From Phaeacidiphilus oryzae TH49 (GTDB lineage: Bacteria; Actinomycetota; Actinomycetes; Streptomycetales; Streptomycetaceae): a stretch of DNA of 64,000 nt. The stretch is from assembly GCF_000744815.1 (NCBI RefSeq), contig NZ_JQMQ01000004.1, positions 124,001-188,000 of the forward strand, read 5' to 3'. Each line of letters starts with the position of its first letter. Position 1 is the stretch's first letter. The notes below the pieces were generated by a model. The model searched no databases. It had not been told where the DNA came from and saw nothing but the letters and a program-made list of their open reading frames with translations. Positions 1 through 64,000 of the stretch are shown here, piece by piece. Made by a program: the position numbers and the translations under genes.

Positions 1-111
1 GATCCCGGCGGCGAAGTTCCCCAGCCGGATCACCACGGTGTTGACCAGGCTCCACCGCGCGGCGACCCGCACCCGGCTCCGCAGCGTCGTCGCGGCCTCG
101 GGCCCGCTCAC
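1..111 (-). CDS. Polysaccharide flippase, N-terminal fragment
   Basis: Only the first 37 codons are in the window; the gene continues past the left edge. It starts with GTG and has a GGGAG ribosome site six bases upstream. A basic N-terminus leads into ARWSLVNTVVIRLGNFAAGI, which resembles the first membrane helix of Wzx/MATE-like O-antigen flippases. It lies 25 bases downstream of the Wzz-like gene in the same leftward operon, where a flippase is expected for moving lipid-linked repeat units across the membrane. The family call rests on a short stretch and on context. Confidence 0.55.
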   Translation of the reverse strand, partial: MSGPEAATTLRSRVRVAARWSLVNTVVIRLGNFAAGI

Positions 112-136
112 CGGGCGGCTCCCGGCTGACGGATCG

Positions 137-814
137 TCAGGCGTCCGCGTCGACCGGAACCGGCTCCCGCCGGGGACGGGAGCCGACGACATGCCGGCCC
201 CGCGGCGGTCCCGCCGCCGACCGCCGCCTCGCCTCGACGAAGAACGTCGCCACCAGGCTCAGCACCAGCCCGGCCAGCGCCGCCAGCACCAGGTACTCGA
301 TCCGGGTCTTGGTCTGCGCCACCGGTGCCTGCGGCGGGACGATGACGGTCATCCGTATCATCGCGGCGGGCGGCACCGACTGCTGGGTCTGGAACTCCCG
401 CAGGCGCTCGGCCGCGTAGTCGGTGAGCAGCCGGTCCGCGCTCAGCACCCGGCTCCGGTCGGAACCGCTGGTGGTGAGCCAGAGCAGCGGCCCCTGCGCG
501 TTGTCCGCGATCTTCGCCTGGTAACCCCCGGTCAGTCCACGGGACTTGAGCTCGGCCGCCGAGCCGTCGGAGCCCAGCGCCCGAGCCAGGCTGTCGGCCA
601 TCCCGGTGAGCGAGACCTGCGTGCTGAGGAAGGGATTGCCGTCGAAAGCGGCCGTCGCCTTCTGCGAGTTGAGCAGTTCCACCGTACTCTGCGACTGGTA
701 CTTCGCGGGCAGCAGCACCTGCAGCCCCACCGCCAGCACCGCGGTGAGCAGCAGCCCCGGCACCAGGACGTACCAGCGCCGGCGCATCACCCGCCAGATC
801 TCCGCGAGATCCAT
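137..814 (-). CDS. Wzz-like chain-length determinant protein
   Basis: A 225-residue protein with the Wzz/polysaccharide co-polymerase plan: a short cytoplasmic start (MDLAEIWRVMRRRWYVLVPG), a first membrane helix at about residues 17-37, an extracytoplasmic region, and a second helix at about 170-192 before a basic proline-rich tail. Such proteins set polymer length or support export in Wzy-type pathways. The ATG at 814 was chosen over upstream in-frame codons because AGGGGGG lies just before it. It follows wecB after about 70 bases. No attached tyrosine-kinase domain is visible, unlike some capsular co-polymerases. Confidence 0.75.
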   Translation of the reverse strand: MDLAEIWRVMRRRWYVLVPGLLLTAVLAVGLQVLLPAKYQSQSTVELLNSQKATAAFDGNPFLSTQVSLTGMADSLARALGSDGSAAELKSRGLTGGYQAKIADNAQGPLLWLTTSGSDRSRVLSADRLLTDYAAERLREFQTQQSVPPAAMIRMTVIVPPQAPVAQTKTRIEYLVLAALAGLVLSLVATFFVEARRRSAAGPPRGRHVVGSRPRREPVPVDADA

Positions 815-886
815 GGCATCCCCCCTTGCGCCCCGCCCCACACCGGCCGTGACAATCGAGCCTACCCACAACCACTGACATCGCAG

Positions 887-2146
887 TCACCCGCGCGCGC
901 TCCCCGCCGCGCCCGGCGTCTCCGGCCCCGTGGGATCCGCCGTCGCAGCCGGATCCGCCACCGTTGCTGGGGCCACCATCGCCGTCGCAGCCGGCTCCGC
1001 CACCGCCACCGCGACCCCCGTCGGCCGCAGCCGTTCCCGGGCCGTCCCGCCCTCGCCCAGTACCCGGGCGATCCGCTCGCCGGCCCGTCCGTCCCACAGC
1101 GCGGGCCGGCGCGGCTCCGGGGGATCGTCCAGCACCCGGCGGACGATCCGCACGATCCGGTCCGGTTCGCGTCCGGCCAGCACGTTGGTGCCCTCCTCTA
1201 CGGTGATCGGCCGCTCGGTGTTCTCCCGCAGCGTCACGCAGGGCACCCCGAGCGCGGTGGTCTCCTCCTGCACCCCGCCCGAGTCGGTGAGCACCAGCCG
1301 CGCCGAGGCCTGGAGGGCGAGGAAGTCCAGGTATCCGGCGGGCGGGATCACCCGCACCCCGCCCGGGACGCCCAGCTCGGCCAGCCGCCCGGCTGCCCGG
1401 GGATGAGCGGGCAGCACCAGCGGGCAGTCCGCCGCCACCTCGCCCAGTGCCTTCAGCAGACCGCCCAGCACCTGCGGATCGTCCACGTTCGCCGGCCGGT
1501 GGAGGGTCACCAGGCCGTAGCCGCCGGGTTCGAGGCCGTACCGGTCCAGCGCGCCGGAGCGCCGGGCCCGGTCCAGATTGGCGCGCAGGGTGTCGATCAT
1601 GACGTTGCCGACCAGATGGACCTGGTCCGCCCGGTACCCCTCGGCGCGCAGGTTCCGCACCGCGTCGGGGGAGGGGGCGAAGAGGTAGTCGCTGATCCGG
1701 TCGGTGGCCACCCGGTTGACCTCCTCCGGCATGGACCAGTCCCGGCTGCGCAGCCCGGCCTCCACATGCGCCAGCAGCGCACCGGACTTGGCCGCGACCA
1801 GCGCGCAGGCCAGGGTCGAGTTGGTGTCCCCGACCACCACCACGACCTGCGGGTCGAGCTCCGCGAGGAGCGGCTCGAAGGCGGTCATGATCCGTGCGGT
1901 CTGCTCGGCGTGGCTGCCGGACCCGGCGCCGAGGAAGTGGTCCGGCGGTCTGATCCCGAGGTCCCGGAAGAACACGTCGTTCATGGCCTCGTCGTAGTGC
2001 TGCCCGGTGTGGACGAGGTCGACCCGGGCGCCGGCCCGCTCCAGCGCGTCCATCACCGGCTTGATCTTCATGTAGTTGGGCCGCGCCCCCGCGACGCACA
2101 CCACGCTCGGCTCGCTCGGCACAGTCGGCTCGCTCGGCACGGTCAC
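887..2146 (-). CDS. wecB: UDP-N-acetylglucosamine 2-epimerase (non-hydrolysing)
   Basis: This 419-residue enzyme should interconvert UDP-GlcNAc and UDP-ManNAc in the cytoplasm and feed the dehydrogenase encoded just upstream. Family motifs are clear: GARPNYMKIKPVM near the N-terminus, HVEAGLRS, LVTLHRPANVD and DSGGVQEE. The GTG start overlaps the preceding stop as GTGA, implying translational coupling. The core ends near residue 375; the last ~45 residues are an Ala/Pro/Thr/Val tail. Part of that tail is written by two near-identical 25-base stretches at 941-965 and 982-1006, so it is probably a recent repeat-made extension rather than catalytic. Confidence 0.9.
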   Translation of the reverse strand: MTVPSEPTVPSEPSVVCVAGARPNYMKIKPVMDALERAGARVDLVHTGQHYDEAMNDVFFRDLGIRPPDHFLGAGSGSHAEQTARIMTAFEPLLAELDPQVVVVVGDTNSTLACALVAAKSGALLAHVEAGLRSRDWSMPEEVNRVATDRISDYLFAPSPDAVRNLRAEGYRADQVHLVGNVMIDTLRANLDRARRSGALDRYGLEPGGYGLVTLHRPANVDDPQVLGGLLKALGEVAADCPLVLPAHPRAAGRLAELGVPGGVRVIPPAGYLDFLALQASARLVLTDSGGVQEETTALGVPCVTLRENTERPITVEEGTNVLAGREPDRIVRIVRRVLDDPPEPRRPALWDGRAGERIARVLGEGGTARERLRPTGVAVAVAEPAATAMVAPATVADPAATADPTGPETPGAAGSARG

Positions 2147-3429
2147 AGCACCTCGATCGTCGGTCCGGACAGGCGGCGTCGGCAGTCGAGGACGAACGCG
2201 GCACGCTCCTGGACGAGGGGGTAGTCGAAGGAGTCGTGGTCGGTGAGCAGGACGACCGCGTCCGCCGCGGCCAGTTCCTCCGCCGTCGCCTCGACCCGGA
2301 CCAGCCGTGCGTCCACGCCCCCGCACTCGACCACGTGGGGATCGGCGGCCCGCACCTCCGCCCCCATGTCCAGGAGCAGCCGGGCGACCCGTACGGCGGG
2401 CGACTCGCGGGCGTCCCCGGTGTTCTTCTTGTAGGCGAGCCCGAGCAGCAGCACCCGGGAGCCGTTCACCGAGCGCCGCCGCGCGTTGAAGGCGTCCGCG
2501 ACCCGCCGGGCCACGTACTCGGGCATGTGGTTGTTGATGTCGTTCGCCAGCTCCACGAAGCGGAAGTTCTGGCCGAGTTCGCGCTGCACCCGCCAGGACA
2601 GGTACGAGGGGTCGATGGGCAGGCAGTGCCCGCCGACCCCCGGCCCCGGGGTGAACCGCATGAAGCCGAAGGGCTTGCTGGAGGCGGCGTCGATCGCCTG
2701 CCAGACGTCGATGTCCAGATGCCGGGCGAACATCGCGATCTCGTTCACCAGCGCGATGTTGACGTGCCGGAAGGTGTTCTCCAGCAGCTTCGCCAGCTCC
2801 GCGGCCCGCGGCGAGTCCACCGGCACGGTGGTGTCCACCAGCCCGGCGTAGAAGCCCTGGACGGCCCGCAGGGAGTCCGGGTCGATGCCGGAGACGACCT
2901 TGGGGGTCTGCTGGAAGCCCCACACCGGGTTGCCCGGGTCGATCCGCTCCGGGCTGTAGCCCAGATGGAAGTCGGCCCCGGCGGTGAGCCCGGAGCCCTC
3001 CTCCAGGATCGGCGCGAAGAGCTGCTCGGTGGTGCCCGGATAGGTGGTGGACTCCAGCACCACCGTGGCCCCCGGACGCAGATAGCGGGCGAGGGTACGG
3101 GCCGACTCCTCGATGAAGCTCAGATCGGGCACGCCCTCGCGCAGCGGGGTCGGCACGGTCACCACCGCCACGTCGAACCCCGCGCAGTCCCGCGCCGCGT
3201 CGGTGGCCCGGTAGGCGCCGCTGTCCAGCACGGTCCTGATCCGCTCCGAGGAGACGTCCTCCACATAGGACTCGCCCTCGCGCAGCCGCTTGACCCGCTC
3301 GGCGTCCACGTCGTAGCCGACCACCCGGTGGCCGGCCTCGGCGGCCCGCACGGCGAGCGGCAGCCCCACATACCCCTGTCCCAGTACGACGACGCGCGTC
3401 CCGTCCACTGTCATCCCTGCCACTGTCAC
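2143..3429 (-). CDS. wecC: UDP-sugar 6-dehydrogenase, WecC type
   Basis: A 428-residue nucleotide-sugar dehydrogenase that should oxidise UDP-ManNAc (or UDP-Glc/GlcNAc) to the uronic acid with NAD. It shows the N-terminal Rossmann motif VVLGQGYVGLPLA, the ESTTYPGTTE segment, and the catalytic cysteine in GPGVGGHCLPIDP. The C-terminal UDP-binding domain contains LGLAYKKNTGDARESPA. Neighbouring wecB makes UDP-ManNAc more likely than UDP-Glc. The GTG at 3429 overlaps the tagA stop as GTGA and has AGGGGG upstream; an in-frame ATG at 3414 is the alternative, because a short tandem duplication created both. Substrate is inferred from context. Confidence 0.87.
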   Translation of the reverse strand: MTVAGMTVDGTRVVVLGQGYVGLPLAVRAAEAGHRVVGYDVDAERVKRLREGESYVEDVSSERIRTVLDSGAYRATDAARDCAGFDVAVVTVPTPLREGVPDLSFIEESARTLARYLRPGATVVLESTTYPGTTEQLFAPILEEGSGLTAGADFHLGYSPERIDPGNPVWGFQQTPKVVSGIDPDSLRAVQGFYAGLVDTTVPVDSPRAAELAKLLENTFRHVNIALVNEIAMFARHLDIDVWQAIDAASSKPFGFMRFTPGPGVGGHCLPIDPSYLSWRVQRELGQNFRFVELANDINNHMPEYVARRVADAFNARRRSVNGSRVLLLGLAYKKNTGDARESPAVRVARLLLDMGAEVRAADPHVVECGGVDARLVRVEATAEELAAADAVVLLTDHDSFDYPLVQERAAFVLDCRRRLSGPTIEVL

Positions 3430-3436
3430 CCCTGCC
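3407..3436. repeat. 15-base tandem duplication at the wecC start
   Basis: Two adjacent 15-base units, actgtcatccctgcc and actgtcacccctgcc, differ by one base. On the minus strand each unit gives a G-rich ribosome-site-like stretch followed by GTG or ATG in the same frame, so the wecC gene has two possible starts five codons apart. Confidence 0.8.
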
Positions 3437-4235
3437 CCCTGGTGGCGTGCCCGGCCGCTCGGCGCCGGACCAGTTCCTGCCCCGTCATCACGATGAAGCG
3501 GGTGTTGGTGCGGAGGTAGCGCCCGCCCAGGCGGCGGGGCTCCTGCAAGGCGCGGTAGAGCCACTCCAGGCCGAGCCGCTGCCAGCGCTCCGGCGCCCGC
3601 CGGGTGATCCCGGCGAGGATGTCGAAGGAGCCGCCCACCCCGTGCACCAGCAGTGCCCCGGAGCGCTCGGCATAGCCGCCGGTGAACAGCTCCTTGCGCG
3701 GGGAGGTCATGCCGAGGAAGAGGAGCTGCGCACCGCTCGCCGCGATCTCGTCCGCGATCGCCCCCCGCTCGGCGTCGGCGAAGTAGCCGTCCCGGCTGCC
3801 GGCCACCCGCAGCGCCGGGAAGCGGCGGGCGACCTGATGGAGCATCAACTCCAGTACGGCGGGCCGCGCTCCGAGGAAGTACACGGAGAGGCCGGCCGCC
3901 TCCGCCTCGCCGAGCAGCCGCATGAAGAGGTCGATCCCCGCCACCCGCTCCGGCAGCGGCGTCCCCAGCAAGCGAGCGGCCCACACCACGGCGGCGCCGT
4001 CCGCGAGCACCAGCCCGCAGCCCGTCACCGCCGCCGCGAGCTGCGGATCCCGCTGCATCCGCACCAGCTTCGCGGCGTTCACCACCCCGATCTCCAGCCG
4101 CTCCCGGTCGCGCACCGCGGTCAGGCAGCGGGCCACCGTCTCGTCCATCGTCAGCGGGTCCACCACGACACCGAACAGCCGCCGGGGCGCGGCCGCGGCT
4201 GCCGTGCGCGCCGCCTCCGTCTTCGCGTCCGTCAT
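3426..4235 (-). CDS. WecG/TagA/CpsF-family glycosyltransferase
   Basis: A 269-residue GT26-family enzyme that should transfer an N-acetylhexosamine or its uronate onto a lipid-linked acceptor at the inner membrane face. The family pattern is clear: LFGVVVDPLTMDE, the IGVVNAAKLVRM segment, LADGAAVVWAARLLG, RVAGIDLF, YFLGARPAVLE, FLGMTSPRKELF and VGGSFDILAGITRRAPERWQRLGLEWLYRAL. The ATG at 4235 overlaps the upstream stop as ATGA, and its own stop overlaps wecC, so the operon is tightly coupled. With wecB/wecC alongside, ManNAc or ManNAcA is the likely donor sugar, but this is an inference. Confidence 0.88.
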   Translation of the reverse strand: MTDAKTEAARTAAAAAPRRLFGVVVDPLTMDETVARCLTAVRDRERLEIGVVNAAKLVRMQRDPQLAAAVTGCGLVLADGAAVVWAARLLGTPLPERVAGIDLFMRLLGEAEAAGLSVYFLGARPAVLELMLHQVARRFPALRVAGSRDGYFADAERGAIADEIAASGAQLLFLGMTSPRKELFTGGYAERSGALLVHGVGGSFDILAGITRRAPERWQRLGLEWLYRALQEPRRLGGRYLRTNTRFIVMTGQELVRRRAAGHATRGQG

Positions 4236-5590
4236 CGGCTCCGCCCACCGCCCAGCCAGGCGTAGAGCAGCCAGCCGAACTCGTACGGCCGGCACTCCCG
4301 GTCCACCGCGTCCGGCCGGAACAGCCGGTCCAGTGGGGCCGACCGCGACCCCGGGCGTCCGGGCGACCGGCGCGGCTGTGGCAGGGCCAGGCTGGCGAGT
4401 CCGCGCACCGCGCGCACCGCCTTGGCGGGATCGCCCCGGTACGCCTTCCGCCAGGTGACGCCCAGCTCGTCCTGGATCAACTCGACGCCTGAGTCGGCGA
4501 GTTCGGGCGCTCGCAGCAACCAGCGCAGCCCGTTCCGGATCGCGGCGCCGTAGTCGTAGTGGCCGTAGCTACCACCCCCGGTCCCGGCCCCGCCCGCGGT
4601 CCCGGCCTCCGCCTCGACGAGGTCGAGGAGCGCGGTCGGCGCCATCGCGTGCTGGTGGACGCTGTAGACCGGATAGCCCTCCACAACGCTTCCCCGGCGG
4701 ACGTCGTAGTGCCACCACCACTGCCCGTCCGGGCCCTGGAGCTCGCAGATCCGGGTGGCGCAGGCCGCCGCGGCGGCGAGCGCGGCGGGATCGCCGTTCG
4801 GGGCCCCCGCGTGGACCCGCGCCAGCGCCTGAAGCGGATAGGTCTGATCGGCGAAGCAGCCGATGTGGGCCCGGTACCACGGCACCAGGCCCGGCCCGGT
4901 GGCGTGCGGGAAGAGCGGACCGCCCCCGATCCGGGAGCGCAGCAGCCGCTCCCGCGCGGCGGCCAGCGGCTCCTCGACGTCCACTGCCACGCCGGCGGAG
5001 TCCCGGGCCGCCGCGAGCGCGGAGAGCACCCAGGCGGCCTCCACCGTGTACCGGGGCCGGTCGTCCCGGTCGAGCAGGGCGACCCGCTCCAGGGCGTCCG
5101 CGAGCCTGGGGTGCCCGGTCTCCGCGGCCGCCCAGGCGACCAGTGCCGCGTCGCCGAGGTTCCGTACCGAAGGCAGCCGCTCGATCAGCAGACCGGTGAA
5201 CTCCCGTGCACTGCGGCCCCCGAGGACGGCGCGCTGCCCCCTGCCGTCCAGCAGCCGGGCGCCGAGCGCGACGATCGCCGAATACCGCAGGCTGCGCCCG
5301 CGCAGAACCAGCCGCGGAACGGTTCCCCCGGGCCCGGACCCGGACTTGGAGTCGGGCCCGGGACCGGACCCCGACCCGGACTCGGCGATCCGGCCGAAGG
5401 CGAACATCTCCTCCTGCGGCCGGTACATCGCGGGCAGCCCCCGCTCGGCCAGGCCGAGGAGCCGTTCCACGAGCGCGTGAAGTTCGGAGTCCTCGCGTCC
5501 CAGATCCCGCAGCCGCGGCGAAGCCCGCGTAGGTACCGGCACAGGCATAGGCGTGGGCGTCGGTGAACCGGAGCCGTGCGATCGCCGCAT
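4232..5590 (-). CDS. Hypothetical protein, possible alpha/alpha-toroid enzyme
   Basis: First gene of the leftward polysaccharide operon, 452 residues, soluble, no signal peptide. It starts at ATG 5590 behind GGGGGGAGGG and overlaps tagA by ATGA. A Pro/Thr N-terminus and a Gly/Ser/Pro linker near residues 65-90 precede a helical body rich in Trp, Tyr and His, including GQWWWHYDVRRGSVVEGYPV and VYSVHQHAMAP. Evenly spaced helical repeats with aromatic pockets resemble (alpha/alpha)6-toroid polysaccharide lyases, glycosidases or terpene cyclases. I do not recognise a named family. Position suggests repeat-unit modification or trimming. Confidence 0.7.
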   Translation of the reverse strand: MRRSHGSGSPTPTPMPVPVPTRASPRLRDLGREDSELHALVERLLGLAERGLPAMYRPQEEMFAFGRIAESGSGSGPGPDSKSGSGPGGTVPRLVLRGRSLRYSAIVALGARLLDGRGQRAVLGGRSAREFTGLLIERLPSVRNLGDAALVAWAAAETGHPRLADALERVALLDRDDRPRYTVEAAWVLSALAAARDSAGVAVDVEEPLAAARERLLRSRIGGGPLFPHATGPGLVPWYRAHIGCFADQTYPLQALARVHAGAPNGDPAALAAAAACATRICELQGPDGQWWWHYDVRRGSVVEGYPVYSVHQHAMAPTALLDLVEAEAGTAGGAGTGGGSYGHYDYGAAIRNGLRWLLRAPELADSGVELIQDELGVTWRKAYRGDPAKAVRAVRGLASLALPQPRRSPGRPGSRSAPLDRLFRPDAVDRECRPYEFGWLLYAWLGGGRSR

Positions 5591-5857
5591 GGCCCTCCCC
5601 CCGGAGTGGATTGACGACCGGTCACGGCCCGCCTCGCGCGCGACTCCCCATCGCACGCGGGGGGACCGGGTACCCGATCCATGACATGCCTTCACACAAT
5701 AGGCACAGAAGGCGTCTCTCATCGACACCTCAGCAAAAACAAACGGCTCCGTCCGCCACCGTTCGATCGAAAAAATCTTGGTCGGCATGCAACGCCGAGA
5801 TCCCTCCCCCTCGTATAAGGGGCGTCCGGCCGGCCGGATCCAGAGCGAAGGGTGTGG

Positions 5858-6373
5858 ATGTCTGTGAAAGGTGCTGCCGAGCGGGACCGTGAGTTCACCG
5901 AGTTCGTCGTCGGGCAGCGTGCCGCGCTGCTGCGGGTGGCGACGCTGCTGCTGGGTGGCGATCGGGCCCAGGCGGAGGACGCCGTGCAGACGGCGTTGAC
6001 GCGTCTGTACCTGCGGTGGCCGAAACTGCGTGCGGACGGCGTGAAGGCCTACGCCCGGCGCTGCGTGGTGAACGCCGTGATCGACGACCGGCGCAGTCTG
6101 TTCCGCCGTCGGGAACGGGTGTCCGCCGAGCTGCCCGACGTGGCGGCGGTCGAGGCCCAGTACCGCGATGCGTCGTCGATGACGGCGCTGCTGGCCAGGC
6201 TGCCGGAGCGGATGCGGGCCGCGGTCGTGCTGCGCTGCGTCGAAGGGCTCAGCACGGCGGAGGCCGCCGCGGCCATGGGGTGCAGCGAGGGCAACGTCAA
6301 GAGCCAGACCGCCCGTGGCCTGGAACGCCTACGCGAGATCTATCAGGAGATTGAGGAGAAGAGTCATGCGTGA
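5858..6373 (+). CDS. SigE-family ECF RNA polymerase sigma factor
   Basis: A 171-residue ECF sigma factor. Region 2 is seen in the DRAQAEDAVQTALTRLYLRWPKL segment and region 4 in LLARLPERMRAAVVLRCVEGLSTAEAAAAMGCSEGNVKSQTARGL with its helix-turn-helix. The ATG at 5858 has GAAGGG five bases upstream; a GTG two codons earlier is the alternative. A TATAAG hexamer at 5814-5819 could be its -10 element. The 267 bases upstream also hold the divergent start of the polysaccharide operon, so a shared control region is possible. It is coupled by an 8-base overlap to a membrane protein that looks like its partner. Confidence 0.88.
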   Translation: MSVKGAAERDREFTEFVVGQRAALLRVATLLLGGDRAQAEDAVQTALTRLYLRWPKLRADGVKAYARRCVVNAVIDDRRSLFRRRERVSAELPDVAAVEAQYRDASSMTALLARLPERMRAAVVLRCVEGLSTAEAAAAMGCSEGNVKSQTARGLERLREIYQEIEEKSHA

Positions 6374-7052
6374 CATGGCAGAGATGCTGAGCGACCTGCG
6401 GGACGCCGACGCTTCGGGCGCACTGCCCGTCCACCCGGCGACCGTCGAGGCGGACGTCGCCCGCGGGCGGCGGGCGCTGGCCGGCCGGCGGCGCAGGTTG
6501 ATGGGTTCCGGTGTGGTGGCGGTGGCCGCCGCTGCCGCCGTCGCGGTGGCGGTGCCGACGGGGAGCCGGCCGGGCTCGGCGGCGCTGGAGGGGGTGCACC
6601 AGACGACGGTCGGCGTGGATCTGACCGCGTACCACGGCGCCCAGCCGGCAGGCTTCGAGGTCCGCACGGTGCCGCAAGGCTGGAAGGTGGTCTCGTCCAC
6701 GCCGTACGCCTTCCTGGCCGTCCCGCCCGGTACGGACCTGACCACCACCGTCCGTCACGGCGCCGCCGCGAAGGGGGCCGTGGGCGGGTTCGAGCGCGGA
6801 ATCGCGGTGATGCTCCAGGGGGACTCGCGGTTCCCGGCGACCGAGCAGCCCGAGAAGGTGGACGTCCAGGGGCGGCCCGGAGAGCTGGGCGCCACCCAGG
6901 ACGGCAAGGCCAGGTGGCTGACCTGGTCCGACGCCGCGGGCCACCACCTCCTGGTGCAGGTGCCGGACAAGCTCGGCCTGACGGCGCAGCAGATCCTCGC
7001 CTTCGCCGACGGCATCACGGCCACCAGCAAGGCCACCGCGGGCCAGGGCTGA
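6366..7052 (+). CDS. Single-pass membrane protein, probable anti-sigma partner
   Basis: A 228-residue protein whose start lies inside the end of the sigma gene (ATG at 6366, 8-base overlap). Residues 1-43 are cytoplasmic and charged, an Ala/Val helix spans about residues 44-62, and the remainder (about 160 residues) would be outside. This architecture and the coupling are typical of partners of SigE-family sigma factors in actinomycetes. There is no zinc-binding HxxxCxxC motif, so it is not a ZAS-type anti-sigma factor. No enzymatic motif is visible. The role is inferred from position. Confidence 0.65.
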   Translation: MRDMAEMLSDLRDADASGALPVHPATVEADVARGRRALAGRRRRLMGSGVVAVAAAAAVAVAVPTGSRPGSAALEGVHQTTVGVDLTAYHGAQPAGFEVRTVPQGWKVVSSTPYAFLAVPPGTDLTTTVRHGAAAKGAVGGFERGIAVMLQGDSRFPATEQPEKVDVQGRPGELGATQDGKARWLTWSDAAGHHLLVQVPDKLGLTAQQILAFADGITATSKATAGQG

Positions 7053-7062
7053 CGACCACATC

Positions 7063-7101
7063 CCGGAGGGGCGAGCAGTCGGTAGCTGCTCGCCCCTCCG
7101 G
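7063..7101 (+). terminator. Strong intrinsic terminator hairpin
   Basis: A perfect 16-bp stem pairs 7063-7078 with 7086-7101 around a 7-base loop, 11 bases after the sigma/anti-sigma pair. As is common in streptomycetes, there is no long T tract. The rest of 7102-7394 contains only the decamer repeat listed next and no convincing gene. Confidence 0.85.
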
Positions 7102-7154
7102 CGTCATTGGTGGCGGGGAGCGGCCCCGAGCCGGCAGGACGATTCCGTCGCCGG

Positions 7155-7192
7155 CCGCACCCGACCGCACCCGACCGCACCCGACCGCACCC
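7155..7192. repeat. Tandem decamer repeat (CCGCACCCGA)
   Basis: Almost four uninterrupted copies of the 10-base unit CCGCACCCGA lie in the intergenic stretch between the sigma operon terminator and the cupin gene. There are no spacers, so this is a simple tandem repeat and not a CRISPR. Confidence 0.8.
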
Positions 7193-7394
7193 CCAGAAGA
7201 CCACAGCCATGATGGTCATTCGGGTCCCATGCGGGAAGCGGGCGGCCCCGCATTCCGCGAGCGACCCGCGCGGGCCCGCCCCCTGCCGGGAGCCACGAGC
7301 GCGCGCCTGAACTCAACGACGCCTGCCCTATGTTGGTGCGCAGCCCGATGCGCCGGCGGCGGTTGAGGACAGCCACCCCTTTGATCGTTGAGAT

Positions 7395-7721
7395 TCAGGC
7401 GCGCGAGCCGAACGCGGGTCCGAACACCACGAGGAGCGCCAGGTCCTCCGCCACCTCCGTGAATCGATGCTCCTCACCCGCCGGCACGAAGATCACCATC
7501 CCAGGACCGACCTCCTCGGTCCGGCCTGGTGTTTCGAGCTTGGCACGCCCGGCCGTGACGATATAGATCTCGTCCTCGGTGTGCGGACTCTGCGCGTCCC
7601 GCCCGCCGGCCGGGATGCAGTACGTCCCCACCGACAAGTCCGACGTCCGCAACTGCTCGACCCAGTCGTTGCCCGCTTCGCCGGGCCGCATCCACACGCC
7701 CGCACCCTTGATGATGTCCAC
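7395..7721 (-). CDS. Small cupin-domain protein
   Basis: A 108-residue single-domain cupin. The first cupin motif appears as PHTEDEIYIVTAGRAKLETPG with metal-ligand-like His and Glu residues, and the second as PAGEEHRFTEVAEDLALLVVFGP. Small cupins of this type bind a metal and may be dioxygenases, isomerases or ligand sensors; the substrate cannot be told. The start is GTG at 7721 with a poor ribosome site, so leaderless translation is possible. It is monocistronic and stands 120 bases downstream of the Rrf2 gene. Confidence 0.75.
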   Translation of the reverse strand: MDIIKGAGVWMRPGEAGNDWVEQLRTSDLSVGTYCIPAGGRDAQSPHTEDEIYIVTAGRAKLETPGRTEEVGPGMVIFVPAGEEHRFTEVAEDLALLVVFGPAFGSRA

Positions 7722-7841
7722 GCCGGGAGCCTAGCTCCGCGTCGGACGGTGCGGCCGCTTTCGGCCCGACGGGCTCTCGGCCTCCGTCCATGGCCTGGAT
7801 ATGGACGGATGTACTGCTGACGTCAGGGCGTCGCGGACAGG

Positions 7842-8276
7842 CTAGCGACGTGCCGCGAGGACGTCCTGGAGTACGTTCTCGAGCGTGACGCGGGCCAGTT
7901 CGTTTCTCAGGGTCTCCTCGATGCCCTCGTAGATCTTCTGCATCGCCGGCTGGATGCCGTGGCCCACCACGCATTCATGGTCCGGGACGGTGCGGTGCAT
8001 CGCGAACAGCGGGCCGGGTTCCACCGCCTGGTACACGTCGAGCAGGGTCATCGACTCCAGCTCGCGTGCGAGCGACCAGCCCGCGCCCGCGCCCCGCCGG
8101 GACTCCACGAGCCCGGCCCTGCGCAGTTCGCCGAGGAGTCGTCTGATCACGACCGGGTTGGTGTTCGCGCTGGCCGCGATCTGCTCGGAGGTGGCGACCT
8201 CGTGGCCCTGGCGCTGGTAGAGACCGATCCAGGCCAGCGCGTGGGCGGCGATGGTCAATCTGCTGTTGGCGCTCAC
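7842..8276 (-). CDS. Rrf2-family transcriptional regulator
   Basis: A 144-residue winged-helix regulator of the Rrf2 family. The N-terminal wHTH includes LTIAAHALAWIGLY, TSEQIAASANTNPVVIRRLLGELRRAGLVESRRGAGAGWSLARE and LLDVYQAVE. Only one cysteine (HECVVGHG) is present, so it lacks the three-Cys Fe-S ligand set of IscR/NsrR and resembles the YwnA-like subgroup. GTG at 8276 is preceded by GGAGGAGGAG. It is divergent from an SDR gene, and two palindromes fill the gap between them, so it very likely controls itself and the SDR. Confidence 0.88.
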   Translation of the reverse strand: MSANSRLTIAAHALAWIGLYQRQGHEVATSEQIAASANTNPVVIRRLLGELRRAGLVESRRGAGAGWSLARELESMTLLDVYQAVEPGPLFAMHRTVPDHECVVGHGIQPAMQKIYEGIEETLRNELARVTLENVLQDVLAARR

Positions 8277-8306
8277 GTACTCCTCCTCCCGGTCGCAACG
8301 CTCCAT

Positions 8307-8357
8307 GTTACGACAGTGCGGTCGTAACAGCTATAGTTGCGACTGCACTGTCGTAAC
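8307..8357. promoter_or_regulatory. Twin palindromic operators of the Rrf2 regulator
   Basis: Two inverted repeats lie in the divergent gap: GTTACGAC-N6-GTCGTAAC at 8307-8328 (perfect) and GTTGCGAC-N6-GTCGTAAC at 8336-8357 (one mismatch), with centres 29 bases apart. A plausible SDR promoter (TTGCGA at 8337, TATGGT at 8361) overlaps the second site, which fits repression. Confidence 0.75.
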
Positions 8358-8405
8358 CATTATGGTTTCGACCGTTGAACAGCGCCGACCGGCGAGGAGA
8401 GAAGA

Positions 8406-9161
8406 ATGAGCAAGCCACTGACGGGCAAGGTCGCCCTGGTCACCGGCGGATCGCGCGGACTGGGGGCGGCGACCGTAAGGCTGCTGGCCGAGCAGGGCGC
8501 CGACGTCGCCTTCACCTATGTCAGCTCCGAGGACCAGGCGCAGGCCGTCGTCGAGGAGGTGCGCGGCAAGGGCGGGAACGTCGTCGCCCTCAGGTCCGAC
8601 CAGGCCGACACGACGCGGGCGGCTGCCTTGGTCGGCGACGTGGTCGCGCACTTCGGCGGCCTGGACATCCTGGTCAACAACGCGGCGATCTCGGTGGAGC
8701 AGGGCCGCAGGGTGGACGACCCGGACGCCGACACCGCCGCGCTGGACCGGATGCACGCCACCAACTACCTCGGCGTGATCGCCCTCATCAGGGCCGCCTC
8801 CCGAGTGCTGCGCGCCAGCGGGCGGATCATCACGGTGAGTTCCGGGCTGGGCTCCAGGGTCGGCGCCCCCGGTCTCGCCGACTACGCGGCGACCAAATCA
8901 GGAATCGAGCGATACACCATGGGCGTCGCCCGGGACCTCGGGCCCCGGGACATCACGGCCAACGTCGTGGAGGCCGGACTGATGGAGGGCGGCATGCAAC
9001 CGCCGGACCCCGAGACTCTCAAGGCCCTGGTGAGCTCGCTGTCCCTGCGGCGCGTGGGCCACCCCGACGAGATCGCCGCGGCGATCGCCTTTCTCGCGAG
9101 CCCCGCCGCGTCGTACGTCACGGGCGCCGTCCTGGACGCCCACGGCGGCTACAACGCCTGA
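8406..9161 (+). CDS. SDR-family NAD(P)-dependent oxidoreductase
   Basis: A 251-residue classical short-chain dehydrogenase/reductase. It has the cofactor motif TGGSRGLG, the NNAAI motif, the serine in ITVSSGLGS, the YAATK catalytic tyrosine-lysine pair and a C-terminal VTGAVLDAHGGYNA. FTYVSSED at the end of the second strand suggests NADP(H). A GGAGAG ribosome site precedes the ATG. It is divergent from the Rrf2 regulator, whose operators overlap its probable promoter, so it is likely induced by the regulator's signal. The substrate is unknown. Confidence 0.9.
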   Translation: MSKPLTGKVALVTGGSRGLGAATVRLLAEQGADVAFTYVSSEDQAQAVVEEVRGKGGNVVALRSDQADTTRAAALVGDVVAHFGGLDILVNNAAISVEQGRRVDDPDADTAALDRMHATNYLGVIALIRAASRVLRASGRIITVSSGLGSRVGAPGLADYAATKSGIERYTMGVARDLGPRDITANVVEAGLMEGGMQPPDPETLKALVSSLSLRRVGHPDEIAAAIAFLASPAASYVTGAVLDAHGGYNA

Positions 9162-9174
9162 GCCGGAACCCCCA

Positions 9175-9216
9175 CCGCGCGCCCCGAAGGACGACCCCTC
9201 CTTCGGGGGCGCGCGG
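9175..9216 (+). terminator. Intrinsic terminator after the SDR gene
   Basis: An inverted repeat pairs 9175-9191 with 9199-9216 (one bulged base) around a 7-base loop, 13 bases after the SDR stop codon. No gene is seen in the remaining 77 bases before the ECF sigma factor stop. Confidence 0.8.
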
Positions 9217-9293
9217 CTGATCTGGCCCGCCACCGTCGGCCACCGCCACCGCCGGCCACCGCCGTCGTCGATCGGGGCCGCGGCCGCAGGGGC

Positions 9294-10010
9294 TCATCCG
9301 GCGTTGCCAGAAGAGGCGTTGACGAGAGCCGGTTGACTGGCGCCCGCGCCCGAGTCCGAGTCCGCCCCCGCCCCCGCCCCCGCTGCCGCGAGCCCCGGCG
9401 CCGGTCCGAGGAGGCGGGAGAGGCTGCGCAGGCCCCGGTGGGCGCAGTTGCGCACGGCGTTGGGGGTCTTGTTCAGCACGCGGCCGGCGGTCGCGGCGTC
9501 GAGGCCCATGACCACCCGCAGCAGGACGGCCTGTGCCTGGTCGGCGGGCAGCCGGGCGAGGTGGCCGAGGGCCGCGGTGGTGGCCAGTCGGTCGAGGGCC
9601 TCGGTGTCGGGGGCGTCCGCGGCGTGCCGATGCGGCAGGTCCTCCGGGGGCATGAGGAGGGCCGGGCGGCGCCGGCGGATGTGGTCGGTGGCGTGGTTGC
9701 GGGCGATGGTCGCCGTCCAGCCGCGGAAGCCGTCCGCTTCACCGCGGAAGCGGGGGAGTGCGCGGATGATGGCCGCCCAGGCCTCGGCGGCGACGTCTTC
9801 GGCGTCGGTCTCGCCGACCAGCGCGCGGACGTAGTTGAGGATGCGCGGCTGCAAGGTGCGGTAGACCGCGGTGAAGGCGGCTTCGTCCCCGTGCTGGGCC
9901 TGGTGGATGGCCGTGGTGAGGAGAAGGTCGGAGGAGACGGCGGCGGGAACGGCAGCCGGGACGGCGGCGGGAACGGCAGCCGGGACGGCGGCGGGCGTCC
10001 GGCGGGTCAT
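9294..10010 (-). CDS. ECF-family RNA polymerase sigma factor
   Basis: A 238-residue ECF sigma factor. Region 2 reads AAFTAVYRTLQPRILNYVRA and GETDAEDVAAEAWAAIIRALPRF; region 4 reads LGHLARLPADQAQAVLLRVVMGLDAATAGRVLNKTPNAVRNCAHRGL. The N-terminus carries a run of VPAA units and the C-terminus an Ala/Gly-rich tail. ATG 10010 has no Shine-Dalgarno sequence of its own, but its first four bases overlap the stop of a small upstream ORF as ATGA, so translation is probably coupled. It is divergent from the RHS toxin gene. No anti-sigma gene follows. Confidence 0.85.
   Translation of the reverse strand: MTRRTPAAVPAAVPAAVPAAVPAAVSSDLLLTTAIHQAQHGDEAAFTAVYRTLQPRILNYVRALVGETDAEDVAAEAWAAIIRALPRFRGEADGFRGWTATIARNHATDHIRRRRPALLMPPEDLPHRHAADAPDTEALDRLATTAALGHLARLPADQAQAVLLRVVMGLDAATAGRVLNKTPNAVRNCAHRGLRSLSRLLGPAPGLAAAGAGAGADSDSGAGASQPALVNASSGNAG
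9936..9996. repeat. 12/24-base tandem repeat encoding VPAA units
   Basis: Alternating units related to acggcggcggga and acggcagccggg repeat in tandem inside the 5' end of the ECF sigma gene and encode the (VPAA)n run near its N-terminus. Copy number may vary between strains without breaking the frame. Confidence 0.75.
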
Positions 10011-10183
10011 CGACCGGTGTCCGCGGTGCCGGCCGGGACCCCGCGCTCGGCTCGGCCGTTCGCGCCTTGCGCGTGGCAGCCGGTGAGTCGCCGGTCTCCG
10101 ATGCCGAATGCGATGCCACGTGCCCTGCCGACCACGGCGACCGACGCTGCGCAGGCTAATCGTCTTGCCGGGTGGCTGAGCAT
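10007..10183 (-). CDS. Small leader ORF coupled to the ECF sigma factor
   Basis: A 58-residue basic peptide starting MLSHPARRLACAASVAVVGR. GAAGGG lies eight bases before the ATG, and the TGA overlaps the sigma-factor ATG as ATGA. These two signals are the reasons to believe it. The 5' half has a weakly hydrophobic Ala/Val stretch after Arg-Arg, but it is too short and polar to call a signal peptide. It may act mainly as a translational leader for the sigma factor, which lacks its own ribosome site. A TATAAC hexamer at 10277-10272 could be its -10 element. No family is recognised. Confidence 0.5.
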   Translation of the reverse strand: MLSHPARRLACAASVAVVGRARGIAFGIGDRRLTGCHAQGANGRAERGVPAGTADTGR

Positions 10184-10383
10184 GGCGGTCACCCTTCGGG
10201 TCGAGTCGCGCGGCCCGTGCGCTCCTGCGGCGGAGGCCGGGCGGGGGTCGCGCAGAGGTGGACGGCATCGAGTTATACAGCGTCAGATCCCGCTGCCAGT
10301 AGGGGTATTCAGTCGGCCGTCGACGCGGTGGCGGCCGAACCGGTGGGCATTCGTGCGCGAATCCGGCCAATGTGCCTCCTCTT

Positions 10384-10399
10384 TGTGAGCTGTGTCACG
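10384..10399. promoter_or_regulatory. Crp-like site upstream of the RHS toxin gene
   Basis: TGTGAGCTGTGTCACG matches the Crp/FNR-family pattern TGTGA-N6-TCACA except for the last base. It lies 115 bases before the RHS toxin start in the 330-base gap shared with the divergent sigma-factor unit. Actinomycete Crp proteins use GTG-N8-CAC-type sites, so the match is plausible, but one short site can arise by chance. The rest of 10184-10513 shows no gene. Confidence 0.45.
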
Positions 10400-10513
10400 C
10401 CTGTGTCTGGAGCGCTCGCGGGGGCTGCGTGATGCTTTCGCACCCGATCCCGTTGTAGAGGGTGGCGGGAGGTTGAGCTCCCGTGTCCGTTCGAGCGGAG
10501 CGAAGGGTGTCGT

Positions 10514-13500
10514 GTGATGCGTCGACTGCGGCGGTGGGCAGCGCTCTTGTCGGTCGTGGCGCTGGTGCTGGTCGGGACCCCCAGTGCGGCGTTCGCCGCA
10601 GCGCATACCCGGGCGCCGCTGAGCGCCGACACCATGCACGGTTCGGGCGGCCATGACTGGTGGGACCCGTTCGGCTGGTTCGGGACCTCGAAACGCCCCG
10701 CGGCGAAGACCACCCAGGTCGGGTGGCACCCGCCGAGCGGCAGAGCGACGACGCATCCGCCGAAGACGGACCCGCACGCCCATCGGACAGCGGAGCTGAC
10801 CTCGCGACGCACCGCGAACACCTCCCTCTACCGGCTGTCGGACGGACGCACCCAGCAGGTCGTCTCCGCCGGCCCGGTGCACTACCGCGACGCCCACGGC
10901 GCCTGGCAGGACATCTCCACCGCGGTGGCCCCCGCCTCGCACGACGGATACTCGCTGGGCGCGGTGCACAACACCTTCCGCACCTACTTCTCCCGCACCC
11001 CCTCTTCGCTGCTGCGCCTTGAGCAGGGCTCCGGCTCTGTGGAGATGGGCGCGCCGGGGGCCAAGTCCGTCGCGCCCAAGGTCGACGGCGACACGGTGAG
11101 TTACCCCGGGGCACTGCCGGGCGGCGCGGGCCTGTCCTACCGTGTCGGCGCGGGCGGGGTGCGTGAGGACATCACCCTCACCCGGGCCCCCGCCCCGGGC
11201 GCGAGCCCGGTCTTCGACTTCACGGTGAAGGCCGACGGGTACCTGCCGGTGCAGCGCAAGGACGGGGCGATCGCCTTCGTCACCCCCGAGGCGCACCAGC
11301 CGGTGTTCGTGATCCCCGCCCCCTACATGAGCGACTCCAGGGCGCAGGCGTCCTCCCCCTACGGCACGGCGTTCTCCGCCAAGGTCTCCCAGGTCATGCG
11401 CTGGGACCCGCGCACCGGGACCGTGCATCTGACGGTGCGTCCTGACGCCTCCTGGCTGCGCTCACCGGCCCGGCAGTACCCGGTGCGGATCGATCCGACG
11501 ATCGTGGACGCCCCGACGCCGTCGACCGCCGCGAACGTGATGATCGGCGCCGACGAGCCGACCACCAACCTCGTCTCCAGCTGGCGGCTGTCGGTCGGCA
11601 CCACGACCACCGGCGCCTCGCGGGCGCTGATCAGGTTCCCGATGCCCGCCCTTCCCTCGGGCACCACGCTGACCTCGGCCTCCCTGAACCTGTACTACGA
11701 CCAGTACTTCACCACCGGGCTGAACAATGTGTCCCTGGAGGCGCATGCGGCCACCGGTGCGTGGGACCCCACCACCGCGACGTGGAACAGCGCCAGCGGC
11801 CTGACCGGGGCACTGGCCGGCTCCGCCACCAAGAAGGCCGGGGTACGAGGAGTGTGGAACTCCTTCCCGGTGACCTCGACGGTGCAGAGCTGGCTGAACG
11901 GCACCACTGCCGACAACGGGTTCGTGGTCAAGGCGAAGGACGAGTCCACCCTCGGTCAGGGCGGCCCGCGGTACGAGGGCAGCATCTACGCCTACTCCGG
12001 CGAGACCGCTAACTACCCGCAGCTCACGCTGACCTACGGCGTCCCCGGCGTGAGCGTGAACCCGCCGACGGTGATCCACGGCACGGGGGCGGAGCTGTCC
12101 TGGCCCGCGTATGCGAACACCACCGGCGACCCGGGCAACGACATCGCCGAGTACCAGGTGTACCGCTGCTGGTACCAGGACTTCCTGCCGTCCCCGAACA
12201 CCGAGATCGCCCCGGTGGCGGCGGGCACCACCAGCTTCACCGACACCACCGCGCAGCCCACGCCGGCGGGGGCGGGCAGCCCGCACGCGTACTACTACAT
12301 GGTCGCGGTCAAGACCAAGAACGGGGCCGTGATCCCCGGTCAGGTGCAGCTGGTGGCGCTGCCCCAGGCGGGCCAGACCACGGTCGTCCAGCGCGGCGGC
12401 GCGGCGACGACCCTGTCCTCGGCCGAGCCCACCACGGTGCTGAACACCCTGAGCGACTCGGGGTTGCAGCAGCCGTGGCTGGAGGTCGGTGACGACTCGG
12501 GGACGTACGGAACCACCCGGGCGGTGGTGAACTTCGGTGCGCTGCCCTCCTCCGTCCCGTCCGGGGCGAAGGTGGTGGACGCGGAGCTGCACCTCTGGGA
12601 GATGGAGACCACCACCGGCAGCAGCGGCGCCTCCTACGAGGTGCACGCGCTGACCCGGCCCTTCACCCAGTCCCAGGCCACCTGGAACAACGCCGCCTCC
12701 TCCACGGCCTGGACCGCGCCCGGAGGCGACATCCAGTCCAGCGCGGACGGCACCCTCTCGGGCTTCACCGACGACCCCAACCGGCGCTCCTTCGACACCA
12801 CCTCGATCGTGCAGTCCTGGATCAACGGGACGGCGGCGAACGACGGCCTGGAGGTGAAGCTGGCCGCCGAGTCCGCCGGCAGCCCCCAGGAGCGCACGAT
12901 CTTCGCGGGGACCGCCACCGCCGAGCCGCGGTTGTCGCCGACCCTGGTGGTCACCTACACCGACCCGTCGGCCGCGGACACCTACTACGCGCCGACCACC
13001 CCGGCCAAGATGGTGCCGGGCAGCACGTACACGGTGCCGGTGACGGTCAACAACACCACCTCGACCGCGTGGTCCGCCTCGAACGAGAAGCTGACCTACC
13101 ACTGGACGCTGCCGGACGGCACGGACGTCACCTCCGCGGGCAACCAGGACACCACGGCCCTCTCCTCGGACCTGGCGCCGGGCGGACAGCAGACCCTGCA
13201 GGCGCAGGTGACGCCGCCCACCCCGAGTGACAACAACGCCAAGGAGGCCTACACCCTCTCCTGGGACATGGAGAACACCTCCACCGGCACCTATCTGTCG
13301 CAGGCCGCCAACGGGGTGGGCTCGCTGGCGCAGGCGGTCCACGTGAACACCGCCGGCAACAACCAGCTGGGCCTGGAGAGCTTCTACCAGTACACGACCA
13401 CCGCGACCGGTGCCGGTTCGGCGCTCTACACCAACGCCTCCTCGGGCAACACGGTGTGGAACTACAACGCCTTCTCCAACCCGTCCCGCGGGTTCGCCAC

Positions 13501-16500
13501 CTTCGCCCGGATGTCCTACAACTCGCTGGACACCACCGACTCCACGACGGGCTTCGGCTGGTCGGTGCAGCTGTCCACGCCGACGCGGCTGGGCACCCCG
13601 CTGGACTTCCATCCCAACCCCAACCCCACCGAGGTGACCTTCACCGACGGTGACGGCACCAGCCACACCTTCAGCTGGGACTCGAGCGCGGGCGTGTGGG
13701 ACGCCCCGGCCGGCGTCCACCTGTACCTCCAGCAGCTGGCCAGTTGCGGGCCGCAGGTGACCAACGCCCGCGCCTGGGTGATGACCAAGCCCGACCGCAC
13801 GCAGTTCTTCTACGACTGCGAGGGCTTCCCGACCTCGGTGGTGGACAGGAACGGCAACGAGACCGACTTCACCTACACCTCGCGGAAGTCGGAGAACAAG
13901 CCGGAGGAGTTCCTCACCTACATCACCGACGCGGCCGGCCGGCAGACCCTGAACGTCGCCTACTTCCAGAAGGGCGACACCTACCAGTACGTCGACTCCA
14001 CCGGAGCGGTGCAGACCGGCACCAATCTGACCGACCCGAACATCATCGACCACGTCAAGTCGGTCACCGACATCTCCGGCCGCACCATCGACTTCCTCTA
14101 CACCAGCAACGGCCTCCTCGCCCAACTGGTCGACGGCGCGGGCAGTACCGCCGCCAAGACGTTCACGTTCTCCTACGACGCCACCCAGGGGATGAAGAAC
14201 GTCAAGCTGGTCAAGGTCACCGACCCGCGCGGGCACCCCACCCAGCTGACCTACTACGACCCGGTCACCGACCCCAAGGTCCACTGGTGGACCGAGTCGG
14301 TCACCGACCGCCGCGGCAAGACCACCGGCTTCGCGTACACCGAGCCCGGAACCGTCACCGGCGCCACCGTCCAGACCACGGTCACCGACGCCAACAGCCA
14401 CGCCTACACCTACCAGTTGGACGGCTACGGCCGGCTGCTGCAGGCCGTGGACCCGCTCGGACGCAAGACCCAGCTCGGCTGGGACGCCGACGACAACGTC
14501 ACGAGCCTGGTGGGGAACAACGGGTCCGAGGCGACCTGGACCTACGACCAGAACACCGGTGACCCGCTCACCTACAAGGACGCCGTAGCGAACCAGAACG
14601 GCACCGCGGCGACGACCTACGGCTACCAGACCTCGCTGGGCGGCCATATCGCCGACCTGACCAGCAAGGTCACCCCGGCCGGGCGGCAGTGGAAGTTCGG
14701 CTACGACGCCGACGGCAACCTGACCAGCGTCCAGAAGCCCGCCGGCGTGGCCGCCGGCTCCGGCTACACCACCGCCTACGGCTACGACTCCCTCGGCGAG
14801 CTGACCTCCGTCACCGACGCGAACCAGCACACCACCCAGTACGCGGACTACGACCCCACCGGCTATCCGAAGACCACCACGGACCCGCTGGGCAACGCCA
14901 CCGCCACGGTCTACGACGTGCGCGGCAACGTCACCTCCACCACGGACCCGTTGCAGCACACCTCGACCTACGGCTACGACACCTTCGGCCGTCCGACGAC
15001 GAAGAAGGTGCCCAAGGACCAGGCGAGCGGGGTGTACATCACCACCCCCGCCCCGGTGTACGACGCCAACGACAACGTCACCCAGTCCACCGCCCCCAAC
15101 GGCGCGGTCACCACGACCTCGTACGACGAGAACGACGAGGTGGCCTCGAAGACGCTGCCGGCCAACAGCTCCGCGTCGACCCCGCCGGCCCGCACCCTCA
15201 CCTACAGCTATGACGACGTGGGGAACCTGACCGCGCAGACCTCGCCGGACGGCAACGTCTCCGGCGCCGCGGCGGGCAGCTACACCACGAAGTTCGGCTA
15301 CGACGCGGACAACGAGAAGACCACCGTCACCGACCCGCTGGGCAACGTCACCACCACCGCCTACGACAACGTCGGCAACGTCGCCGAGACGATCGACCCG
15401 CTCCAGCAGAACACCACCGGCTTCCTGGCCAAGTACGGCTACGACGTGGACCACCGGCGGATCTCCACCACGGACGCGACCGGCGCCGTGGTCAAGACCG
15501 CCTACGACGTGGACGGCCTGAAGTCCTCGACCACGGACGCCAACGGCAACACCACCGAGTACGGCTACGACCAGAACGGCAAGCTGGTCCAGCAGCAGGT
15601 GCCGCACACCACCGACTCTTCCGGGTCGGTCGTCTACGACACCACGCAGTACACCTACGACCAGGTCGGCAACCAGACCTCGGTGATCACCCCGCGCGGC
15701 GTGGCCTCCGGCATCAGCGGCGCCTACACCACCACGACCGCCTACGACGCGGACAACCGCAAGTCGAAGGTCTTCGGCGCGGACAACCCCAACGACTCCA
15801 CCTACGGCACCGCCCCCGAGACCGACTACGCCTACGACCCGGCCGGCCGCCTCCAGCAGGTCACCGCGCCCCCCTCCGGGGGCAGCACCGCCAAGGCGGT
15901 CACCAAGTACTCCTACTTCGACAACGGGTGGACCAAGCAGTCCACCGACCCCTGGTCCATCACCACCTCCTACGACTACGACGCGCTGGGTCTGCAGACC
16001 GCCCGCACCCTGACCTCCGCCGGCGGCTCCTCCTCCCGGACCCAGGCCTGGACCTACTACCCCGACGGCACCCTCGAGTCGCACACCGACAACGGCATCC
16101 CGGTCGGCCTGGACGTCGAGCTGGTCGACGACTCCGACACCCAGAGCACCGCGGCCACCGGAACCTGGAGCTCCTCCAGCGCCGCCGGCACCGGCTACGA
16201 GGGCTACGACTACCAGACCCACGCCGCCGGCTCCGGGACCGACGCCTTCACCTGGAACCTGACCATCCCCGAGGACGGCGACTACACCGTCTACGTCGAG
16301 TACCCCAAGGTGAGCGGCGCGGCCACCAACGCGTCCTACACGATCGACTCCAGCGGCGGCTCGGCGACCAAGACCGCCGACCAGACCGCCAACACCGGGA
16401 CCTGGGTCTCGCTCGGCTCGTACTCCTTCACCCAGAACGGCTCCGGGCAGAAGGTGAGCCTGGCGGAGAACTCCGGCGGCGCCGTCACCGCGGACGCCGT

Positions 16501-18724
16501 CAAGATCGTCCGCGACAACTCGGCGGACACCCAGCCCAAGCCGCAGTCCTTCAGCTACACCTACGACCCCGACGGGCACACCGCCCAGGTCGACGACGCC
16601 TCGCCGAACGCGCAGTACGACACCTACGCCTACACCTGGGACCAGGACGGCCGGGAGAAGCAGCTCCAGGAGGAGGCGTCCGGCGCGGTCAAGCACACCA
16701 CGGCGTTCACCTACAACGCCGACTCCGACGCGCTGACCATGGCGTACGACGCCTCCACGGCCTCCTACAGCTACGACGCGCGCAACCTCCTCACCCAGGC
16801 GGTCAACAAGGAGACCTCCGGGGACACCGGGAAGACCACCGGCTACACCTACACGCCCAGCGGCAAGATCAAGACGGAGACCGAGGGCAACGGAAACGTC
16901 GTCACCTACGGGTACAACCTGGACGACTCCCTGGCCTCCCAGGTCGAGAAGACCTCGGGCGGCACCCTGGTCGCCTCGCACGCCCTGACCTACGACCCCA
17001 ACGGCAACCGCACCAAGGACGTCTCGGTCACCCAGAGCGCCGACGACAGCAGCACCGACCTCAACCGCACCGCCGACTACACCTACACCCCGCGCGACCA
17101 GGTCCAGACCGTCACCAACTCCGACGGCCACGACAACCAGAGCTACACCTACGACCTGGCCGGCAACACCACCTCGCAGACCGTCGGCGGAACCACGACC
17201 ACCAAGGTCTACGACCGCGACCGGCTGCTCTCCGCCACCAGCGGCGGCGTGACCGAGGACTACAACTACGACCCCTTCGGCCGCACCGACACGGTCACCG
17301 CGCTCGGGACCGTCCTCGACCGCTACACCTACGACGGGTTCGACAAGGTCTCCTCGGAGATGAAGGACACCGGCTCCGGCCAGGTGACCACGGACTACAC
17401 CTACGACCCGTTCGGCCGCACCACCTCCCAGACCGCCAACGCCGGCACCAGCGGCGCCAAGACCACCGACTACGAGTACCTGGCCACCTCCAACTCGATG
17501 GTGAGCGAGTCGGTCGGCGGGACGGTCAAGAAGACCTACCAGTACGCGCCGACCGGTGAGCGGCTCGACCAGATCGTCCACAACACCGACGGCACCGAGA
17601 CCCCCAGCTACTACAGCTACGACCCGCACTCCAACGTCCAGGCCATCACCTCGGCCAACGGCGACACCAAGGCCACCTACGGGTACACCGCCTACGGCCA
17701 GGACGACACCAGCCAGGACACCGGCGTCGACAAGAACACCGGCTCCGGCGCCACCGGCACCACCGCGGCCGACCCGTACAACGTCTACCGGTACAACGCC
17801 GACCGGATCGACGGCACCACCGGCAACTACGACATGGGGTTCCGGAACTACGCCCCGAACCTCAACAGCTTCCTCACCCGCGACATGTACGAGGGAGCGC
17901 TCGCCGACACGGCGATGACCACCGACCCCTACACCGGCAACCGCTACGCCTTCGCCGCGGGCAACCCCGTCTCCAACATCGAGCTGGACGGCCACTCCTG
18001 GTGGAACCCGGTCTCCTGGTCCAGCGACACCTGGAAGAACATCGGCGCGGGCGCCCTCATGGGCGCGGCCGTGGTGGGCACCGTCGCGTGTGTCATCGCT
18101 GAACCCTGCGGCGCCGGTGAACTCGCCATCGCCGGCGGCGGAGCGCTGGCGGCCGGCGGCGGGGTCAGCATCGGCTCGGCCGCGGCCGGCGGGGCGGCCG
18201 CCGGCGGCCTGTGGGGCCTGCTGTACTCGGTCGCGACCGGCGGGACCTCGGGCGGCGGCTCCTCGGGCGGAGGCGGGGGCGGCTCCTCCTCCGGAGGGAA
18301 CAACCTGCGCACCCCGCGGGTGGGCGACACGGACAACGGCCCGGGCGAGTGGGTCCAGGTGAACCGCGGCGGCGGCAGCAACAGCTCCTGGGAGTACCAG
18401 GAGAAGGTCACCGGCGTCACCCGCGATCGCGAGTACGAGATCGACGGCGTGCAGGTGGACGGCTGGGACAGCCAGAGCCAGACCATCCTGGAGGCCAAGG
18501 ACCAGTACGCGCAGTTCGTCAAGGACGGCCAGTTCAAGTCCTGGTGGCAGGGCAAGACGGCGCTGCTGAACGAGGCCAAGAGCCAGATCGCCGTCGCTCA
18601 GAAATACGGCCTCAACCTGCGCTGGACCTCGGCCAGCCAGGACTTCGTGGACGCCATGAAGAACCTCCTTCAGACGAACAACGTGGCCGGGAGGAACATG
18701 ATTGACTGGGTTGTGAAGCCCTAG
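10514..18724 (+). CDS. Secreted RHS/YD-repeat polymorphic toxin with nuclease tip
   Basis: A 2736-residue secreted protein. Domains in order: a signal peptide ending near AAFAAAH (about residues 1-30); two DNRLRE-like beta domains (about 340-510 and 630-815); many YD/RHS repeats (GYDxxG, TYDxxGN; about 1100-2400) interrupted by a golvesin-C-like domain (about 1865-2005, EDGDYTVYVEYPK); the RHS core motif DPYTGNRYAFAAGNPVSNIELDG (about 2470-2495); a Gly/Ala-rich hydrophobic stretch and Gly-Ser linker; and a C-terminal toxin domain from about 2595. The tip (YEIDGVQVDGWDS, ILEAKDQYAQFV, WWQGK) matches Tox-REase-5-like nucleases, with a D...ExK-type active site. Such shells encapsulate the toxin and release it into competitors. 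GTG 10514 sits six bases after GAAGGG; ATG 10517 is possible. Confidence 0.92.
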   Translation: MMRRLRRWAALLSVVALVLVGTPSAAFAAAHTRAPLSADTMHGSGGHDWWDPFGWFGTSKRPAAKTTQVGWHPPSGRATTHPPKTDPHAHRTAELTSRRTANTSLYRLSDGRTQQVVSAGPVHYRDAHGAWQDISTAVAPASHDGYSLGAVHNTFRTYFSRTPSSLLRLEQGSGSVEMGAPGAKSVAPKVDGDTVSYPGALPGGAGLSYRVGAGGVREDITLTRAPAPGASPVFDFTVKADGYLPVQRKDGAIAFVTPEAHQPVFVIPAPYMSDSRAQASSPYGTAFSAKVSQVMRWDPRTGTVHLTVRPDASWLRSPARQYPVRIDPTIVDAPTPSTAANVMIGADEPTTNLVSSWRLSVGTTTTGASRALIRFPMPALPSGTTLTSASLNLYYDQYFTTGLNNVSLEAHAATGAWDPTTATWNSASGLTGALAGSATKKAGVRGVWNSFPVTSTVQSWLNGTTADNGFVVKAKDESTLGQGGPRYEGSIYAYSGETANYPQLTLTYGVPGVSVNPPTVIHGTGAELSWPAYANTTGDPGNDIAEYQVYRCWYQDFLPSPNTEIAPVAAGTTSFTDTTAQPTPAGAGSPHAYYYMVAVKTKNGAVIPGQVQLVALPQAGQTTVVQRGGAATTLSSAEPTTVLNTLSDSGLQQPWLEVGDDSGTYGTTRAVVNFGALPSSVPSGAKVVDAELHLWEMETTTGSSGASYEVHALTRPFTQSQATWNNAASSTAWTAPGGDIQSSADGTLSGFTDDPNRRSFDTTSIVQSWINGTAANDGLEVKLAAESAGSPQERTIFAGTATAEPRLSPTLVVTYTDPSAADTYYAPTTPAKMVPGSTYTVPVTVNNTTSTAWSASNEKLTYHWTLPDGTDVTSAGNQDTTALSSDLAPGGQQTLQAQVTPPTPSDNNAKEAYTLSWDMENTSTGTYLSQAANGVGSLAQAVHVNTAGNNQLGLESFYQYTTTATGAGSALYTNASSGNTVWNYNAFSNPSRGFATFARMSYNSLDTTDSTTGFGWSVQLSTPTRLGTPLDFHPNPNPTEVTFTDGDGTSHTFSWDSSAGVWDAPAGVHLYLQQLASCGPQVTNARAWVMTKPDRTQFFYDCEGFPTSVVDRNGNETDFTYTSRKSENKPEEFLTYITDAAGRQTLNVAYFQKGDTYQYVDSTGAVQTGTNLTDPNIIDHVKSVTDISGRTIDFLYTSNGLLAQLVDGAGSTAAKTFTFSYDATQGMKNVKLVKVTDPRGHPTQLTYYDPVTDPKVHWWTESVTDRRGKTTGFAYTEPGTVTGATVQTTVTDANSHAYTYQLDGYGRLLQAVDPLGRKTQLGWDADDNVTSLVGNNGSEATWTYDQNTGDPLTYKDAVANQNGTAATTYGYQTSLGGHIADLTSKVTPAGRQWKFGYDADGNLTSVQKPAGVAAGSGYTTAYGYDSLGELTSVTDANQHTTQYADYDPTGYPKTTTDPLGNATATVYDVRGNVTSTTDPLQHTSTYGYDTFGRPTTKKVPKDQASGVYITTPAPVYDANDNVTQSTAPNGAVTTTSYDENDEVASKTLPANSSASTPPARTLTYSYDDVGNLTAQTSPDGNVSGAAAGSYTTKFGYDADNEKTTVTDPLGNVTTTAYDNVGNVAETIDPLQQNTTGFLAKYGYDVDHRRISTTDATGAVVKTAYDVDGLKSSTTDANGNTTEYGYDQNGKLVQQQVPHTTDSSGSVVYDTTQYTYDQVGNQTSVITPRGVASGISGAYTTTTAYDADNRKSKVFGADNPNDSTYGTAPETDYAYDPAGRLQQVTAPPSGGSTAKAVTKYSYFDNGWTKQSTDPWSITTSYDYDALGLQTARTLTSAGGSSSRTQAWTYYPDGTLESHTDNGIPVGLDVELVDDSDTQSTAATGTWSSSSAAGTGYEGYDYQTHAAGSGTDAFTWNLTIPEDGDYTVYVEYPKVSGAATNASYTIDSSGGSATKTADQTANTGTWVSLGSYSFTQNGSGQKVSLAENSGGAVTADAVKIVRDNSADTQPKPQSFSYTYDPDGHTAQVDDASPNAQYDTYAYTWDQDGREKQLQEEASGAVKHTTAFTYNADSDALTMAYDASTASYSYDARNLLTQAVNKETSGDTGKTTGYTYTPSGKIKTETEGNGNVVTYGYNLDDSLASQVEKTSGGTLVASHALTYDPNGNRTKDVSVTQSADDSSTDLNRTADYTYTPRDQVQTVTNSDGHDNQSYTYDLAGNTTSQTVGGTTTTKVYDRDRLLSATSGGVTEDYNYDPFGRTDTVTALGTVLDRYTYDGFDKVSSEMKDTGSGQVTTDYTYDPFGRTTSQTANAGTSGAKTTDYEYLATSNSMVSESVGGTVKKTYQYAPTGERLDQIVHNTDGTETPSYYSYDPHSNVQAITSANGDTKATYGYTAYGQDDTSQDTGVDKNTGSGATGTTAADPYNVYRYNADRIDGTTGNYDMGFRNYAPNLNSFLTRDMYEGALADTAMTTDPYTGNRYAFAAGNPVSNIELDGHSWWNPVSWSSDTWKNIGAGALMGAAVVGTVACVIAEPCGAGELAIAGGGALAAGGGVSIGSAAAGGAAAGGLWGLLYSVATGGTSGGGSSGGGGGGSSSGGNNLRTPRVGDTDNGPGEWVQVNRGGGSNSSWEYQEKVTGVTRDREYEIDGVQVDGWDSQSQTILEAKDQYAQFVKDGQFKSWWQGKTALLNEAKSQIAVAQKYGLNLRWTSASQDFVDAMKNLLQTNNVAGRNMIDWVVKP

Positions 18725-18731
18725 CAGAGCC

Positions 18732-18780
18732 GGATCGCCGGTGGCGGCGGACGCGCGCCGTCCGCCGCCACCGGCGATCC
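18732..18780 (+). terminator. Perfect 22-bp hairpin between toxin and immunity genes
   Basis: Bases 18732-18753 are exactly complementary to 18759-18780 around a 5-base loop. The hairpin begins 8 bases after the RHS stop codon and ends 39 bases before the putative immunity start. It should act as a terminator or mRNA 3'-end stabiliser, so the immunity gene either receives only read-through or has its own promoter. Confidence 0.85.
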
Positions 18781-18818
18781 CCACGGCCGTCGAAGACCCG
18801 CGAGAGATGGGGACCTGC

Positions 18819-19274
18819 ATGAGCTCGAATTACCTGCGGATCATCCCGGATATTCCGGACTGGGTGCCGGACGAGTCGACCGCGGAACAACTCGCGCTCA
18901 TCGCCGGCGAGTTGTTCGCGAAACGAAGCTCCGAGGTCACCGCCGGCGACCGGGGCGAGGTCGGATTCGTGGACCAGGGCGCCTGGTTCGAGAGCGTCTC
19001 CTGCCCCGGCTGCGGCGCGCCGATCGACGACTCCTGGTGGCAGGACCGCATGGACGCCGCCGCCGAGACCGGCTTCACCGATCTCTCGGTGCGGACCGAG
19101 TGCTGCGGCGTAGCGACCACCCTGAACGATCTGGTCTACCGGCTCCCCGCCGGCTTCGCCCGCTACGTCATCGAGGTCCGGGAACTCGACAAGACCTACG
19201 CCGACGAGGAGGAGATGGCCACCCTCCAAAGAGCCGCGGGCCGCCCCCTCCGCCAGATCGCGGCGCGCTACTGA
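18819..19274 (+). CDS. Putative immunity protein for the RHS nuclease
   Basis: A 151-residue acidic cytoplasmic protein directly downstream of the toxin, which is the usual place for a cognate immunity gene. It has a CPGCG pair (Cys62/Cys65) and a CC pair (Cys95/Cys96) that could bind zinc, plus SWWQD and a helical C-terminus. The ATG at 18819 is preceded by GGGGAC; an in-frame ATG four codons earlier is an alternative. I cannot name an Imm family from sequence alone (Imm52 is one family known beside Tox-REase-5). The call depends on neighbourhood, size and acidity. Confidence 0.65.
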   Translation: MSSNYLRIIPDIPDWVPDESTAEQLALIAGELFAKRSSEVTAGDRGEVGFVDQGAWFESVSCPGCGAPIDDSWWQDRMDAAAETGFTDLSVRTECCGVATTLNDLVYRLPAGFARYVIEVRELDKTYADEEEMATLQRAAGRPLRQIAARY

Positions 19275-19330
19275 GCCCCGCGCCGCCGATCGCTGCCGTG
19301 ACCGGTGCTGCGGGGAGCGCCGGCGCGACA

Positions 19331-19710
19331 TCCTTGACCTTCCCCCAATCCTCGATGATCTTCACCATCCTGGTGGGGATCGCGTCCGGCGCGGCATGGA
19401 TCCTCGCCGGCGCTTTCCGCTGATTCTGCCCGCCTGCTGCGGGGTGCAGATCTTCTACTCGATGTTCGCCGCGCCGCTCACCGCGATCATCGCCGACCGC
19501 ACGCCCGTGGAGCGGCGCGGTGTGTTCTCCGCGCTCGGCCGAGCCGGCATCTACATCGGCGTACTGCTCGGGGTACGGGTCGCCTCACGGTTCGCCGCCG
19601 GCCCCCTCCGGGGCTTCCCCGCGCTGGCCCTGTCCTGCACGGTCCCCGCCACGCCCCTCGCGCTCGGTCTGCGCCGCGACTCACGCCTGCTGCCCCGCGG
19701 CGACAAGCGC
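19331..19710 (+). pseudogene. MFS transporter fragment, frameshifted
   Basis: A decayed piece of a major facilitator transporter. One frame reads MIFTILVGIASGAAWILAGAFR (from 19355) and then stops; a second frame continues FPLILPACCGVQIFYSMFAAP, IIADRTPVERRGVFSALG, IYIGVLLGV and ALGLRRDSR. ADRTPVERRG resembles an MFS cytoplasmic loop motif. The frame change near 19400-19415 and the lack of both ends mark it as a remnant. Its 3' end runs into a truncated MarR gene on the other strand, which suggests a deletion joined the two. Confidence 0.6.
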
Positions 19711-19824
19711 AACACCGTGCGGCCGCAGCACTTCCTCCATCGCCGCGCGCAGGGCGCTCGGCGCCTCTTTCGGTAGGTAGCCCAGCGACATGTCCAAGTC
19801 GACGCCGCCACCGTTTTGACCCAT
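19681..19824 (-). pseudogene. Truncated MarR-family regulator remnant
   Basis: This 47-codon reading frame starts at ATG 19824 and reads MSLGYLPKEAPSALRAAMEE then VLRPHG. That matches the first helices of MarR regulators such as the one at 22830 (VGYRLKQTHAALRGAMDRAL). It then turns into unrelated VALVAAGQQA and stops before the winged helix. It is divergent from a VOC gene, exactly as the intact MarR is at 22.8 kb, and its operators remain. The likely history is a deletion that removed the DNA-binding part and fused the stump to the MFS fragment. Confidence 0.7.
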
Positions 19825-19865
19825 GTCAGTATTCTGACATACTGGATGGTGTCAGGAAGCTGACA
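19823..19865. promoter_or_regulatory. Two MarR-type palindromic operators
   Basis: ATGTCAG-TATT-CTGACAT (19823-19840) and TGTCAG-GAAG-CTGACA (19850-19865) are perfect inverted repeats with centres 26 bases apart, between the truncated MarR gene and the VOC gene. The same design occurs at 22776-22793 beside an intact MarR. Confidence 0.78.
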
Positions 19866-19885
19866 TGAAGAGAAGGAGTATCACC

Positions 19886-20254
19886 ATGTCCGTCACCGGT
19901 CCCGACTTCGTCTCGCTGCAAGTACGTGATCTCGACGCTTCGCAGGCGTTCTACGAGCAGTACCTCGGCCTGGTCCGCTCACCGGCCGGACCTCCTCACG
20001 CGGTCGTCTTCGAGACGAAGCCGATCGCGTTCGCACTGCGCGACATCGTTCCCGGCACCGATCTCGCATCGGTCGCACAGCCCGGCATCGGCGTCGCGGT
20101 CTGGCTCCACGCCACCGACGTCCAGGCCATTCACGATGCTCTCGTGGCCGACGGTCACACCATCGTCTCCGCGCCGATCGACGGCCCCTTCGGCCGGACG
20201 TTCACCTTCGCCGACCTCGACGGCTACCAGGTGACTCTCCATGACCGTGTCTGA
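19886..20254 (+). CDS. VOC-family (glyoxalase/bleomycin-resistance fold) protein
   Basis: A 122-residue VOC-fold protein with two beta-alpha-beta-beta-beta modules. It begins MSVTGPDFVSLQVRDLDASQAFYEQYLGL and ends FTFADLDGYQVTLHDRV, a pattern shared with the paralogue at 22389-22757. VOC proteins bind or detoxify small molecules; no substrate can be assigned. ATG 19886 has GAAGGAG upstream. Its promoter region holds two MarR-type palindromes although the adjacent MarR is truncated, so it may be derepressed or controlled by the paralogous MarR. It overlaps the next gene by 14 bases. Confidence 0.8.
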   Translation: MSVTGPDFVSLQVRDLDASQAFYEQYLGLVRSPAGPPHAVVFETKPIAFALRDIVPGTDLASVAQPGIGVAVWLHATDVQAIHDALVADGHTIVSAPIDGPFGRTFTFADLDGYQVTLHDRV

Positions 20255-21110
20255 AGCGACGATCCTCGTCTTCGGGGCCACCGGATCCCTCGGTGGTCAC
20301 GTCCTGGACGGGCTCGTCGCCCGCGGAGTCGCTCCCGGAACGATCACTGCGGTCGGCAGGAATCGATCGCGGCTCAAGGAACTCGCCTCTGCCGGGTTCG
20401 GGACGGCTGCCGTCGATCTGTCGGATTCGGCAGCCGCCGCAGCACTGGTTGCTGGACACTCCGACATCGTGTTGATATCGGGCAGGGACCCGAATCGCCT
20501 TGCCCAGCACGAGTCGGTCATCGCCGCTGCGAAGCAGGCGAATGTCCGACACGTCTACTACACCAGCGGAGTCCGAGCCGACGACGACCGGTTCGAGATC
20601 AACCGGGACCACAGGGCGACAGAGCACGCTCTCGTCGCATCCGGCGTGACCTACACGATCCTGCGGAACACCTGGTACATCGAGAACTACCTCCAGGCAC
20701 TGGAAGGCCCCCGCCACTCCGGCGTTCTTGCCGCGGCGACCGGTGACGCCGTCGTCGCGGCAGCCGGCCGGAAGGACCTGGCCGAGGCATTGGCCGTCGT
20801 TCTCACCACCAACGGGCACGACAACGTCACCTACAGCCTCTCGGGCGACACCGACTTCACCTACGACGATGTTGCCGAAGCGATGTCTGTCGTACTGGAG
20901 CGCCCTGTCGCCTACCGCCCTGTCACTCCAGGCGAGTTGCGGGTGATACTCACCAGTGCCGGCATGAACGACGAGCTGGCGAGCTTCCTCGTGGGCCTCG
21001 ACGAGACCATCGCCGCCGGCGCATTCGCCCGCGTCGGCGACGATCTTTCCCGGCTCATCGGCCGACCAACGACCGGCCTGGTCGAGGGCTTGACGGATCT
21101 TCGCAGTTGA
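20241..21110 (+). CDS. NmrA-like NAD(P)-binding oxidoreductase
   Basis: A 289-residue atypical SDR of the NmrA/QorB type. It begins TILVFGATGSLGGHVLDGL with the GxTGxxG nucleotide motif, then HVYYTSGVRADDDRF, THALVASGVTYTILRNTWYIENYL-like core sequence, and a region typical of NAD(P)H:quinone oxidoreductase type 2 relatives. There is no classical YxxxK pair in the usual place, as in this subfamily. It overlaps the VOC gene by 14 bases and is presumably co-transcribed under the MarR-type operators. The following 285 bases (21111-21395) contain no convincing gene. Confidence 0.8.
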   Translation: MTVSEATILVFGATGSLGGHVLDGLVARGVAPGTITAVGRNRSRLKELASAGFGTAAVDLSDSAAAAALVAGHSDIVLISGRDPNRLAQHESVIAAAKQANVRHVYYTSGVRADDDRFEINRDHRATEHALVASGVTYTILRNTWYIENYLQALEGPRHSGVLAAATGDAVVAAAGRKDLAEALAVVLTTNGHDNVTYSLSGDTDFTYDDVAEAMSVVLERPVAYRPVTPGELRVILTSAGMNDELASFLVGLDETIAAGAFARVGDDLSRLIGRPTTGLVEGLTDLRS

Positions 21111-21395
21111 GCGCATAGCGAGCGCGGCGCGTCGGTGTCGTGGTAAGCGGCACGGTGTTCACCCTCGGCGGGCCGCGACGCGTCCAACCCCGCCGCAGGA
21201 CAGCTACACCGGCTAGAGGCGGGTCCTCGACAATGCCGACGAACTCGGGGCCGGCGCCGCACGCATCGCCGGACACGGATACTCCGGCCGCGAGGGAGCC
21301 CGCGGCAGCGGTGCCGCTGCTTGCCCGGGGCCGCGACACGCCTGGCAAGCCCTCCCGCCACGACCACCTGGTTTCCCCGATCGCGGCCGGATCGT

Positions 21396-22385
21396 CTACG
21401 CGGAGTGAGGCTGCTCTCCGTGGTGTTCGCGATGCGAGGAGCGGCCGTGATGCTCCGTGACTTGGTCCTGTGCGCGGACGCGGAGGAGGAGCGCGACCCA
21501 ACTGCGGTACGGGCACCAGTCCTCGGCGATCCCAGCGAGCCTGCCGTGATCGTCGGCGGCCTCGTCGCCGAGGCGGTACTCGGTGGCCATGGCGCGGTGC
21601 ACGCGGGGTTCCGCCGTGGGGAAGACGTCGGGGTGTCCGGCGCCGCGGATGAGGATGAGTTCGGCGGAGAAGGGACCGATGCCCGGCAGTTGTTGCAGGT
21701 CCTGGAGGGCTTGCTCGGGTTCCTGTGCGCGCAGTGCGGCGGCGTCCAGGCGTCCCTCCGGCGCGGCTTCGGCGATCGCGTGCAGGCGTTCGATCTTGAT
21801 CTCGGTCAGCCCCGGTATGTGCTCCAGGGTTCGCAGCACGGCCGGGGTCGGGAACGCGCTGACGTTCTGGCCCGCGACGTCGATCGCCTGGCCGTGGTCG
21901 CGAGCGATGCGCGCCTTGATGGCGGCGGCCTGGGTCCTGCGGATGCGGTTGCCGATGACGGTCCAGGCAGCAGCTTCGTAGGGCGAGTAGAAGCAGACGG
22001 GCCTCAGGCCGGGGTAGTCCGCCTGCAGGCTCGCCACGACACGGTCGTGTTCGGCGAGGGCCGGGAAGCCGGTGCCGTCGACGTCCAGGGACAGGATGCG
22101 CGCGATCTGGGCCCGCGCAGCGTCCTGGGCCGCGGTGGCCGCGGTGGGCGCCGGGCTGTCATCGGAGTGGAGGGTGAACTCCGCGTGGACTGCCGCGGGT
22201 CGGCCGGCCGCCGCCTTCTGGCGCAGGGCGCAGCCGATGACGTGGTGGGCGTCGTCGGCGGGGAAGGCCATGCGGAGCACGTCGTCGCCCGCGTGGTCGT
22301 AGGAGGCCGGGGTGAAGCCCTCCAGATACCGGATGGACGCGGCCAGCGAGAACGGCCCTCGGGGGGTGAAGGAGGCGGTCGGCAC
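21396..22385 (-). CDS. DNA-3-methyladenine glycosylase 2-like (AlkA/HhH)
   Basis: A 329-residue base-excision glycosylase. The N-terminal half has an AlkA-like domain (FTPRGPFSLAASIRYLEGF), followed by the PYEAAAWTVIGNRI helix and the helix-hairpin-helix LPGIGPFSAELILIRGAGHP. In AlkA an Asp follows the hairpin; here the matching stretch reads DVFPTAEPRVHRA, with Glu at about that place. It should remove alkylated purines. GTG 22385 follows GGAGG inside the end of the VOC gene, only 3 bases downstream of its stop, so the two form an operon under the MarR-type operator. Confidence 0.8.
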   Translation of the reverse strand: MPTASFTPRGPFSLAASIRYLEGFTPASYDHAGDDVLRMAFPADDAHHVIGCALRQKAAAGRPAAVHAEFTLHSDDSPAPTAATAAQDAARAQIARILSLDVDGTGFPALAEHDRVVASLQADYPGLRPVCFYSPYEAAAWTVIGNRIRRTQAAAIKARIARDHGQAIDVAGQNVSAFPTPAVLRTLEHIPGLTEIKIERLHAIAEAAPEGRLDAAALRAQEPEQALQDLQQLPGIGPFSAELILIRGAGHPDVFPTAEPRVHRAMATEYRLGDEAADDHGRLAGIAEDWCPYRSWVALLLRVRAQDQVTEHHGRSSHREHHGEQPHSA

Positions 22386-22388
22386 GGC

Positions 22389-22757
22389 TCAGCCTCCGTG
22401 GGCGGTCAGGACGTAGCCCTCGGGGCCGGTGAAGGAGAACATCGGGCCGAACGGGCTGGCGGTGACAGGGGTGAGGATGGCGATCCCGGCTGCGGAGAGC
22501 TGGTCGTGCAGGACCTGGGCGTCGGGGGTGGAGAACCACAGGGCGACGCCGAGGCCGGGGCGGCCGGTGTCCAGGTCGGTGCCCGGCAGCGGCGGGCGCA
22601 CCGCGAACGGGCAGGGCTTGGTGTCGAAGACGACCGCGCCGGGAGGCGAGGCGGAGTTACGGGTGAGGCCGAGGTGCTTCTCGAAGAACTCGGCGGCGGC
22701 TTCTACGTCACGGACCTGCAGGGCCACGAAGTCGGGCCCGTCGATGCCGGCAGACAT
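22389..22757 (-). CDS. VOC-family protein (paralogue of 19886-20254)
   Basis: A 122-residue VOC-fold protein that starts MSAGIDGPDFVALQVRDVEAAAEFFEKHLGL and ends FSFTGPEGYVLTAHGG. Length and layout match the VOC protein at 19886-20254, so the two are paralogues. GAGGAG lies six bases before the ATG. It is the first gene of a leftward pair with the AlkA-type glycosylase and is divergent from an intact MarR gene with a palindromic operator in the gap. A role in sensing or removing a reactive compound is plausible but unproven. Confidence 0.82.
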   Translation of the reverse strand: MSAGIDGPDFVALQVRDVEAAAEFFEKHLGLTRNSASPPGAVVFDTKPCPFAVRPPLPGTDLDTGRPGLGVALWFSTPDAQVLHDQLSAAGIAILTPVTASPFGPMFSFTGPEGYVLTAHGG

Positions 22758-22775
22758 GGGGTGCTCCTCAACCTG

Positions 22776-22793
22776 ATGTCAATACCTTGACAT
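22776..22793. promoter_or_regulatory. MarR-type palindromic operator
   Basis: ATGTCAA-TACC-TTGACAT is a perfect 7+7 inverted repeat in the gap between the divergent VOC and MarR genes. It shares the TGTCA/TGACA arms of the two palindromes at 19823-19865. Confidence 0.78.
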
Positions 22794-22829
22794 ACTTACG
22801 GTAGGCCCACCCCCCGGAGGTATCAAAGT

Positions 22830-23312
22830 ATGGACAAGAAGGACAGCGTGCCAGCCGAACCGCCCCACCCGGCCGAAGACGTACTCGGCCATGTGGGCTA
22901 CCGGCTCAAGCAGACCCACGCCGCTCTGCGTGGCGCGATGGACCGGGCGCTGCGCACCCACGCGCTGACCGTGCCGCAGTACTCCTGTCTGGAGGTACTC
23001 GCCGCGCGCCCCGGCCTGTCCAACGCCGAGCTCGCCCGTGCCACCTTCGTCACCCGCCAGTCCATGAACGTGGTCCTGCGCACCCTCCAGGACGACGGCC
23101 TGCTCACCCGCCCGGACACCGTCGCCACCGGACGCGCCCGCCCGGCCACCCTCACCGACGAGGGCCGACGCCGCCTGCACGCGGCCCAGGCCGATGTCTA
23201 CGCCATCGAAGCCCGCATGATCCAGGCCATCCCCGACCACCGCCTGACCGCGCTCCTGGAAGACTTCGATCACATGACGCAGGCCCTGCAGGGCGACTCC
23301 GCGAGCACCTGA
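22830..23312 (+). CDS. MarR-family transcriptional regulator
   Basis: A 160-residue MarR repressor. Helix 1 reads GYRLKQTHAALRGAMDRALR, followed by LTVPQYSCLEVLAARPGLSNAELARATFVTRQSMNVVLRTL (winged helix-turn-helix) and a C-terminal dimerisation helix. CGGAGG precedes ATG 22830. It is divergent from the VOC-AlkA pair and the operator palindrome lies between, so it should repress that pair and itself. It may also act on the near-identical palindromes at 19.8 kb. The following 260 bases (23313-23572) show no convincing gene. Confidence 0.88.
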   Translation: MDKKDSVPAEPPHPAEDVLGHVGYRLKQTHAALRGAMDRALRTHALTVPQYSCLEVLAARPGLSNAELARATFVTRQSMNVVLRTLQDDGLLTRPDTVATGRARPATLTDEGRRRLHAAQADVYAIEARMIQAIPDHRLTALLEDFDHMTQALQGDSAST

Positions 23313-23572
23313 CCGCCGCCCGCTTCGCCCCCGCTTGGCAAGCCCTCCCCAATACCCTCGACTCCTGACCGCGACGTTCGAGCACGCGGTGCGGTTTCAT
23401 CGCTGGATCGAGGCGATCGCGGTCAGCACGACGGCGCGTTGACCGGCGAACAGGGATCGCACGCTGCATTTCCGTCTCGGCCCCGGGGCGGTCACATCGG
23501 CACCCGTGCCGGTCGGGGATCCCATGGCGCGCCACGGCCGGGGCTCGCGTGGGGCCCCGGTCGGATCGGCGC

Positions 23573-24157
23573 TCACATCGGCTGGGGCGCGTCCTTCAGC
23601 CCGGAGAACACGGCCGCGATCAACCGCCGTCCCTGCGCCACGCCGTCGTCGTTGTTCGCGACGCGCCACAGGAAGCTCATCAGCATGATGATGTCGGCGG
23701 GGTCGTGTCCGGGCGCGATGGTGCCTTCGGCCACGCAGGCGTCGACCAGTTTCGCCACCGCGGCCGTGGTCGGCGCCCACGAGGCGCTGATCACGTCCTG
23801 CGCCGCGGCGCTGTGCAGCGCGTCGCCGAGTCCGTGCTTGATCCGTATGTAGGCCGACAACGTCTCGAACCACTCCACGAACGCGGCCTTGGCCGACGTG
23901 TGCCGGGCGAGCACCTCGTCGGCGGTGATGGTCAGCCGCTCGATGTCGTGCTCGTAGGCGGCCAGGATCAGGTCGTCACGCGTGGGGAAGTGGCGGTAGA
24001 GCGTGCCGGCGCCCACGCCGGCGCGCTTGGCGACCTCGCTCAGCGGCACGAGCGGGTTGTCCGCGAACAGCTCGTGGGCGGCCTCGATGATCGCGACCCG
24101 GTTGCGCGCGGCGGCCTTGCGCTGGGTGCCGTAGGTGCTCGGGGTCTCGTCGGTCAT
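23573..24157 (-). CDS. TetR-family transcriptional regulator
   Basis: A 194-residue TetR regulator with a clear N-terminal DNA-binding domain: RVAIIEAAHELFADNPLVPLSEVAKRAGVGAGTLYRHFPTRDDLI. The remaining helical domain would bind the inducer. ATG 24157 (MTDETPS) was chosen; an in-frame GTG six codons upstream is possible. It is divergent from an aldo/keto reductase, and two long palindromes sit in the gap, so it probably represses itself and the reductase operon. Confidence 0.88.
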   Translation of the reverse strand: MTDETPSTYGTQRKAAARNRVAIIEAAHELFADNPLVPLSEVAKRAGVGAGTLYRHFPTRDDLILAAYEHDIERLTITADEVLARHTSAKAAFVEWFETLSAYIRIKHGLGDALHSAAAQDVISASWAPTTAAVAKLVDACVAEGTIAPGHDPADIIMLMSFLWRVANNDDGVAQGRRLIAAVFSGLKDAPQPM

Positions 24158-24180
24158 GTCTCGATGATGCCCCACCTTTG

Positions 24181-24238
24181 ACTTGCGGACAATCCTCCGC
24201 TAGTTTGGCGAGTACTTGCGGAGAATCCTCCGCAAGTA
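24181..24238. promoter_or_regulatory. Two TetR operator palindromes
   Basis: ACTTGCGGA-N6-TCCGCTAGT (24181-24204, one mismatch) and ACTTGCGGA-N6-TCCGCAAGT (24214-24237, perfect arms; a further T/A pair extends it to 24213-24238) lie 33 bases apart between the TetR gene and the aldo/keto reductase gene. Confidence 0.82.
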
Positions 24239-24259
24239 TCTTCTCGCAGGAGAACCCCC

Positions 24260-25309
24260 GTGCGCTACGTGAAGCTCGGCACCACCGGCCTGGACGTCTC
24301 GCCCATCGCGATCGGTGCGATGACCTACGGCGAACCCGACCGCGGTCACCCCGTCTGGTCCCTCGGCGAAGCCGAGGCGCGTCCGCTGATCAAGCACGCC
24401 CTCGAGGTCGGCATCAACTTCTTCGACACCGCGAACATGTACTCCAACGGCTCCAGCGAGGAGATCCTCGGCCGCGCGCTGAGGGACTTCGCCGACCGCG
24501 ACGCCGTGGTGATCGCCACCAAGCTGCGGCACCCGATGCGTCCCGGCCCCAACGGCCGGGGCCTGTCCCGCAAGGCGATCATGACCGAGGTGGAGCACTC
24601 GCTGCGCCGGCTGGGCACCGACTACATCGACCTGTACCAGGTGCACCGCAACGACCACGCGACTCCGCTGGAGGAGACCCTCGAAGCCCTCAGCGACCTG
24701 GTCAAGGCGGGCAAGGTGCGCTACCTCGGCGCCTCGTCGATGCCGGCGTGGGAGTTCGCCAAGGCCCTGCACCTGCAACGCCGGCACGGCTGGGCGCGGT
24801 TCGTGTCCATGCAGAACCACTACAACCTGCTCGCCCGCGAGGAAGAACGCGAGATGATCCCGCTGTGCCTGGACGAGGGCGTGGGCACGATCATCTGGAG
24901 CCCGCTGGCCCGCGGTCGCCTGGCCCGCGCCTGGGACGACGCGAAGTCCACCGCCCGGGCCGCGACCGACGGCGCATTCGCCGACATCCTCTACTCACCC
25001 ACCGAAGAGGCGTCCAACCGCGCCATCATCGACGCGGTCGGGCAGGTCGCCGACGCGCACGGCGTCAGCCGCGCCCAGATCGCTCTGGCCTGGCTGCATC
25101 GCCAACCGGTGGTCGCCGCCCCGCTGGTCGGCGCCGGGTCGATCGAGCAGATCGATGACGCGATCGCCTCCTTGCACATCGAGCTCACCGACGAGCAGGT
25201 GCGCGCGCTGATCGCACCGTACACGCCGCGATATGACTGGCAGGGTGTCTCCGACGAGGCCGAACTGGACGCGATCCGCGCCCGTGTGCCGGGAATGGCA
25301 CTGAAGTGA
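24260..25309 (+). CDS. Aldo/keto reductase
   Basis: A 349-residue TIM-barrel aldo/keto reductase. Catalytic-tetrad residues are seen in FFDTANMYSNGSSEE (Asp, Tyr), VVIATKLRHP (Lys) and YQVHRND (His). The C-terminal NADPH site includes APLVGAGSIEQIDDAI. The start is GTG 24260 behind AGGAG. It overlaps the next gene as GTGA and lies under the twin TetR operators, so it is probably induced by a small ligand. MTYGEPDRGHPVW near the start is typical of YajO/Tas-like reductases acting on aldehydes or quinones. The substrate is unknown. Confidence 0.9.
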   Translation: MRYVKLGTTGLDVSPIAIGAMTYGEPDRGHPVWSLGEAEARPLIKHALEVGINFFDTANMYSNGSSEEILGRALRDFADRDAVVIATKLRHPMRPGPNGRGLSRKAIMTEVEHSLRRLGTDYIDLYQVHRNDHATPLEETLEALSDLVKAGKVRYLGASSMPAWEFAKALHLQRRHGWARFVSMQNHYNLLAREEEREMIPLCLDEGVGTIIWSPLARGRLARAWDDAKSTARAATDGAFADILYSPTEEASNRAIIDAVGQVADAHGVSRAQIALAWLHRQPVVAAPLVGAGSIEQIDDAIASLHIELTDEQVRALIAPYTPRYDWQGVSDEAELDAIRARVPGMALK

Positions 25310-26013
25310 GGTCGATCATCCGTTCCGGTGCGGCCGCCGGACTCGGAGCGGTCCTGATATTCGTCGGCCCGCTGGTGTCGTGGACTGCCGAACTCGTCAC
25401 GGCGGTGGCCTGGCAGCACCCGCACTACTCGCCGTTCTACAACTGGGTCAGCCACCTCGGCTTGACCGGCCCGAGCCAGGTCGCGTTCGGGCAGGTGGGA
25501 AACTCCCCGCTCGGCGCGGTCATGGACATCGGCTGGGTGCTCTACGGCAGCCTGCTGATCGTCGGCGCGCTGCTGACCTTCGATCTCCGCCAGGGCGCGC
25601 GGCCGATCGCGATCGTCGTGCTGGCGACCGTGTCCGGCATCGGCGTGTCCCTCGTGGGAATCTTCCAGGGCTCCAACGCGGACGTCGCGAACGGCCTGAT
25701 CGCGTTCCACGAGTTCGGCGCTCAGGGCGTGATGCTCGCCGGCAACGCCATGGCCATCGTCGTCGGCGCAGGTGGCGCCCGAATCGGTCTCGGGCGCGGC
25801 CGCCGGATCGCGAGCATCGTGCTGGGCATCGCCGGCCTGGTCGCGTTCCCGGTGTTCATGGCCGACGTGCTCACCGGCTGGGCCTGGAACATCGGGATGT
25901 TCGAACGCGCCGTGATCTACCCGATCATGGTCGGCCACGTTCTGCTCGGCAGCGGCCTGATGGCCGGTCGGCAGACGTCGACGTCACCCCGCCGGCCGGT
26001 CGCCGTCGGCTGA
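25306..26013 (+). CDS. DUF998-family membrane protein
   Basis: A 235-residue polytopic membrane protein with about six helices. The YSPFYNWVSHLGLTG segment after the first helix is the hallmark of the DUF998 family. GTG 25306 overlaps the aldo/keto reductase stop (GTGA), so both are made together under TetR control. DUF998 members have no established function; many accompany stress or resistance genes. Confidence 0.78.
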   Translation: MRSIIRSGAAAGLGAVLIFVGPLVSWTAELVTAVAWQHPHYSPFYNWVSHLGLTGPSQVAFGQVGNSPLGAVMDIGWVLYGSLLIVGALLTFDLRQGARPIAIVVLATVSGIGVSLVGIFQGSNADVANGLIAFHEFGAQGVMLAGNAMAIVVGAGGARIGLGRGRRIASIVLGIAGLVAFPVFMADVLTGWAWNIGMFERAVIYPIMVGHVLLGSGLMAGRQTSTSPRRPVAVG

Positions 26014-26090
26014 CAGTCCCGGGCAGGGCCGACGCCGATACCGGTCCACTGTCACGTTTTTCGCCGTTGAGATGTTTGTGAGGTCAATTC

Positions 26091-27113
26091 ATGCCTGAAG
26101 TACTGGTCACGGGCGGCTCGGGATACATCGGCAGCTGGTGCGTCCTCGCACTGCTGGCGAACGGTCACACCGTACGCACCACCGTGCGCGATCTGAGGAA
26201 GGAGCCTGCGGTGCGGGCCATGCTGCGCGCCGGAGGTGCGTCCGAGGACGCGCCGCTGACCGTGTTGCAAGCGGACCTGCAGCAGGACGCCGGCTGGCGC
26301 GAAGCGGTCGAGGGCTGCGACTACGTGCTCCACGTCGCCTCGCCCACCCTGACCAGCCTGCCCCGCAACGACGACGAGATGGTCGTGCCCGCTCGGGACG
26401 GCGTGTTGCGCGTTCTGCGGGCCGCTCGCGAGGCCGGAGTCAAACGGGTTGTTCTGACCTCGGCGTTCGGGGCGGTCGGGATGGGACACCCCGAGAAGTC
26501 GCGGGTGTTCACCGAGGAGGACTGGAGCAACGTGGACGCCGGTATCGCGCCGTACCAGAAGTCCAAGACCCTCGCGGAGAAGGCGGCCTGGGAGTTCGTC
26601 GCCGAGCACGGCGGTATCGAACTGGCGGTGGTGAACCCCGTCGGCGTGTTCGGGCCGGTCCTCGGCTCCGACTACTCGCCGTCGCTGGGCCTGGTCCAGC
26701 GGATGCTGGACGGGGATCTCCCCGCCCTGCCGAAATTCGCGATGGGGTACGTGGACGTGCGCGACGTGGCCGACCTGCACCTGCGCGCCATGGTCGATCC
26801 GGCCGCGGCCGGAGAACGGTTCCTCGCGATCTCCGGGCACAGCCTGTGGGTCCGCGAGATCGCGGCGATCCTGCGCCACCGCCTAGGCGATCGCGCAGCC
26901 AAGGTACCCACCCGCGAGCTACCGGTATGGACGGCACGAGCGCTCGCGCGGGTCAGCCCGGGGCTGCGCATTCTGCGCCCGCAGCTGGGCAGAAACTTCG
27001 ACGCCACCTCGGAGAAGGCGCAGCGGATGCTGGGCTGGTCCCCACGGCCGATCGAGGACACCATCGTCGACACGGCCGAGAGCCTGCTGGCGCTGAAGGG
27101 CACGGCCGCCTGA
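26091..27113 (+). CDS. Dihydroflavonol-4-reductase-like NAD-dependent epimerase
   Basis: A 340-residue extended SDR. It begins VLVTGGSGYIGSWCVLALL (nucleotide motif), then VLHVASPT, VLTSAFGAVG and the catalytic YQKSKTLAE, with a C-terminal FDATSEKAQRMLGWSPRPIEDTI. This matches the DFR/aldehyde-reductase branch that reduces carbonyls with NADPH. It follows the DUF998 gene after 77 bases and may belong to the same TetR-controlled unit. GAGGT lies before ATG 26091. Confidence 0.86.
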   Translation: MPEVLVTGGSGYIGSWCVLALLANGHTVRTTVRDLRKEPAVRAMLRAGGASEDAPLTVLQADLQQDAGWREAVEGCDYVLHVASPTLTSLPRNDDEMVVPARDGVLRVLRAAREAGVKRVVLTSAFGAVGMGHPEKSRVFTEEDWSNVDAGIAPYQKSKTLAEKAAWEFVAEHGGIELAVVNPVGVFGPVLGSDYSPSLGLVQRMLDGDLPALPKFAMGYVDVRDVADLHLRAMVDPAAAGERFLAISGHSLWVREIAAILRHRLGDRAAKVPTRELPVWTARALARVSPGLRILRPQLGRNFDATSEKAQRMLGWSPRPIEDTIVDTAESLLALKGTAA

Positions 27114-27153
27114 CGGCTCTCCGCCAGGTCGAAACCGGCCATCGTCACCCGGA

Positions 27154-27346
27154 CCGAGCTACGGCGGACAGGCTTCCATCCCCTCGACGGTGCGCGGCAT
27201 CCGGAGCCGCTCGGTGCCCCTGTCTGCTCCGTCTCGTGGCTCATCATTCAGGAGCCGAGTACGAGGCTGCACAACGCGGATCGACGGCTGAGCTGGCAGC
27301 GTACGCGCGCGAGGATGGGCCGGTCCTCGATGCGTCGATCCGGGCA
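27154..27346 (+). pseudogene. Decayed partial copy of the HD-domain gene at 63 kb
   Basis: This stretch matches 63367-63563 of the HD-domain gene later in the window. About ten single-base differences are seen, mostly C/T, and a net 4-base deletion around 27223 breaks the frame. Neither the start, the upstream HD motif nor the C-terminus is present. It lies in a 290-base gap between the reductase and an MFS gene; nothing else is recognised there. The copy probably arose by duplication or by a recombination event that left a fragment. Confidence 0.8.
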
Positions 27347-27404
27347 TGCCCCTGATGGGACACGGGGCCCGCCACGCCAAGTGGGCTGGCTCGCCGTAGG
27401 TGGG

Positions 27405-28697
27405 TTAGCAGGCTTCTGTCGTGTCTTGGGGGGCGAGCTCAGGGGCGGGGGTGGGTGTGTCGGAGAGGCTGACGAGGGTGAAGGTGGTGGAGGCGTGGAC
27501 TCGGGTCGCCGTCAGGGCGAGCGGCGCGGCGAGGACAAGGAGCAGCGCGGCAAGCGCCGCGCCCATCCCGGGGAAGCCCGCCGCCGCGGCCAGCGTCGTG
27601 CCGGCCAGCGGCCCGCAGGCCGTGCCGAGCGAGGACGCGGAGCCGACCAGTACCGCCCACCGGCCGCGTGCGTCGAAGGAGGCCGCAAGTCCCATCAGAT
27701 AGCTCAGCACCGCCGGATAGACGGCGTTCCAGAGCACCTCGCCGACGGTGAAGGTGTCGGCCCCACGCGCGGTCGCGGTGAGGAGGACAGAGCCGGCGAT
27801 GACCGCCGTGCCGACACCGACAGGCGCCGCGTGGCCCAAGCGCGGGCCGATCGCCGCTGCCGCCACCACTCCGATCAGTCCGGCCAGCAGGGCGACCGCA
27901 AAGACCAGGCCGAGCTGGGCATCGTCGAGTCCGGCGCGCTCGCCGCCGATCCGATCGCTGACCCCCCATAGCGCGTTCTGCGCCAGGGACCAGCACAGCA
28001 TCGCCCCAGTGAGGACGCCGCCCCAGATCCGGTGCGGCAGACGTGAGTCGGGGGCAGGGTGACGGGCGGGGACAGTGACCGGGATTGTGTTACCGGGCAC
28101 GGAGGCGAGGCGGGTGGTAAGCGGGAGCACCGCCAGCGCCCACAGTGCGACGGCCGCGAAGGCGGTGTGGTGGCCGCCCGGGATCCGGGGCAGGGCGACG
28201 TAGAGGGTCGCGGCGAGGCCGCAGGTAGTCAACAGGCCGAGGACGGAGGCTCGGTGGGGGTCTCCACTGCCGGCCGTGCGGACCCCGGCGATGGCGACGG
28301 CCGTACCGGAGCCGACGCCGCCGAGCACGCAACCAAGGAGCGCCGCGGCAGTGAGCCACCCGCCGCGGTCCGCTCCGGAGCCGGAGCCCGGCAGCGCCGC
28401 GACGAGACCGAAGCCAAGGGCGACGAGCACCAGTCCGAGCCGCGCGGTGCCGATCGCGCCGATCGGTCGGCGACGCCTGCCGAGCACCGTGCCGAGGGTG
28501 CCGCCGCGTGCGGCGAGCAGCAGGCCGGCGGAGGCCGACCCGAGAAGCAGAAGGCTTCCGGAGGCGCCGGATTGAGTGGTCGTCAGGTGGAAGTCGGCAG
28601 CCAGCCGACCGGTGAGTGTGGGTAGCAGGTAGGCGGCCAGATAGCCCGCGGAGAAGAGGGCGGGCAAGGCGACGGGGACACGCGTGGCGACGCGCAT
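27405..28697 (-). CDS. MFS transporter
   Basis: A 430-residue protein with about 12 hydrophobic helices. It begins VALPALFSAGYLAAYLLPTL, and LGRRRRPIG fits the loop between helices 2 and 3. An intermediate hydrophilic loop after helix 6 (NTIPVTVPARHPAPDS) is followed by a second six-helix half starting GGVLTGAMLCWSLAQNALWG. The 12-TM layout suggests a drug or metabolite exporter. GAGAGGA precedes ATG 28697. It stands alone between pseudogene debris on both sides; the substrate is unknown. Confidence 0.82.
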   Translation of the reverse strand: MRVATRVPVALPALFSAGYLAAYLLPTLTGRLAADFHLTTTQSGASGSLLLLGSASAGLLLAARGGTLGTVLGRRRRPIGAIGTARLGLVLVALGFGLVAALPGSGSGADRGGWLTAAALLGCVLGGVGSGTAVAIAGVRTAGSGDPHRASVLGLLTTCGLAATLYVALPRIPGGHHTAFAAVALWALAVLPLTTRLASVPGNTIPVTVPARHPAPDSRLPHRIWGGVLTGAMLCWSLAQNALWGVSDRIGGERAGLDDAQLGLVFAVALLAGLIGVVAAAAIGPRLGHAAPVGVGTAVIAGSVLLTATARGADTFTVGEVLWNAVYPAVLSYLMGLAASFDARGRWAVLVGSASSLGTACGPLAGTTLAAAAGFPGMGAALAALLLVLAAPLALTATRVHASTTFTLVSLSDTPTPAPELAPQDTTEAC

Positions 28698-29249
28698 CGG
28701 CAGTCCTCTCGAACCACGAAGGTCAGACGCACGAAGGAGGGTGAGGGGGTAAAACGAGGAGGAGCGACCTTCGGTTTTCGGATCGAATCGAGAGGCTCGC
28801 AGCGCAGTTTTATCAAGCGCCCCAGGGCGCGCGAAACCCGCCCCGGGGCCTCAAACCTACTGTTATAAACCGGAGACATGGCCGCCATCCCGCCGTGACC
28901 TAATAGGGCGTCACCTGCGCTTTGGGCGAGCTGGCAGTTAGATTCGGGCGGGCTCATGTCTGCTCGTGGGTTCGTCCCGTTGGACCTGGCGCGCCGTCCG
29001 CCGGCGACCCGCGGACGGATTTGCGGCCCGGGGCGCAGTGGGCGGGTGGTCCTCGAGTTGCTGCCGACCGCCGCACCGAGCGTGCGCGAGGAGCGGGCCG
29101 GCCCTTCCTCGACCGCCGATCGGTCCGGGGGCGACCGCCGGCAGGCGCCACGACCTTCGCGGCAACCCGAGGCTTCAAGAAGCCATGGCACCCTCAAATG
29201 ATCAACGCACCATCCCCGGGTGATCATGTCACCGTGGAGGCACAGGTCC

Positions 29250-29330
29250 ATGGGAGGGGGCTTTCGCCACCTCTGGAGACGCTGGCGCGAGGGGCAGTCG
29301 TTCAGCTTGATCGGGCGGGCGCTCGGGGTG
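29250..29330 (+). pseudogene. Possible IS30-type transposase HTH fragment
   Basis: Within the gene-poor stretch 28698-29376, one frame reads LWRRWREGQSFSLIGRALGV, which resembles the N-terminal helix-turn-helix of IS30-family transposases. It changes frame or decays right after. No DDE domain or inverted repeat was found. The rest of 28698-29376 has no convincing gene. The call is tentative. Confidence 0.35.
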
Positions 29331-29376
29331 CCGATGCAGCCTGCCCCGTCGCTTCCTGTGCCAGAGCGGCAGCAAG

Positions 29377-29778
29377 ATGTGGCGCATCGACCGCACGGCC
29401 GACTACGGCGCTTTCCAGGAGGCGGCCCGCGGCAGGATCGATCTCGCCATCGCTGATCGAGCCGTCCGCCGGGCGTTGCGCGCTGATGCATTGGTGGCGG
29501 CGGACGAAATCCGGAGCATGAAGCTCCGAGTAGCTCGCGCCACTTCGCCTGACGATGTGGCTCGTGTTGCCGATGAACTCGTACGCATGAGGGTCTTGGT
29601 GGCCCGCGGCGACTTGTCGGGACTCGCCACGCATGAGGAAATCGAGAGAGCAGCGGGTAAGCTGCCAGGACTGGTCGCTCGCCTCCTGTCCGGATTCGTC
29701 CTTCTCGCCCTCGGAGCGGCACTCCCTGGACCCCGTTTGATCCCTCATAACGTGCCGTACGCTTGGCACTACTGCTGA
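29377..29778 (+). CDS. Hypothetical protein with C-terminal hydrophobic helix
   Basis: A 133-residue protein, mostly charged helices (AAADEIRSMKLRVARATS-like region, ARVADELVRMRVLVARGDLSGL) with one hydrophobic helix near residues 103-117. No ribosome site is evident, and the reading frame begins just after the IS30-like fragment, so it may be the 3' part of a longer, disrupted gene. No family is recognised. The codon pattern looks like genuine coding sequence. Confidence 0.45.
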   Translation: MWRIDRTADYGAFQEAARGRIDLAIADRAVRRALRADALVAADEIRSMKLRVARATSPDDVARVADELVRMRVLVARGDLSGLATHEEIERAAGKLPGLVARLLSGFVLLALGAALPGPRLIPHNVPYAWHYC

Positions 29779-29959
29779 CCGGCGCCACAGCTCTCGCCAG
29801 CACGCAGGAGACCGCAGCCCGGCTCTCTGATTTCATATCGAGAACGCTATTGTTCAAGTAATCGAAGTGCCGCGCCCTTCGGGGCGCATCCGTTGCCGAG
29901 CAGTGACGGCTCTCCGATTGTTACTCCGCATCTCGGTGCGCATGCTCCTTGAGGCCGAC

Positions 29960-30194
29960 TACCCGATCGAAAGCGTTCGGGTCGCTACGGTGCTGAGCAG
30001 TATGGATACGGCGTCGGCGAAGAGCAAAGGAGCCGTACCGCCAGGCCTCCCAACTCGGCCCATCCCTGGTCCAGATGACCCCTGGCCAGCCGCATCCGTC
30101 GCGGTACTTCGGCAACATGGCCCCGCACGACGAGTGACTTGAGGCCTCGAACGTCCTCAAGGCCCTCGCCACCGCCCGCCCCGAGGCCGACTGA
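29960..30194 (+). pseudogene. Frameshifted, stop-containing gene fragment
   Basis: One frame reads YGAEQYGYGVGEEQ, then a one-base shift near 30010 leads to EPYRQASQLGPSLVQMTPGQ, PHPSRYFGNMAPHDE, an in-frame TGA at 30135-30137, and LEASNVLKALATARPEAD before the final TGA at 30192. The sequence reads like protein throughout, so it is most likely a decayed gene end. The family is not recognised. In the remaining bases up to 30424, one frame (LLRLLDSQRLRWIAVAAHLL) may be another fragment. Confidence 0.45.
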
Positions 30195-30424
30195 GAAAGC
30201 CGTCCAGTGGCCCCCCGCGGACCTGTTGCGGCTACTTGATTCGCAACGATTGCGTTGGATCGCCGTTGCCGCACACCTGTTGGCTGTGGCCGAAGAGGCA
30301 CTCCAGCGTCTTCAGGAGACCCTCCGTGCTCCCAACGGCCTTGTCGTCGCCCTAAGGAATCATATGGTGGGGTCGGGTGATGGAGCCCCCGGAATGCCTC
30401 GGTCAAGTTCGGGCTGCTCACCGT

Positions 30425-31324
30425 TCAGCCTTCGTCGAGCACCGCCCGGATCACGTGCCGGGCATTGCGCGCCATCGCCGGATTCGTCCTCCGGTAGTAC
30501 GGCAGCGCGATCAGCGCTTGCGAGAGCGTCCGTCCCCGTCCTCGAATCCAGGTCGCGTCGTCCGCGCCCAGCGCCTCGCGGAAGATCTCCCTCGCATCGG
30601 CCGGCAGCAGATTCCACGCCGGGAACAGATCGCACGCCGGATCGCCTATGCCCAGGCACCCGAAGTCGATTACCGAGGTCAGCCTGCCCCCGTCCACCAG
30701 CAAGTTGCCCGGCATGAGGTCGGCATGCAGCCACACCGGCGGGCCGTCCCAGCCCGGGGCCCGCAGTGCCTCCTCCCAAACGGCGGCGGCAGCGCCGCAG
30801 TCGATACCCTCCTGCGGGAGCCCACGCAGCTCCTCGATCGCAGCCCGAGTATCCGCATCGAGGGAGGCGACCGGTCCGCCGCGATGGGCCTGCGGTGCAC
30901 CCGGCAGGGTGATGCTCCGCATCGCTGTCACAAAAAGGGCCAGATCCTTGGCCAGCAGGACAGGTCGGCTCAGGCTCCCCGCCTCGGGATTCTTTCCCTT
31001 GAGCCACCGGTACACCGACCACGGCCAGGGATACCCCTCGGCGGGCTGCCCATTCCCGAGCACCTCGGGGATGGGTGTGGGCAGGTGGAGTGCGAGCCGG
31101 GGCAACCACGTCCGTTCCAGTACTACGTCGTTGGCTCCGCCCTTCACCATCGGAAGCCGTACGACCATGTCATTGCCCAGCCGGTACATAGCGTTGACCG
31201 TCCCGCCGGACGGAAACCGCTCCACCGCCAGCCCTGCCCACTGAGGGAACTGCCCGGCGATCAGCCGCCGCACAAGATCGTCGTCGATGGGATGTGCGCC
31301 GGGATGCATGTGGCCTGTGCTCAT
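30425..31324 (-). CDS. Aminoglycoside phosphotransferase-family kinase
   Basis: A 299-residue APH-type small-molecule kinase. The catalytic loop is WLHADLMPGNLL and the metal-binding segment is VIDFGCLGIGDPACDLFPAW. The N-lobe includes GGTVNAMYRLGNDMVVRLP. Proteins of this length and motif set phosphorylate aminoglycosides, macrolides or metabolites. The start at ATG 31324 has only a weak ribosome site. It is single and flanked by remnants, so resistance is a guess. It is not closely similar to the other APH protein in this window (49623-50585). Confidence 0.85.
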   Translation of the reverse strand: MSTGHMHPGAHPIDDDLVRRLIAGQFPQWAGLAVERFPSGGTVNAMYRLGNDMVVRLPMVKGGANDVVLERTWLPRLALHLPTPIPEVLGNGQPAEGYPWPWSVYRWLKGKNPEAGSLSRPVLLAKDLALFVTAMRSITLPGAPQAHRGGPVASLDADTRAAIEELRGLPQEGIDCGAAAAVWEEALRAPGWDGPPVWLHADLMPGNLLVDGGRLTSVIDFGCLGIGDPACDLFPAWNLLPADAREIFREALGADDATWIRGRGRTLSQALIALPYYRRTNPAMARNARHVIRAVLDEG

Positions 31325-31512
31325 GGGGTGTCATCCGACCGGCGGACGCGGACGGGCGTCAACCGCTTTTCCGGCGAGCATCACTTTCACAATATGCGCT
31401 GGTTCCGGCTGCGACGGGGGTCATCTCGTACTTCGCTATGAGTCGGACTAGGGCGCCGTTGAGCTGCATGTTCTTGGGATACCGAAGAAGCCCCCGCCCC
31501 GGAAGCCCTCAG

Positions 31513-31662
31513 TCCTGCGGGCGCGGTCGACGCTCGGGGGTTGGGTGCCTGCGGCGCGCAAGGGCGACGAGGTCCTTGAGGAGCTCGGTGAGCCGCGTGC
31601 TGACCGGGCCGATGGGCGCGATTCTGAATCGAATCCTCTTCGATAGACTCAGTTCTGACCAC
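31513..31662 (-). pseudogene. Small frameshifted coding fragment in the 31.3-31.7 kb gap
   Basis: On the minus strand one frame starts VVRTESIEEDSIQN and, after a shift, continues RIAPIGPVSTRLTELLKDLV then ALARRRHPTPERRPRPQD before a stop. It reads like a small decayed gene; no family is recognised. The rest of 31325-31686 shows nothing else convincing. Confidence 0.35.
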
Positions 31663-31686
31663 GGATTTTTGCCTAAGGGCTAGCTG

Positions 31687-31700
31687 TACTGAGTTCAGTT
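31687..31700. promoter_or_regulatory. ACTGA box upstream of the transporter gene
   Basis: TACTGAGTTCAGTT, inside a longer imperfect palindrome bounded by GTAC at 31686-31706, lies 61 bases before the MHS-type transporter start. The core ACTGA-R-Y-T-S-A recurs upstream of other units of the catabolic cluster (35056, 46026, 55423, 56236). Confidence 0.6.
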
Positions 31701-31760
31701 CTGTACCTTCCCGAGCGTGGGCCGGGAACCGGCCCGTGTCGCTGGAAGGAGATCGGGACG

Positions 31761-33062
31761 ATGAGTTTGACGGAGCGGTCGAGCACTCCCGGGGCGGGGG
31801 CGGTGCCGTACGATCCGCGCACCATGCGCCGGGCGCTGCTCGCGGGCAGCATCGGCACCCTGATCGAGTACTTCGACTTCAGTGTCTACGGATATCTGGC
31901 GGTGACGATCGCCCCGCAGTTCTTCCCCGGCAGCGATCCGACGGCCTCGGTGCTGGCCGCGCTGGCGGTCTTCGCCACCGGCCTGGTGGTCCGGCCGATC
32001 GGCGGCGTCTTCTTCGGGTGGATCGGCGACCGGTGGGGCCGGCGGAAGGCCCTGGTCTCCTCGGTGTTGTGCATGGGGGTGGCCAGCAGCCTCACCGGAC
32101 TGCTGCCCACCTACGGCCAGATCGGTGTGGCGGCGGCGATCCTGCTCTTCGTGACAAGAGTGGCCCAGGGGATCTCCTCGGGGGGCGAGTCGGTCGGTGC
32201 CTACACCTACATCTACGAGTCGGCCCCGCCCGAGCGCAGAGCGTTCCTCGGCTCGGTCACGCCCATCGCCTCCAACTTCGGCTTCGTGCTCGCCGCCGCC
32301 TCGGCCGGCGCCATCTCGGCCTTCACCACCGGCGGGCAGATGGCCGCCTGGGGCTGGCGGCTGCCGTTCCTGGCCGCCGTACCGCTCACCGTGCTCTGCC
32401 TGTGGGCCAGGATGCGGATCGAGGACACACCGGAGTTCAAGGTGGCGGCCGAGCGGGCCGACATCCCCGCTGCCCCGATCCGGGAGGTGCTGGCCACTCA
32501 CCGGAGGGCGCTGCTGCAGTCCGTGGGGTTGTCGATGGCGCAGGGTGGCGCGGTCTTCCTCGGCCTCACCTACATCGGGATCCACCTGACCACCGATCTG
32601 GGCTACGGGACCACAGCGGTGTTCTGGCTGACGGCGGGCGTCACGCTGGTCACTGTGCTGCTGATGGCACCGGCCGGCCGGCTGGCCGCGAGGTTCGGCT
32701 GTCGGAGGGTGCTGCTGGTCGGACTGTGCGGATTCCTGGTGACCGCGTACCCGGCGATGCTGCTGATGGGTCTGCACAGTCTCGCTCTGACCGCGGTGGC
32801 CTATCTGCTCTTCATGCTGAGCAGTGCCGTCGTGCAGGTCCCGGCGGCCAGCCTGTGGCCGCACCTCTTCGAGCGTCGGGTCCGCTACACCGGCATGGCG
32901 CTCGGCTACAACGTCGGCACGGTGCTGGCCGGCGGCACCGCTCCGTACATCGCGACCTGGCTGGTGCAGCACACGGGGAACGAGCTCTCGCCGGCGTTCT
33001 TCGTGATGGTGGTCTGTGTGATAGGGATCGGGGCGCTGCTGACCGTGCGCAAGGATCTCTAG
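31761..33062 (+). CDS. MHS-type MFS transporter for the catabolic substrate
   Basis: A 433-residue, 12-helix transporter of the metabolite:H+ symporter (shikimate/alpha-ketoglutarate/proline) type. The family pattern GTLIEYFDFSVYG at the first helix and GWIGDRWGRRKAL between helices 2 and 3 are clear, as is ARMRIEDTPEF after helix 6. AAGGAG precedes ATG 31761. An ACTGA box lies upstream. Position at the edge of the catabolic cluster suggests uptake of its carboxylic-acid substrate, but this is inferred. Confidence 0.86.
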   Translation: MSLTERSSTPGAGAVPYDPRTMRRALLAGSIGTLIEYFDFSVYGYLAVTIAPQFFPGSDPTASVLAALAVFATGLVVRPIGGVFFGWIGDRWGRRKALVSSVLCMGVASSLTGLLPTYGQIGVAAAILLFVTRVAQGISSGGESVGAYTYIYESAPPERRAFLGSVTPIASNFGFVLAAASAGAISAFTTGGQMAAWGWRLPFLAAVPLTVLCLWARMRIEDTPEFKVAAERADIPAAPIREVLATHRRALLQSVGLSMAQGGAVFLGLTYIGIHLTTDLGYGTTAVFWLTAGVTLVTVLLMAPAGRLAARFGCRRVLLVGLCGFLVTAYPAMLLMGLHSLALTAVAYLLFMLSSAVVQVPAASLWPHLFERRVRYTGMALGYNVGTVLAGGTAPYIATWLVQHTGNELSPAFFVMVVCVIGIGALLTVRKDL

Positions 33063-33102
33063 CGGCCCGCGGGCGGCCGACGGGCCCGACCCGCCGGCCG
33101 CT
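33061..33102. terminator. Possible bidirectional terminator
   Basis: AGCGGCC (33061-33067) pairs with GGCCGCT (33096-33102), with further G/C pairing inside, between the convergent transporter and SDR genes. Confidence 0.5.
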
Positions 33103-33113
33103 GCCACCGGTGT

Positions 33114-33848
33114 TCAGCCCGCGCGGCCGTGGCCGATGGTCTGGCCGCCGTCGATCAGGAACTCGCCGCCGGTGGTGTACGAGGCGTCGTCGCTCGCCAG
33201 GAAGAGCACCATGCGGGTGACCTCCTCCGGCTCGCCGATCCGAGGCACCGGCTGATGGGCGAAGAGCTCGGCCGAGACGCTCCGGCCCATGCTGGTACGG
33301 ATCACGCCGGGGTGCACCGAGTTGACGCGTACCCCGGTCCCGGCCATGTCCAGGGCTGCGGCCTTGGTCATTCCGCGTACGCCCCACTTGCCGGCGCCGT
33401 AGCCGATGCCCCCGGCGAAGCCGGTCATGCCGGCGGCCGAGGAGATGTTGACCACGGATCCGCGCCCGCGCCCGCGCATGCCCGGCAGGACGGCGTGCAT
33501 GCCGAGGAAGGAGCCCATCAGATTGACGTCCAGCATCCGCCGGAACTGCTCCGGGGCCTGGTCCTCGACACCGCCGGGGTGGAAGATCCCCGCGTTGTTC
33601 ACCAGGACGTCGACCGGCCCGAAGGCCTCCTCGGCCGCGCCGATCGCCGCCTGCCAGGACTCTTCGCTGGTCACGTCTAGGTGCTGGTAGAGCGCGTCGG
33701 GGAGGTCGGCGGCCAGGGCCCTCCCGTCCGCATCGGCGATATCGCCGACGACCACGCGGGCGCCCTCGGCCGCCAGCCCGCGCGCATGGGAGGCGCCCAT
33801 GCCGTTGGCTCCGCCGGAGACGAGCGCGACTCTTCCGTCGAAACGCAT
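33114..33848 (-). CDS. SDR-family oxidoreductase, hydroxysteroid-dehydrogenase-like
   Basis: A 244-residue classical SDR: SGGANGMGASHARGL nucleotide motif, NNAGIFHPGG, VVNISSAAGMTG, catalytic YGAGKWGVRGMTK, and VHPGVIRTSMG. An Asp after the second strand (VVVGDIADADG) predicts NAD(H). It resembles 3-alpha/20-beta-hydroxysteroid dehydrogenases. GAAGGGAAC precedes ATG 33848. It is the second gene of a leftward pair after the zinc alcohol dehydrogenase, and together they probably oxidise a ring hydroxyl or side-chain alcohol. Confidence 0.88.
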   Translation of the reverse strand: MRFDGRVALVSGGANGMGASHARGLAAEGARVVVGDIADADGRALAADLPDALYQHLDVTSEESWQAAIGAAEEAFGPVDVLVNNAGIFHPGGVEDQAPEQFRRMLDVNLMGSFLGMHAVLPGMRGRGRGSVVNISSAAGMTGFAGGIGYGAGKWGVRGMTKAAALDMAGTGVRVNSVHPGVIRTSMGRSVSAELFAHQPVPRIGEPEEVTRMVLFLASDDASYTTGGEFLIDGGQTIGHGRAG

Positions 33849-33921
33849 TGAGGTTCCCTTCGTCGGCTCTGCGGATGCGTGCGCAGGGTGCGCGCGCCGG
33901 TGCGCGCGGACGCACGGTGCT

Positions 33922-34989
33922 TCAGGAAGCGGCGTCGTCGGGGACGAGTACGGCTCGGCCTCGCCCGCGGCCGGCGCGCAGCCGGCCGAAGGCCTCGGCC
34001 GCGGCGGAGAGCGGGAACTCCTCAGTCTCCACGCGGATCGCCCCCGACCGCGCCAGCGCGACCACCTCGGCGAGCTCGGCACGGGAGCCCCAGAACGGCA
34101 GCGAGAGCCGGAAGCCGGGCGGGAGGAAGCCGGGCTTCCGGACCGTCAGCTGCCCGCCGCCGCTGCCGACGAGTGCCAGTTCGCCGCCGGGCCGCAGGAC
34201 CCGGGTCGCCAGTTCCACCGTCTCTTCGGTGCCGGCGAAGTCGAGCACCGCGTCCAGGGCGCGGGCGTGGCCGGCGCGCGCCCGGAGCTCATCGGCGGTG
34301 TCCGGTCGGATCAAGGTGGCGAAGTCCGCGCCAGAGCGCTGGGCGAGGGCGAGCGCCGCCTCCCGAACGTCGACCGCCAGCACCCGGCACGGGGTGGTCG
34401 CGCTGAGGACCTGGACGGCCAGGTGGCCGAGACCGCCGACGCCGATCACCAGGACGCTGCCGCCGCCTTCCCTGAGCGATCGGCTCAGCCCGGCCACAGC
34501 GTGGTAGGAGGTCAGCCCGGCGTCCGAGAGCGGTGCCGCCTGGCTGGCCGGCAGTCCGCCGATCGGGACCAGGTAGCGGGTGGAGGGGACGAGGACGTAC
34601 TCGGCCATCCCTCCGTCCCGGCCGAGCCCGACTCCGTGCCAGTCGAGGGTGTTCCGGCGATCGCAGTAGTTGTCCCGGCCGGCCGCGCAGCGCTCGCATT
34701 CGGCGCAGCCCCACGGGCCGTAGAGCACCACCCGTTCGCCGGCGACGGCAGCGCCGCCCGGGGCGGCGTCGGGGCCGAGTTCGGTGATGCGTCCGGCGAC
34801 CTCGTGCCCGAGGGTGAACGGCGTTCGGTAGGGGAGGTCCCCCGGTGCGCTGTCCGCCACATGGAGGTCGGAACGGCAGAGGCCGGCAGCCTCCACGCGC
34901 ACCAGCACCTCGGTGCCCTTCGGTACCGGTCGTTCCACTTCGGTGAGTTCCGGTCGCCTGCCCCACTCCAGCAGTCGCAGCGCCCTCAT
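33922..34989 (-). CDS. Zinc-dependent NAD alcohol dehydrogenase
   Basis: A 355-residue medium-chain alcohol dehydrogenase. The catalytic zinc ligands are in AGLCRSDLH and TLGHEVAG, and the four structural-zinc cysteines in CAECERCAAGRDNYC. The Rossmann motif is VIGVGGLGHLAVQ, with Asp at the end of the next strand (LAVDVREA), which favours NAD. It heads the leftward pair with the SDR at 33114 and is divergent from the SDR at 35093, with an ACTGA box in the shared gap. It likely oxidises a hydroxylated pathway intermediate. Confidence 0.9.
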   Translation of the reverse strand: MRALRLLEWGRRPELTEVERPVPKGTEVLVRVEAAGLCRSDLHVADSAPGDLPYRTPFTLGHEVAGRITELGPDAAPGGAAVAGERVVLYGPWGCAECERCAAGRDNYCDRRNTLDWHGVGLGRDGGMAEYVLVPSTRYLVPIGGLPASQAAPLSDAGLTSYHAVAGLSRSLREGGGSVLVIGVGGLGHLAVQVLSATTPCRVLAVDVREAALALAQRSGADFATLIRPDTADELRARAGHARALDAVLDFAGTEETVELATRVLRPGGELALVGSGGGQLTVRKPGFLPPGFRLSLPFWGSRAELAEVVALARSGAIRVETEEFPLSAAAEAFGRLRAGRGRGRAVLVPDDAAS

Positions 34990-35055
34990 GCCGCACCCTC
35001 CCGGGTCTTGTCAGTGGTCTTCCCAGCGAGTTTAGTTCGGACCATAACAGAGATG

Positions 35056-35069
35056 AAGTCAGTTCAGTA
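35056..35069. promoter_or_regulatory. ACTGA box between divergent ADH and SDR genes
   Basis: On the minus strand this reads TACTGAACTGACTT, matching TACTGAGTTCAGTT at 31687 in 10 of 14 positions and the box before the 46059 operon more closely. It lies 24 bases from the SDR start and 67 from the ADH start. Confidence 0.6.
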
Positions 35070-35092
35070 CAGCAGGAGGAGGGATCGGTCGC

Positions 35093-35896
35093 ATGGGTTC
35101 GAGAGGCGTGGGTGAGCGGTTTCAAGGCGCGGTCGCGATGGTGACCGGCGCAGGTTCCGGGATGGGCGCGGCGGTCGCCCGCGGACTCGCCGCCGAGGGG
35201 GCGCGGTGCGTCGTCCTCGCTGATGTGGACGGCGACAGTGCGCGGGCGGTCGCCGAGGGGTTGCCCGCGGGGGAGGCGGTCGCTCTGGACGTGGCCGACG
35301 CGGCGGCCGTGGACGCGGCCGTCGAAGAGGTGCTGGGCCGCTATGGACGGCTTGATGTGCTGGTGCACGCGGCCGGGGTGGACGACCCGGCGGCCAAGCG
35401 GCTGATCGCGGAGGCGGTCACCTCCGGCCGTCCGCCGGAGGTGACCCATCTACTGGACGACGCGGCCTGGCGGCGTGTCATGCGGATCAATCTGGACGGC
35501 ACCTTCCATCTGCTGCGGGCGGCCGTCCGGGCGATGCGGCCGGCCGGGGCGGGCGCGATCGTGGTGATCGGGTCCTCCTCGGTCTTCGACACCCCCGTCG
35601 GCTATCCCCACTACGCCGCCTCCAAGGCAGGCGTCCACGCGATGAGTCAGGCGGTGGCCAAGGAGGTCATCGCCTCCGGGATTCGGGTGAACGTGGTCGC
35701 GCCGGGGCCGACCGACACGGGGATGGCCGCGCGCACTCCGGCGGCGCTGCGGGCCGGTTTCGCGGATCCGCGGGTGCGGCCGTACGCGACGGCGGAGGAG
35801 ATCGCGGACATCGCGCTCTTCCTGGCGAGCGAGGCGGCGGCGAATCTGGTCGGGGCGGTGCTGCTGGCCAATGGCGGGCGGTTCACCGCGACCTGA
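35093..35896 (+). CDS. SDR-family oxidoreductase
   Basis: A 267-residue classical SDR. Motifs: TGAGSGMGAAVARGLA, HAAGVDD in place of the usual NNAG, VVIGSSSVFDTP, catalytic YAASKAGVHAMSQ and APGPTDTGMAAR. LADVDGDS after the second strand predicts NAD(H). It is divergent from the zinc ADH and is followed by a terminator. Its VHAAG variant and the insert before VTHLLDDAAW set it apart from the other SDRs in the cluster. Confidence 0.86.
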   Translation: MGSRGVGERFQGAVAMVTGAGSGMGAAVARGLAAEGARCVVLADVDGDSARAVAEGLPAGEAVALDVADAAAVDAAVEEVLGRYGRLDVLVHAAGVDDPAAKRLIAEAVTSGRPPEVTHLLDDAAWRRVMRINLDGTFHLLRAAVRAMRPAGAGAIVVIGSSSVFDTPVGYPHYAASKAGVHAMSQAVAKEVIASGIRVNVVAPGPTDTGMAARTPAALRAGFADPRVRPYATAEEIADIALFLASEAAANLVGAVLLANGGRFTAT

Positions 35897-35917
35897 GTGG
35901 GGGACTGTGCCGGCGCT

Positions 35918-35943
35918 GAGGGCGCAGCGGTCTCACCGCCCTC
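35918..35943 (+). terminator. Intrinsic terminator hairpin
   Basis: GAGGGCG (35918-35924) pairs with CGCCCTC (35937-35943) around a 12-base loop, followed by TTGTG, 21 bases after the SDR stop. Confidence 0.6.
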
Positions 35944-35953
35944 TTGTGATATG

Positions 35954-35967
35954 AACCAAATTCGGTT
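35954..35967. promoter_or_regulatory. AT-rich palindrome upstream of the flavoprotein operon
   Basis: AACCAAATTCGGTT is a near-perfect 14-base palindrome 38 bases before the flavoprotein start. A close relative, AATTAGATTCGGTT, lies upstream of the other large operon at 45962, so both may bind the same regulator. Confidence 0.55.
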
Positions 35968-36005
35968 TAGCTTTTCGGGTCGGACCGGTCGACGAAGGGA
36001 GTCGC

Positions 36006-37340
36006 ATGCGCGCGGAGGCGGAACGGGTCGATCTGCTGGTCATCGGAGCGGGAATGGCGGGACTGACCGCGGCGGCCCGCGCCGTCAGGGCCGGGCTGAG
36101 CGTGGCGGTCGCCGAGGTCGGTCCGGATGTCGGCGGCTCCGCCCGGTTCGCGGGCTACGCTTGGACGGCCCCGAGCCACGAGGTGATGGACCGGCAGAAT
36201 CCGCGCGGGGACACCGCGCTCAAGCGGGCGCTGGTGGACCGGTTCGACGCGGGCATCGCCTGGATCCGCTCGATCGGGGTGGAGGCCAAGGACGCCCAGC
36301 CCATTCTGGGCTTCGGCCGGGGCCATCAGTTCGACACCAATCACTATGCGGACACCTGCCGCCGGCTGGTCCTGGAGGGCGGCGGCGAACTGCTGCTGGA
36401 GACGGAGACCGAGCGGCTGCTCGTCGAGGGCGGCGCGGTGGTCGGTGCAGAGCTCTGCTCGGCCGGCGGCGGTCGGCGGAGGATTTCGGCCGGCGCCACC
36501 CTTCTGGCGACCGGCGGCTTCCAGGGCGACCTCGGCCTCCGCACCGAGCACGTCCACCCGTACGCCGACCGGATGCGGCTGCGCGCCAACCCGCACAGCC
36601 GGGGCGCCGGTTACCGACTCGCCACGGCGGCGGGCGCGGCCGCCGGCCCGGCCGACGCCGGCTTCTACGGCCATCTCGTGCCGACCGGCATCCCCTTCGC
36701 CGACCCCGTCGACTTCGTCGATCTGACGCTCTACTACAGCGAGCACGCCCTGCTGCTCAACCTCCGCAACGAGCGGTTCACCGACGAGACGCTGGGCGAC
36801 CACCTCACCGCGATGGCCCTGCTCGACCAGCCGGAGAGCCGAGGCCTGCTGATCGCCGACGCCCGGGTATTCCGCGACTGGATCGGCGGCTCCTACGTGG
36901 AGGGCGCCGTGGCCGTGGACAAGTTCGCCCTGGCGAGCAAGCGCGGCGGCCGGGTCGGGCTGGCCGAGGACCTGGACGAGCTCGCCTGGCTGCCCGAGGA
37001 GTGGGGCTACCGCGGGGAGGCGGTCCGGGACGCCGTCCGGCGGTTCAACAAGCAGGCGGCGGGCAGCGGTTCTCTCACCCCCGGCCGCGAGTTCGACCGG
37101 CTCCCGCTCGACGAGCCGCCGTACTACGTGATCGAGACTGAGCCGGCGATCACCTTCCCGTTCCACGGAGTGCGCATCGACGACCGGGCGCGGGCGCTCG
37201 GTGCGGACGGGCGGCCGATCCCCGGCCTTCTCGCGGCCGGCTCCGACACGGGTGGGCTCTGGCACCGGGCGTACGCGGGCGGCCTCGCCTCCGCCCTGGT
37301 CTTCGGGCTGACCGCGGCGGCGAGCGCCGCCGAACTCTGA
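36006..37340 (+). CDS. FAD-dependent oxidoreductase, KstD/fumarate-reductase-like
   Basis: A 444-residue flavoprotein of the 3-ketosteroid-dehydrogenase/fumarate-reductase-flavoprotein superfamily. The FAD motif is DLLVIGAGMAGLTAAARA, followed by VGGSARFAGY, the NPHSRGAGYRLATAAGA segment and the C-terminal LLAAGSDTGGLWHRAYAGGLASALVFG. It is shorter than typical KstD proteins (about 510-570 residues), so a different ring substrate is likely. It probably desaturates or reduces a cyclic enone. GAAGGGAG precedes ATG 36006; it is 17 bases from the acyl-CoA dehydrogenase and heads a three-gene operon. Confidence 0.84.
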   Translation: MRAEAERVDLLVIGAGMAGLTAAARAVRAGLSVAVAEVGPDVGGSARFAGYAWTAPSHEVMDRQNPRGDTALKRALVDRFDAGIAWIRSIGVEAKDAQPILGFGRGHQFDTNHYADTCRRLVLEGGGELLLETETERLLVEGGAVVGAELCSAGGGRRRISAGATLLATGGFQGDLGLRTEHVHPYADRMRLRANPHSRGAGYRLATAAGAAAGPADAGFYGHLVPTGIPFADPVDFVDLTLYYSEHALLLNLRNERFTDETLGDHLTAMALLDQPESRGLLIADARVFRDWIGGSYVEGAVAVDKFALASKRGGRVGLAEDLDELAWLPEEWGYRGEAVRDAVRRFNKQAAGSGSLTPGREFDRLPLDEPPYYVIETEPAITFPFHGVRIDDRARALGADGRPIPGLLAAGSDTGGLWHRAYAGGLASALVFGLTAAASAAEL

Positions 37341-37357
37341 AAGGGGAACGGAAACCC

Positions 37358-38521
37358 ATGCAAGCCACCGACCCACGACGCCCCCAGATCGATCCGCGGT
37401 TGCTCGCTGAGAGTGCTGAGCAGGGTGAACTCCGGGCCGTGCTACGGGAGTTCTTCGCCGAGGCCGGCGGGCCCGAGGAGGCCCGCGCACAGGCCGGGAG
37501 CCGGCGCGGCTACGACGAGAAGCGATGGGCGCGGCTCGCCGGTGAGATCGGCGTGCATGGTCTGGCCGTGCCGGAGGAGTACGGCGGGGCCGGGTACACC
37601 TTCGCCGAACTCGCGGTCGCCCTGGAGGAGTCGGGGCGCGTCCTCTACGGGGGACCGCTGCTCTCCACCGTGGTGCTGGCCGGGCAGGCGCTGCTGGCGG
37701 CCGGGGACCGGTCGGCCTGCGCCCGCTATCTGCCGCGGATCACGGACGGCTCGCTCACCGCGACCGTAGCGGGTTTCGAGGGCAGGGCGACCGGCGTGAC
37801 CGCCGAACAGGGCGCGTCCGGGCCGCTGCTGCGCGGCTACGCGGACTTCGTGCTGGACGGAGCTGAGGCCGGACTGATCCTGGTCCGCGCCGCGACCCCG
37901 GCCGGCCCCGCGCTGTTCGCCTGCGAGCCGTCGGCCGGCACCTCCGCCCGCACTCCGCTGCGGGTCCTGGACGAGACGCGCCGGCAGGCTCGGGTGGAGT
38001 TCCGCGGGGCCCCCGCGCTGGCCGTGGGGACGGCGGAAGAGACGCGGGCGGCCGTCGCGGCGGCACTGGACGCCGGGCGGGCCGGGCTGGCCGCGGAGCA
38101 GGTGGGCGGAAGCGGCCACGCCTTGGGCGCCACCGTCGAATTCGTCCGGCAGCGGCAGCAGTTCGGACGGCCCATCGGCTCCTTCCAGGCGGTCAAGCAT
38201 CGACTGGCGGACGTCCTGGTGGAGCTGGAGGCGGCGCGCTCGGCCTCGGCCTTCGCCACCGCCTGCGCCGCCGGCGCCTCGACCGAACTGCCGCTGGCTG
38301 CCCGGGCCGCCGCCGTGGTGTGCTCCGCGACCTTCCGCCGGGCCGTCGCCGAGTACGTCCAACTGCACGGCGGCATCGGATTCACCTGGGAGCATCCGGC
38401 GCACCTTTACGTCCGGCGGGCGCGCAGCGCCGAGGCGCTGTTCGGCACCGCCGACCGCAATCGGGCCGAGCTGGCCGAACTGATCGGCCTGGGTGCCGAG
38501 TCCGGTCCGTCCGCCGCATGA
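37358..38521 (+). CDS. Acyl-CoA dehydrogenase
   Basis: A 387-residue acyl-CoA dehydrogenase. Family signatures include LAVPEEYGGAGYTFAELAVALEE, FVRQRQQFGRPIGSFQAVKHRLADV and VQLHGGIGFTWEHPAHLYVRRA. It lacks a long central flavin-loop motif of the AYALTEPxAGSD type, which marks the divergent FadE branch common in actinomycete steroid side-chain clusters, where many members form heteromers. It overlaps the next gene as ATGA. The expected reaction is alpha,beta-desaturation of an acyl-CoA. Confidence 0.88.
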   Translation: MQATDPRRPQIDPRLLAESAEQGELRAVLREFFAEAGGPEEARAQAGSRRGYDEKRWARLAGEIGVHGLAVPEEYGGAGYTFAELAVALEESGRVLYGGPLLSTVVLAGQALLAAGDRSACARYLPRITDGSLTATVAGFEGRATGVTAEQGASGPLLRGYADFVLDGAEAGLILVRAATPAGPALFACEPSAGTSARTPLRVLDETRRQARVEFRGAPALAVGTAEETRAAVAAALDAGRAGLAAEQVGGSGHALGATVEFVRQRQQFGRPIGSFQAVKHRLADVLVELEAARSASAFATACAAGASTELPLAARAAAVVCSATFRRAVAEYVQLHGGIGFTWEHPAHLYVRRARSAEALFGTADRNRAELAELIGLGAESGPSAA

Positions 38522-40485
38522 GCGAGGAGACCGGGATGGCATCGGGCGCCCACCGCACCTTCGCCGAGCCGTTCACTCTCGGCGGCCACGTCCTTCGCAA
38601 CCGCCTGGTCGCCACCGCGCACGCCACCGCCGCGGTCGCGGACGGCGCTCCCACGGCGGAGGACGTGGCCTACTGGCGGCGCCTCGCCGAGGGCGGCGCA
38701 GGGATGGTGGTCACCGGGGGGACCGCCGTGGCGCCCGAATCAACGCTGCCGATGCGCTATCTCACCGAGGCCTGGCGCCCCGAGACCGTGGACGCGGTCC
38801 GCCGGCGGGCCGAGGCGATCAGCGGGCGCGGCGCCCTGGCCGTCGCCCAGCTCGTCCACCTCGGCCGGGAGACCCTGGGCGCCGGGACCTACTACCCTCC
38901 GGTGTCCGCGGCGGCCGTGCGCTCGCCCCGGGAGGCCGCCGCCCCGCGCCCGCTGAGCACGGCAGAGGCGCGCGGTGTCGTGGAGGCCTTCCGGATCTCC
39001 GCCGGTCACAGCGTCGAGGCCGGATTCCACGGGGTGGAGCTTCATGCGGGCCACGGCTATCTGCTGGCGCAGTTCCTCTCGCGGACGAACAACAGGCGGA
39101 CCGACGAGTACGGTGACCGGATCGCCCTGCTCGCTCAGGTGATCGAGGCGATTCGGGACGAGACGGGGGAGGGAGCCGTCCTTGGCGTACGGGTCTCCGT
39201 GGAGCCGGGAGCGGACTCCGGGCTCGGCCTGGACGACCTGCTGGAGCTGCTGCCCCGGTTGTACGCGGCCGCGCCTTTCAGCTACGCCAACATCACCACC
39301 GGCGTCCGCAACACCTATGTCCCCGGAATGGCCACCACGCGCCCCCCACTGCTGGACTCCGTGCGGCGGCTGCGGGCTGCCGTCCGGGCGCCGCTGCTGA
39401 TCAGCCAGGGTTTCCGCTCGGCGACCGACATCGAAGCCGCACTCGTGGCAGGGGCCGACCTGGTCGGGATGGCCCGTCCGTTCATCGCCGACCCCGACTT
39501 CGCCCGTAAGGCGATTTCCGGAGAGGAGCGGTCCATCCGCCCCTGCACCGGCTGCAACGAGGGTTGCCGCACGTTCGAACCGACCGGGTCCTGCGCGGTC
39601 AACCCCGACCTCGCGCCACCCGGGGCCGAGCGCCGCCCCGCTCTACCGTTGCTGGTCGCCCGTCCGGGTACGCGCGCCAGGACCGGCAGCGACGCGGTCG
39701 CGGTGCTGGGAGCCGGGCCCGCCGGGATGGAATACGCGATGACGGCGGCCGGCGCCGGAGTCGTGGTGACCGTCTACGATCCCGCGCCGGAGGCGGGCGG
39801 CCAGGCCCGCCTGGCCTCGCTTGCTCCGCACCGTCCCGGCTGGCAGACCTTCGTCGACTACCAGCGGGAGCGGTTGGCCGACCTGGGGGTGCGGATGCTC
39901 CTCGGGGTCTCGCCGGACGCGGGCGAACTCGCTGGGTACGGCCGGGTTGTGCTGGCCACGGGTGCCGAGGAGGCGGTCGTCCCGATACCGGGCGAGCTGC
40001 CGACCGTCACCAGCACCGACTTCCTCCGGCGGCACCGGGAGTTGGTGGCCGGGGCACCGAGGATCGCCGTGCTGGACGACGGGTTCGGATGGTGGCAGGG
40101 GATCAGCGCGGTGGAGTGCGCGATCGCGGCCGGTGCGGCCGAGGTCACCTTGATCACTCCCGGCAACGGCTTCGCCACCGGCCTGTCGGCGGAGAACCGC
40201 ACCCAGTTGCTGCACAGGCTGGCCGGTGCCCCGTTGCGGGTCCGCGCGCTGTGGACGGCCGTCGAGTCGGCCGTCGGCGGGCTGCACCTGCGTCATGAGC
40301 TGGACGGCAGGACGGTGGAGGCCGCGGCCGACCTGCTGGTGACGGTCGGCGAGCGCCTCGCCCGCAGGCCGGAGTGGGCCCCGGAGCCCCACCAGACCGT
40401 CCATGCGATCGGCGACTGCCTCGTCCCCCGCCGGATCGCCCACGCCGTCGGGGAGGGACGGGCGGCGGCGCTCGCACGACCCTGA
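38518..40485 (+). CDS. OYE-type NADH:flavin oxidoreductase with Fe-S and FAD domain
   Basis: A 655-residue enzyme with a TIM-barrel FMN domain (residues about 8-350; FHGVELHAGHGYLLAQFLS, RTDEYGDRIALL), a four-cysteine Fe-S cluster (CTGCNEGC and the Cys of GSCAVNP) and a C-terminal FAD/NAD(P) domain (VAVLGAGPAGMEYAMTAAGAG). This is the layout of 2,4-dienoyl-CoA reductase, enoate reductases and the BaiCD/BaiH bile-acid enzymes. It should pass electrons from NAD(P)H to a conjugated double bond, perhaps the product of the flavoprotein or acyl-CoA dehydrogenase upstream. ATG 38518 overlaps the upstream stop. Confidence 0.88.
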   Translation: MSEETGMASGAHRTFAEPFTLGGHVLRNRLVATAHATAAVADGAPTAEDVAYWRRLAEGGAGMVVTGGTAVAPESTLPMRYLTEAWRPETVDAVRRRAEAISGRGALAVAQLVHLGRETLGAGTYYPPVSAAAVRSPREAAAPRPLSTAEARGVVEAFRISAGHSVEAGFHGVELHAGHGYLLAQFLSRTNNRRTDEYGDRIALLAQVIEAIRDETGEGAVLGVRVSVEPGADSGLGLDDLLELLPRLYAAAPFSYANITTGVRNTYVPGMATTRPPLLDSVRRLRAAVRAPLLISQGFRSATDIEAALVAGADLVGMARPFIADPDFARKAISGEERSIRPCTGCNEGCRTFEPTGSCAVNPDLAPPGAERRPALPLLVARPGTRARTGSDAVAVLGAGPAGMEYAMTAAGAGVVVTVYDPAPEAGGQARLASLAPHRPGWQTFVDYQRERLADLGVRMLLGVSPDAGELAGYGRVVLATGAEEAVVPIPGELPTVTSTDFLRRHRELVAGAPRIAVLDDGFGWWQGISAVECAIAAGAAEVTLITPGNGFATGLSAENRTQLLHRLAGAPLRVRALWTAVESAVGGLHLRHELDGRTVEAAADLLVTVGERLARRPEWAPEPHQTVHAIGDCLVPRRIAHAVGEGRAAALARP

Positions 40486-40504
40486 CCGTCAGGCGTTGAG
40501 GCGC

Positions 40505-40717
40505 TCAGGCCTTGCGCCGGTACTGGCCGCCGACCTCGAAGAATGCTTCGGTGATCTGGGGTGCCGGTACGAACTCTGCCGCCGGCCGCCCACGACGGCG
40601 ATCTCGCGGCGGCATCACCCCTACGGGTGCGACTGCGTCCGAGACGTATGGCGTCTCGGTCACGGACGAACGTGTCACTTGGGTGATTACCTGTCTTTTC
40701 ATCTGATGGTGCGTCAT
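40505..40717 (-). CDS. Small hypothetical protein
   Basis: A 70-residue reading frame, MTHHQMKRQVITQVTRSSVT at the start and AAEFVPAPQITEAFFEVGGQ near the end. An AGAGGG stretch about 10 bases before ATG 40717 may be its ribosome site; an internal ATG (40702) is possible. Codon choice looks like real coding. It is divergent from the LAXTG surface protein and convergent with the catabolic operon. No family is recognised; a modified-peptide precursor cannot be excluded, but no modifying enzymes lie nearby. Confidence 0.4.
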   Translation of the reverse strand: MTHHQMKRQVITQVTRSSVTETPYVSDAVAPVGVMPPRDRRRGRPAAEFVPAPQITEAFFEVGGQYRRKA

Positions 40718-40781
40718 CCGCGGGTATCCCTCTGGGGTCTTCCTGGTCCTCGCCACCCGAATCCATGAGAGGCCGTAGCCC

Positions 40782-42068
40782 GTGGTGCCCTTCAGAATCG
40801 CAGTCGGAGCAGGTGCAGCAGCGCTGCTCCTCCTCTTCCCGGCCGCAGCCTCCACCCAGGCCGCCACCTCGACCACGGTCACCTCCCTGGGCGCGGGAGA
40901 ATCCTGGGACATCTCCAGCGACAGCAGCGGGACCGCCCGGATCGACGCCCTCGCCGATCCGGTGCACTCGGACGGCAGTGCCCTGCTTGCGGTCGACGGT
41001 TCCGGGCCGCGGGCCCAGCTGGTGCACGTGTTCGCCCCGGCCGGCGTACTCCTGCGCACCGTCGCCCACGACGCGCTCGGCTACATGGTGCGCGTGGACA
41101 GCAGCGGCACGAGCCCCGCATCCGCCCCGTTCGGCGTCAACCTGCAGCTGGAGCTCTACACCAGCGCCGGGGGCTTCCTCACCACCCTCAGCTACCAGCC
41201 CCAGCTCAACGGGACACCGAGGGAGGACACCTGGCAGACCTACACCAACACCCCCCAGTCCCTATGGCGCACCTCGCGGGCGGTCGGCGGTTTCACCGCA
41301 GGAAGCGACCACACCCTCGACGACTACCTCCAGGCTCTCGGCAGCGACACCCTTGTGGGGCGCACCTTCTTGAACATCGGGACCTTCGCCGACACCAGCC
41401 AGACGCTGCGCGCCAACGTGGACGACGTCACCATCGACGGCACGACCTACAACTTCGCGGTGACCGGCCGCGCCTCGGCGGAGATCACCGCTCCCTCCAG
41501 CGTTCAGGCCGGCACCGGCGGGCCGGTGGCCCTGTCCTTCACCTCGCCCCAAGACGGAATCCGGGTGATCCACGCGACCGCCCGTGTCACCTTCTCCGGC
41601 ATCTCCCAGCTGACCCCGTCCGACCTCACGGTGTCCGCGGGCGGAAAGACCTACCCGGTCCGACGCGCCGCCGACGGCACGCTCTACACCGAACTCCCGC
41701 TGCCCGGCGGCACCCTGAATCCGGGCGAGACGGCGACGGTGCCCTTCCGGCTCACGCTGGCACCCGGCCTGCCCGCCGGGGAGCTGCATGTCACCGGTCG
41801 CCTGATCAACGACGGCAACCCCACCACCGTCGCCGCCGCCACCTCGCTCCGGGTGAAGCCGAAGCAGGCGCCCGCACCCGCGCCGGCTCGCCGACCCTCC
41901 GCGCACAACCTCCGGCCACCGCTGGCCGGCCGACCGCGGCGCCCGGCGCTCGCCGCAACAGGTGCGACCGCGACCATTCCTGCGGCCCTCGGCGCGGTGA
42001 TGCTTACCGCCCTCGGTGGCACACTCCTTGCCATGCGTCGCCGCACCGCGCGGGGAGGGGGTCGCTGA
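40782..42068 (+). CDS. Cell-wall-anchored surface protein with LAXTG sorting signal
   Basis: A 428-residue secreted protein. It has an N-terminal signal peptide (about 1-26, ending AAASTQAA), a beta-rich body with TVTSLGAGESWDISSDSSGT and NVDDVTIDGTTYNFAVTG, and an Ig-like segment (ITAPSSVQAGTGGPVALSF). A Pro/Ala-rich spacer leads to LAATG, a hydrophobic helix and a basic tail (RRRTARGGGR). LAXTG followed by membrane helix and arginines is the sorting signal used by Streptomyces class E sortases. GTG 40782 or 40785 is the start, behind GAGAGG. No adhesive domain is recognised. Confidence 0.82.
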   Translation: MVPFRIAVGAGAAALLLLFPAAASTQAATSTTVTSLGAGESWDISSDSSGTARIDALADPVHSDGSALLAVDGSGPRAQLVHVFAPAGVLLRTVAHDALGYMVRVDSSGTSPASAPFGVNLQLELYTSAGGFLTTLSYQPQLNGTPREDTWQTYTNTPQSLWRTSRAVGGFTAGSDHTLDDYLQALGSDTLVGRTFLNIGTFADTSQTLRANVDDVTIDGTTYNFAVTGRASAEITAPSSVQAGTGGPVALSFTSPQDGIRVIHATARVTFSGISQLTPSDLTVSAGGKTYPVRRAADGTLYTELPLPGGTLNPGETATVPFRLTLAPGLPAGELHVTGRLINDGNPTTVAAATSLRVKPKQAPAPAPARRPSAHNLRPPLAGRPRRPALAATGATATIPAALGAVMLTALGGTLLAMRRRTARGGGR

Positions 42069-42222
42069 CGGGGATGGCGACTGCCTTCCGTCGTCCTGGA
42101 AGAGCTGCGCGCCCGTGCCGACGGCACCACCCAGCACTCCCCCTGATCACCGAGGCGACTCCCGCGCCAGACCCGCGCAGCGTGTGAGGTGACCCATGAA
42201 CGGCGGATCCCCGAGCCTGCCC

Positions 42223-42588
42223 TCACGCCCCCGAGGCGCCCGGGTCGCCTGAGGTCTCCGTGACGCGGCGGGTGGATAGGAGCGCCCCCAGATCGGCGAC
42301 TGCGATGCGTTGCGCCGCGTCCTCCAGTTCCTCAAGAGCGTCGTGGAAGCGAAGACGCCACACCTGCAGGGCCTCTTCTTCCGGGGCGGGCCCGGCAGGA
42401 TCCGTCTGCCCCAGCGCCGTGGCCGTGGCGTCCAAGCGCTCCAGGGCCACCGTGTGCCGGTGCCGGTCGCTGCGGCCGAACCACGCCGCCACCTGCGCGC
42501 GCACCGTCGGCCACTCCCTTGTGCCCGCCGCCCGAACCACCGTCTCAGCCCCGGCACCGGCCAACGCCTCGAACTCCTCGGCCAACAT
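42223..42588 (-). CDS. Hypothetical streptomycete helical protein
   Basis: A 121-residue protein starting MLAEEFEALAGAGAETVVRAAG. Then comes WPTVRAQVAAWFGRSDRHRHTVALERLDATA and a charged helical C-terminus. This pattern (short hydrophobic start, WF-GR, alternating Arg/Glu helices) is common in small streptomycete proteins next to ATPase or trypsin-like genes; the function is unknown. ATG 42588 is preceded by GGGGGG. It is convergent with the LAXTG gene; no partner gene is adjacent. Confidence 0.6.
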   Translation of the reverse strand: MLAEEFEALAGAGAETVVRAAGTREWPTVRAQVAAWFGRSDRHRHTVALERLDATATALGQTDPAGPAPEEEALQVWRLRFHDALEELEDAAQRIAVADLGALLSTRRVTETSGDPGASGA

Positions 42589-42663
42589 CCCGACCCCCCA
42601 GCCCAGCAACCGGCTTCGACCGTACTGCGACCAGAGGCGGAGGCGGACAGATTCCCAAAGCGA

Positions 42664-42905
42664 TCCATGACCTTCCCGCCCGACGGTCCAGGCCTTCCTG
42701 GGCGACGTCGACGCCTGGGCCCTGGCCAAGACGGCGCTCGCCACCGGCAGGCCGGCCTGGTCTGGTTCAACCACGACTTCCTGACGCCCCGGACCGTGGA
42801 CAAGCTCCTGTCCTGGACCCTGGATCGGCTAGCTCAAGCGGCCCCCGGCGAGGCGGCCACCGCCTACCGTGAACACCGCACCCTGGTCGATTTCCGCGGC
42901 GCAGG
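42664..42905 (+). pseudogene. Frameshifted gene fragment, unrecognised
   Basis: One frame reads FLGDVDAWALAKTALATGR; after a shift a second frame continues LVWFNHDFLTPRTVDKLLSW, TLDRLAQAAPGEAATAYREH, RTLVDFRGAGC. Both look like genuine protein, so this is a decayed gene. No family is recognised. The remaining bases up to 43301 show no convincing gene. Confidence 0.5.
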
Positions 42906-43301
42906 CTGTTACCCGTCTCGGAACAAGATCAACTGCCTGAGGGGCCGGGCGAGTGCAGGGGCAGGCCAGGGGAGCGTTTCGGGACACTCCCTGCGGGGAC
43001 GGACCGGTCCGCCCCTGCATCCGTTTCCCCGTCCGCGAGCCCCGCGAGAGACCATGCCGCGGCGGCGGAACCGGAATCGTCGGCAGCCGACGATCTCTGC
43101 GAAGTGGGCCAAACCGCGCCCTGATGTTCGGCCCCTGTCCGGCCCGGCCCCCCGTATTGATGGCCCGGACAGGGACCACGACGAGGCTCCGCACCCCGCC
43201 GTCAACACCCACTTTGCCCCCTCTCGGGTCACGCCATAGAGTCAACCGGACCCAGTTGCACCCGCGTTGGGCCTAGGAGCGTCTAGCGGGAGCAGGTTCG
43301 C

Positions 43302-43634
43302 ATGGATCGTTTGCTCATCCACCTCGACCCGCGCAATGCCAGGCTCGCCCTGCACGGGGAGCTGGACGCGGTCAACGTGGCCAAACTCAGCGACGCGCTC
43401 ACCGACTTGATCGAACAGGGACACCGGCACCTGCAATTGGATCTCTCCGAGGTCACCTGGTGCGACCAAGCGGGCCTGGACGCCATCCTTGGCTACGGCC
43501 ACGCCTTGCGCGCGAGCAACCGCAGCCTGACCCTGAGCGCCGCCAGCCCCGCAGTCCACCGAATGCTCGAACACGCCGGCCTCCCGCTCCGACTGCCCAT
43601 CACGGCCCTCGGGGAGAATCGGAACGGAAAATGA
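43302..43634 (+). CDS. STAS-domain anti-sigma-factor antagonist-like protein
   Basis: A 110-residue single STAS domain. It begins LLIHLDPRNARLALHGELDAVNVAKLSDAL, followed by LQLDLSEVTWCDQAGLDAILGYGHAL and a LSAASPAVHRMLEHAGL tail, as in SpoIIAA/RsbV. In phosphorylatable family members the central motif is D-S-S-G; here it is CDQAGL, with Gln in place of the conserved Ser. It may therefore be constitutively active or respond to a signal other than a kinase. GGGAGCAGG precedes the ATG. No anti-sigma kinase is adjacent. Confidence 0.8.
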   Translation: MDRLLIHLDPRNARLALHGELDAVNVAKLSDALTDLIEQGHRHLQLDLSEVTWCDQAGLDAILGYGHALRASNRSLTLSAASPAVHRMLEHAGLPLRLPITALGENRNGK

Positions 43635-43689
43635 GCGGCAGCGCCCGGCGTCTGTCACGGCTTCGCCGACGCGGGCTTCTTGGGCTGCC

Positions 43690-43986
43690 GGGGGCAGGCT
43701 CCAGGGCCTGCTCGGTGAGGTGCCGGCTGATGCCGCGCCGGTACAGCCGGGCGCCGAGGCTGATCAGGTGTACCACGGGGCCGGGAGAGCCGGTCGAGTC
43801 GGGTGACCTGGTCGCCCTCGCATAGCAGTTGCAGGACCAGATCCAGTCCGGGCCTAGACGCCTTCGCGCGGCCGGCCTTTTCGACGTGGATGTGATCCAG
43901 GTCGACGCCGGCGCCCAGGGGAGCGTCGATCTGGTGGTCGGGGGTTCCGGTCGGCGGTGGAGACAGGCGTTGCGACGACGAACCAT
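43690..43986 (-). pseudogene. Serine recombinase (resolvase) remnant with frameshifts
   Basis: Three frames read in turn: VSTADRNP; DHQIDAPLGAGVDLDHIHVE then KASRPGLDLVLQLL and VTRLDRLSRP; and VVHLISLGARLYRRGI. These are consecutive pieces of the N-terminal catalytic domain of a Tn3-type resolvase/invertase (compare YARVSTxDQ, GxxASRPxLD, VxRLDRLxRS). At least two frameshifts and loss of the C-terminal HTH make it non-functional. It marks a former mobile element inside the gap between the two halves of the catabolic cluster. Confidence 0.78.
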
Positions 43987-44163
43987 GTGCCACCGAGCGG
44001 AGAGAGCGACAGGCATGACACGGAGCCACTTGTCGCTTCGAGGCGGCTTCGGGAGGGCAGGGCCCATTCCGTGCGCCGCGTGCACCTGCCAGGGTGATGA
44101 CGTTGCGGTCCGTACCAGCCGGCGTCCGCGCACGCAGTCCGTAGGCCACAGGGGAGGCTGATC

Positions 44164-45330
44164 GTGTCCGACATCGCTCTCTACTACCCGGACGTGTTCG
44201 TCCAGGACGAGACATGGTTGAAGGCCGCCGCACTGTACTGGCCCAGGATCGCGCGCCTGATGACGTCGGACTACCCCGCCGGCGACTCACGAACAGCCCG
44301 GGTGCTTCATGACGAGTTGGACTTCTTCGTCGACGTGGACCCCGAACCGTACGGCCGTCGCGTCGTGGAGGACTTCGTCCGCTGGTTGGGCACGTGGGAA
44401 GATCCGGCGCGCCGCCCGCAGGAGGCGCCGTCACGAGAGACCACCGAGGAATACCTACTGGACGGTCCTCCGTACCCTCAGGTCCCGGGGATGCCGCTCA
44501 CCTGGCCCTATCGATGGATCGAGTCCGAGTGCAGCGGCGACTTTCACCTCCCGGGATGGGTACTGGACCGGGGCATCGCGGTGGTTTCTGCCGATGAAGC
44601 CGGAAAGCCGTGGGTGCGGTTGGAGCGCCGCCTCGCACACGTCTACATGACCGCGCTCGCCCGCAAGGTTGCCGATGCCAACAACATGGCGATGGTGACG
44701 GATCAGCAGGGCCTCCCCGGGCACCCCCATGGGTGGGGGAGCGAGCCGGCACCGTACGACCGCACCGGCATGGACCCGCAGGCGATGTACGCGGTGGTGG
44801 CGCTGCGGGCCGTGCTGCCGCGCGGCCTGGAAGACGTCCCGGTCCAGCACATCGTGGAGGCCCGCCGGGCCTTGGCGGACGAGTTCGACGCATTCCGCCG
44901 GCATGTCACCGAACTGGCGGATTCATTCGCCGAGTCGGCCGCAGGCCAGGATCCGGCAGTTCTGCGCGCGCGGATGGAAATGGCGGCGGACCGAGACATC
45001 CGTACCCTGCTCGGTGACCTTGAACGAGGTCTGCGCTCGCAGCGTCTCGAACCGGTTCGGGCGGTCTTCTCTCTGAAGACTCCTGAGGTGCCGATCGTGC
45101 TGTCCGTCCTGGGGACGACGTTTTCGGGCCACAGCAGCCTCTCGGAGAGCGCTCTTGAAGCCGGTGCGATCGCCGCCTGCTTCGTGAGTGCGGGCTGGCG
45201 TGCGGGCACTCGCGTCGCTGCCTCTCGCCGTTCGCCTGCGGGTTACCTCCTGGGACTGCGCGAGGAACTCGATCCGCAGAATCTGATCGACCGGATCCGG
45301 CGGAACAGGCGTCATGTCCGCGTGGACTGA
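44164..45330 (+). CDS. DUF6236-like protein
   Basis: A 388-residue soluble protein starting VSDIALYYPDVFVQDETWLKAAALYWPRIARL, which resembles the DUF6236 family of actinomycetes. A long helical middle (EARRALADEFDAFRRHVTEL, ARMEMAADRDIRTLLGDLER) precedes a hydrophobic C-terminal part (VPIVLSVLGTTFSGH) that could be a membrane segment. GGGGAGG precedes GTG 44164. DUF6236 proteins have no known function; some occur near defence or mobile genes, as here next to a resolvase remnant. A C/G-rich near-palindrome at 44712-44742 encodes a short LPGHPHGWG insert. Confidence 0.65.
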   Translation: MSDIALYYPDVFVQDETWLKAAALYWPRIARLMTSDYPAGDSRTARVLHDELDFFVDVDPEPYGRRVVEDFVRWLGTWEDPARRPQEAPSRETTEEYLLDGPPYPQVPGMPLTWPYRWIESECSGDFHLPGWVLDRGIAVVSADEAGKPWVRLERRLAHVYMTALARKVADANNMAMVTDQQGLPGHPHGWGSEPAPYDRTGMDPQAMYAVVALRAVLPRGLEDVPVQHIVEARRALADEFDAFRRHVTELADSFAESAAGQDPAVLRARMEMAADRDIRTLLGDLERGLRSQRLEPVRAVFSLKTPEVPIVLSVLGTTFSGHSSLSESALEAGAIAACFVSAGWRAGTRVAASRRSPAGYLLGLREELDPQNLIDRIRRNRRHVRVD

Positions 45331-45388
45331 GACCTCGCCCGGCCTTCCGCCAGGCGGCCTGACACCCCGCCGTAGGCAACGGGGCGAG

Positions 45389-45427
45389 GAGGCGGGCAAA
45401 CCCCTTTCAGGCTCTTCTGCCCGCCTC
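45389..45427 (+). terminator. Possible intrinsic terminator
   Basis: GAGGCGGGCA (45389-45398) pairs with TGCCCGCCTC (45418-45427) around a 19-base loop, 59 bases after the DUF6236-like gene. The following sequence up to 45730 shows no convincing gene. Confidence 0.5.
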
Positions 45428-45729
45428 ACCGGTCCAGCCGCCATCAGCCGTCGCACCCTTCGCTGCCGTCCTCGTCCGGTGCCTGCGAGTTGCGCGACGG
45501 GCGAGTAAGTTGTCGAGGACGTCCAGGGCCGGCAGCCACTTCTGGTGATGGCCGGCCCCGTCAGGAACAAGCGCCATTGCGGCGAGCACAAGGCTGCGTG
45601 TACGCGCACGGCGATCTGGCAGTTCGCCTGCGGGCCGAGGGCTACGCAGGACGGGGCCGCGACGCCCACCGACATCCGACCTTCGCCGTCCGGCGGCCGC
45701 CCGGCCGCGGCCCGGATGGACTCCGGCCG

Positions 45730-45900
45730 CGGATCACCTTCGCGCCCTGGGGGCGGAGGATCCTGCGAACGATGTCGATCGAGGCGTCGCGCCCGTCGAA
45801 GAGGCTGGACGCGATGGCGAAGCGGACGAGTGGCGCGCGGTAGCCCCGCGCCGCGCCGGTGTCGCCGGCGGGGATGTGCACTCCCGGCCGCTGCGCCGTG
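45730..45900 (-). pseudogene. B12-binding mutase domain fragment
   Basis: The minus strand reads APLVRFAIASSLFDGRDASI then DIVRRILRPQGAKVI, like the start of the cobalamin-binding domain of IcmF/methylmalonyl-CoA-mutase-type or lysine-aminomutase-type proteins (typical form [24 protein letters not shown]). The expected HLGHNRSV that should follow is missing and the frame degenerates. It is a fragment; the rest of the gene is absent. Confidence 0.5.
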
Positions 45901-45961
45901 GGCGGGGCGCGGGTCACGCCTGTCCTGGCCACGTCCAGCGTCCTTCGCAGGGAAGACTTTG

Positions 45962-46039
45962 AATTAGATTCGGTTTGATGTTCATGGGTCTTGACAGTCC
46001 CCTCTACATCCTTCAGGCTCATAGTGAATTCAGTTCAGT
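45962..46039. promoter_or_regulatory. Two AT-rich boxes upstream of the large operon
   Basis: AATTAGATTCGGTT at 45962-45975 resembles AACCAAATTCGGTT at 35954. On the minus strand, 46039-46026 reads ACTGAACTGAATTC and matches the ACTGA box at 35056 closely. Both lie within 100 bases of the operon start at 46059, in a strongly AT-rich stretch. Confidence 0.62.
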
Positions 46040-46058
46040 TCAACATGGAGGTCGGGAG

Positions 46059-46847
46059 ATGGCAGTGGAAGACGAGATCCAGTTCGAGCGCGACGGTCAC
46101 ATCGCGCGGATCTGGCTCAACCGGCCGTGGAAGAAGAACTGCGTGACGGTGCCGATCCTGGACCGGCTGGACGAGATCATCACCGAGGTCGACGCCGACC
46201 CGGAGCTGCGCGTCCTGGTCTTCCGCGGAAGGGGCGGCACCTTCTGCTCCGGCTTCGACCTGGACAGCCTGAAGTCGGAGTTCGTCGGCAAGTCGAACGC
46301 CATTGACGTCGCGGTGAAGTCCGCCAAGGTCTGCGACCGGCTGTACTCGATGAAGACCCCGTCGGTCGCGGTGCTGGAGGGGCACGTCACCGCGGGCGGC
46401 TTCGAGATCATGATCTCCTGCGACTTCGCGATAGCCGCGGACGACGCCAAGATCGGCGACTTCCACATCCGCCGCGCGCTCTTCGGCGGGGCAGGCCCGA
46501 TCTACCGCGTGCCGCGCATGATCGGCATCCGCAAGACCAAGGAACTGATGCTCACCGGCAAGCTACTCTCCGGCATCGAGGCCACCGAGTTCGGGCTGAT
46601 CAACGACCACGCCCCCGCCGAGAAGCTGGACGAGACGGTCGAGGCCTTCATCGCGAACCTCACCGACAAGAGCCCGTTCACCATGTGGCTCACCAAGATG
46701 ACCATCGACCGGAGCCTGGACGCCGACACCCAGTCGCTGATGGTGATGGAGCACCTTGCGGTCGGGGTGGCGCTCAACTCCGAGGACGCCAACGAGGGCG
46801 TCTCGGCCTTCCTGGAGAAGCGCGAGCCCAAGTGGCAGGGGCGCTGA
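46059..46847 (+). CDS. Enoyl-CoA hydratase/isomerase-family protein
   Basis: A 262-residue crotonase-fold protein. The oxyanion-hole segment GRGGTFCSGFDLDSLK and the GHVTAGGFEIMISCDFAIA segment (with Glu at the first catalytic place) are clear. The second catalytic Glu, normally in a PExxxG-like motif, is not obvious: the matching stretch reads RRALFGGAG. It could act as hydratase, isomerase or ring-cleaving hydrolase. It heads the ten-gene operon 46059-55404. GGAGGTCGGGAG precedes ATG 46059; two AT-rich boxes lie upstream. Confidence 0.85.
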   Translation: MAVEDEIQFERDGHIARIWLNRPWKKNCVTVPILDRLDEIITEVDADPELRVLVFRGRGGTFCSGFDLDSLKSEFVGKSNAIDVAVKSAKVCDRLYSMKTPSVAVLEGHVTAGGFEIMISCDFAIAADDAKIGDFHIRRALFGGAGPIYRVPRMIGIRKTKELMLTGKLLSGIEATEFGLINDHAPAEKLDETVEAFIANLTDKSPFTMWLTKMTIDRSLDADTQSLMVMEHLAVGVALNSEDANEGVSAFLEKREPKWQGR

Positions 46848-46852
46848 GGCCG

Positions 46853-47239
46853 ATGGAGGCGGCCTCGCAGGCGCGGCTCCGGGGCTCACGCTGCGCCGGC
46901 GCCTGCTCGGTGACCGCCTGCCCCGCGGAGGAGTCCTGCCCGCGCTGCGGGGGGCCGGCCGAGCCCGTCGCGCTGAGCGGCGCGGGCACCCTGTGGACCT
47001 GGACGGTGCAGCGGTACGCGCCCAAATCCCCGCCGTACCAGGCGCCTTCGGGCGGCTTCCGGCCGTTCGGAGTCGGCTACGTCGAGCTGCCCGAGGGCGT
47101 CCGGGTGGCGGCCGTTCTGGACGTGGACCTGGAGGCGATCCGGATCGGGATGCCGCTGGAACTCGGACCGGGCGAGGACGGCGGCGTCCCACGGGCCAGG
47201 GCGCTCGCGGCAGGCGACGCACGGAAGGAGGGCGGATGA
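46853..47239 (+). CDS. OB-fold DUF35/Zn-ribbon protein (thiolase partner)
   Basis: A 128-residue protein with an N-terminal cysteine-rich part (SRCAGACSVTACPAEESCPRCGG) and an OB-fold (TLWTWTVQRYAPKSPPYQAP, FGVGYVELPEGVRV). DUF35 proteins pair with SCP-x thiolase-like or MaoC-like proteins, for example ChsH2 with Ltp2 in cholesterol side-chain breakdown. The spacing of the first cysteines (CAGAC) is unusual for a CxxC ribbon. It starts 5 bases after the hydratase stop and overlaps the thiolase start, so a stoichiometric complex with that thiolase is likely. Confidence 0.8.
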   Translation: MEAASQARLRGSRCAGACSVTACPAEESCPRCGGPAEPVALSGAGTLWTWTVQRYAPKSPPYQAPSGGFRPFGVGYVELPEGVRVAAVLDVDLEAIRIGMPLELGPGEDGGVPRARALAAGDARKEGG

Positions 47240-48381
47240 GCGCCGAGGTACTGGTCTGCGGCGCCGGGCGGACCCCCTTCGGTCGCACCGAGGAGAGCGG
47301 CCGGCAGCTGGCCGTGCGGGCGGCCGGCGCCGCGCTCGCGGACGCCGGGATCGGCTGGTCCCGGGTGCGGGCCGCCTTCGGCGGCAGCGACAGCGCCGGG
47401 CTCGCGGACACCCTGGTCTCCCGGCTCGGCCTCACCGGAATCCCGTTCGTCAACGTCAAGAACGGCTGTGCCACCGGCGGCAGCGCCCTGGTCTCCGCGG
47501 TCAACGCGATCCGCGCGGGGATGGCGGACGTGGTCCTCGCGGTCGGCTTCGACAAGCACCCGCGCGGGGCCTTCGACCCGCGCCCCGAGGACTGGGGCCT
47601 GGGCGAGGAGTACGGCCGGGACGGGTTGATGGTCACCACGCAGTTCTTCGGCATGAAGATCCGCCGCTATATCCACGATCACGGGATCACCTCCGAGACC
47701 CTGGCGCAGGTCGCGGAGAAGGCCTACCGGAACGGCGAGTTGACGCCCGAGGCCTGGCGGCGCAAGCCGGTGACCGCGGCCGAGGTGCTGGACTCCGGGA
47801 TGGTCAGCGATCCGCTGACCCGCTTCATGTTCTGCTCTCCGGCGGCGGGCGCGGCGGCGCTGGTGCTCTGCTCGCCGGCGGCGGCCCGGGAGATGGCGGG
47901 GTCGCCGGTGGCTCTGCGCGCGGCGGCCGTGCGTACCCGGCGGTTCGGCTCCTTCGAGGTGTTCAGCCCGTGGATCCCCGGCGGCGAACTCACCAGCGTC
48001 AGCCGGGACGCCTCGGCTGCCGCCTTCGAGGAGGCCGGGATCGGCCCGGAGGACGTCGAGGTCTGCCAGTTGCAGGACACCGAGAGCGGTGCCGAGGTGA
48101 TGCACCTGGCCGAGTGCGGCTTCTGCGAGGACGGCGAACAGGGTGGGTTGATCGCCTCCGGCGGCACCGCGATCGGCGGCCGGCTGCCGGTCAACACCGA
48201 CGGCGGCTGCATCGCCAACGGGGAGCCGATCGGGGCCTCCGGGCTGCGCCAGGTCTACGAAGTCGTGCAGCAGTTGCGCGGCGCGGCCGGAGAACGGCAG
48301 GTCCCAGGGGAGCCTCGGGTCGGCTTCACCCATGTGTACGGCGCGCCGGGCGTCAGCGCCTGCACCGTACTGATCCGCTGA
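47236..48381 (+). CDS. SCP-x/Ltp-type thiolase or retro-aldolase
   Basis: A 381-residue thiolase-superfamily protein of the lipid-transfer (SCP-x) type. The N-terminal nucleophile is in NVKNGCATGGSALVSAV, the C-terminal part holds GGRLPVNTDGGCIANGEPIGASGL and VGFTHVYGAPGVSACTVLIR. NTDGG rather than NPxGG and GEPIGAS rather than GHPLGAT are variations seen in Ltp-like members. With the DUF35 partner directly upstream (ATGA overlap) it may split a C-C bond by thiolysis, or by retro-aldol cleavage as Ltp2 does. Which one cannot be decided from the sequence. Confidence 0.83.
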   Translation: MSAEVLVCGAGRTPFGRTEESGRQLAVRAAGAALADAGIGWSRVRAAFGGSDSAGLADTLVSRLGLTGIPFVNVKNGCATGGSALVSAVNAIRAGMADVVLAVGFDKHPRGAFDPRPEDWGLGEEYGRDGLMVTTQFFGMKIRRYIHDHGITSETLAQVAEKAYRNGELTPEAWRRKPVTAAEVLDSGMVSDPLTRFMFCSPAAGAAALVLCSPAAAREMAGSPVALRAAAVRTRRFGSFEVFSPWIPGGELTSVSRDASAAAFEEAGIGPEDVEVCQLQDTESGAEVMHLAECGFCEDGEQGGLIASGGTAIGGRLPVNTDGGCIANGEPIGASGLRQVYEVVQQLRGAAGERQVPGEPRVGFTHVYGAPGVSACTVLIR

Positions 48382-48423
48382 CCTGCTGACCCGCTGGCTC
48401 GCTGAACGGAGGTGGAGGAGAGG

Positions 48424-49626
48424 ATGCCTGGAATCCCGGAACCCGAGGAGTTCGGTGCCGAGGCCCGGCGCTGGCTGGCGGGCGCGGCCCGGCCGCGCCC
48501 GGCCGAGGGGGAGTGGGGCAGCGGCCCCGACTCGGCGGCCGTCTTCGAGAACTGGACGGAGGAGCAGGAGCGCGAGCACACCGCCCGCACCCAGGAGTGG
48601 GAGCGCACCCGCTACGACCAGGGCTGGGGCGCCCTCAACTGGGCGGCGGAGTACGGCGGGCGCGGCCTTCCGGCGTACTACGAGCAGCTGTACCGGGCCG
48701 AGGAGGCGGCCTTCGACGTACCGCACCGGACGGAGATCTTCCCGGTGACCCAGCACCTGGTCGCTCCGGCGATCGGGATCTGGGGGACGGAGGAGCAGAA
48801 GGAGCGCTGGCTCCGTCCGATGCTCCGCACCGACGAGCTGGCCTGCCAGCTCTTCTCCGAGACCGAGGCCGGCTCCGACCTGGCCGCCGTGCGCACCAGG
48901 GCGGTGCGGGACGGTGACCACTGGGTGCTGGACGGGCACAAGGTGTGGACCTCCGGGGCGCGCGTCGCCACCTGGGGCGTGGCCGTCTGCCGGACCGACC
49001 CCGAGGCGCGCAAGCACGCCGGGATCACCGTCTTCCTGGTGCGGATGGACGCCCCCGGGGTGAGCGTGCGGCCCATCCGCCAGATGACCGGGGGCGCCAG
49101 CTTCAACGAGGTCTATCTGGACGGGGTGCTGGTATCGGACGCGGACCGGCTCGGTCCGGTCGGCGAGGGCTGGCGGGTGACGCTCAGCGTGCTGGCCGCC
49201 GAGCGGCTGGACTCCGGCGGCCTCGGCCTGGACAACGCCGACCGGGCGCTCGAACTCGCCCGGCACCTGCCAAGGCCGCTCACCGGCGCCGAGCGGGTGC
49301 GGGCCGCGGACCTCTACGTCCGCACCCTGGTCCAGCGGCTGATCGGTCTCCGGGTGACGGCGGCGCTGGTCGCCGGGCGGGAGCCGGGGGCGGAGGCCTC
49401 GGTCGGCAAGCTCTACGCCACCGAGACCATGCGGCGCACGAGCGACCTGGTCGCCGAACTGCTCGGACCGAGCCTGGTCGCGGACACCGGGGAGTGGGGC
49501 AGCTACTCCTGGACCGAGCACCTGCTCGGCGCCCCCGGCTACAGCATCGCGGGCGGCACCGACGAGATCCAGCACAACATCGTCGCCGAGCGGGTGCTCG
49601 GCCTGCCGAAGGAGCCGGTCCGATGA
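48424..49626 (+). CDS. Acyl-CoA dehydrogenase
   Basis: A 400-residue acyl-CoA dehydrogenase. The signatures ACQLFSETEAGSDLAAVRTRA, WVLDGHKVWTSGARVATWGV, FNEVYLDGVLV and a C-terminal YSIAGGTDEIQHNIVAERVLGLPKEP are complete. The N-terminal region (YDQGWGALNWAAEYGGRGLPAYYEQLY) fits the FadE branch of actinomycetes. GGAGGAGAGG precedes ATG 48424. It overlaps the phosphotransferase gene by four bases (ATGA). The substrate is probably a branched or alicyclic acyl-CoA. Confidence 0.9.
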   Translation: MPGIPEPEEFGAEARRWLAGAARPRPAEGEWGSGPDSAAVFENWTEEQEREHTARTQEWERTRYDQGWGALNWAAEYGGRGLPAYYEQLYRAEEAAFDVPHRTEIFPVTQHLVAPAIGIWGTEEQKERWLRPMLRTDELACQLFSETEAGSDLAAVRTRAVRDGDHWVLDGHKVWTSGARVATWGVAVCRTDPEARKHAGITVFLVRMDAPGVSVRPIRQMTGGASFNEVYLDGVLVSDADRLGPVGEGWRVTLSVLAAERLDSGGLGLDNADRALELARHLPRPLTGAERVRAADLYVRTLVQRLIGLRVTAALVAGREPGAEASVGKLYATETMRRTSDLVAELLGPSLVADTGEWGSYSWTEHLLGAPGYSIAGGTDEIQHNIVAERVLGLPKEPVR

Positions 49627-50585
49627 GCGCGGAACTCTTCGGCAGGATCCGGGACCGGCTCGCCGGGCTGCATCCGGGCGCTGAGATCGGGGAGCCGCGG
49701 GCGCTTCCCGGCGGGCACTCCGGGCTGACCTACTCGGTCGCGGCGGGGGACGACCGGTACGTGGTCAAGGCGGTGCCGCCCGGGCAGCGGCCGGTCGGCC
49801 GCAACGACGTACTGCGGCAGGCCCGGGTGCTGGCGGCGCTGGCCGGCAGCGGGGTGCCGGTACCGGGGCTGATCTGCCGGGACGAAAGGCAACCCGCTTG
49901 GTTCGCCATGGAGTTCGCGCCAGGCGAGGCTGTCGAGCCGGTGCTCGACGAGCCCGCGGTGCCGGGGGCGACGGCCGGGGTCCGGATGCTGGAGATCGCC
50001 CGGGTGCTCCGCCGGCTGCACGCCGTGGACGTGCGCACCCCGGAGCTCGGCACGCCAGAACCCCTGGACACGGCGGACGAGTTGGAGCGGTGGAGCCGCA
50101 CCATGCACGCCGTGCCGGAGGAACTGCGTCCGGGCGGCGAGGAGTTGCTGAAACGGCTCGCCGATGAGGTGCCCGCCGGGGCGCTGCCGCCGGTGCTCCT
50201 GCACGGCGACTTCCGGCTCGGCAATGTGCTGTGCGCGGGGGAGCGGGCGACGGCGGTGGTGGACTGGGAGATCTGGAGCCTCGGCGATCCCCGCATCGAC
50301 CTGGGCTGGTTCCTCCTCTTCGCCGACCACCGGAACTTCCCCCGGCTGGGCCGGGCGGTCCCTGGACTGCCGAGCGAGGCCGAGCTGCTGGCGGCGTACG
50401 CCGACGGCGGTGACGACCCGCCGGAGATGGAGTGGTTCCGGGCCCTCGGCCGGATGAAGATGGCCGCGATCATGGGCCACAACCTGCGCAGGCACCGCGA
50501 GGGCAAGCACCACGACCCGGACCAGGAACGGCTGCCGCCGACCATCGCCGCGATGATCCGCACGGCGCGCGACATCCTCGGCTGA
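49623..50585 (+). CDS. APH-family kinase paired with acyl-CoA dehydrogenases
   Basis: A 320-residue aminoglycoside-phosphotransferase-fold kinase: the GGHSGLTYSV loop, VVKAVPPG with the ATP lysine, LLHGDFRLGNVL catalytic loop and AVVDWEIWSLGDPRIDLGW metal site. It lies between two acyl-CoA dehydrogenases in one operon. The same pairing is known as LvaA with LvaC in levulinate catabolism and as the fused kinase-dehydrogenase ACAD10/ACAD11, where a 4-hydroxyacyl-CoA is phosphorylated and the phosphate then eliminated. That role is a reasonable inference here; antibiotic resistance is unlikely. Confidence 0.87.
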   Translation: MSAELFGRIRDRLAGLHPGAEIGEPRALPGGHSGLTYSVAAGDDRYVVKAVPPGQRPVGRNDVLRQARVLAALAGSGVPVPGLICRDERQPAWFAMEFAPGEAVEPVLDEPAVPGATAGVRMLEIARVLRRLHAVDVRTPELGTPEPLDTADELERWSRTMHAVPEELRPGGEELLKRLADEVPAGALPPVLLHGDFRLGNVLCAGERATAVVDWEIWSLGDPRIDLGWFLLFADHRNFPRLGRAVPGLPSEAELLAAYADGGDDPPEMEWFRALGRMKMAAIMGHNLRRHREGKHHDPDQERLPPTIAAMIRTARDILG

Positions 50586-50616
50586 CGCAGCCGAGGCACC
50601 AGCAGGAGAGGTAATC

Positions 50617-51867
50617 GTGGATTTCGGACTATCCCCACGGGCGAGCGAACTCCGGGGACGCATCAGGGCGTTCATGGACGAGCGGGTCATCCCGGCCGAA
50701 GCGGTCTACGACCGGCAGATCGCCGCGGCGGCGGACCCGCACGCGCTGCCGCCGGTGATGACCGAGCTCAAGGAGCAGGCGCGGGCCGAGGGCCTGTGGA
50801 ACCTCTTCATGACACACGGCGACTGGGGCGCGGGGCTCAGCAACCTCGAATACGCCCCATTGGCCGAGGAGATGGGCCGCTCCATCATCGGCAACGAGGT
50901 CTTCAACTGCTCGGCGCCGGACACCGGGAACATGGAGCTGCTCGCCCTCTTCGGCACCAGGGCCCAGCAGGAGCGCTGGCTGAAGCCGCTGCTGACCGCC
51001 GGGATCCGTTCCTGCTTCGCGATGACGGAGCCGGAGGTGGCCAGCTCCGACGCCCGCAACATCCGTACCCGGATCGCCCGGGACGGCGGCGACTACGTGG
51101 TCAATGGCCGCAAGTGGTACACCTCCGGGATCCTCGACCCGGACTGCCGGCTGATCATCGTGATGGGCAAGACCGACCCGGACGCGCCCACCTACCGGCA
51201 GCAGAGCATGCTCCTCGTCCCCCGGGACACCCCCGGCGTCACCGTCGTCCGCGATCTGCCGATGTTCGGCTACACCGACCGCTGCGGCCACGGCGAGGTG
51301 CTCTTCGAGGACGTCCGGGTGCCGGCGGAGAACATCCTCGGCGGCGAGGGGGAGGGATTCGCCCTGGCGCAGGGGCGGTTGGGCCCGGGTCGGATGCACT
51401 ACGCGATGCGCGCGGTCGGCTTCGCCGAGCGGGCCCTGCGGCTGATGTGCGAGCGGGTCACCGAGCGCACCGCCTTCGGCGGGCCGCTGGCCGAGCGCGG
51501 GGTGGTGCGGGAGTGGATCGCCCGCAGCCGGATCGAGATCGAGCAGCTGCGCCTGCTGGTGCTCAAGTCCTCCTGGCTGATGGACACCAGGGGCAACGCG
51601 GCCGCCCGGATGGAGGTGGCCGCGATCAAGGTGGCCGCGCTGGAGGTGGCCCACCGGGTGGTGGACAGGGCCGTCCAGGCCTTCGGCGCGGCGGGCGTCA
51701 GCGACGACACCGTACTGGCCCGGCTCTACGCGATCACCCGGGCGCTGCGGATCGCCGACGGCCCGGACGAGGTGCATCTGCGCACGGTCGCCCGCCAGGA
51801 GCTGGCCCCGTACAAGAAGGCGGAAGACGAGAAGGCGGGGGCCGAGAAGGCGGGAGCAGAGGCATGA
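50617..51867 (+). CDS. Acyl-CoA dehydrogenase (ACAD10/11-like)
   Basis: A 416-residue acyl-CoA dehydrogenase starting at GTG behind AGGAGAGG. It shows SCFAMTEPEVASSDARNIRT, YVVNGRKWYTSGILDPDCRLIIVMGKTD, MLLVPRDTPGVTVVRDLPMFGYTDR and a C-terminal AFGAAGVSDDTVLARLYAITRALRIADGPDEVH. TEPEVASSDA and the DPDCRL segment are typical of the ACAD10/11 branch. Its place right after the kinase gene supports a shared role on hydroxyacyl-CoA intermediates. It overlaps the next gene as ATGA and has a Lys/Glu/Ala-rich tail. Confidence 0.9.
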   Translation: MDFGLSPRASELRGRIRAFMDERVIPAEAVYDRQIAAAADPHALPPVMTELKEQARAEGLWNLFMTHGDWGAGLSNLEYAPLAEEMGRSIIGNEVFNCSAPDTGNMELLALFGTRAQQERWLKPLLTAGIRSCFAMTEPEVASSDARNIRTRIARDGGDYVVNGRKWYTSGILDPDCRLIIVMGKTDPDAPTYRQQSMLLVPRDTPGVTVVRDLPMFGYTDRCGHGEVLFEDVRVPAENILGGEGEGFALAQGRLGPGRMHYAMRAVGFAERALRLMCERVTERTAFGGPLAERGVVREWIARSRIEIEQLRLLVLKSSWLMDTRGNAAARMEVAAIKVAALEVAHRVVDRAVQAFGAAGVSDDTVLARLYAITRALRIADGPDEVHLRTVARQELAPYKKAEDEKAGAEKAGAEA

Positions 51868-52640
51868 GCAGCGACATCCTGGCGGGGAGGACCGCCCTGA
51901 TCACCGGCGGGTCCCGGGGCATCGGCCTCGGCATCGCCACCGCGTACCGGGCGGCCGGAGCGAATGTGGTGATCGCCGCGCGCAAGGCGGCCGGGCTCGC
52001 CGAGGCGCGCGAGGAACTGCTGCGCACCAAGGGCGACGGCGACGTGCTGACCGTGGTCGCCAACGCCGGCGAGCCGGACCAGGCCGAGGCCTGCACCGCC
52101 GAGGCGATGGACCGCTTCGGACGGATCGACGTCCTGGTCAACAACGCGGCCACCAACCCCTACAACGGCGACCTCCTCGACCTGGACCTGCCGCGGGCGG
52201 AGAAGACCGTCCGGGTCAACCAGTACGGGATGATCGCCTGGACCCGCTGCGCCTGGCGGGCCTGGATGGCCGAGCACGGGGGAGCGGTGGTCAACATCGC
52301 CAGCGTGGGCGGGCTGATCGTCGACCCGCATATCGGCTACTACAACGCGACCAAGGCGGCCATGCTGCACATGACCCGCCAACTCGCGTACGAGCTGGGC
52401 CCGAAAGCCCGGGTCAACGCGATCGCCCCCGGCCTGATCAAGACCGAGCTGGCCCGGGCGGTCTGGGAGGTGCGCGAGCCGATCCTCACCGAGAAGCTTC
52501 CGCTGCGCCGCCTCGGGACGGTGGAGGACGTGGCGAACGCCGCGCTCTTCCTGGCCTCTGACGCCTCGTCATGGATGACCGGGCAGGCGCTGGTGCTGGA
52601 CGGCGGAGCCACCGCGCTGCCGATCGGGGTCGAGGGATGA
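51864..52640 (+). CDS. SDR-family oxidoreductase
   Basis: A 258-residue classical SDR with TGGSRGIGLGIATAY, NNAATNPYNGD, VVNIASVGGLI, catalytic YYNATKAAMLHMTRQ and APGLIKTELARAVWE. VVIAARKAAG after the second strand favours NADP(H). The NPYNG and IGYYNATKAA sequence resembles 3-ketoacyl-CoA or hydroxyacyl-CoA reductases of beta-oxidation-like clusters. It overlaps its neighbours on both sides by ATGA, so expression is tightly coupled within the operon. Confidence 0.88.
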   Translation: MSSDILAGRTALITGGSRGIGLGIATAYRAAGANVVIAARKAAGLAEAREELLRTKGDGDVLTVVANAGEPDQAEACTAEAMDRFGRIDVLVNNAATNPYNGDLLDLDLPRAEKTVRVNQYGMIAWTRCAWRAWMAEHGGAVVNIASVGGLIVDPHIGYYNATKAAMLHMTRQLAYELGPKARVNAIAPGLIKTELARAVWEVREPILTEKLPLRRLGTVEDVANAALFLASDASSWMTGQALVLDGGATALPIGVEG

Positions 52641-53437
52641 CCGCCGCCGACGCGGTCGGTACCGCCGCCGAGCTCTTCTCCCTGGCCGGCCGGACCGCCG
52701 TGGTCACCGGCGCCTCGGCCGGTCTCGGCGCCCGCTTCGCCACCGTGCTGGCGCGGGCCGGCGCCACCGTCTTCGCGGCGGCCCGGCGGATCGACCGGCT
52801 CAAGGAGCTGGCCGACACCCATTCCCTGATCCACCCGGTCGCCTGCGACGTGTCCGTCGAGGCCGACCGGGTGCGGTTGGCGGAGACCGCGCTGGAGGCG
52901 ACCGGCCGGATCGACGTCCTGGTCAACAACGCGGCCGTGCCGGGCGAGACGCGCGCCCAGGACGAGACCGCGGAGGCCTTCGCCGGAGTGCTCGGGGTCA
53001 ACCTCACGGCGCCGTTCCACCTGGCCCGGCTGGTCGCCGAGGCCGCGGAGGCCGCGGAGGCCGCCGCGCCGACGGCGGGCGTCAGCATCGTCAACATCTC
53101 CTCCATCCTCGGCCTGGTCTCCGCCGCCCCCCTCGGCGGTGCCGCGTACTCGGCTTCCAAGGCCGGGCTGATCGGGCTCACCCGCGAGCTGGCCGGACAG
53201 TGGGGCCGCCGCGGGGTCCGGGTCAACGCGCTGGCGCCGGGGTGGTTCCGCACCGAGATGACCGAGGGACTCTTCTCCGACGAGCGCTCCAGCGGTTGGG
53301 TGGAGCGCAACTCCATGCTGCGCCGCGGCGGCGGCGCCCATGAACTGGACGGCGCCCTGCTCTTCCTGGCCTCGGACGCCTCCTCCTACTGCACCGGACA
53401 GGTGCTGACCGTCGACGGCGGCTGGACGGCCCGATGA
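52637..53437 (+). CDS. SDR-family oxidoreductase
   Basis: A 266-residue classical SDR. Motifs: TGASAGLGARFATVLARAG, NNAAVPGETRAQ, IVNISSILGLVS, catalytic YSASKAGLIGLTRELA, and APGWFRTEMTEGLF, with VTGQVL-like end CTGQVLTVDGGWTAR. An Ala/Glu repeat (AAEAAEAAAP) lies between the active-site strand and the preceding helix. It probably handles the 3-hydroxyacyl-CoA step. It overlaps the upstream SDR and the downstream hydratase by four bases each. Confidence 0.88.
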   Translation: MTAADAVGTAAELFSLAGRTAVVTGASAGLGARFATVLARAGATVFAAARRIDRLKELADTHSLIHPVACDVSVEADRVRLAETALEATGRIDVLVNNAAVPGETRAQDETAEAFAGVLGVNLTAPFHLARLVAEAAEAAEAAAPTAGVSIVNISSILGLVSAAPLGGAAYSASKAGLIGLTRELAGQWGRRGVRVNALAPGWFRTEMTEGLFSDERSSGWVERNSMLRRGGGAHELDGALLFLASDASSYCTGQVLTVDGGWTAR

Positions 53438-54246
53438 GCGTCCGCACCGAGCTCCGCCAGGACGGGTTGGTGCGGATCACCCTCACCCGGCCCGAGGCAG
53501 GCAACGCCATCGGTCTGGAGACCGCCCGCGGACTGCTGGACGCGGCCCGCGCCTGCGTCCGCGAGCCCGTCCGAGCGGTGCTCCTCACCGCCGAGGGCAG
53601 GTCCTTCTGCGTCGGCGGCGATCTGCGGGAGTTCGCCCGCTACCAGGGCCCGGAACTGGAGCGGCACCTGATCGAGGTGACCGATGCGCTGCACAAGGCC
53701 CTGCGTCTCCTCGCCGCGCTGGACGCCCCGCTGGTCGCCGCCGTGCAGGGCGCCGTCGCGGGCGCGGGGATCGGTCTGGCCGCCGCCGCGGACTTGACCC
53801 TGGCCGCCGAGGACGCCACGTTCACCGCCGCGTACACCGCCATCGGCTACTCCCCGGACGCCGGGGTGAGCTGGTTCCTGCCCCGGCTGCTGGGCCCCAA
53901 GCGGGCGCTGGAGCTGCTGCTGACGAACCGTAGGCTCAGCGCCGCCGAGGCCGCCGGGCTCGGGCTGGTCAGCCGGACCGTTCCCGTCGGCGAGCTATCG
54001 GCCGAGGCCGAGCGCACCGCCGAAGCCCTGCGCGGTGGACCGACGGCCGCCTTCGGCGCCACCCGCCGGCTCGTGGCCGCCGGGCTGGACTCCGAGCTCG
54101 GCCCGCACCTCGACCGCGAGGCCCGCGCGCTGGCCGTCGCGGCCTCGGGCAGGGAGGGACGCGAGGGGGTCGCCGCCTTCCTCGGCAAGCGCGCACCTCG
54201 ATTCACCCCCCTGACAGGGGAGTTCAGCGTCCCCGCCGACATGTAG
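53434..54246 (+). CDS. Enoyl-CoA hydratase/isomerase-family protein
   Basis: A 270-residue crotonase-fold protein starting VRTELRQDGLVRITLTRPEAGNAIGLE. The oxyanion segment is GRSFCVGGDLREFAR. At the first catalytic Glu position it has AGAGIGLAAAADLTLA (no Glu), and the second region reads AIGYSPDAGVSWFLPRLLG with Asp. This pattern fits PaaG-type delta3,delta2-enoyl-CoA isomerases better than hydratases. It is the penultimate gene of the operon and overlaps the SDR upstream. Confidence 0.85.
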   Translation: MSVRTELRQDGLVRITLTRPEAGNAIGLETARGLLDAARACVREPVRAVLLTAEGRSFCVGGDLREFARYQGPELERHLIEVTDALHKALRLLAALDAPLVAAVQGAVAGAGIGLAAAADLTLAAEDATFTAAYTAIGYSPDAGVSWFLPRLLGPKRALELLLTNRRLSAAEAAGLGLVSRTVPVGELSAEAERTAEALRGGPTAAFGATRRLVAAGLDSELGPHLDREARALAVAASGREGREGVAAFLGKRAPRFTPLTGEFSVPADM

Positions 54247-54255
54247 GAGAGCACC

Positions 54256-55404
54256 GTGCCGCAAGCGTTCATCGTCGGAGCCGTCCGCAGCCCGGGCGGC
54301 CGCCGCAACGGCACGCTGAGCGCGGTCCACCCCGCCGACCTGGGCGCCCATGTGCTGCGGGCGCTGCTGGAGCGCACCGGTGTCGACCCCGGCGCGGTGG
54401 ACGACGTCTACTTCGGCTGCGTCAGCCAGATCGGTGCGCAGACCGGCAACCTGGCCCGCACCGCCTGGCTCTCGGCAGGGCTGCCGGAGCATGTGCCCGG
54501 CACCACCATCGACCGCCAGTGCGGCTCCTCCCAGCAGGCGGTGCACTTCGCCGCCCAGGCGGTCGGCTCCGGCCACGCGGACCTGGTGGTCGCCGGCGGG
54601 GTGGAGGTGATGAGCCTGGTGCCGATCGGCAGTCCGATGACCTCGGGCGAGTAGGCCGGGTTCGGTTCCCCGTACGCGGGGGAGGGCTGGCGGGAGCGGT
54701 TCGGGGAGCAGGAGATCTCCCAGTTCCGTGGTGCCCAGCTGATCGCCGGGAAGTGGGGCGTCTCGCGTGGGGAGATGGAGGCCTTCGCTCTCTCCAGCCA
54801 CCGCCGTGCGCTGGTCGCCCAGACCGACGGGGCCTTCCGGGAGGAGATCGTGCCGTCCTTCGGCCTGGAGGCGGACGAGGGGCCGCGAGCCGACGCCAGC
54901 CTGGAGAAGATGGCCGGGCTCCGGGCCCTCATCGAGGGCGGGCGGTTGACCGCCGCCGTCTCCAGCCAGATCTCGGACGGCTCCGCCGCCCTGCTGGTCG
55001 CCTCGGAGGCGGCGGTGCGCCGGCATGGGCTGACCCCGCTGGCCCGGGTGCACAGCACGGCCGAGGTCGGCTCCGATCCGGTGCCGATGCTCTCCGGGCC
55101 GATCCCGGCCACCGAGAAGGTGCTGGCCAGGGCCGGTCTGACGATCCCTGACATCGATCTCGTGGAGGTCAACGAGGCCTTCGCGCCGGTCGTGCTGGCC
55201 CGGCAGCGGGAAATCGCCGCGGACCCCGCGCGGGTCAACGCCTTCGGCGGGGCGATCGCCCTGGGCCATCCGCTCGGCGCCACCGGCGCCTGGCTGATGA
55301 CCACCCTCGTCCACCAGCGGCGCAGGACCGGCGCCCGCTACGGGCTGCAGACGATGTGCGAGGGCGGAGGGATGGCCAACGCGACGATCATCGAGCGTGG
55401 CTGA
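54256..55404 (+). pseudogene. Acetyl-CoA C-acyltransferase (thiolase) split by in-frame TAG
   Basis: The full frame would give a 382-residue thiolase: RQCGSSQQA nucleophile cysteine, EVNEAFAPV, GGAIALGHPLGATGA and a C-terminal MCEGGGMANATI with the second cysteine. A TAG at 54652-54654 interrupts it after ...PMTSGE, and the same frame continues AGFGSPYAGEGWRERFGEQE to the end with no other fault. One G-to-T change from GAG would explain it. The 132-residue first part lacks most of the catalytic residues. It is the last gene of the operon; GTG 54256 has AGGAGAG upstream. It is probably inactive unless TAG is read through. Confidence 0.85.
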
Positions 55405-55422
55405 TCCCCGCGAGTGATTGGC

Positions 55423-55437
55423 AACTGAGTTCAACTT
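55423..55437. promoter_or_regulatory. ACTGA box upstream of the TetR regulator
   Basis: AACTGAGTTCAACTT lies 57 bases before the TetR start and shares ACTGAGTTCA exactly with the box at 31687. It fits autoregulation by the TetR protein. Confidence 0.62.
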
Positions 55438-55493
55438 GAGGTTAGGCTCAGGCACGGACACGGCGGGCGCAGCAGATGGCCGGGAGAGGGATC

Positions 55494-56117
55494 ATGCCAC
55501 GGATCGTTGAACCAGAGGCGGGGCCGCGCTCCAAGCGCGCCGCCATCCTCGAGGCCGCCGTGGACTGCTTCGGCGACACCGGCTTCGAGGCCACCAAGTG
55601 GTCCACCGTGGCGGAGCGGGTCGGTATCGGCCAGACCGCGCTCTACCACTACTTCGAGTCCAAGACGCACTGCCTGCTCACCATCATGCGGCTCGAACTC
55701 CAGCGCTCGCACGACAAGTTCACCGAGGCCACGGCGGAGGTCGAGGACCCGGTCGAGGCCCTGCGGGCGGCCGTCCGCGCGGCCTACGACGTCTCCGAGC
55801 AGGAGGTACTGCAGATGCGCATCCTGCAGAACCACATGGACCTGCTCGCCGGCCCGCGCAAGTCCAAGCGCGAGGAGGCCGAGCGGATCGCGGCCCGCCA
55901 GCTGGTCCAGCTGGTCGAGCGGGACTGGACCAACCTGATCGTCCGGGGGATGTCCCAGGGGGCGTTCCCGCTGCGCGACGCCCAGCTGCTCGGGGTGAGC
56001 GTGCTCGGGCTGATCGTCGGGGTCTGGCGCTGGTACCGGCCGTCCGGGCCGACCCCGCTCTCCGAGATCAGCGAGCTGATCGAGGGCGCCTGCGTGCGGA
56101 TGGTCGCCGGCAGCTGA
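55494..56117 (+). CDS. TetR-family regulator, likely of the catabolic cluster
   Basis: A 207-residue TetR regulator. Its DNA-binding domain is KRAAILEAAVDCFGDTGFEATKWSTVAERVGIGQTALYHYFESK, and the C-terminal domain is helical with DLLAGPRKSKREEAE. GGGAGAGGG precedes ATG 55494; an in-frame ATG six codons upstream exists. It lies between the two large catabolic operons, with ACTGA boxes on both sides, so it is the best candidate for binding the boxes shared across the cluster. The ligand is probably an acyl-CoA intermediate. It is followed by a terminator. Confidence 0.86.
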   Translation: MPRIVEPEAGPRSKRAAILEAAVDCFGDTGFEATKWSTVAERVGIGQTALYHYFESKTHCLLTIMRLELQRSHDKFTEATAEVEDPVEALRAAVRAAYDVSEQEVLQMRILQNHMDLLAGPRKSKREEAERIAARQLVQLVERDWTNLIVRGMSQGAFPLRDAQLLGVSVLGLIVGVWRWYRPSGPTPLSEISELIEGACVRMVAGS

Positions 56118-56131
56118 CGCCGTCTGCTCCC

Positions 56132-56163
56132 AAGGCCCCTGGTGGATCTCCGCCGGGGGCCTT
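56132..56163 (+). terminator. Intrinsic terminator after the TetR gene
   Basis: AAGGCCCCTGG (56132-56142) pairs with CCGGGGGCCTT (56153-56163) with one G-T wobble, 15 bases after the TetR stop codon. Confidence 0.65.
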
Positions 56164-56235
56164 AGCGTCGTTTCGGCGGGGGAGAGAAGTCGTGACGGGC
56201 CCTTGCCAGTGGTGTTGACCGCGGATTACCATTCA

Positions 56236-56250
56236 AACTGAATTGAATTT
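56236..56250. promoter_or_regulatory. ACTGA box upstream of the SnoaL-ligase operon
   Basis: AACTGAATTGAATTT, followed by AACTCAGGTTGA, lies 24 bases before the SnoaL-like gene. It matches the box at 55423 in 11 of 15 positions. Confidence 0.6.
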
Positions 56251-56273
56251 AACTCAGGTTGAGGGGCAGGCAC

Positions 56274-57023
56274 ATGTCGCTGCGCGCCTATCTGGCCAGC
56301 ATGGACGCCTCGGATCCGGAGCAGACGCTGGAACTGCTCGAACCCGACTTCCGCTTCTTCATCTCCGTTCCCGGCAGGGAGCACTCCGGCTCCTCCCGGA
56401 CGGACTTCGCCGCGTACATCGCCGGGCGCAATCCGGTGGACAGAAGGCACCGCGTGCTCCGACACAGCCGGGACGGCGACGTCGAGACGGTGTACGGGGT
56501 GGTGACCGAGGCCGGGAAGTACTCCGGCTCGTTCCAGTCCTCCGCGGTGGTCGCCCCCAGTGGGCGGCTCGCCCGCTACCAGTCCTTCTTCACCACCTCT
56601 TTCGAGCTCGTGGACTGGGACGGAGGGCAGGGCGCCGACAGCCGCCCCGGGCCGGAACCCGAGACCGCGCCCTTTCTCGGCGCTTGGTTCGCGATCCTCG
56701 ACAGCGACGAGCCGGACCGGATCCTCGATCTGATCAGTGACGACTTCTCGCTCTCCATCCTGTTCTCCACCGGGGACGGCGGTGCCACCGACTTCGCCGG
56801 CGGCCGCGAGGCGCTGGTCGGCTACCTCAAGCAGCGGGAGCGGGGCACCCGGACCCACCACCGGCTGTCGGCGACGACCCTCGGCCGGGACGAGGTCTTC
56901 CTCGGCGAGGTCCGGCGCTCGGGAGTCCCCGAGGCGAGCTTCGTCGCCGCCGGCCGGATCGACGGGGAGGGCAGGCTGCAGCGGCTGCTGATCGGCCGCT
57001 CCTCGGAGATCCGCTTCAGCTGA
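56274..57023 (+). CDS. Tandem SnoaL-like (NTF2-fold) protein
   Basis: A 249-residue protein with two NTF2/SnoaL-like halves. The first starts LRAYLASMDASDPEQTLELLEPDFRFFISVPG and the second FLGAWFAILDSDEPDRILDLISDDFSLSILF; each has the DxEQ/DEPDR-LxLL-DDF pattern. Such folds act as ketosteroid isomerases, dehydratases (BaiE), limonene epoxide hydrolases or polyketide cyclases. A fused double domain could form an internal dimer. It starts at ATG 56274 behind GAGGGGCAGG and heads an operon with EthD-like, ligase, MBL and SDR genes. Confidence 0.8.
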   Translation: MSLRAYLASMDASDPEQTLELLEPDFRFFISVPGREHSGSSRTDFAAYIAGRNPVDRRHRVLRHSRDGDVETVYGVVTEAGKYSGSFQSSAVVAPSGRLARYQSFFTTSFELVDWDGGQGADSRPGPEPETAPFLGAWFAILDSDEPDRILDLISDDFSLSILFSTGDGGATDFAGGREALVGYLKQRERGTRTHHRLSATTLGRDEVFLGEVRRSGVPEASFVAAGRIDGEGRLQRLLIGRSSEIRFS

Positions 57024-57052
57024 CCGTCACTCGGCCCCCAGAGAGGACCATC

Positions 57053-57373
57053 ATGTACAACCTCGTCCTGCTGGCCGCACGCCCCCCGGAGTGGAGCCAC
57101 CAGCGCTTCATCGACTGGTGGCGCAACGACCACGCCGAGCTGACTCGGCGGCTCCCCGGGTTGCGCTCCTGGCGGCACACCGAGATCGACGCCGCGCTGG
57201 AGCAGCGCTCAGAGGGCTGGGACGGGCTCTCGGTGCTCGGCTTCGACTCCCCGGAGGACCTGAGGAAGGCGCTGGCCAGCGCGGAGTGGGCGGAGGCCGT
57301 CGCCCAGGTCGGCGACATGAAGGGCAGGCGGATCGCCGTGATGGGCCACGAGGCGGAGCTCTTCCCGACCTGA
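57053..57373 (+). CDS. EthD-domain protein
   Basis: A 106-residue dimeric alpha+beta barrel-type protein. YNLVLLAARPPEWSHQRFIDWWRNDHAELTRRLPGLRSW is typical of EthD/antibiotic-biosynthesis monooxygenase-like proteins, with the conserved His of W-x-N-D-H. EthD was first linked to ether degradation and its relatives often act in dehydration or chaperone roles in aromatic or polycyclic pathways. It lies 30 bases after the SnoaL-like gene. The exact reaction is unknown. Confidence 0.78.
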   Translation: MYNLVLLAARPPEWSHQRFIDWWRNDHAELTRRLPGLRSWRHTEIDAALEQRSEGWDGLSVLGFDSPEDLRKALASAEWAEAVAQVGDMKGRRIAVMGHEAELFPT

Positions 57374-57458
57374 TCGCACTGCCCCGGCCAATGCCACGAA
57401 CCATCCGCAAGTCAGCACGGTACGTACGGAGTTCGACCACAGCGCAGCGAGGAAGCAG

Positions 57459-58970
57459 ATGCGACAGGTAGCGCGGGAGTTCCAGCGGAGAGCGGGCGAG
57501 GGCGACTTCGTCGCAGTGATCGACGACGCCGGCGGCCATACCGCCCGCGGTCTGCTGGAGGAGGCAGCCCGTCTGGTGTGGGCGGTGTCCGCGGATGACG
57601 AGGGGGCGTCCGGAGCCACCCTCATGGTCCAGGCCGACAACTCCTGGCGGACCGTGGCGGCCAGCCTGGCCGCCGGACTCTGCGGCGGCGTCCTGGCCGT
57701 GGTCAACCGGCACACCACCCGCCTCGAGTTCGCCGCCGCCTGGGAGGACATCCGGCCCGACGCGGTGGTGGCCGAGCCCTCGGCGATCGAGGAGTGGAGG
57801 GTGCGCGAGCTGCTGGCGGGCGCCCCGGAGCGGCGCGTGCTCGACGGCTGGGCCTGCCTGGCGGCCGATGGTCCGTACGAGGTCTCCCGCTGGTCCGGCG
57901 GCGCCCTGATCGGCCTCACCTCCGGCTCGACCGGTCGCCCCAAGGGCGTGGTCCAGTCAGAACGGTCCCTGCGCTACGCCTGCTCCAGCACGATCGAGAT
58001 CAACGGCCTGGGCCGCGGGGACGCGGTCGCCGCCATCGTGCCGCTCTCCTCGACCGCGGCCTACTGCTTCGGGGTCTACCTCTCCCTGTTGCTCGGCGGG
58101 CCGCTGGTGCTGCAGGGCAGGTGGGACCGGGCCGGGGCGCTCCGACGCATGGCCGAGGCCGAGGTCCGCTGGACCATGTGCGTGCCCACCATGGCGCTGC
58201 AGATGGGTGCGGAGGCGGCGGGCAGCGGGGTGCTCTCCGGGGTCAGGTCGATCACGGTGGGCGGAGGGCCGATGGACCGGGGCGCGCTGGCGCGGGCCGA
58301 GCGCTCGCTCGGGACCACGATCCTCCGGGTCTTCGGCATGTCCGAATGCCTCGGCCACACCTCGCCCCGACCGGACGAGCCCGAGGAGATCCGGCTCGGC
58401 CGGGACGGCCGCCCCTTCCCCGGGACGGATGTCCGCGCGCTGACCGCCGACGGCCAGGTGGCGCCGCCGGGTACGGTCGGACGGGCGCAGGTGCGCGGGC
58501 CCTCGCTCTTCCTCGGGTACGCCCGCGAGGGCCGGGTCGACCCGGCGGTCCTGACCTCGGACGGCTACCTCTCCACCGGCGACCTGCTGACCAGCCATGG
58601 GGACGGCACCGTGACGATCATGGGCCGGGAGAAGGACGTCATCATCCGAGGCGGCCGCAACATCGACATCACCGAGATCGAGCGCGCGGTCGCTCGCTGC
58701 CCGCGGGTCGCGCGGGCCTGCGTGGCAGCCGTCCCGGACGAGGTACTGGGCGAGCGGGTGGCGCTGCTGGTCGTCACCGAGGACGGCCGCGACATCGACC
58801 TGGCCGAGATCACCGGGCATCTGGAGAAGCTCGGTCTCTCCAAGGGCAAATGGCCCGAGTTCGTCTACCAGGTAGGGGAGTTGCCGCAGACCAAGGTCGG
58901 CAAGCTGGACCGGGCCGGCGCCCGCGAACTGGCCGTCGCACTGCGCGCCCGTACCTCTGAGCCGGCCTGA
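57459..58970 (+). CDS. Acyl-CoA ligase (AMP-binding)
   Basis: A 503-residue ANL-superfamily ligase. Core motifs are LIGLTSGSTGRPKGVV (P-loop), FGMSECLGHTSPRPD, YLSTGDLLTSHGDGTVTIMGREKD and LPQTKVGKLDRAG with the catalytic lysine. The N-terminal domain is short (about 150 residues before the P-loop). It should activate the free acid substrate to its CoA thioester, the entry step for the cluster. GAGGAAGCAG precedes ATG 57459. It is followed 12 bases later by the MBL gene. Confidence 0.88.
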   Translation: MRQVAREFQRRAGEGDFVAVIDDAGGHTARGLLEEAARLVWAVSADDEGASGATLMVQADNSWRTVAASLAAGLCGGVLAVVNRHTTRLEFAAAWEDIRPDAVVAEPSAIEEWRVRELLAGAPERRVLDGWACLAADGPYEVSRWSGGALIGLTSGSTGRPKGVVQSERSLRYACSSTIEINGLGRGDAVAAIVPLSSTAAYCFGVYLSLLLGGPLVLQGRWDRAGALRRMAEAEVRWTMCVPTMALQMGAEAAGSGVLSGVRSITVGGGPMDRGALARAERSLGTTILRVFGMSECLGHTSPRPDEPEEIRLGRDGRPFPGTDVRALTADGQVAPPGTVGRAQVRGPSLFLGYAREGRVDPAVLTSDGYLSTGDLLTSHGDGTVTIMGREKDVIIRGGRNIDITEIERAVARCPRVARACVAAVPDEVLGERVALLVVTEDGRDIDLAEITGHLEKLGLSKGKWPEFVYQVGELPQTKVGKLDRAGARELAVALRARTSEPA

Positions 58971-58981
58971 GAGGCGGGACC

Positions 58982-60034
58982 ATGGCGGAGCAGATCGCTC
59001 GACTCGACCAAGGGGCGTGGGCCGCGCCCGGGGTGGTGGAGACCGTACACCCGGGGGTGCACAGGGTCCCGCTGCCGTTGCCCGACGACGGCCTGCACGC
59101 CGTCAACGTCTATCTGTTGGAGGGCCTCGCCGAGGACGGCAGGCTCGTCATGATCGACGGCGGCTGGGCCGTTCCCGAGGCGCGCGAGGCGCTGGAGGCG
59201 GGCCTCGCCGGAATCGGCCGCGAGCTGGGGGAGATCAGCCACATCCTGGTCACCCACATCCACCGCGACCACTACACCCACGCCGTGGAACTGCGCCGAC
59301 TGCTGGGTTCCCGGGTTTATCTGGGGGCGGGCGAGCGGCCGGGGCTGGAGCTGCTGCACCAGCTCGGCAGCGACGAGCCGGCCGGCTCGCTGGACGTTCT
59401 GCGCAGGGCGGGTGCCGACGAACTGGCCGACCGGATCGGGAAGATGGACCACGGGGGCTACGACCCGGAGGTGTGGGAGGCGCCGGACCGCTGGCTCGGG
59501 GCGGGGAACGTCGGCTTCGGAGCGGGCGAGCTGAAGGTGGTGCCGACCCCCGGTCACACCAAGGGACATGTGGTCTTCCTGGACGAGCGGCGCGGGCTGC
59601 TCTTCGCCGGCGACCACGTACTGCCGCACATCACCCCGTCCATCGGCTTCGAACTGGCCGAGGCCGGCGGCCGGCCGCTCGCCGACTACCTGGACTCACT
59701 GCGCCTCATGACCCGTTACGCCGACACCCGGCTGCTGCCCGCGCACGGCCCGGTCGCCGACAGCGCGCACACCCGGGTCGCCGAACTGCTAGCCCACCAC
59801 GACGACCGGTTGGCCAGGAGCCTGGCCGCGCTGGGCGATGAGGCCCTGGACGCGCACGCGGTGGCGCGGCGGTTGGCCTGGACGCGGCGGGCGGTGCCCT
59901 TCGGCGAGCTCAGCGCCTTCAACCAGATGCTGGCGATCAACGAGACCGCGGCGCATCTGGACGTCCTCGTACTGGAGGGGCTGGCCACTGTGGCCCATGT
60001 GGTCGGCGTGGATCGGTACTGCCGGGTCCGCTGA
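58982..60034 (+). CDS. MBL-fold metallo-hydrolase
   Basis: A 350-residue metallo-beta-lactamase-fold hydrolase. The metal-binding motif is LVTHIHRDHYTHAV (HxHxDH), with later ligands in PTPGHTKGHVVFL and LFAGDHVLPHITPSIGFE. The C-terminal winged-helix extension (VARRLAWTRRAVPFGELSAF) is common in this branch, which includes thioesterases and lactonases. It may hydrolyse a CoA thioester or lactone intermediate. GAGAGGCGGG precedes ATG 58982. The next 159 bases contain a small frame ending VPELLCSGLELLEKTKEGS just before the SDR start that may be a gene-end fragment. Confidence 0.85.
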   Translation: MAEQIARLDQGAWAAPGVVETVHPGVHRVPLPLPDDGLHAVNVYLLEGLAEDGRLVMIDGGWAVPEAREALEAGLAGIGRELGEISHILVTHIHRDHYTHAVELRRLLGSRVYLGAGERPGLELLHQLGSDEPAGSLDVLRRAGADELADRIGKMDHGGYDPEVWEAPDRWLGAGNVGFGAGELKVVPTPGHTKGHVVFLDERRGLLFAGDHVLPHITPSIGFELAEAGGRPLADYLDSLRLMTRYADTRLLPAHGPVADSAHTRVAELLAHHDDRLARSLAALGDEALDAHAVARRLAWTRRAVPFGELSAFNQMLAINETAAHLDVLVLEGLATVAHVVGVDRYCRVR

Positions 60035-60193
60035 GGGTCATCAGAACCAGATCGGGAGTCGAGTTGCCGACCAGCCTTGAGGTCGATGGAGCCGGCCGCG
60101 TACCGCTCGGCGAGCGCGCGAACGGGTCGGCTCGGCCGTGCCGGAGCTGCTGTGCTCGGGACTCGAACTGCTGGAGAAGACCAAGGAGGGCTC

Positions 60194-60973
60194 ATGAGGG
60201 ATCGGCTGTCCGGGCGGGTCGCGCTGGTGACCGGTGCCACCGGCGGTATCGGGGAGGCAGTGGTGCGACGGCTGGCGGCCGAGGGCGCCGCGGTGGCGGT
60301 GACCGACCTGAACGCCGGACGTTGCGAGGCACTGGCGAAGGAACTCGCGGACGGCGGCGGTGCCGCGCAGGCGATCGGCCTGGCGCTGGACGTCGCCGAC
60401 GAGCGGGCCTGGCGCGCGGCCGTGGACCGGGTGGTGGCCGAACTGGGCGGCCTGACCATACTGGTGAACAACGCCGGCATCGCTGAGACGCGGACAGTGG
60501 AGACGGAGACCCGGGAATCCTGGGACGAGGTCATCGCCGTCACCCAGACCGGGGTGTGGCTCGGGATGAAGTACGGTGGCCCGGCGATCGAGCGCTCGGC
60601 GGGGAAGGTCGAGGGCGGCGGCTCAATAGTCAACATCGCCTCGATCTTCGGCACGGTCGGCGGCTTCGGCAGCCAGTTCTCCTACCACGCGGCGAAGGGC
60701 GCCGTGCGGCTGATGACGAAGAACGCCGCACTGCACTGGGCACAGCGTGGGGTCCGGGTCAACTCGATCCACCCGGGATTCATCGAGACAGCCCACTCGC
60801 GCCGGCTGTGGCGGGGCACCCCCCGGCACTCCGCGATGGTCGAGGGCACCCCGATGGGCAGACTGGGCACCCCAGAGGAGGTCGCGGGAGCGGTGGCCTT
60901 TCTCGCGTCATCGGACGCGAGCTTTGCGACGGGCTCCGAGCTCTACGTCGACGGAGGCTGGACGGCTCGCTGA
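60194..60973 (+). CDS. SDR-family oxidoreductase
   Basis: A 259-residue classical SDR with TGATGGIGEAVVRRLAAEG, NNAGIAETRTVE, IVNIASIFGTVG, catalytic YHAAKGAVRLMTKNA and HPGFIETAHSRRLWRG. VTDLNAGR with Asp after the second strand predicts NAD(H). It resembles cyclopentanol or 3-alpha-hydroxysteroid dehydrogenases. AAGGAGGG precedes ATG 60194. It is the last recognisable gene of the catabolic cluster. Confidence 0.88.
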   Translation: MRDRLSGRVALVTGATGGIGEAVVRRLAAEGAAVAVTDLNAGRCEALAKELADGGGAAQAIGLALDVADERAWRAAVDRVVAELGGLTILVNNAGIAETRTVETETRESWDEVIAVTQTGVWLGMKYGGPAIERSAGKVEGGGSIVNIASIFGTVGGFGSQFSYHAAKGAVRLMTKNAALHWAQRGVRVNSIHPGFIETAHSRRLWRGTPRHSAMVEGTPMGRLGTPEEVAGAVAFLASSDASFATGSELYVDGGWTAR

Positions 60974-61234
60974 GCTCTCGCAGCAGCAGGCCCGCGCGGG
61001 CGTAGGAGCCCGGACCGGATGAGCGGCGGCCCGGAGAACGGAGTGCCGGCCATGCTTGAGGTCTGCACCGTTCCCCCTCCCCGGCAGGTCGCGATCCACA
61101 TAGCCGACGGGCCGCCGGAAGCGTCAGCAATGGGTGGGCAAGAGGCCCCGGGAGACTGCAATGGTTGCCAGAAGAATCCATCCCAACCAATGCAGGCTTC
61201 ACGGGGCCTGAGCTGCGGAAAACGCTGGTATGCG

Positions 61235-61305
61235 CTAGCCCATCTCCTCCAGTGCCTTGCCCTTCGTCTCCTTGACGAAGAAGTGATACCTGCGGTTTCT
61301 GGCCT
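61235..61305 (-). pseudogene. C-terminal fragment of a sugar-porter MFS protein
   Basis: In the gene-poor stretch 60974-61612 the minus strand reads ATTKTQARNRRYHFFVKETK then GKALEEMG and a TAG. This is the typical end of a sugar-porter transporter (FVPETKGxTLEEM). An in-frame stop lies just upstream, so only the last 23 residues survive. Nothing else convincing is seen in 60974-61612. Confidence 0.5.
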
Positions 61306-61612
61306 GCGTCTTCGTGGTCGCTTAACGCGTTGACCAGCGGAGGAGAAGTCAGCGGCTGTCACCATTCGTCAACGCTGATCCACCTTGCACGGCCCAGAGA
61401 CGGCCCGAGTGCCCCCGACGAGATCACTCTCGGCGACCGGTTTCCCAACGCGCGGGATCCGGTCCCCACCCTGTTGAGTCAGTCCGTATGATTGGTTTTC
61501 CTACCACCCGCTGCGCCCAGCTTCGGGAGCACACCATCGCGTGTGCGTGAGCATCCTTTGATCTCGGGTGGACTTCGCTAGGGCGGCTTTGTGCTGCCCG
61601 GAGGTTCACCAC

Positions 61613-61816
61613 GTGTTGACGTCGTTGCTGCTTCTGGTTGGATGCTTGGGCCTGTTCGCTTGGCGCATAGCCCCCCTCGGGCGTGAACTGAGTCGGCTGC
61701 TCATCGGCAGGAAGGCACTGTCCAAGTGCCGGCAGGCTGACATCCCCGCGGTCATCGAAGCGCTCGGGTTCGAGAGTCGTTCGCCCTGGGCTGGCAAGCG
61801 CACCGATAGGCTGTAA
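61613..61816 (+). CDS. Small membrane protein running into a tRNA fragment
   Basis: A 67-residue protein with one membrane helix (LTSLLLLVGCLGLFAWRIAP, residues 2-21) and a basic cytoplasmic tail (LGRELSRLLIGRKALSKCRQ). GTG 61613 has GGAGG eight bases upstream. Its last codons (TDRL) and TAA stop are supplied by the start of the tRNA-Tyr fragment, so the reading frame was probably truncated or re-ended by the integration event there. No family is recognised. Confidence 0.5.
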   Translation: MLTSLLLLVGCLGLFAWRIAPLGRELSRLLIGRKALSKCRQADIPAVIEALGFESRSPWAGKRTDRL

Positions 61817-61862
61817 ATCTGTCGGCTTACGCCTACGCAGGTTTGAACCCTGCACCCGCCAC
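61811..61862 (+). other. 3' half of a tRNA-Tyr(GTA) gene, probable att site
   Basis: The sequence runs from the anticodon loop (CTGTAAA) through a long variable arm (GGCTTACGCC) and a perfect T arm (GCAGG-TTTGAAC-CCTGC) to the acceptor strand ACCCGCC-A. The matching 5' half, which would need GGCGGGT and a D arm, is absent upstream. Such 3' tRNA pieces are duplicated when integrative elements insert into tRNA genes. tRNA-Tyr is the known SLP1 site in Streptomyces. The element would lie on the left side of this fragment. Confidence 0.72.
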
Positions 61863-61869
61863 AGCAAGG

Positions 61870-61910
61870 CCAAGGGCCCTTGACCAGCACAAAAGGTCAA
61901 GGGCCCTTGG
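61870..61910 (+). terminator. Perfect 16-bp terminator hairpin
   Basis: CCAAGGGCCCTTGACC (61870-61885) pairs exactly with 61895-61910 around a 9-base loop (AGCACAAAA). It follows the tRNA-Tyr fragment by 8 bases and is probably the original tRNA terminator. Confidence 0.82.
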
Positions 61911-62048
61911 TATGTCGATCGTCCGTGAGTGGCCGTGGCTTTCCGTGAATTACCGCCCGTTGGGGCACGCGGGGGGCACGCCGAGACGTCGACCTCTTAG
62001 GTGGTCCGGTTCGAGCCTGATGGATACGAGAGCCGGATGCGGGTGCGG

Positions 62049-62342
62049 CTACACGTGATTCTTGAGCCAGTCATTCCCCGAGGGCTTCAGGCCGGCGGAC
62101 GCCCAGTCCATGCCCGTGACCTCCATGACGAGCAGCTTGTCATCCTGGTCGATGTGCTGCTTGAGCTTGTCGCGGATGGCGCCCGCGGCCTGAGTGCTCT
62201 GGATGAACCACGTGGAGTCCAGGTTGTGCCACCACCGCCCGCCCGAAAGGCTCTTGATCGCCTCGTGGAGGGACGTGTAGTTCTGACCGGGCTGGTCCAG
62301 GTCGTAGCCGATCATGTGCGTCTTGTACGGCAAGGTGCTCAT
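62049..62342 (-). CDS. Stand-alone Cas2/VapD-like small protein
   Basis: A 97-residue ferredoxin-like protein: THMIGYDLDQPGQNYTSLHE, then LSGGRWWHNLDSTWFIQSTQ and DDKLLVMEVTGMDWASAGLK. The YDLxxPxQxY start, central WWHxxDSTW and DDKLLV motifs are typical of a small family related by fold to Cas2 and VapD-like nucleases and often annotated SinR-like. No CRISPR array or other cas gene is nearby. AAGGAG directly abuts ATG 62342, an unusually short spacing. It lies next to the tRNA-Tyr border and is probably a mobile accessory gene. Confidence 0.7.
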   Translation of the reverse strand: MSTLPYKTHMIGYDLDQPGQNYTSLHEAIKSLSGGRWWHNLDSTWFIQSTQAAGAIRDKLKQHIDQDDKLLVMEVTGMDWASAGLKPSGNDWLKNHV

Positions 62343-62670
62343 CTCCTTCTGGGACGAGCACCCCGATGGACGCAGGCTTGGGTAAGTCCACGTCTCGCAG
62401 TAGGGTCGCAGGGCGGTAGCAACGCACTGGCCCCCGCCGGGGTGCTCGATCTCAACTCGAAGCCCCGGTGTGGGGCCTTCGTCTTCGAACGGAAAAAGTA
62501 GAGCACCACGTATGGCCCATGGGCAAATCCCTAACCACAACATGTGGTACGTGTACATCCGCATGGGCACAACATCTTGTGATCGCCTCTGACGTGGCGT
62601 CAAATCTTTCAGTCTAGCGGGCTGTTCCGACAATCGGCCCTGAGCTGGGCGAATGCCGCACCTTCCGCCG

Positions 62671-62822
62671 TCTGCCATCCCGTCTGCCGTCGACCCACAC
62701 GCAGTGGTATCGGGCGTGGCCTTCCCGGTCCAGATGGAGCGCGCCACTGTACGAACGATCTGGACCGGGAAGGCCACGGCTGATACGGCTTGTCCTGGGT
62801 CGTCGGCAGGCGGGATGGCAGA
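62671..62822. mobile_element. 152-bp inverted-repeat (MITE-like) element
   Basis: Two 65-base arms, 62671-62735 and 62758-62822, are inverted copies with about ten mismatches; the inner 20 bases (62716-62735 with 62758-62777) pair perfectly around a 22-base loop. Because the arms are copies, similar frames appear on both strands, but no real gene is present. Length and structure suggest a miniature inverted-repeat element or a large transcript hairpin. No flanking target duplication was seen. It occupies part of the 834-base gap 62343-63176, where no gene is recognised. Confidence 0.65.
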
Positions 62823-63176
62823 CACCCCACCCCTGACCACTGATCGACGGTCACGTGTGCACGATCTTGGCCATCCTGGAGCCGGAGATCCCCGCCGGAG
62901 GCATCCCAATCGCCGGCCCGCGGGGTCGGGCTCTACCTTCATGCCCTCGGGCCTATCCAGCGGGCGGGCGTAGGCCGGCGGCGCGCCGAGCGGGCCGAAG
63001 GCAGGAGCGCGGGCGCGCCAAGAGGCCGTGAGCCCGCCCGGCGGAGCGTAGCGACGCCGGGTGCCTTGATGAAGCAGAGAAACTCTAATCCAACCGGTTG
63101 AGGAGCCTCCGCTCATCGAGAGCTTGACTGATCCTGGCCTGGGCCGTTGTGCAACGGATGGCTTACGGTGGACCGC

Positions 63177-63737
63177 ATGTCCTCTGACCTGGATGCGCCG
63201 AGCGCTGCGGCTGAACTCGCCGAGTCGTTGTTGCCCCCGCTCGGAGACCGCTGGTTGCACACGCAGGCTGTGGCACGGCGTGCACAGGAGATCGCAACTG
63301 CGGTACCTAAGGAAGATCGGGACCTGCTGGTGTCGGCGGCCTGGCTACATGATCTGGGCTACGCGGCCGAGCTACGGCGGACAGGCTTCCATCCCCTCGA
63401 TGGCGCGCGGCATCTGGAGTCGCTCGGTGCCCCTGAGCGCCTGGTCCGCCTCGTGGCCCATCATTCAGGAGCCGAGTACGAGGCTGCACAACGCGGATTG
63501 ACGGCTGAGCTGGCAGCGTACGCGCGTGAGGATGGGCCGGTCCTCGATGCGTTGATCTGGGCAGATATGACGACGGGGCCGGCCGGCCAGTCATTCGACT
63601 TCGACCAGAGGATGGACGAGATCCTGACACGGTACGAGCCGGGGAGCGAGGTGCACACCGCCATCTCGAAGGCTCGTCCCTATCTCGGTGCTGCGATCGC
63701 TCGCGCGCAAGAGCGGATGTTGCCTCAGCCGATGTAG
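63177..63737 (+). CDS. HD-domain protein (putative phosphohydrolase)
   Basis: A 186-residue HD-domain protein. The metal-binding HD pair is in LLVSAAWLHDLGYAAEL, with an upstream His in RWLHTQAVARRA and later LVAHHSGAEYEA, ALIWADMTTGPAG. This is the layout of YqeK/MJ0835-type HD phosphohydrolases. ATG 63177 was chosen; GTG three codons earlier is an alternative and the ribosome site is weak. Its stop overlaps the convergent Nudix gene by 13 bases. A decayed partial copy lies at 27154-27346. Confidence 0.82.
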   Translation: MSSDLDAPSAAAELAESLLPPLGDRWLHTQAVARRAQEIATAVPKEDRDLLVSAAWLHDLGYAAELRRTGFHPLDGARHLESLGAPERLVRLVAHHSGAEYEAAQRGLTAELAAYAREDGPVLDALIWADMTTGPAGQSFDFDQRMDEILTRYEPGSEVHTAISKARPYLGAAIARAQERMLPQPM

Positions 63738-64000
63738 GGGTGGTCCCGCCTGGTCAGGCCGTGTTCGATGCGCAGTCGCATGGACGGATGGATGTTGAGC
63801 TGGTCCAGCTTGTCCGGGTGGACGAACGCTACTTCCTTCGTCTCGCTGCTCGTGCGCAGTTGACCACCGGTTACCCGGGTGGTGAAGCAGATCGAGAACT
63901 GCTGACGGACCTCGCCGTCGTCGTACTTCATGACGTGGTGGGGGTTCGTGTAGATCCCCACGAGACCGGTGACCTCGACGTCGATGCCGGTCTCTTCCTT
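63725..64000 (-). CDS. Nudix hydrolase, partial
   Basis: The C-terminal 91 residues are in the window; the gene continues past the right edge. It begins with the end of a Nudix box (KEETGIDVEVTGLVGIYTNP) followed by GEVRQQFSICFTTRVTGGQL, ETKEVAFVHPDKLDQL and RLRIEHGL. This is typical of ADP-ribose/NTP-type Nudix enzymes. It is convergent with the HD gene and overlaps its end by 13 bases, so the two are probably not co-expressed but may share a house-cleaning role. Confidence 0.85.
   Translation of the reverse strand, partial: KEETGIDVEVTGLVGIYTNPHHVMKYDDGEVRQQFSICFTTRVTGGQLRTSSETKEVAFVHPDKLDQLNIHPSMRLRIEHGLTRRDHPYIG

Follow-up and report, generated by a model that had tools for sequence, protein, structure and literature searches.

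A putative half attachment site of tRNA-Tyr type inside an AICE of Phaeacidiphilus oryzae integrated at a sugar-porter gene

We analysed a stretch of 64,000 nucleotides from Phaeacidiphilus oryzae TH49 (the window, to which positions refer unless a contig is named), which corresponds to C4:124001-188000 on an 894-kb contig (C4) of the 7.8-Mb genome. Near its right edge a catabolic gene cluster, whose last gene ends at 60973, is followed by an AICE (actinomycete integrative and conjugative element) of ~11.4 kb that spans window position 61237 to C4:196614. The ends of this AICE are set by a 48-bp direct repeat that is 100% identical between the two ends and occurs in only two copies genome-wide. 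The left att core (61237-61284) duplicates the 3' end of a sugar-porter gene and encodes only the last residues, FFVKETKGKALEEMG, while the right copy (C4:196567-196614, beyond the window) supplies the last codons that complete the conserved sugar-porter MFS gene, just after the tyrosine integrase, which ends at C4:196431. The end of this gene is conserved in the family, probably Streptomycetaceae by the named relatives of the integrase, with 238 of 249 genomes matching the joined query; when an empty site was sought in these relatives, none of the 249 genomes shared the left flank. An arm-type repeat of the resident integrase, ACGGCCCAGAGACGGCCC, lies on the forward strand at 61389-61406; its 18 bp recur identically on the right, beside the stop codon of the integrase, and arms resembling it flank AICEs with related integrases. 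Because the AICE ends are the 48-bp repeats, a fragment of tRNA-Tyr located ~575 bp inside the left end is internal to the element. An earlier note, made from the letters of the window, had proposed an island extending leftward from this fragment and carrying the catabolic cluster. The AICE runs rightward from 61237, beginning to the left of the fragment, and the cluster lies outside it. Elsewhere in the window, a 2736-aa protein encoded at 10514-18724 is RHS/YD-repeat-like by reading of the protein, and ARAGORN reports a tRNA-Val(gac) at 36181-36262 within coding sequence of the catabolic cluster, a call that is probably false because the genome-wide Rfam search for tRNAs gave none on C4.

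The gene content between the two 48-bp copies is that of a RepSA-type AICE. It combines a tyrosine integrase (PF00589) and direct-repeat att sites at both ends with an FtsK/SpoIIIE-type transfer protein (PF01580, E 2.5e-26) and a replication initiator of a known AICE type (NF041486 RepSA, 749 bits against a cut-off of 700), together with an SCO3933-family regulator, DUF2637 and an excisionase-like Xis. This inventory, including the terminal position of the integrase, is shared with pSAM2 and other RepSA-type AICEs, from which the C4 element differs in sitting at a sugar-porter gene instead of a tRNA gene and in containing an unrelated half attP. The left end includes a region common to other AICEs (62651-63092), 85% identical to the genome's own tRNA-Pro AICE and 71-75% to AICEs at three further loci (L127, L098 and L103). 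Within this region, at 62670-62823, we observed a 154-bp imperfect inverted repeat (77%) that is kept in other AICEs and is possibly a replication or transfer signal. An HD-domain protein (63147-63737, forward strand; PF01966, E 8e-8) is carried as cargo, and the window closes on the start of a reverse-strand gene (63725-64000, part of C4:187725-188195) that is Nudix-like by reading of the protein, with no family match. Past this gene the backbone continues to C4:196614 with FtsK, DUF2637, RepSA, Xis and Int.

The integration site of the resident integrase is in a protein gene, at the sugar-porter 3' end, and not in tRNA-Tyr. In 110 loci with related integrases (58-70% identity, the resident one included and a few with little downstream sequence), the 900 bp downstream contain no intact tRNA. 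Most of the related integrases abut the 3' end of one conserved glutamine-synthetase-like gene and some that of a nusG-like gene, both named by reading the protein ends, and no convincing internal tRNA half, such as distinguishes the C4 AICE, was found at the loci of these non-tRNA integrases. The AICE tyrosine-integrase sub-family of pSLS has been reported as the exception to tRNA integration (Ghinet et al. 2011, PMC3218068); the C4 AICE resembles that sub-family only in its non-tRNA target, a protein-gene 3' end.

The internal fragment comprises 52 bases (61811-61862) that form the anticodon-to-acceptor, or 3', half of tRNA-Tyr. The 5' half is absent, and ARAGORN finds no complete tRNA at these positions. 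The only other genomic copy is an intact tRNA-Tyr on another contig (C5:4189900-4189982; E = 3.9e-34 over 108 bp). The alignment with the C5 locus extends over 61808-61980 (173 bp, 83%), reaching past the terminator, and the core is 96% identical over 78 bp. On the forward strand, the tRNA-Tyr 3' half (61808-61862), a probable vestigial attP core, is followed by a terminator hairpin (61869-61911), whose counterpart in the alignment is the hairpin following the C5 tRNA-Tyr. Its stem (61869-61885 with 61895-61911) has 17 perfect pairs, with a fold of -37.8 kcal/mol and z = -6.4. Since TATGTCG without a T run follows it on the 3' side, the hairpin is a stem-loop terminator without a U-tract. The similarity to tRNA-Tyr and its hairpin is confirmed to lie far beyond chance, and the earlier description of a half tRNA-Tyr followed by a perfect hairpin was thus borne out, at 61811-61911. 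Upstream, a possible forward-strand ORF of 82 aa (61568-61816) ends inside the tRNA core; it has no clear relatives and may not be a gene.

Downstream of the core, a P' arm pair, GGGCACGCGGGGGGCACG, lies on the forward strand at 61963-61980, 100 bp after the core, and is the sole such GGGCACG pair in the 64-kb window. At occupied tRNA-Tyr sites the spacing after the core is 99-102 bp, and a pair at this distance is found at several other tRNA-Tyr loci and at the C5 copy. Element-free loci (for example L009, L016, L021, L024 and L028) have tRNA-Tyr and its terminator followed by DNA without a GGCACG pair. Pairs resembling GGGCACG also occur beside a tRNA-Arg-targeting integrase, so that the integrase type cannot be read from the pair by itself; the argument for the tRNA-Tyr type is its fixed position after a tRNA-Tyr core. 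An attP carries arm sites on both sides of its core, and beside the fragment we found the P' arm and no P arm. From its sequence, therefore, the fragment has the layout of half an attP, consisting of tRNA core, terminator and P' pair.

A genuine tRNA-Tyr AICE in another genome (locus L043, genome G006) was used for comparison; tRNA-Tyr is also the integration site of SLP1. L043 has the same backbone as the C4 AICE, with 58-75% protein identity. Its integrase ends just 5' of the core, core and integrase lie on one strand, and a second (P) arm is located at -103/-92. What the C4 fragment shares with such SLP1-like elements is the tRNA-Tyr 3' half, the terminator, the P' spacing and the orientation relative to the backbone, which is that of the L043 core. 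It differs in having no Tyr-type integrase, no P arm and no second tRNA-Tyr copy at the far end of the AICE: no integrase domain was found near the fragment, the nearest being the resident Int ~10 kb rightward, and the copies of the 3' half are the internal one and the intact gene on the other contig, not one at each AICE end.

These comparisons bear on two readings of the fragment. The first, put forward in the earlier note, is that of an integration scar, the distal end of an island reaching left to an intact tRNA-Tyr and including the catabolic cluster. Such a scar would indeed look like this, a tRNA 3' end displaced together with its terminator, and a second copy of the segment, whose absence had been named as evidence against it, exists at C5:4189900. 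That copy belongs to the only intact tRNA-Tyr, which is on another contig and unrelated to this site, a finding that had likewise been named as counting against a scar; the integrase expected to the left is on the right, at a protein gene, as are the transfer genes. An AICE end lies to the left of the fragment, where the 48-bp boundary repeats contradict a scar, and a P' arm follows the fragment. We therefore regard this reading as scarcely credible. What stands of it is that a mobile element is present and that the fragment is DNA for site-specific integration akin to that of tRNA-Tyr elements; it is not an island edge. We also considered the fragment as the far end of the AICE itself, which is excluded by the 48-bp repeat outside it. 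Among the tRNA-targeting AICEs that were surveyed, it is the tRNA beside int that serves as att.

The second reading is that core and P' arm were kept as an additional attachment site serving the Tyr integrase of another element, so that elements stack here or the AICE docks at tRNA-Tyr. The 96% identity of the core and the intact P' spacing are consistent with this, and tRNA remnants can be integration sites (conclusion of Ghinet et al. 2011, PMC3218068). Set against it are the lack of a P arm, the lack of an adjoining Tyr integrase and the lack of any intact pair of Tyr att sites on C4, and we consider a site kept in this way to be very improbable.

The fragment is carried on an extra segment of ~1.25 kb (61409-62650) that is absent from three related AICEs. 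In L127 the arm is separated from the conserved left-end region by 34 bp, where the P. oryzae AICE has the extra ~1.25 kb, and L113 and L122 are likewise shorter there by more than 1.1 kb. The G+C content of the segment is about 62%, compared with 69% for the AICE. On its reverse strand the segment encodes a 97-aa phrog_1090 protein of unknown function (62049-62342; E 1.1e-23) with distant relatives on plasmids; a plasmid search with the DNA around the fragment gave no match. Homology to the genome's tRNA-Pro AICE starts at 62651 and homology to L127, L098 and L103 at 62668-62672. This second AICE of the genome (L242, C5:3770000-3789900) is at tRNA-Pro(cgg). The two elements are 85-96% identical at the DNA level in the left end, DUF2637 and RepSA; at the protein level RepSA is 87% identical and FtsK only 60%, and no match to the C4 integrase was found in the tRNA-Pro AICE. 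On this patchwork of identities, AICEs have exchanged modules.

The absence of the segment from L127, L113 and L122 and its lower G+C are also compatible with passive capture, which is the main rival explanation. The tRNA-Tyr half, the P' arm and the phrog_1090 gene would then have entered the AICE as cargo, for example when a tRNA-Tyr element was excised imprecisely or a tandem array was resolved, and the AICE itself would never have used tRNA-Tyr. In the family, tRNA-Tyr is commonly occupied by tandem arrays, and the C5 tRNA-Tyr has a P' arm that no element follows, pointing to a tRNA-Tyr element that was once resident. We observed at that locus (L006:9985-10102) an integrase-type arm pair 100 bp downstream, but neither an integrase nor a second att copy, which suggests the decay of an earlier tRNA-Tyr element; just after the tRNA, at L006:10362-11110, is a gene pair that is toxin-antitoxin-like by reading of the proteins. 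We consider capture of a tRNA-Tyr element end possible, though rather doubtful: the place and orientation of the relic are those expected of a Tyr attP after an exchange on the integrase side, and this is the case in two AICEs of different genera.

The second of these AICEs, in genome G011, belongs to another genus and is an independent case. It is bounded by a 100-bp repeat at tRNA-Arg(cct). Internally, between its left att and the backbone, a tRNA-Tyr core is followed by a terminator and a P' pair, ordered and oriented as in C4, and these lie 195 kb from a tRNA-Tyr that lacks the pair. It differs from the C4 AICE in its integrase and target, and its relic is ~3.6 kb inside the left end, compared with ~0.6 kb. 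A candidate further case in genome G036 has a tRNA-Arg integrase nearby, and no second att was found there. Among 80 AICE loci chosen by integrase there was no convincing internal tRNA half, some left ends being beyond reach, and among 40 chosen by FtsK there was one; the pattern is rare. A third such relic may exist in a further genome (L250, G104:C1:1673800-1693700), where an AICE at tRNA-Gly(tcc) contains a tRNA-Gly(ccc) 3' half ~0.8 kb from its left end.

The reading that we favour, with a probability of roughly 0.6, is that the fragment is the vestigial half attP of a tRNA-Tyr (SLP1-like) module, left behind when the integration module of a RepSA-type AICE was replaced. The ancestor, or a recombination partner, would have had a Tyr-type integrase beside an attP made up of the tRNA-Tyr 3' half, terminator and arms on both sides. 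Integrase, excisionase and attP would then have been swapped for a module whose integrase uses the sugar-porter gene 3' end, leaving the old core and P' arm ~575 bp inside the new left end, with the old integrase and P arm lost. Replacement is supported by the 48-bp boundary repeats and the arm repeats, which enclose a full set of AICE genes, by the conservation of the target gene end, and by a P' pair placed after the core as at occupied, and unlike unoccupied, tRNA-Tyr sites. It is further supported by the match in backbone and orientation to L043, in which the P arm missing from the C4 fragment is present, by the extra segment relative to L127, L113 and L122, by the mosaic relation to the tRNA-Pro AICE and by the G011 case. 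Against it, an insertion would account for the ~1.25-kb segment just as well. FtsK gives a flat tree signal (55-62% to many elements), so that protein comparison does not show descent of the backbone from a tRNA-Tyr lineage. No relative with the C4 backbone and both modules was found, and the rarity of such relics also counts against replacement. The AICE ends, the location of the fragment inside them, its attP-like layout at a fixed spacing, the loss of the P arm and of a Tyr integrase, and the mosaic composition are established; that the event was replacement instead of passive capture, and that the relic is inactive, we infer.

There is also a small chance that the relic is a working second site, by which the AICE docks at tRNA-Tyr through a foreign integrase and at the sugar-porter gene through its own, or by which Tyr elements stack within it. 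In that case internal relics with an intact P' arm in two genera would be the product of selection, not debris. That AICEs exchange integrases has been inferred by comparing elements, and a fossil attP inside one of them would directly record its former target. Caution is also called for in tRNA-based island mapping, which relies on a tRNA 3' half as the mark of an island edge, because such a half can lie elsewhere.
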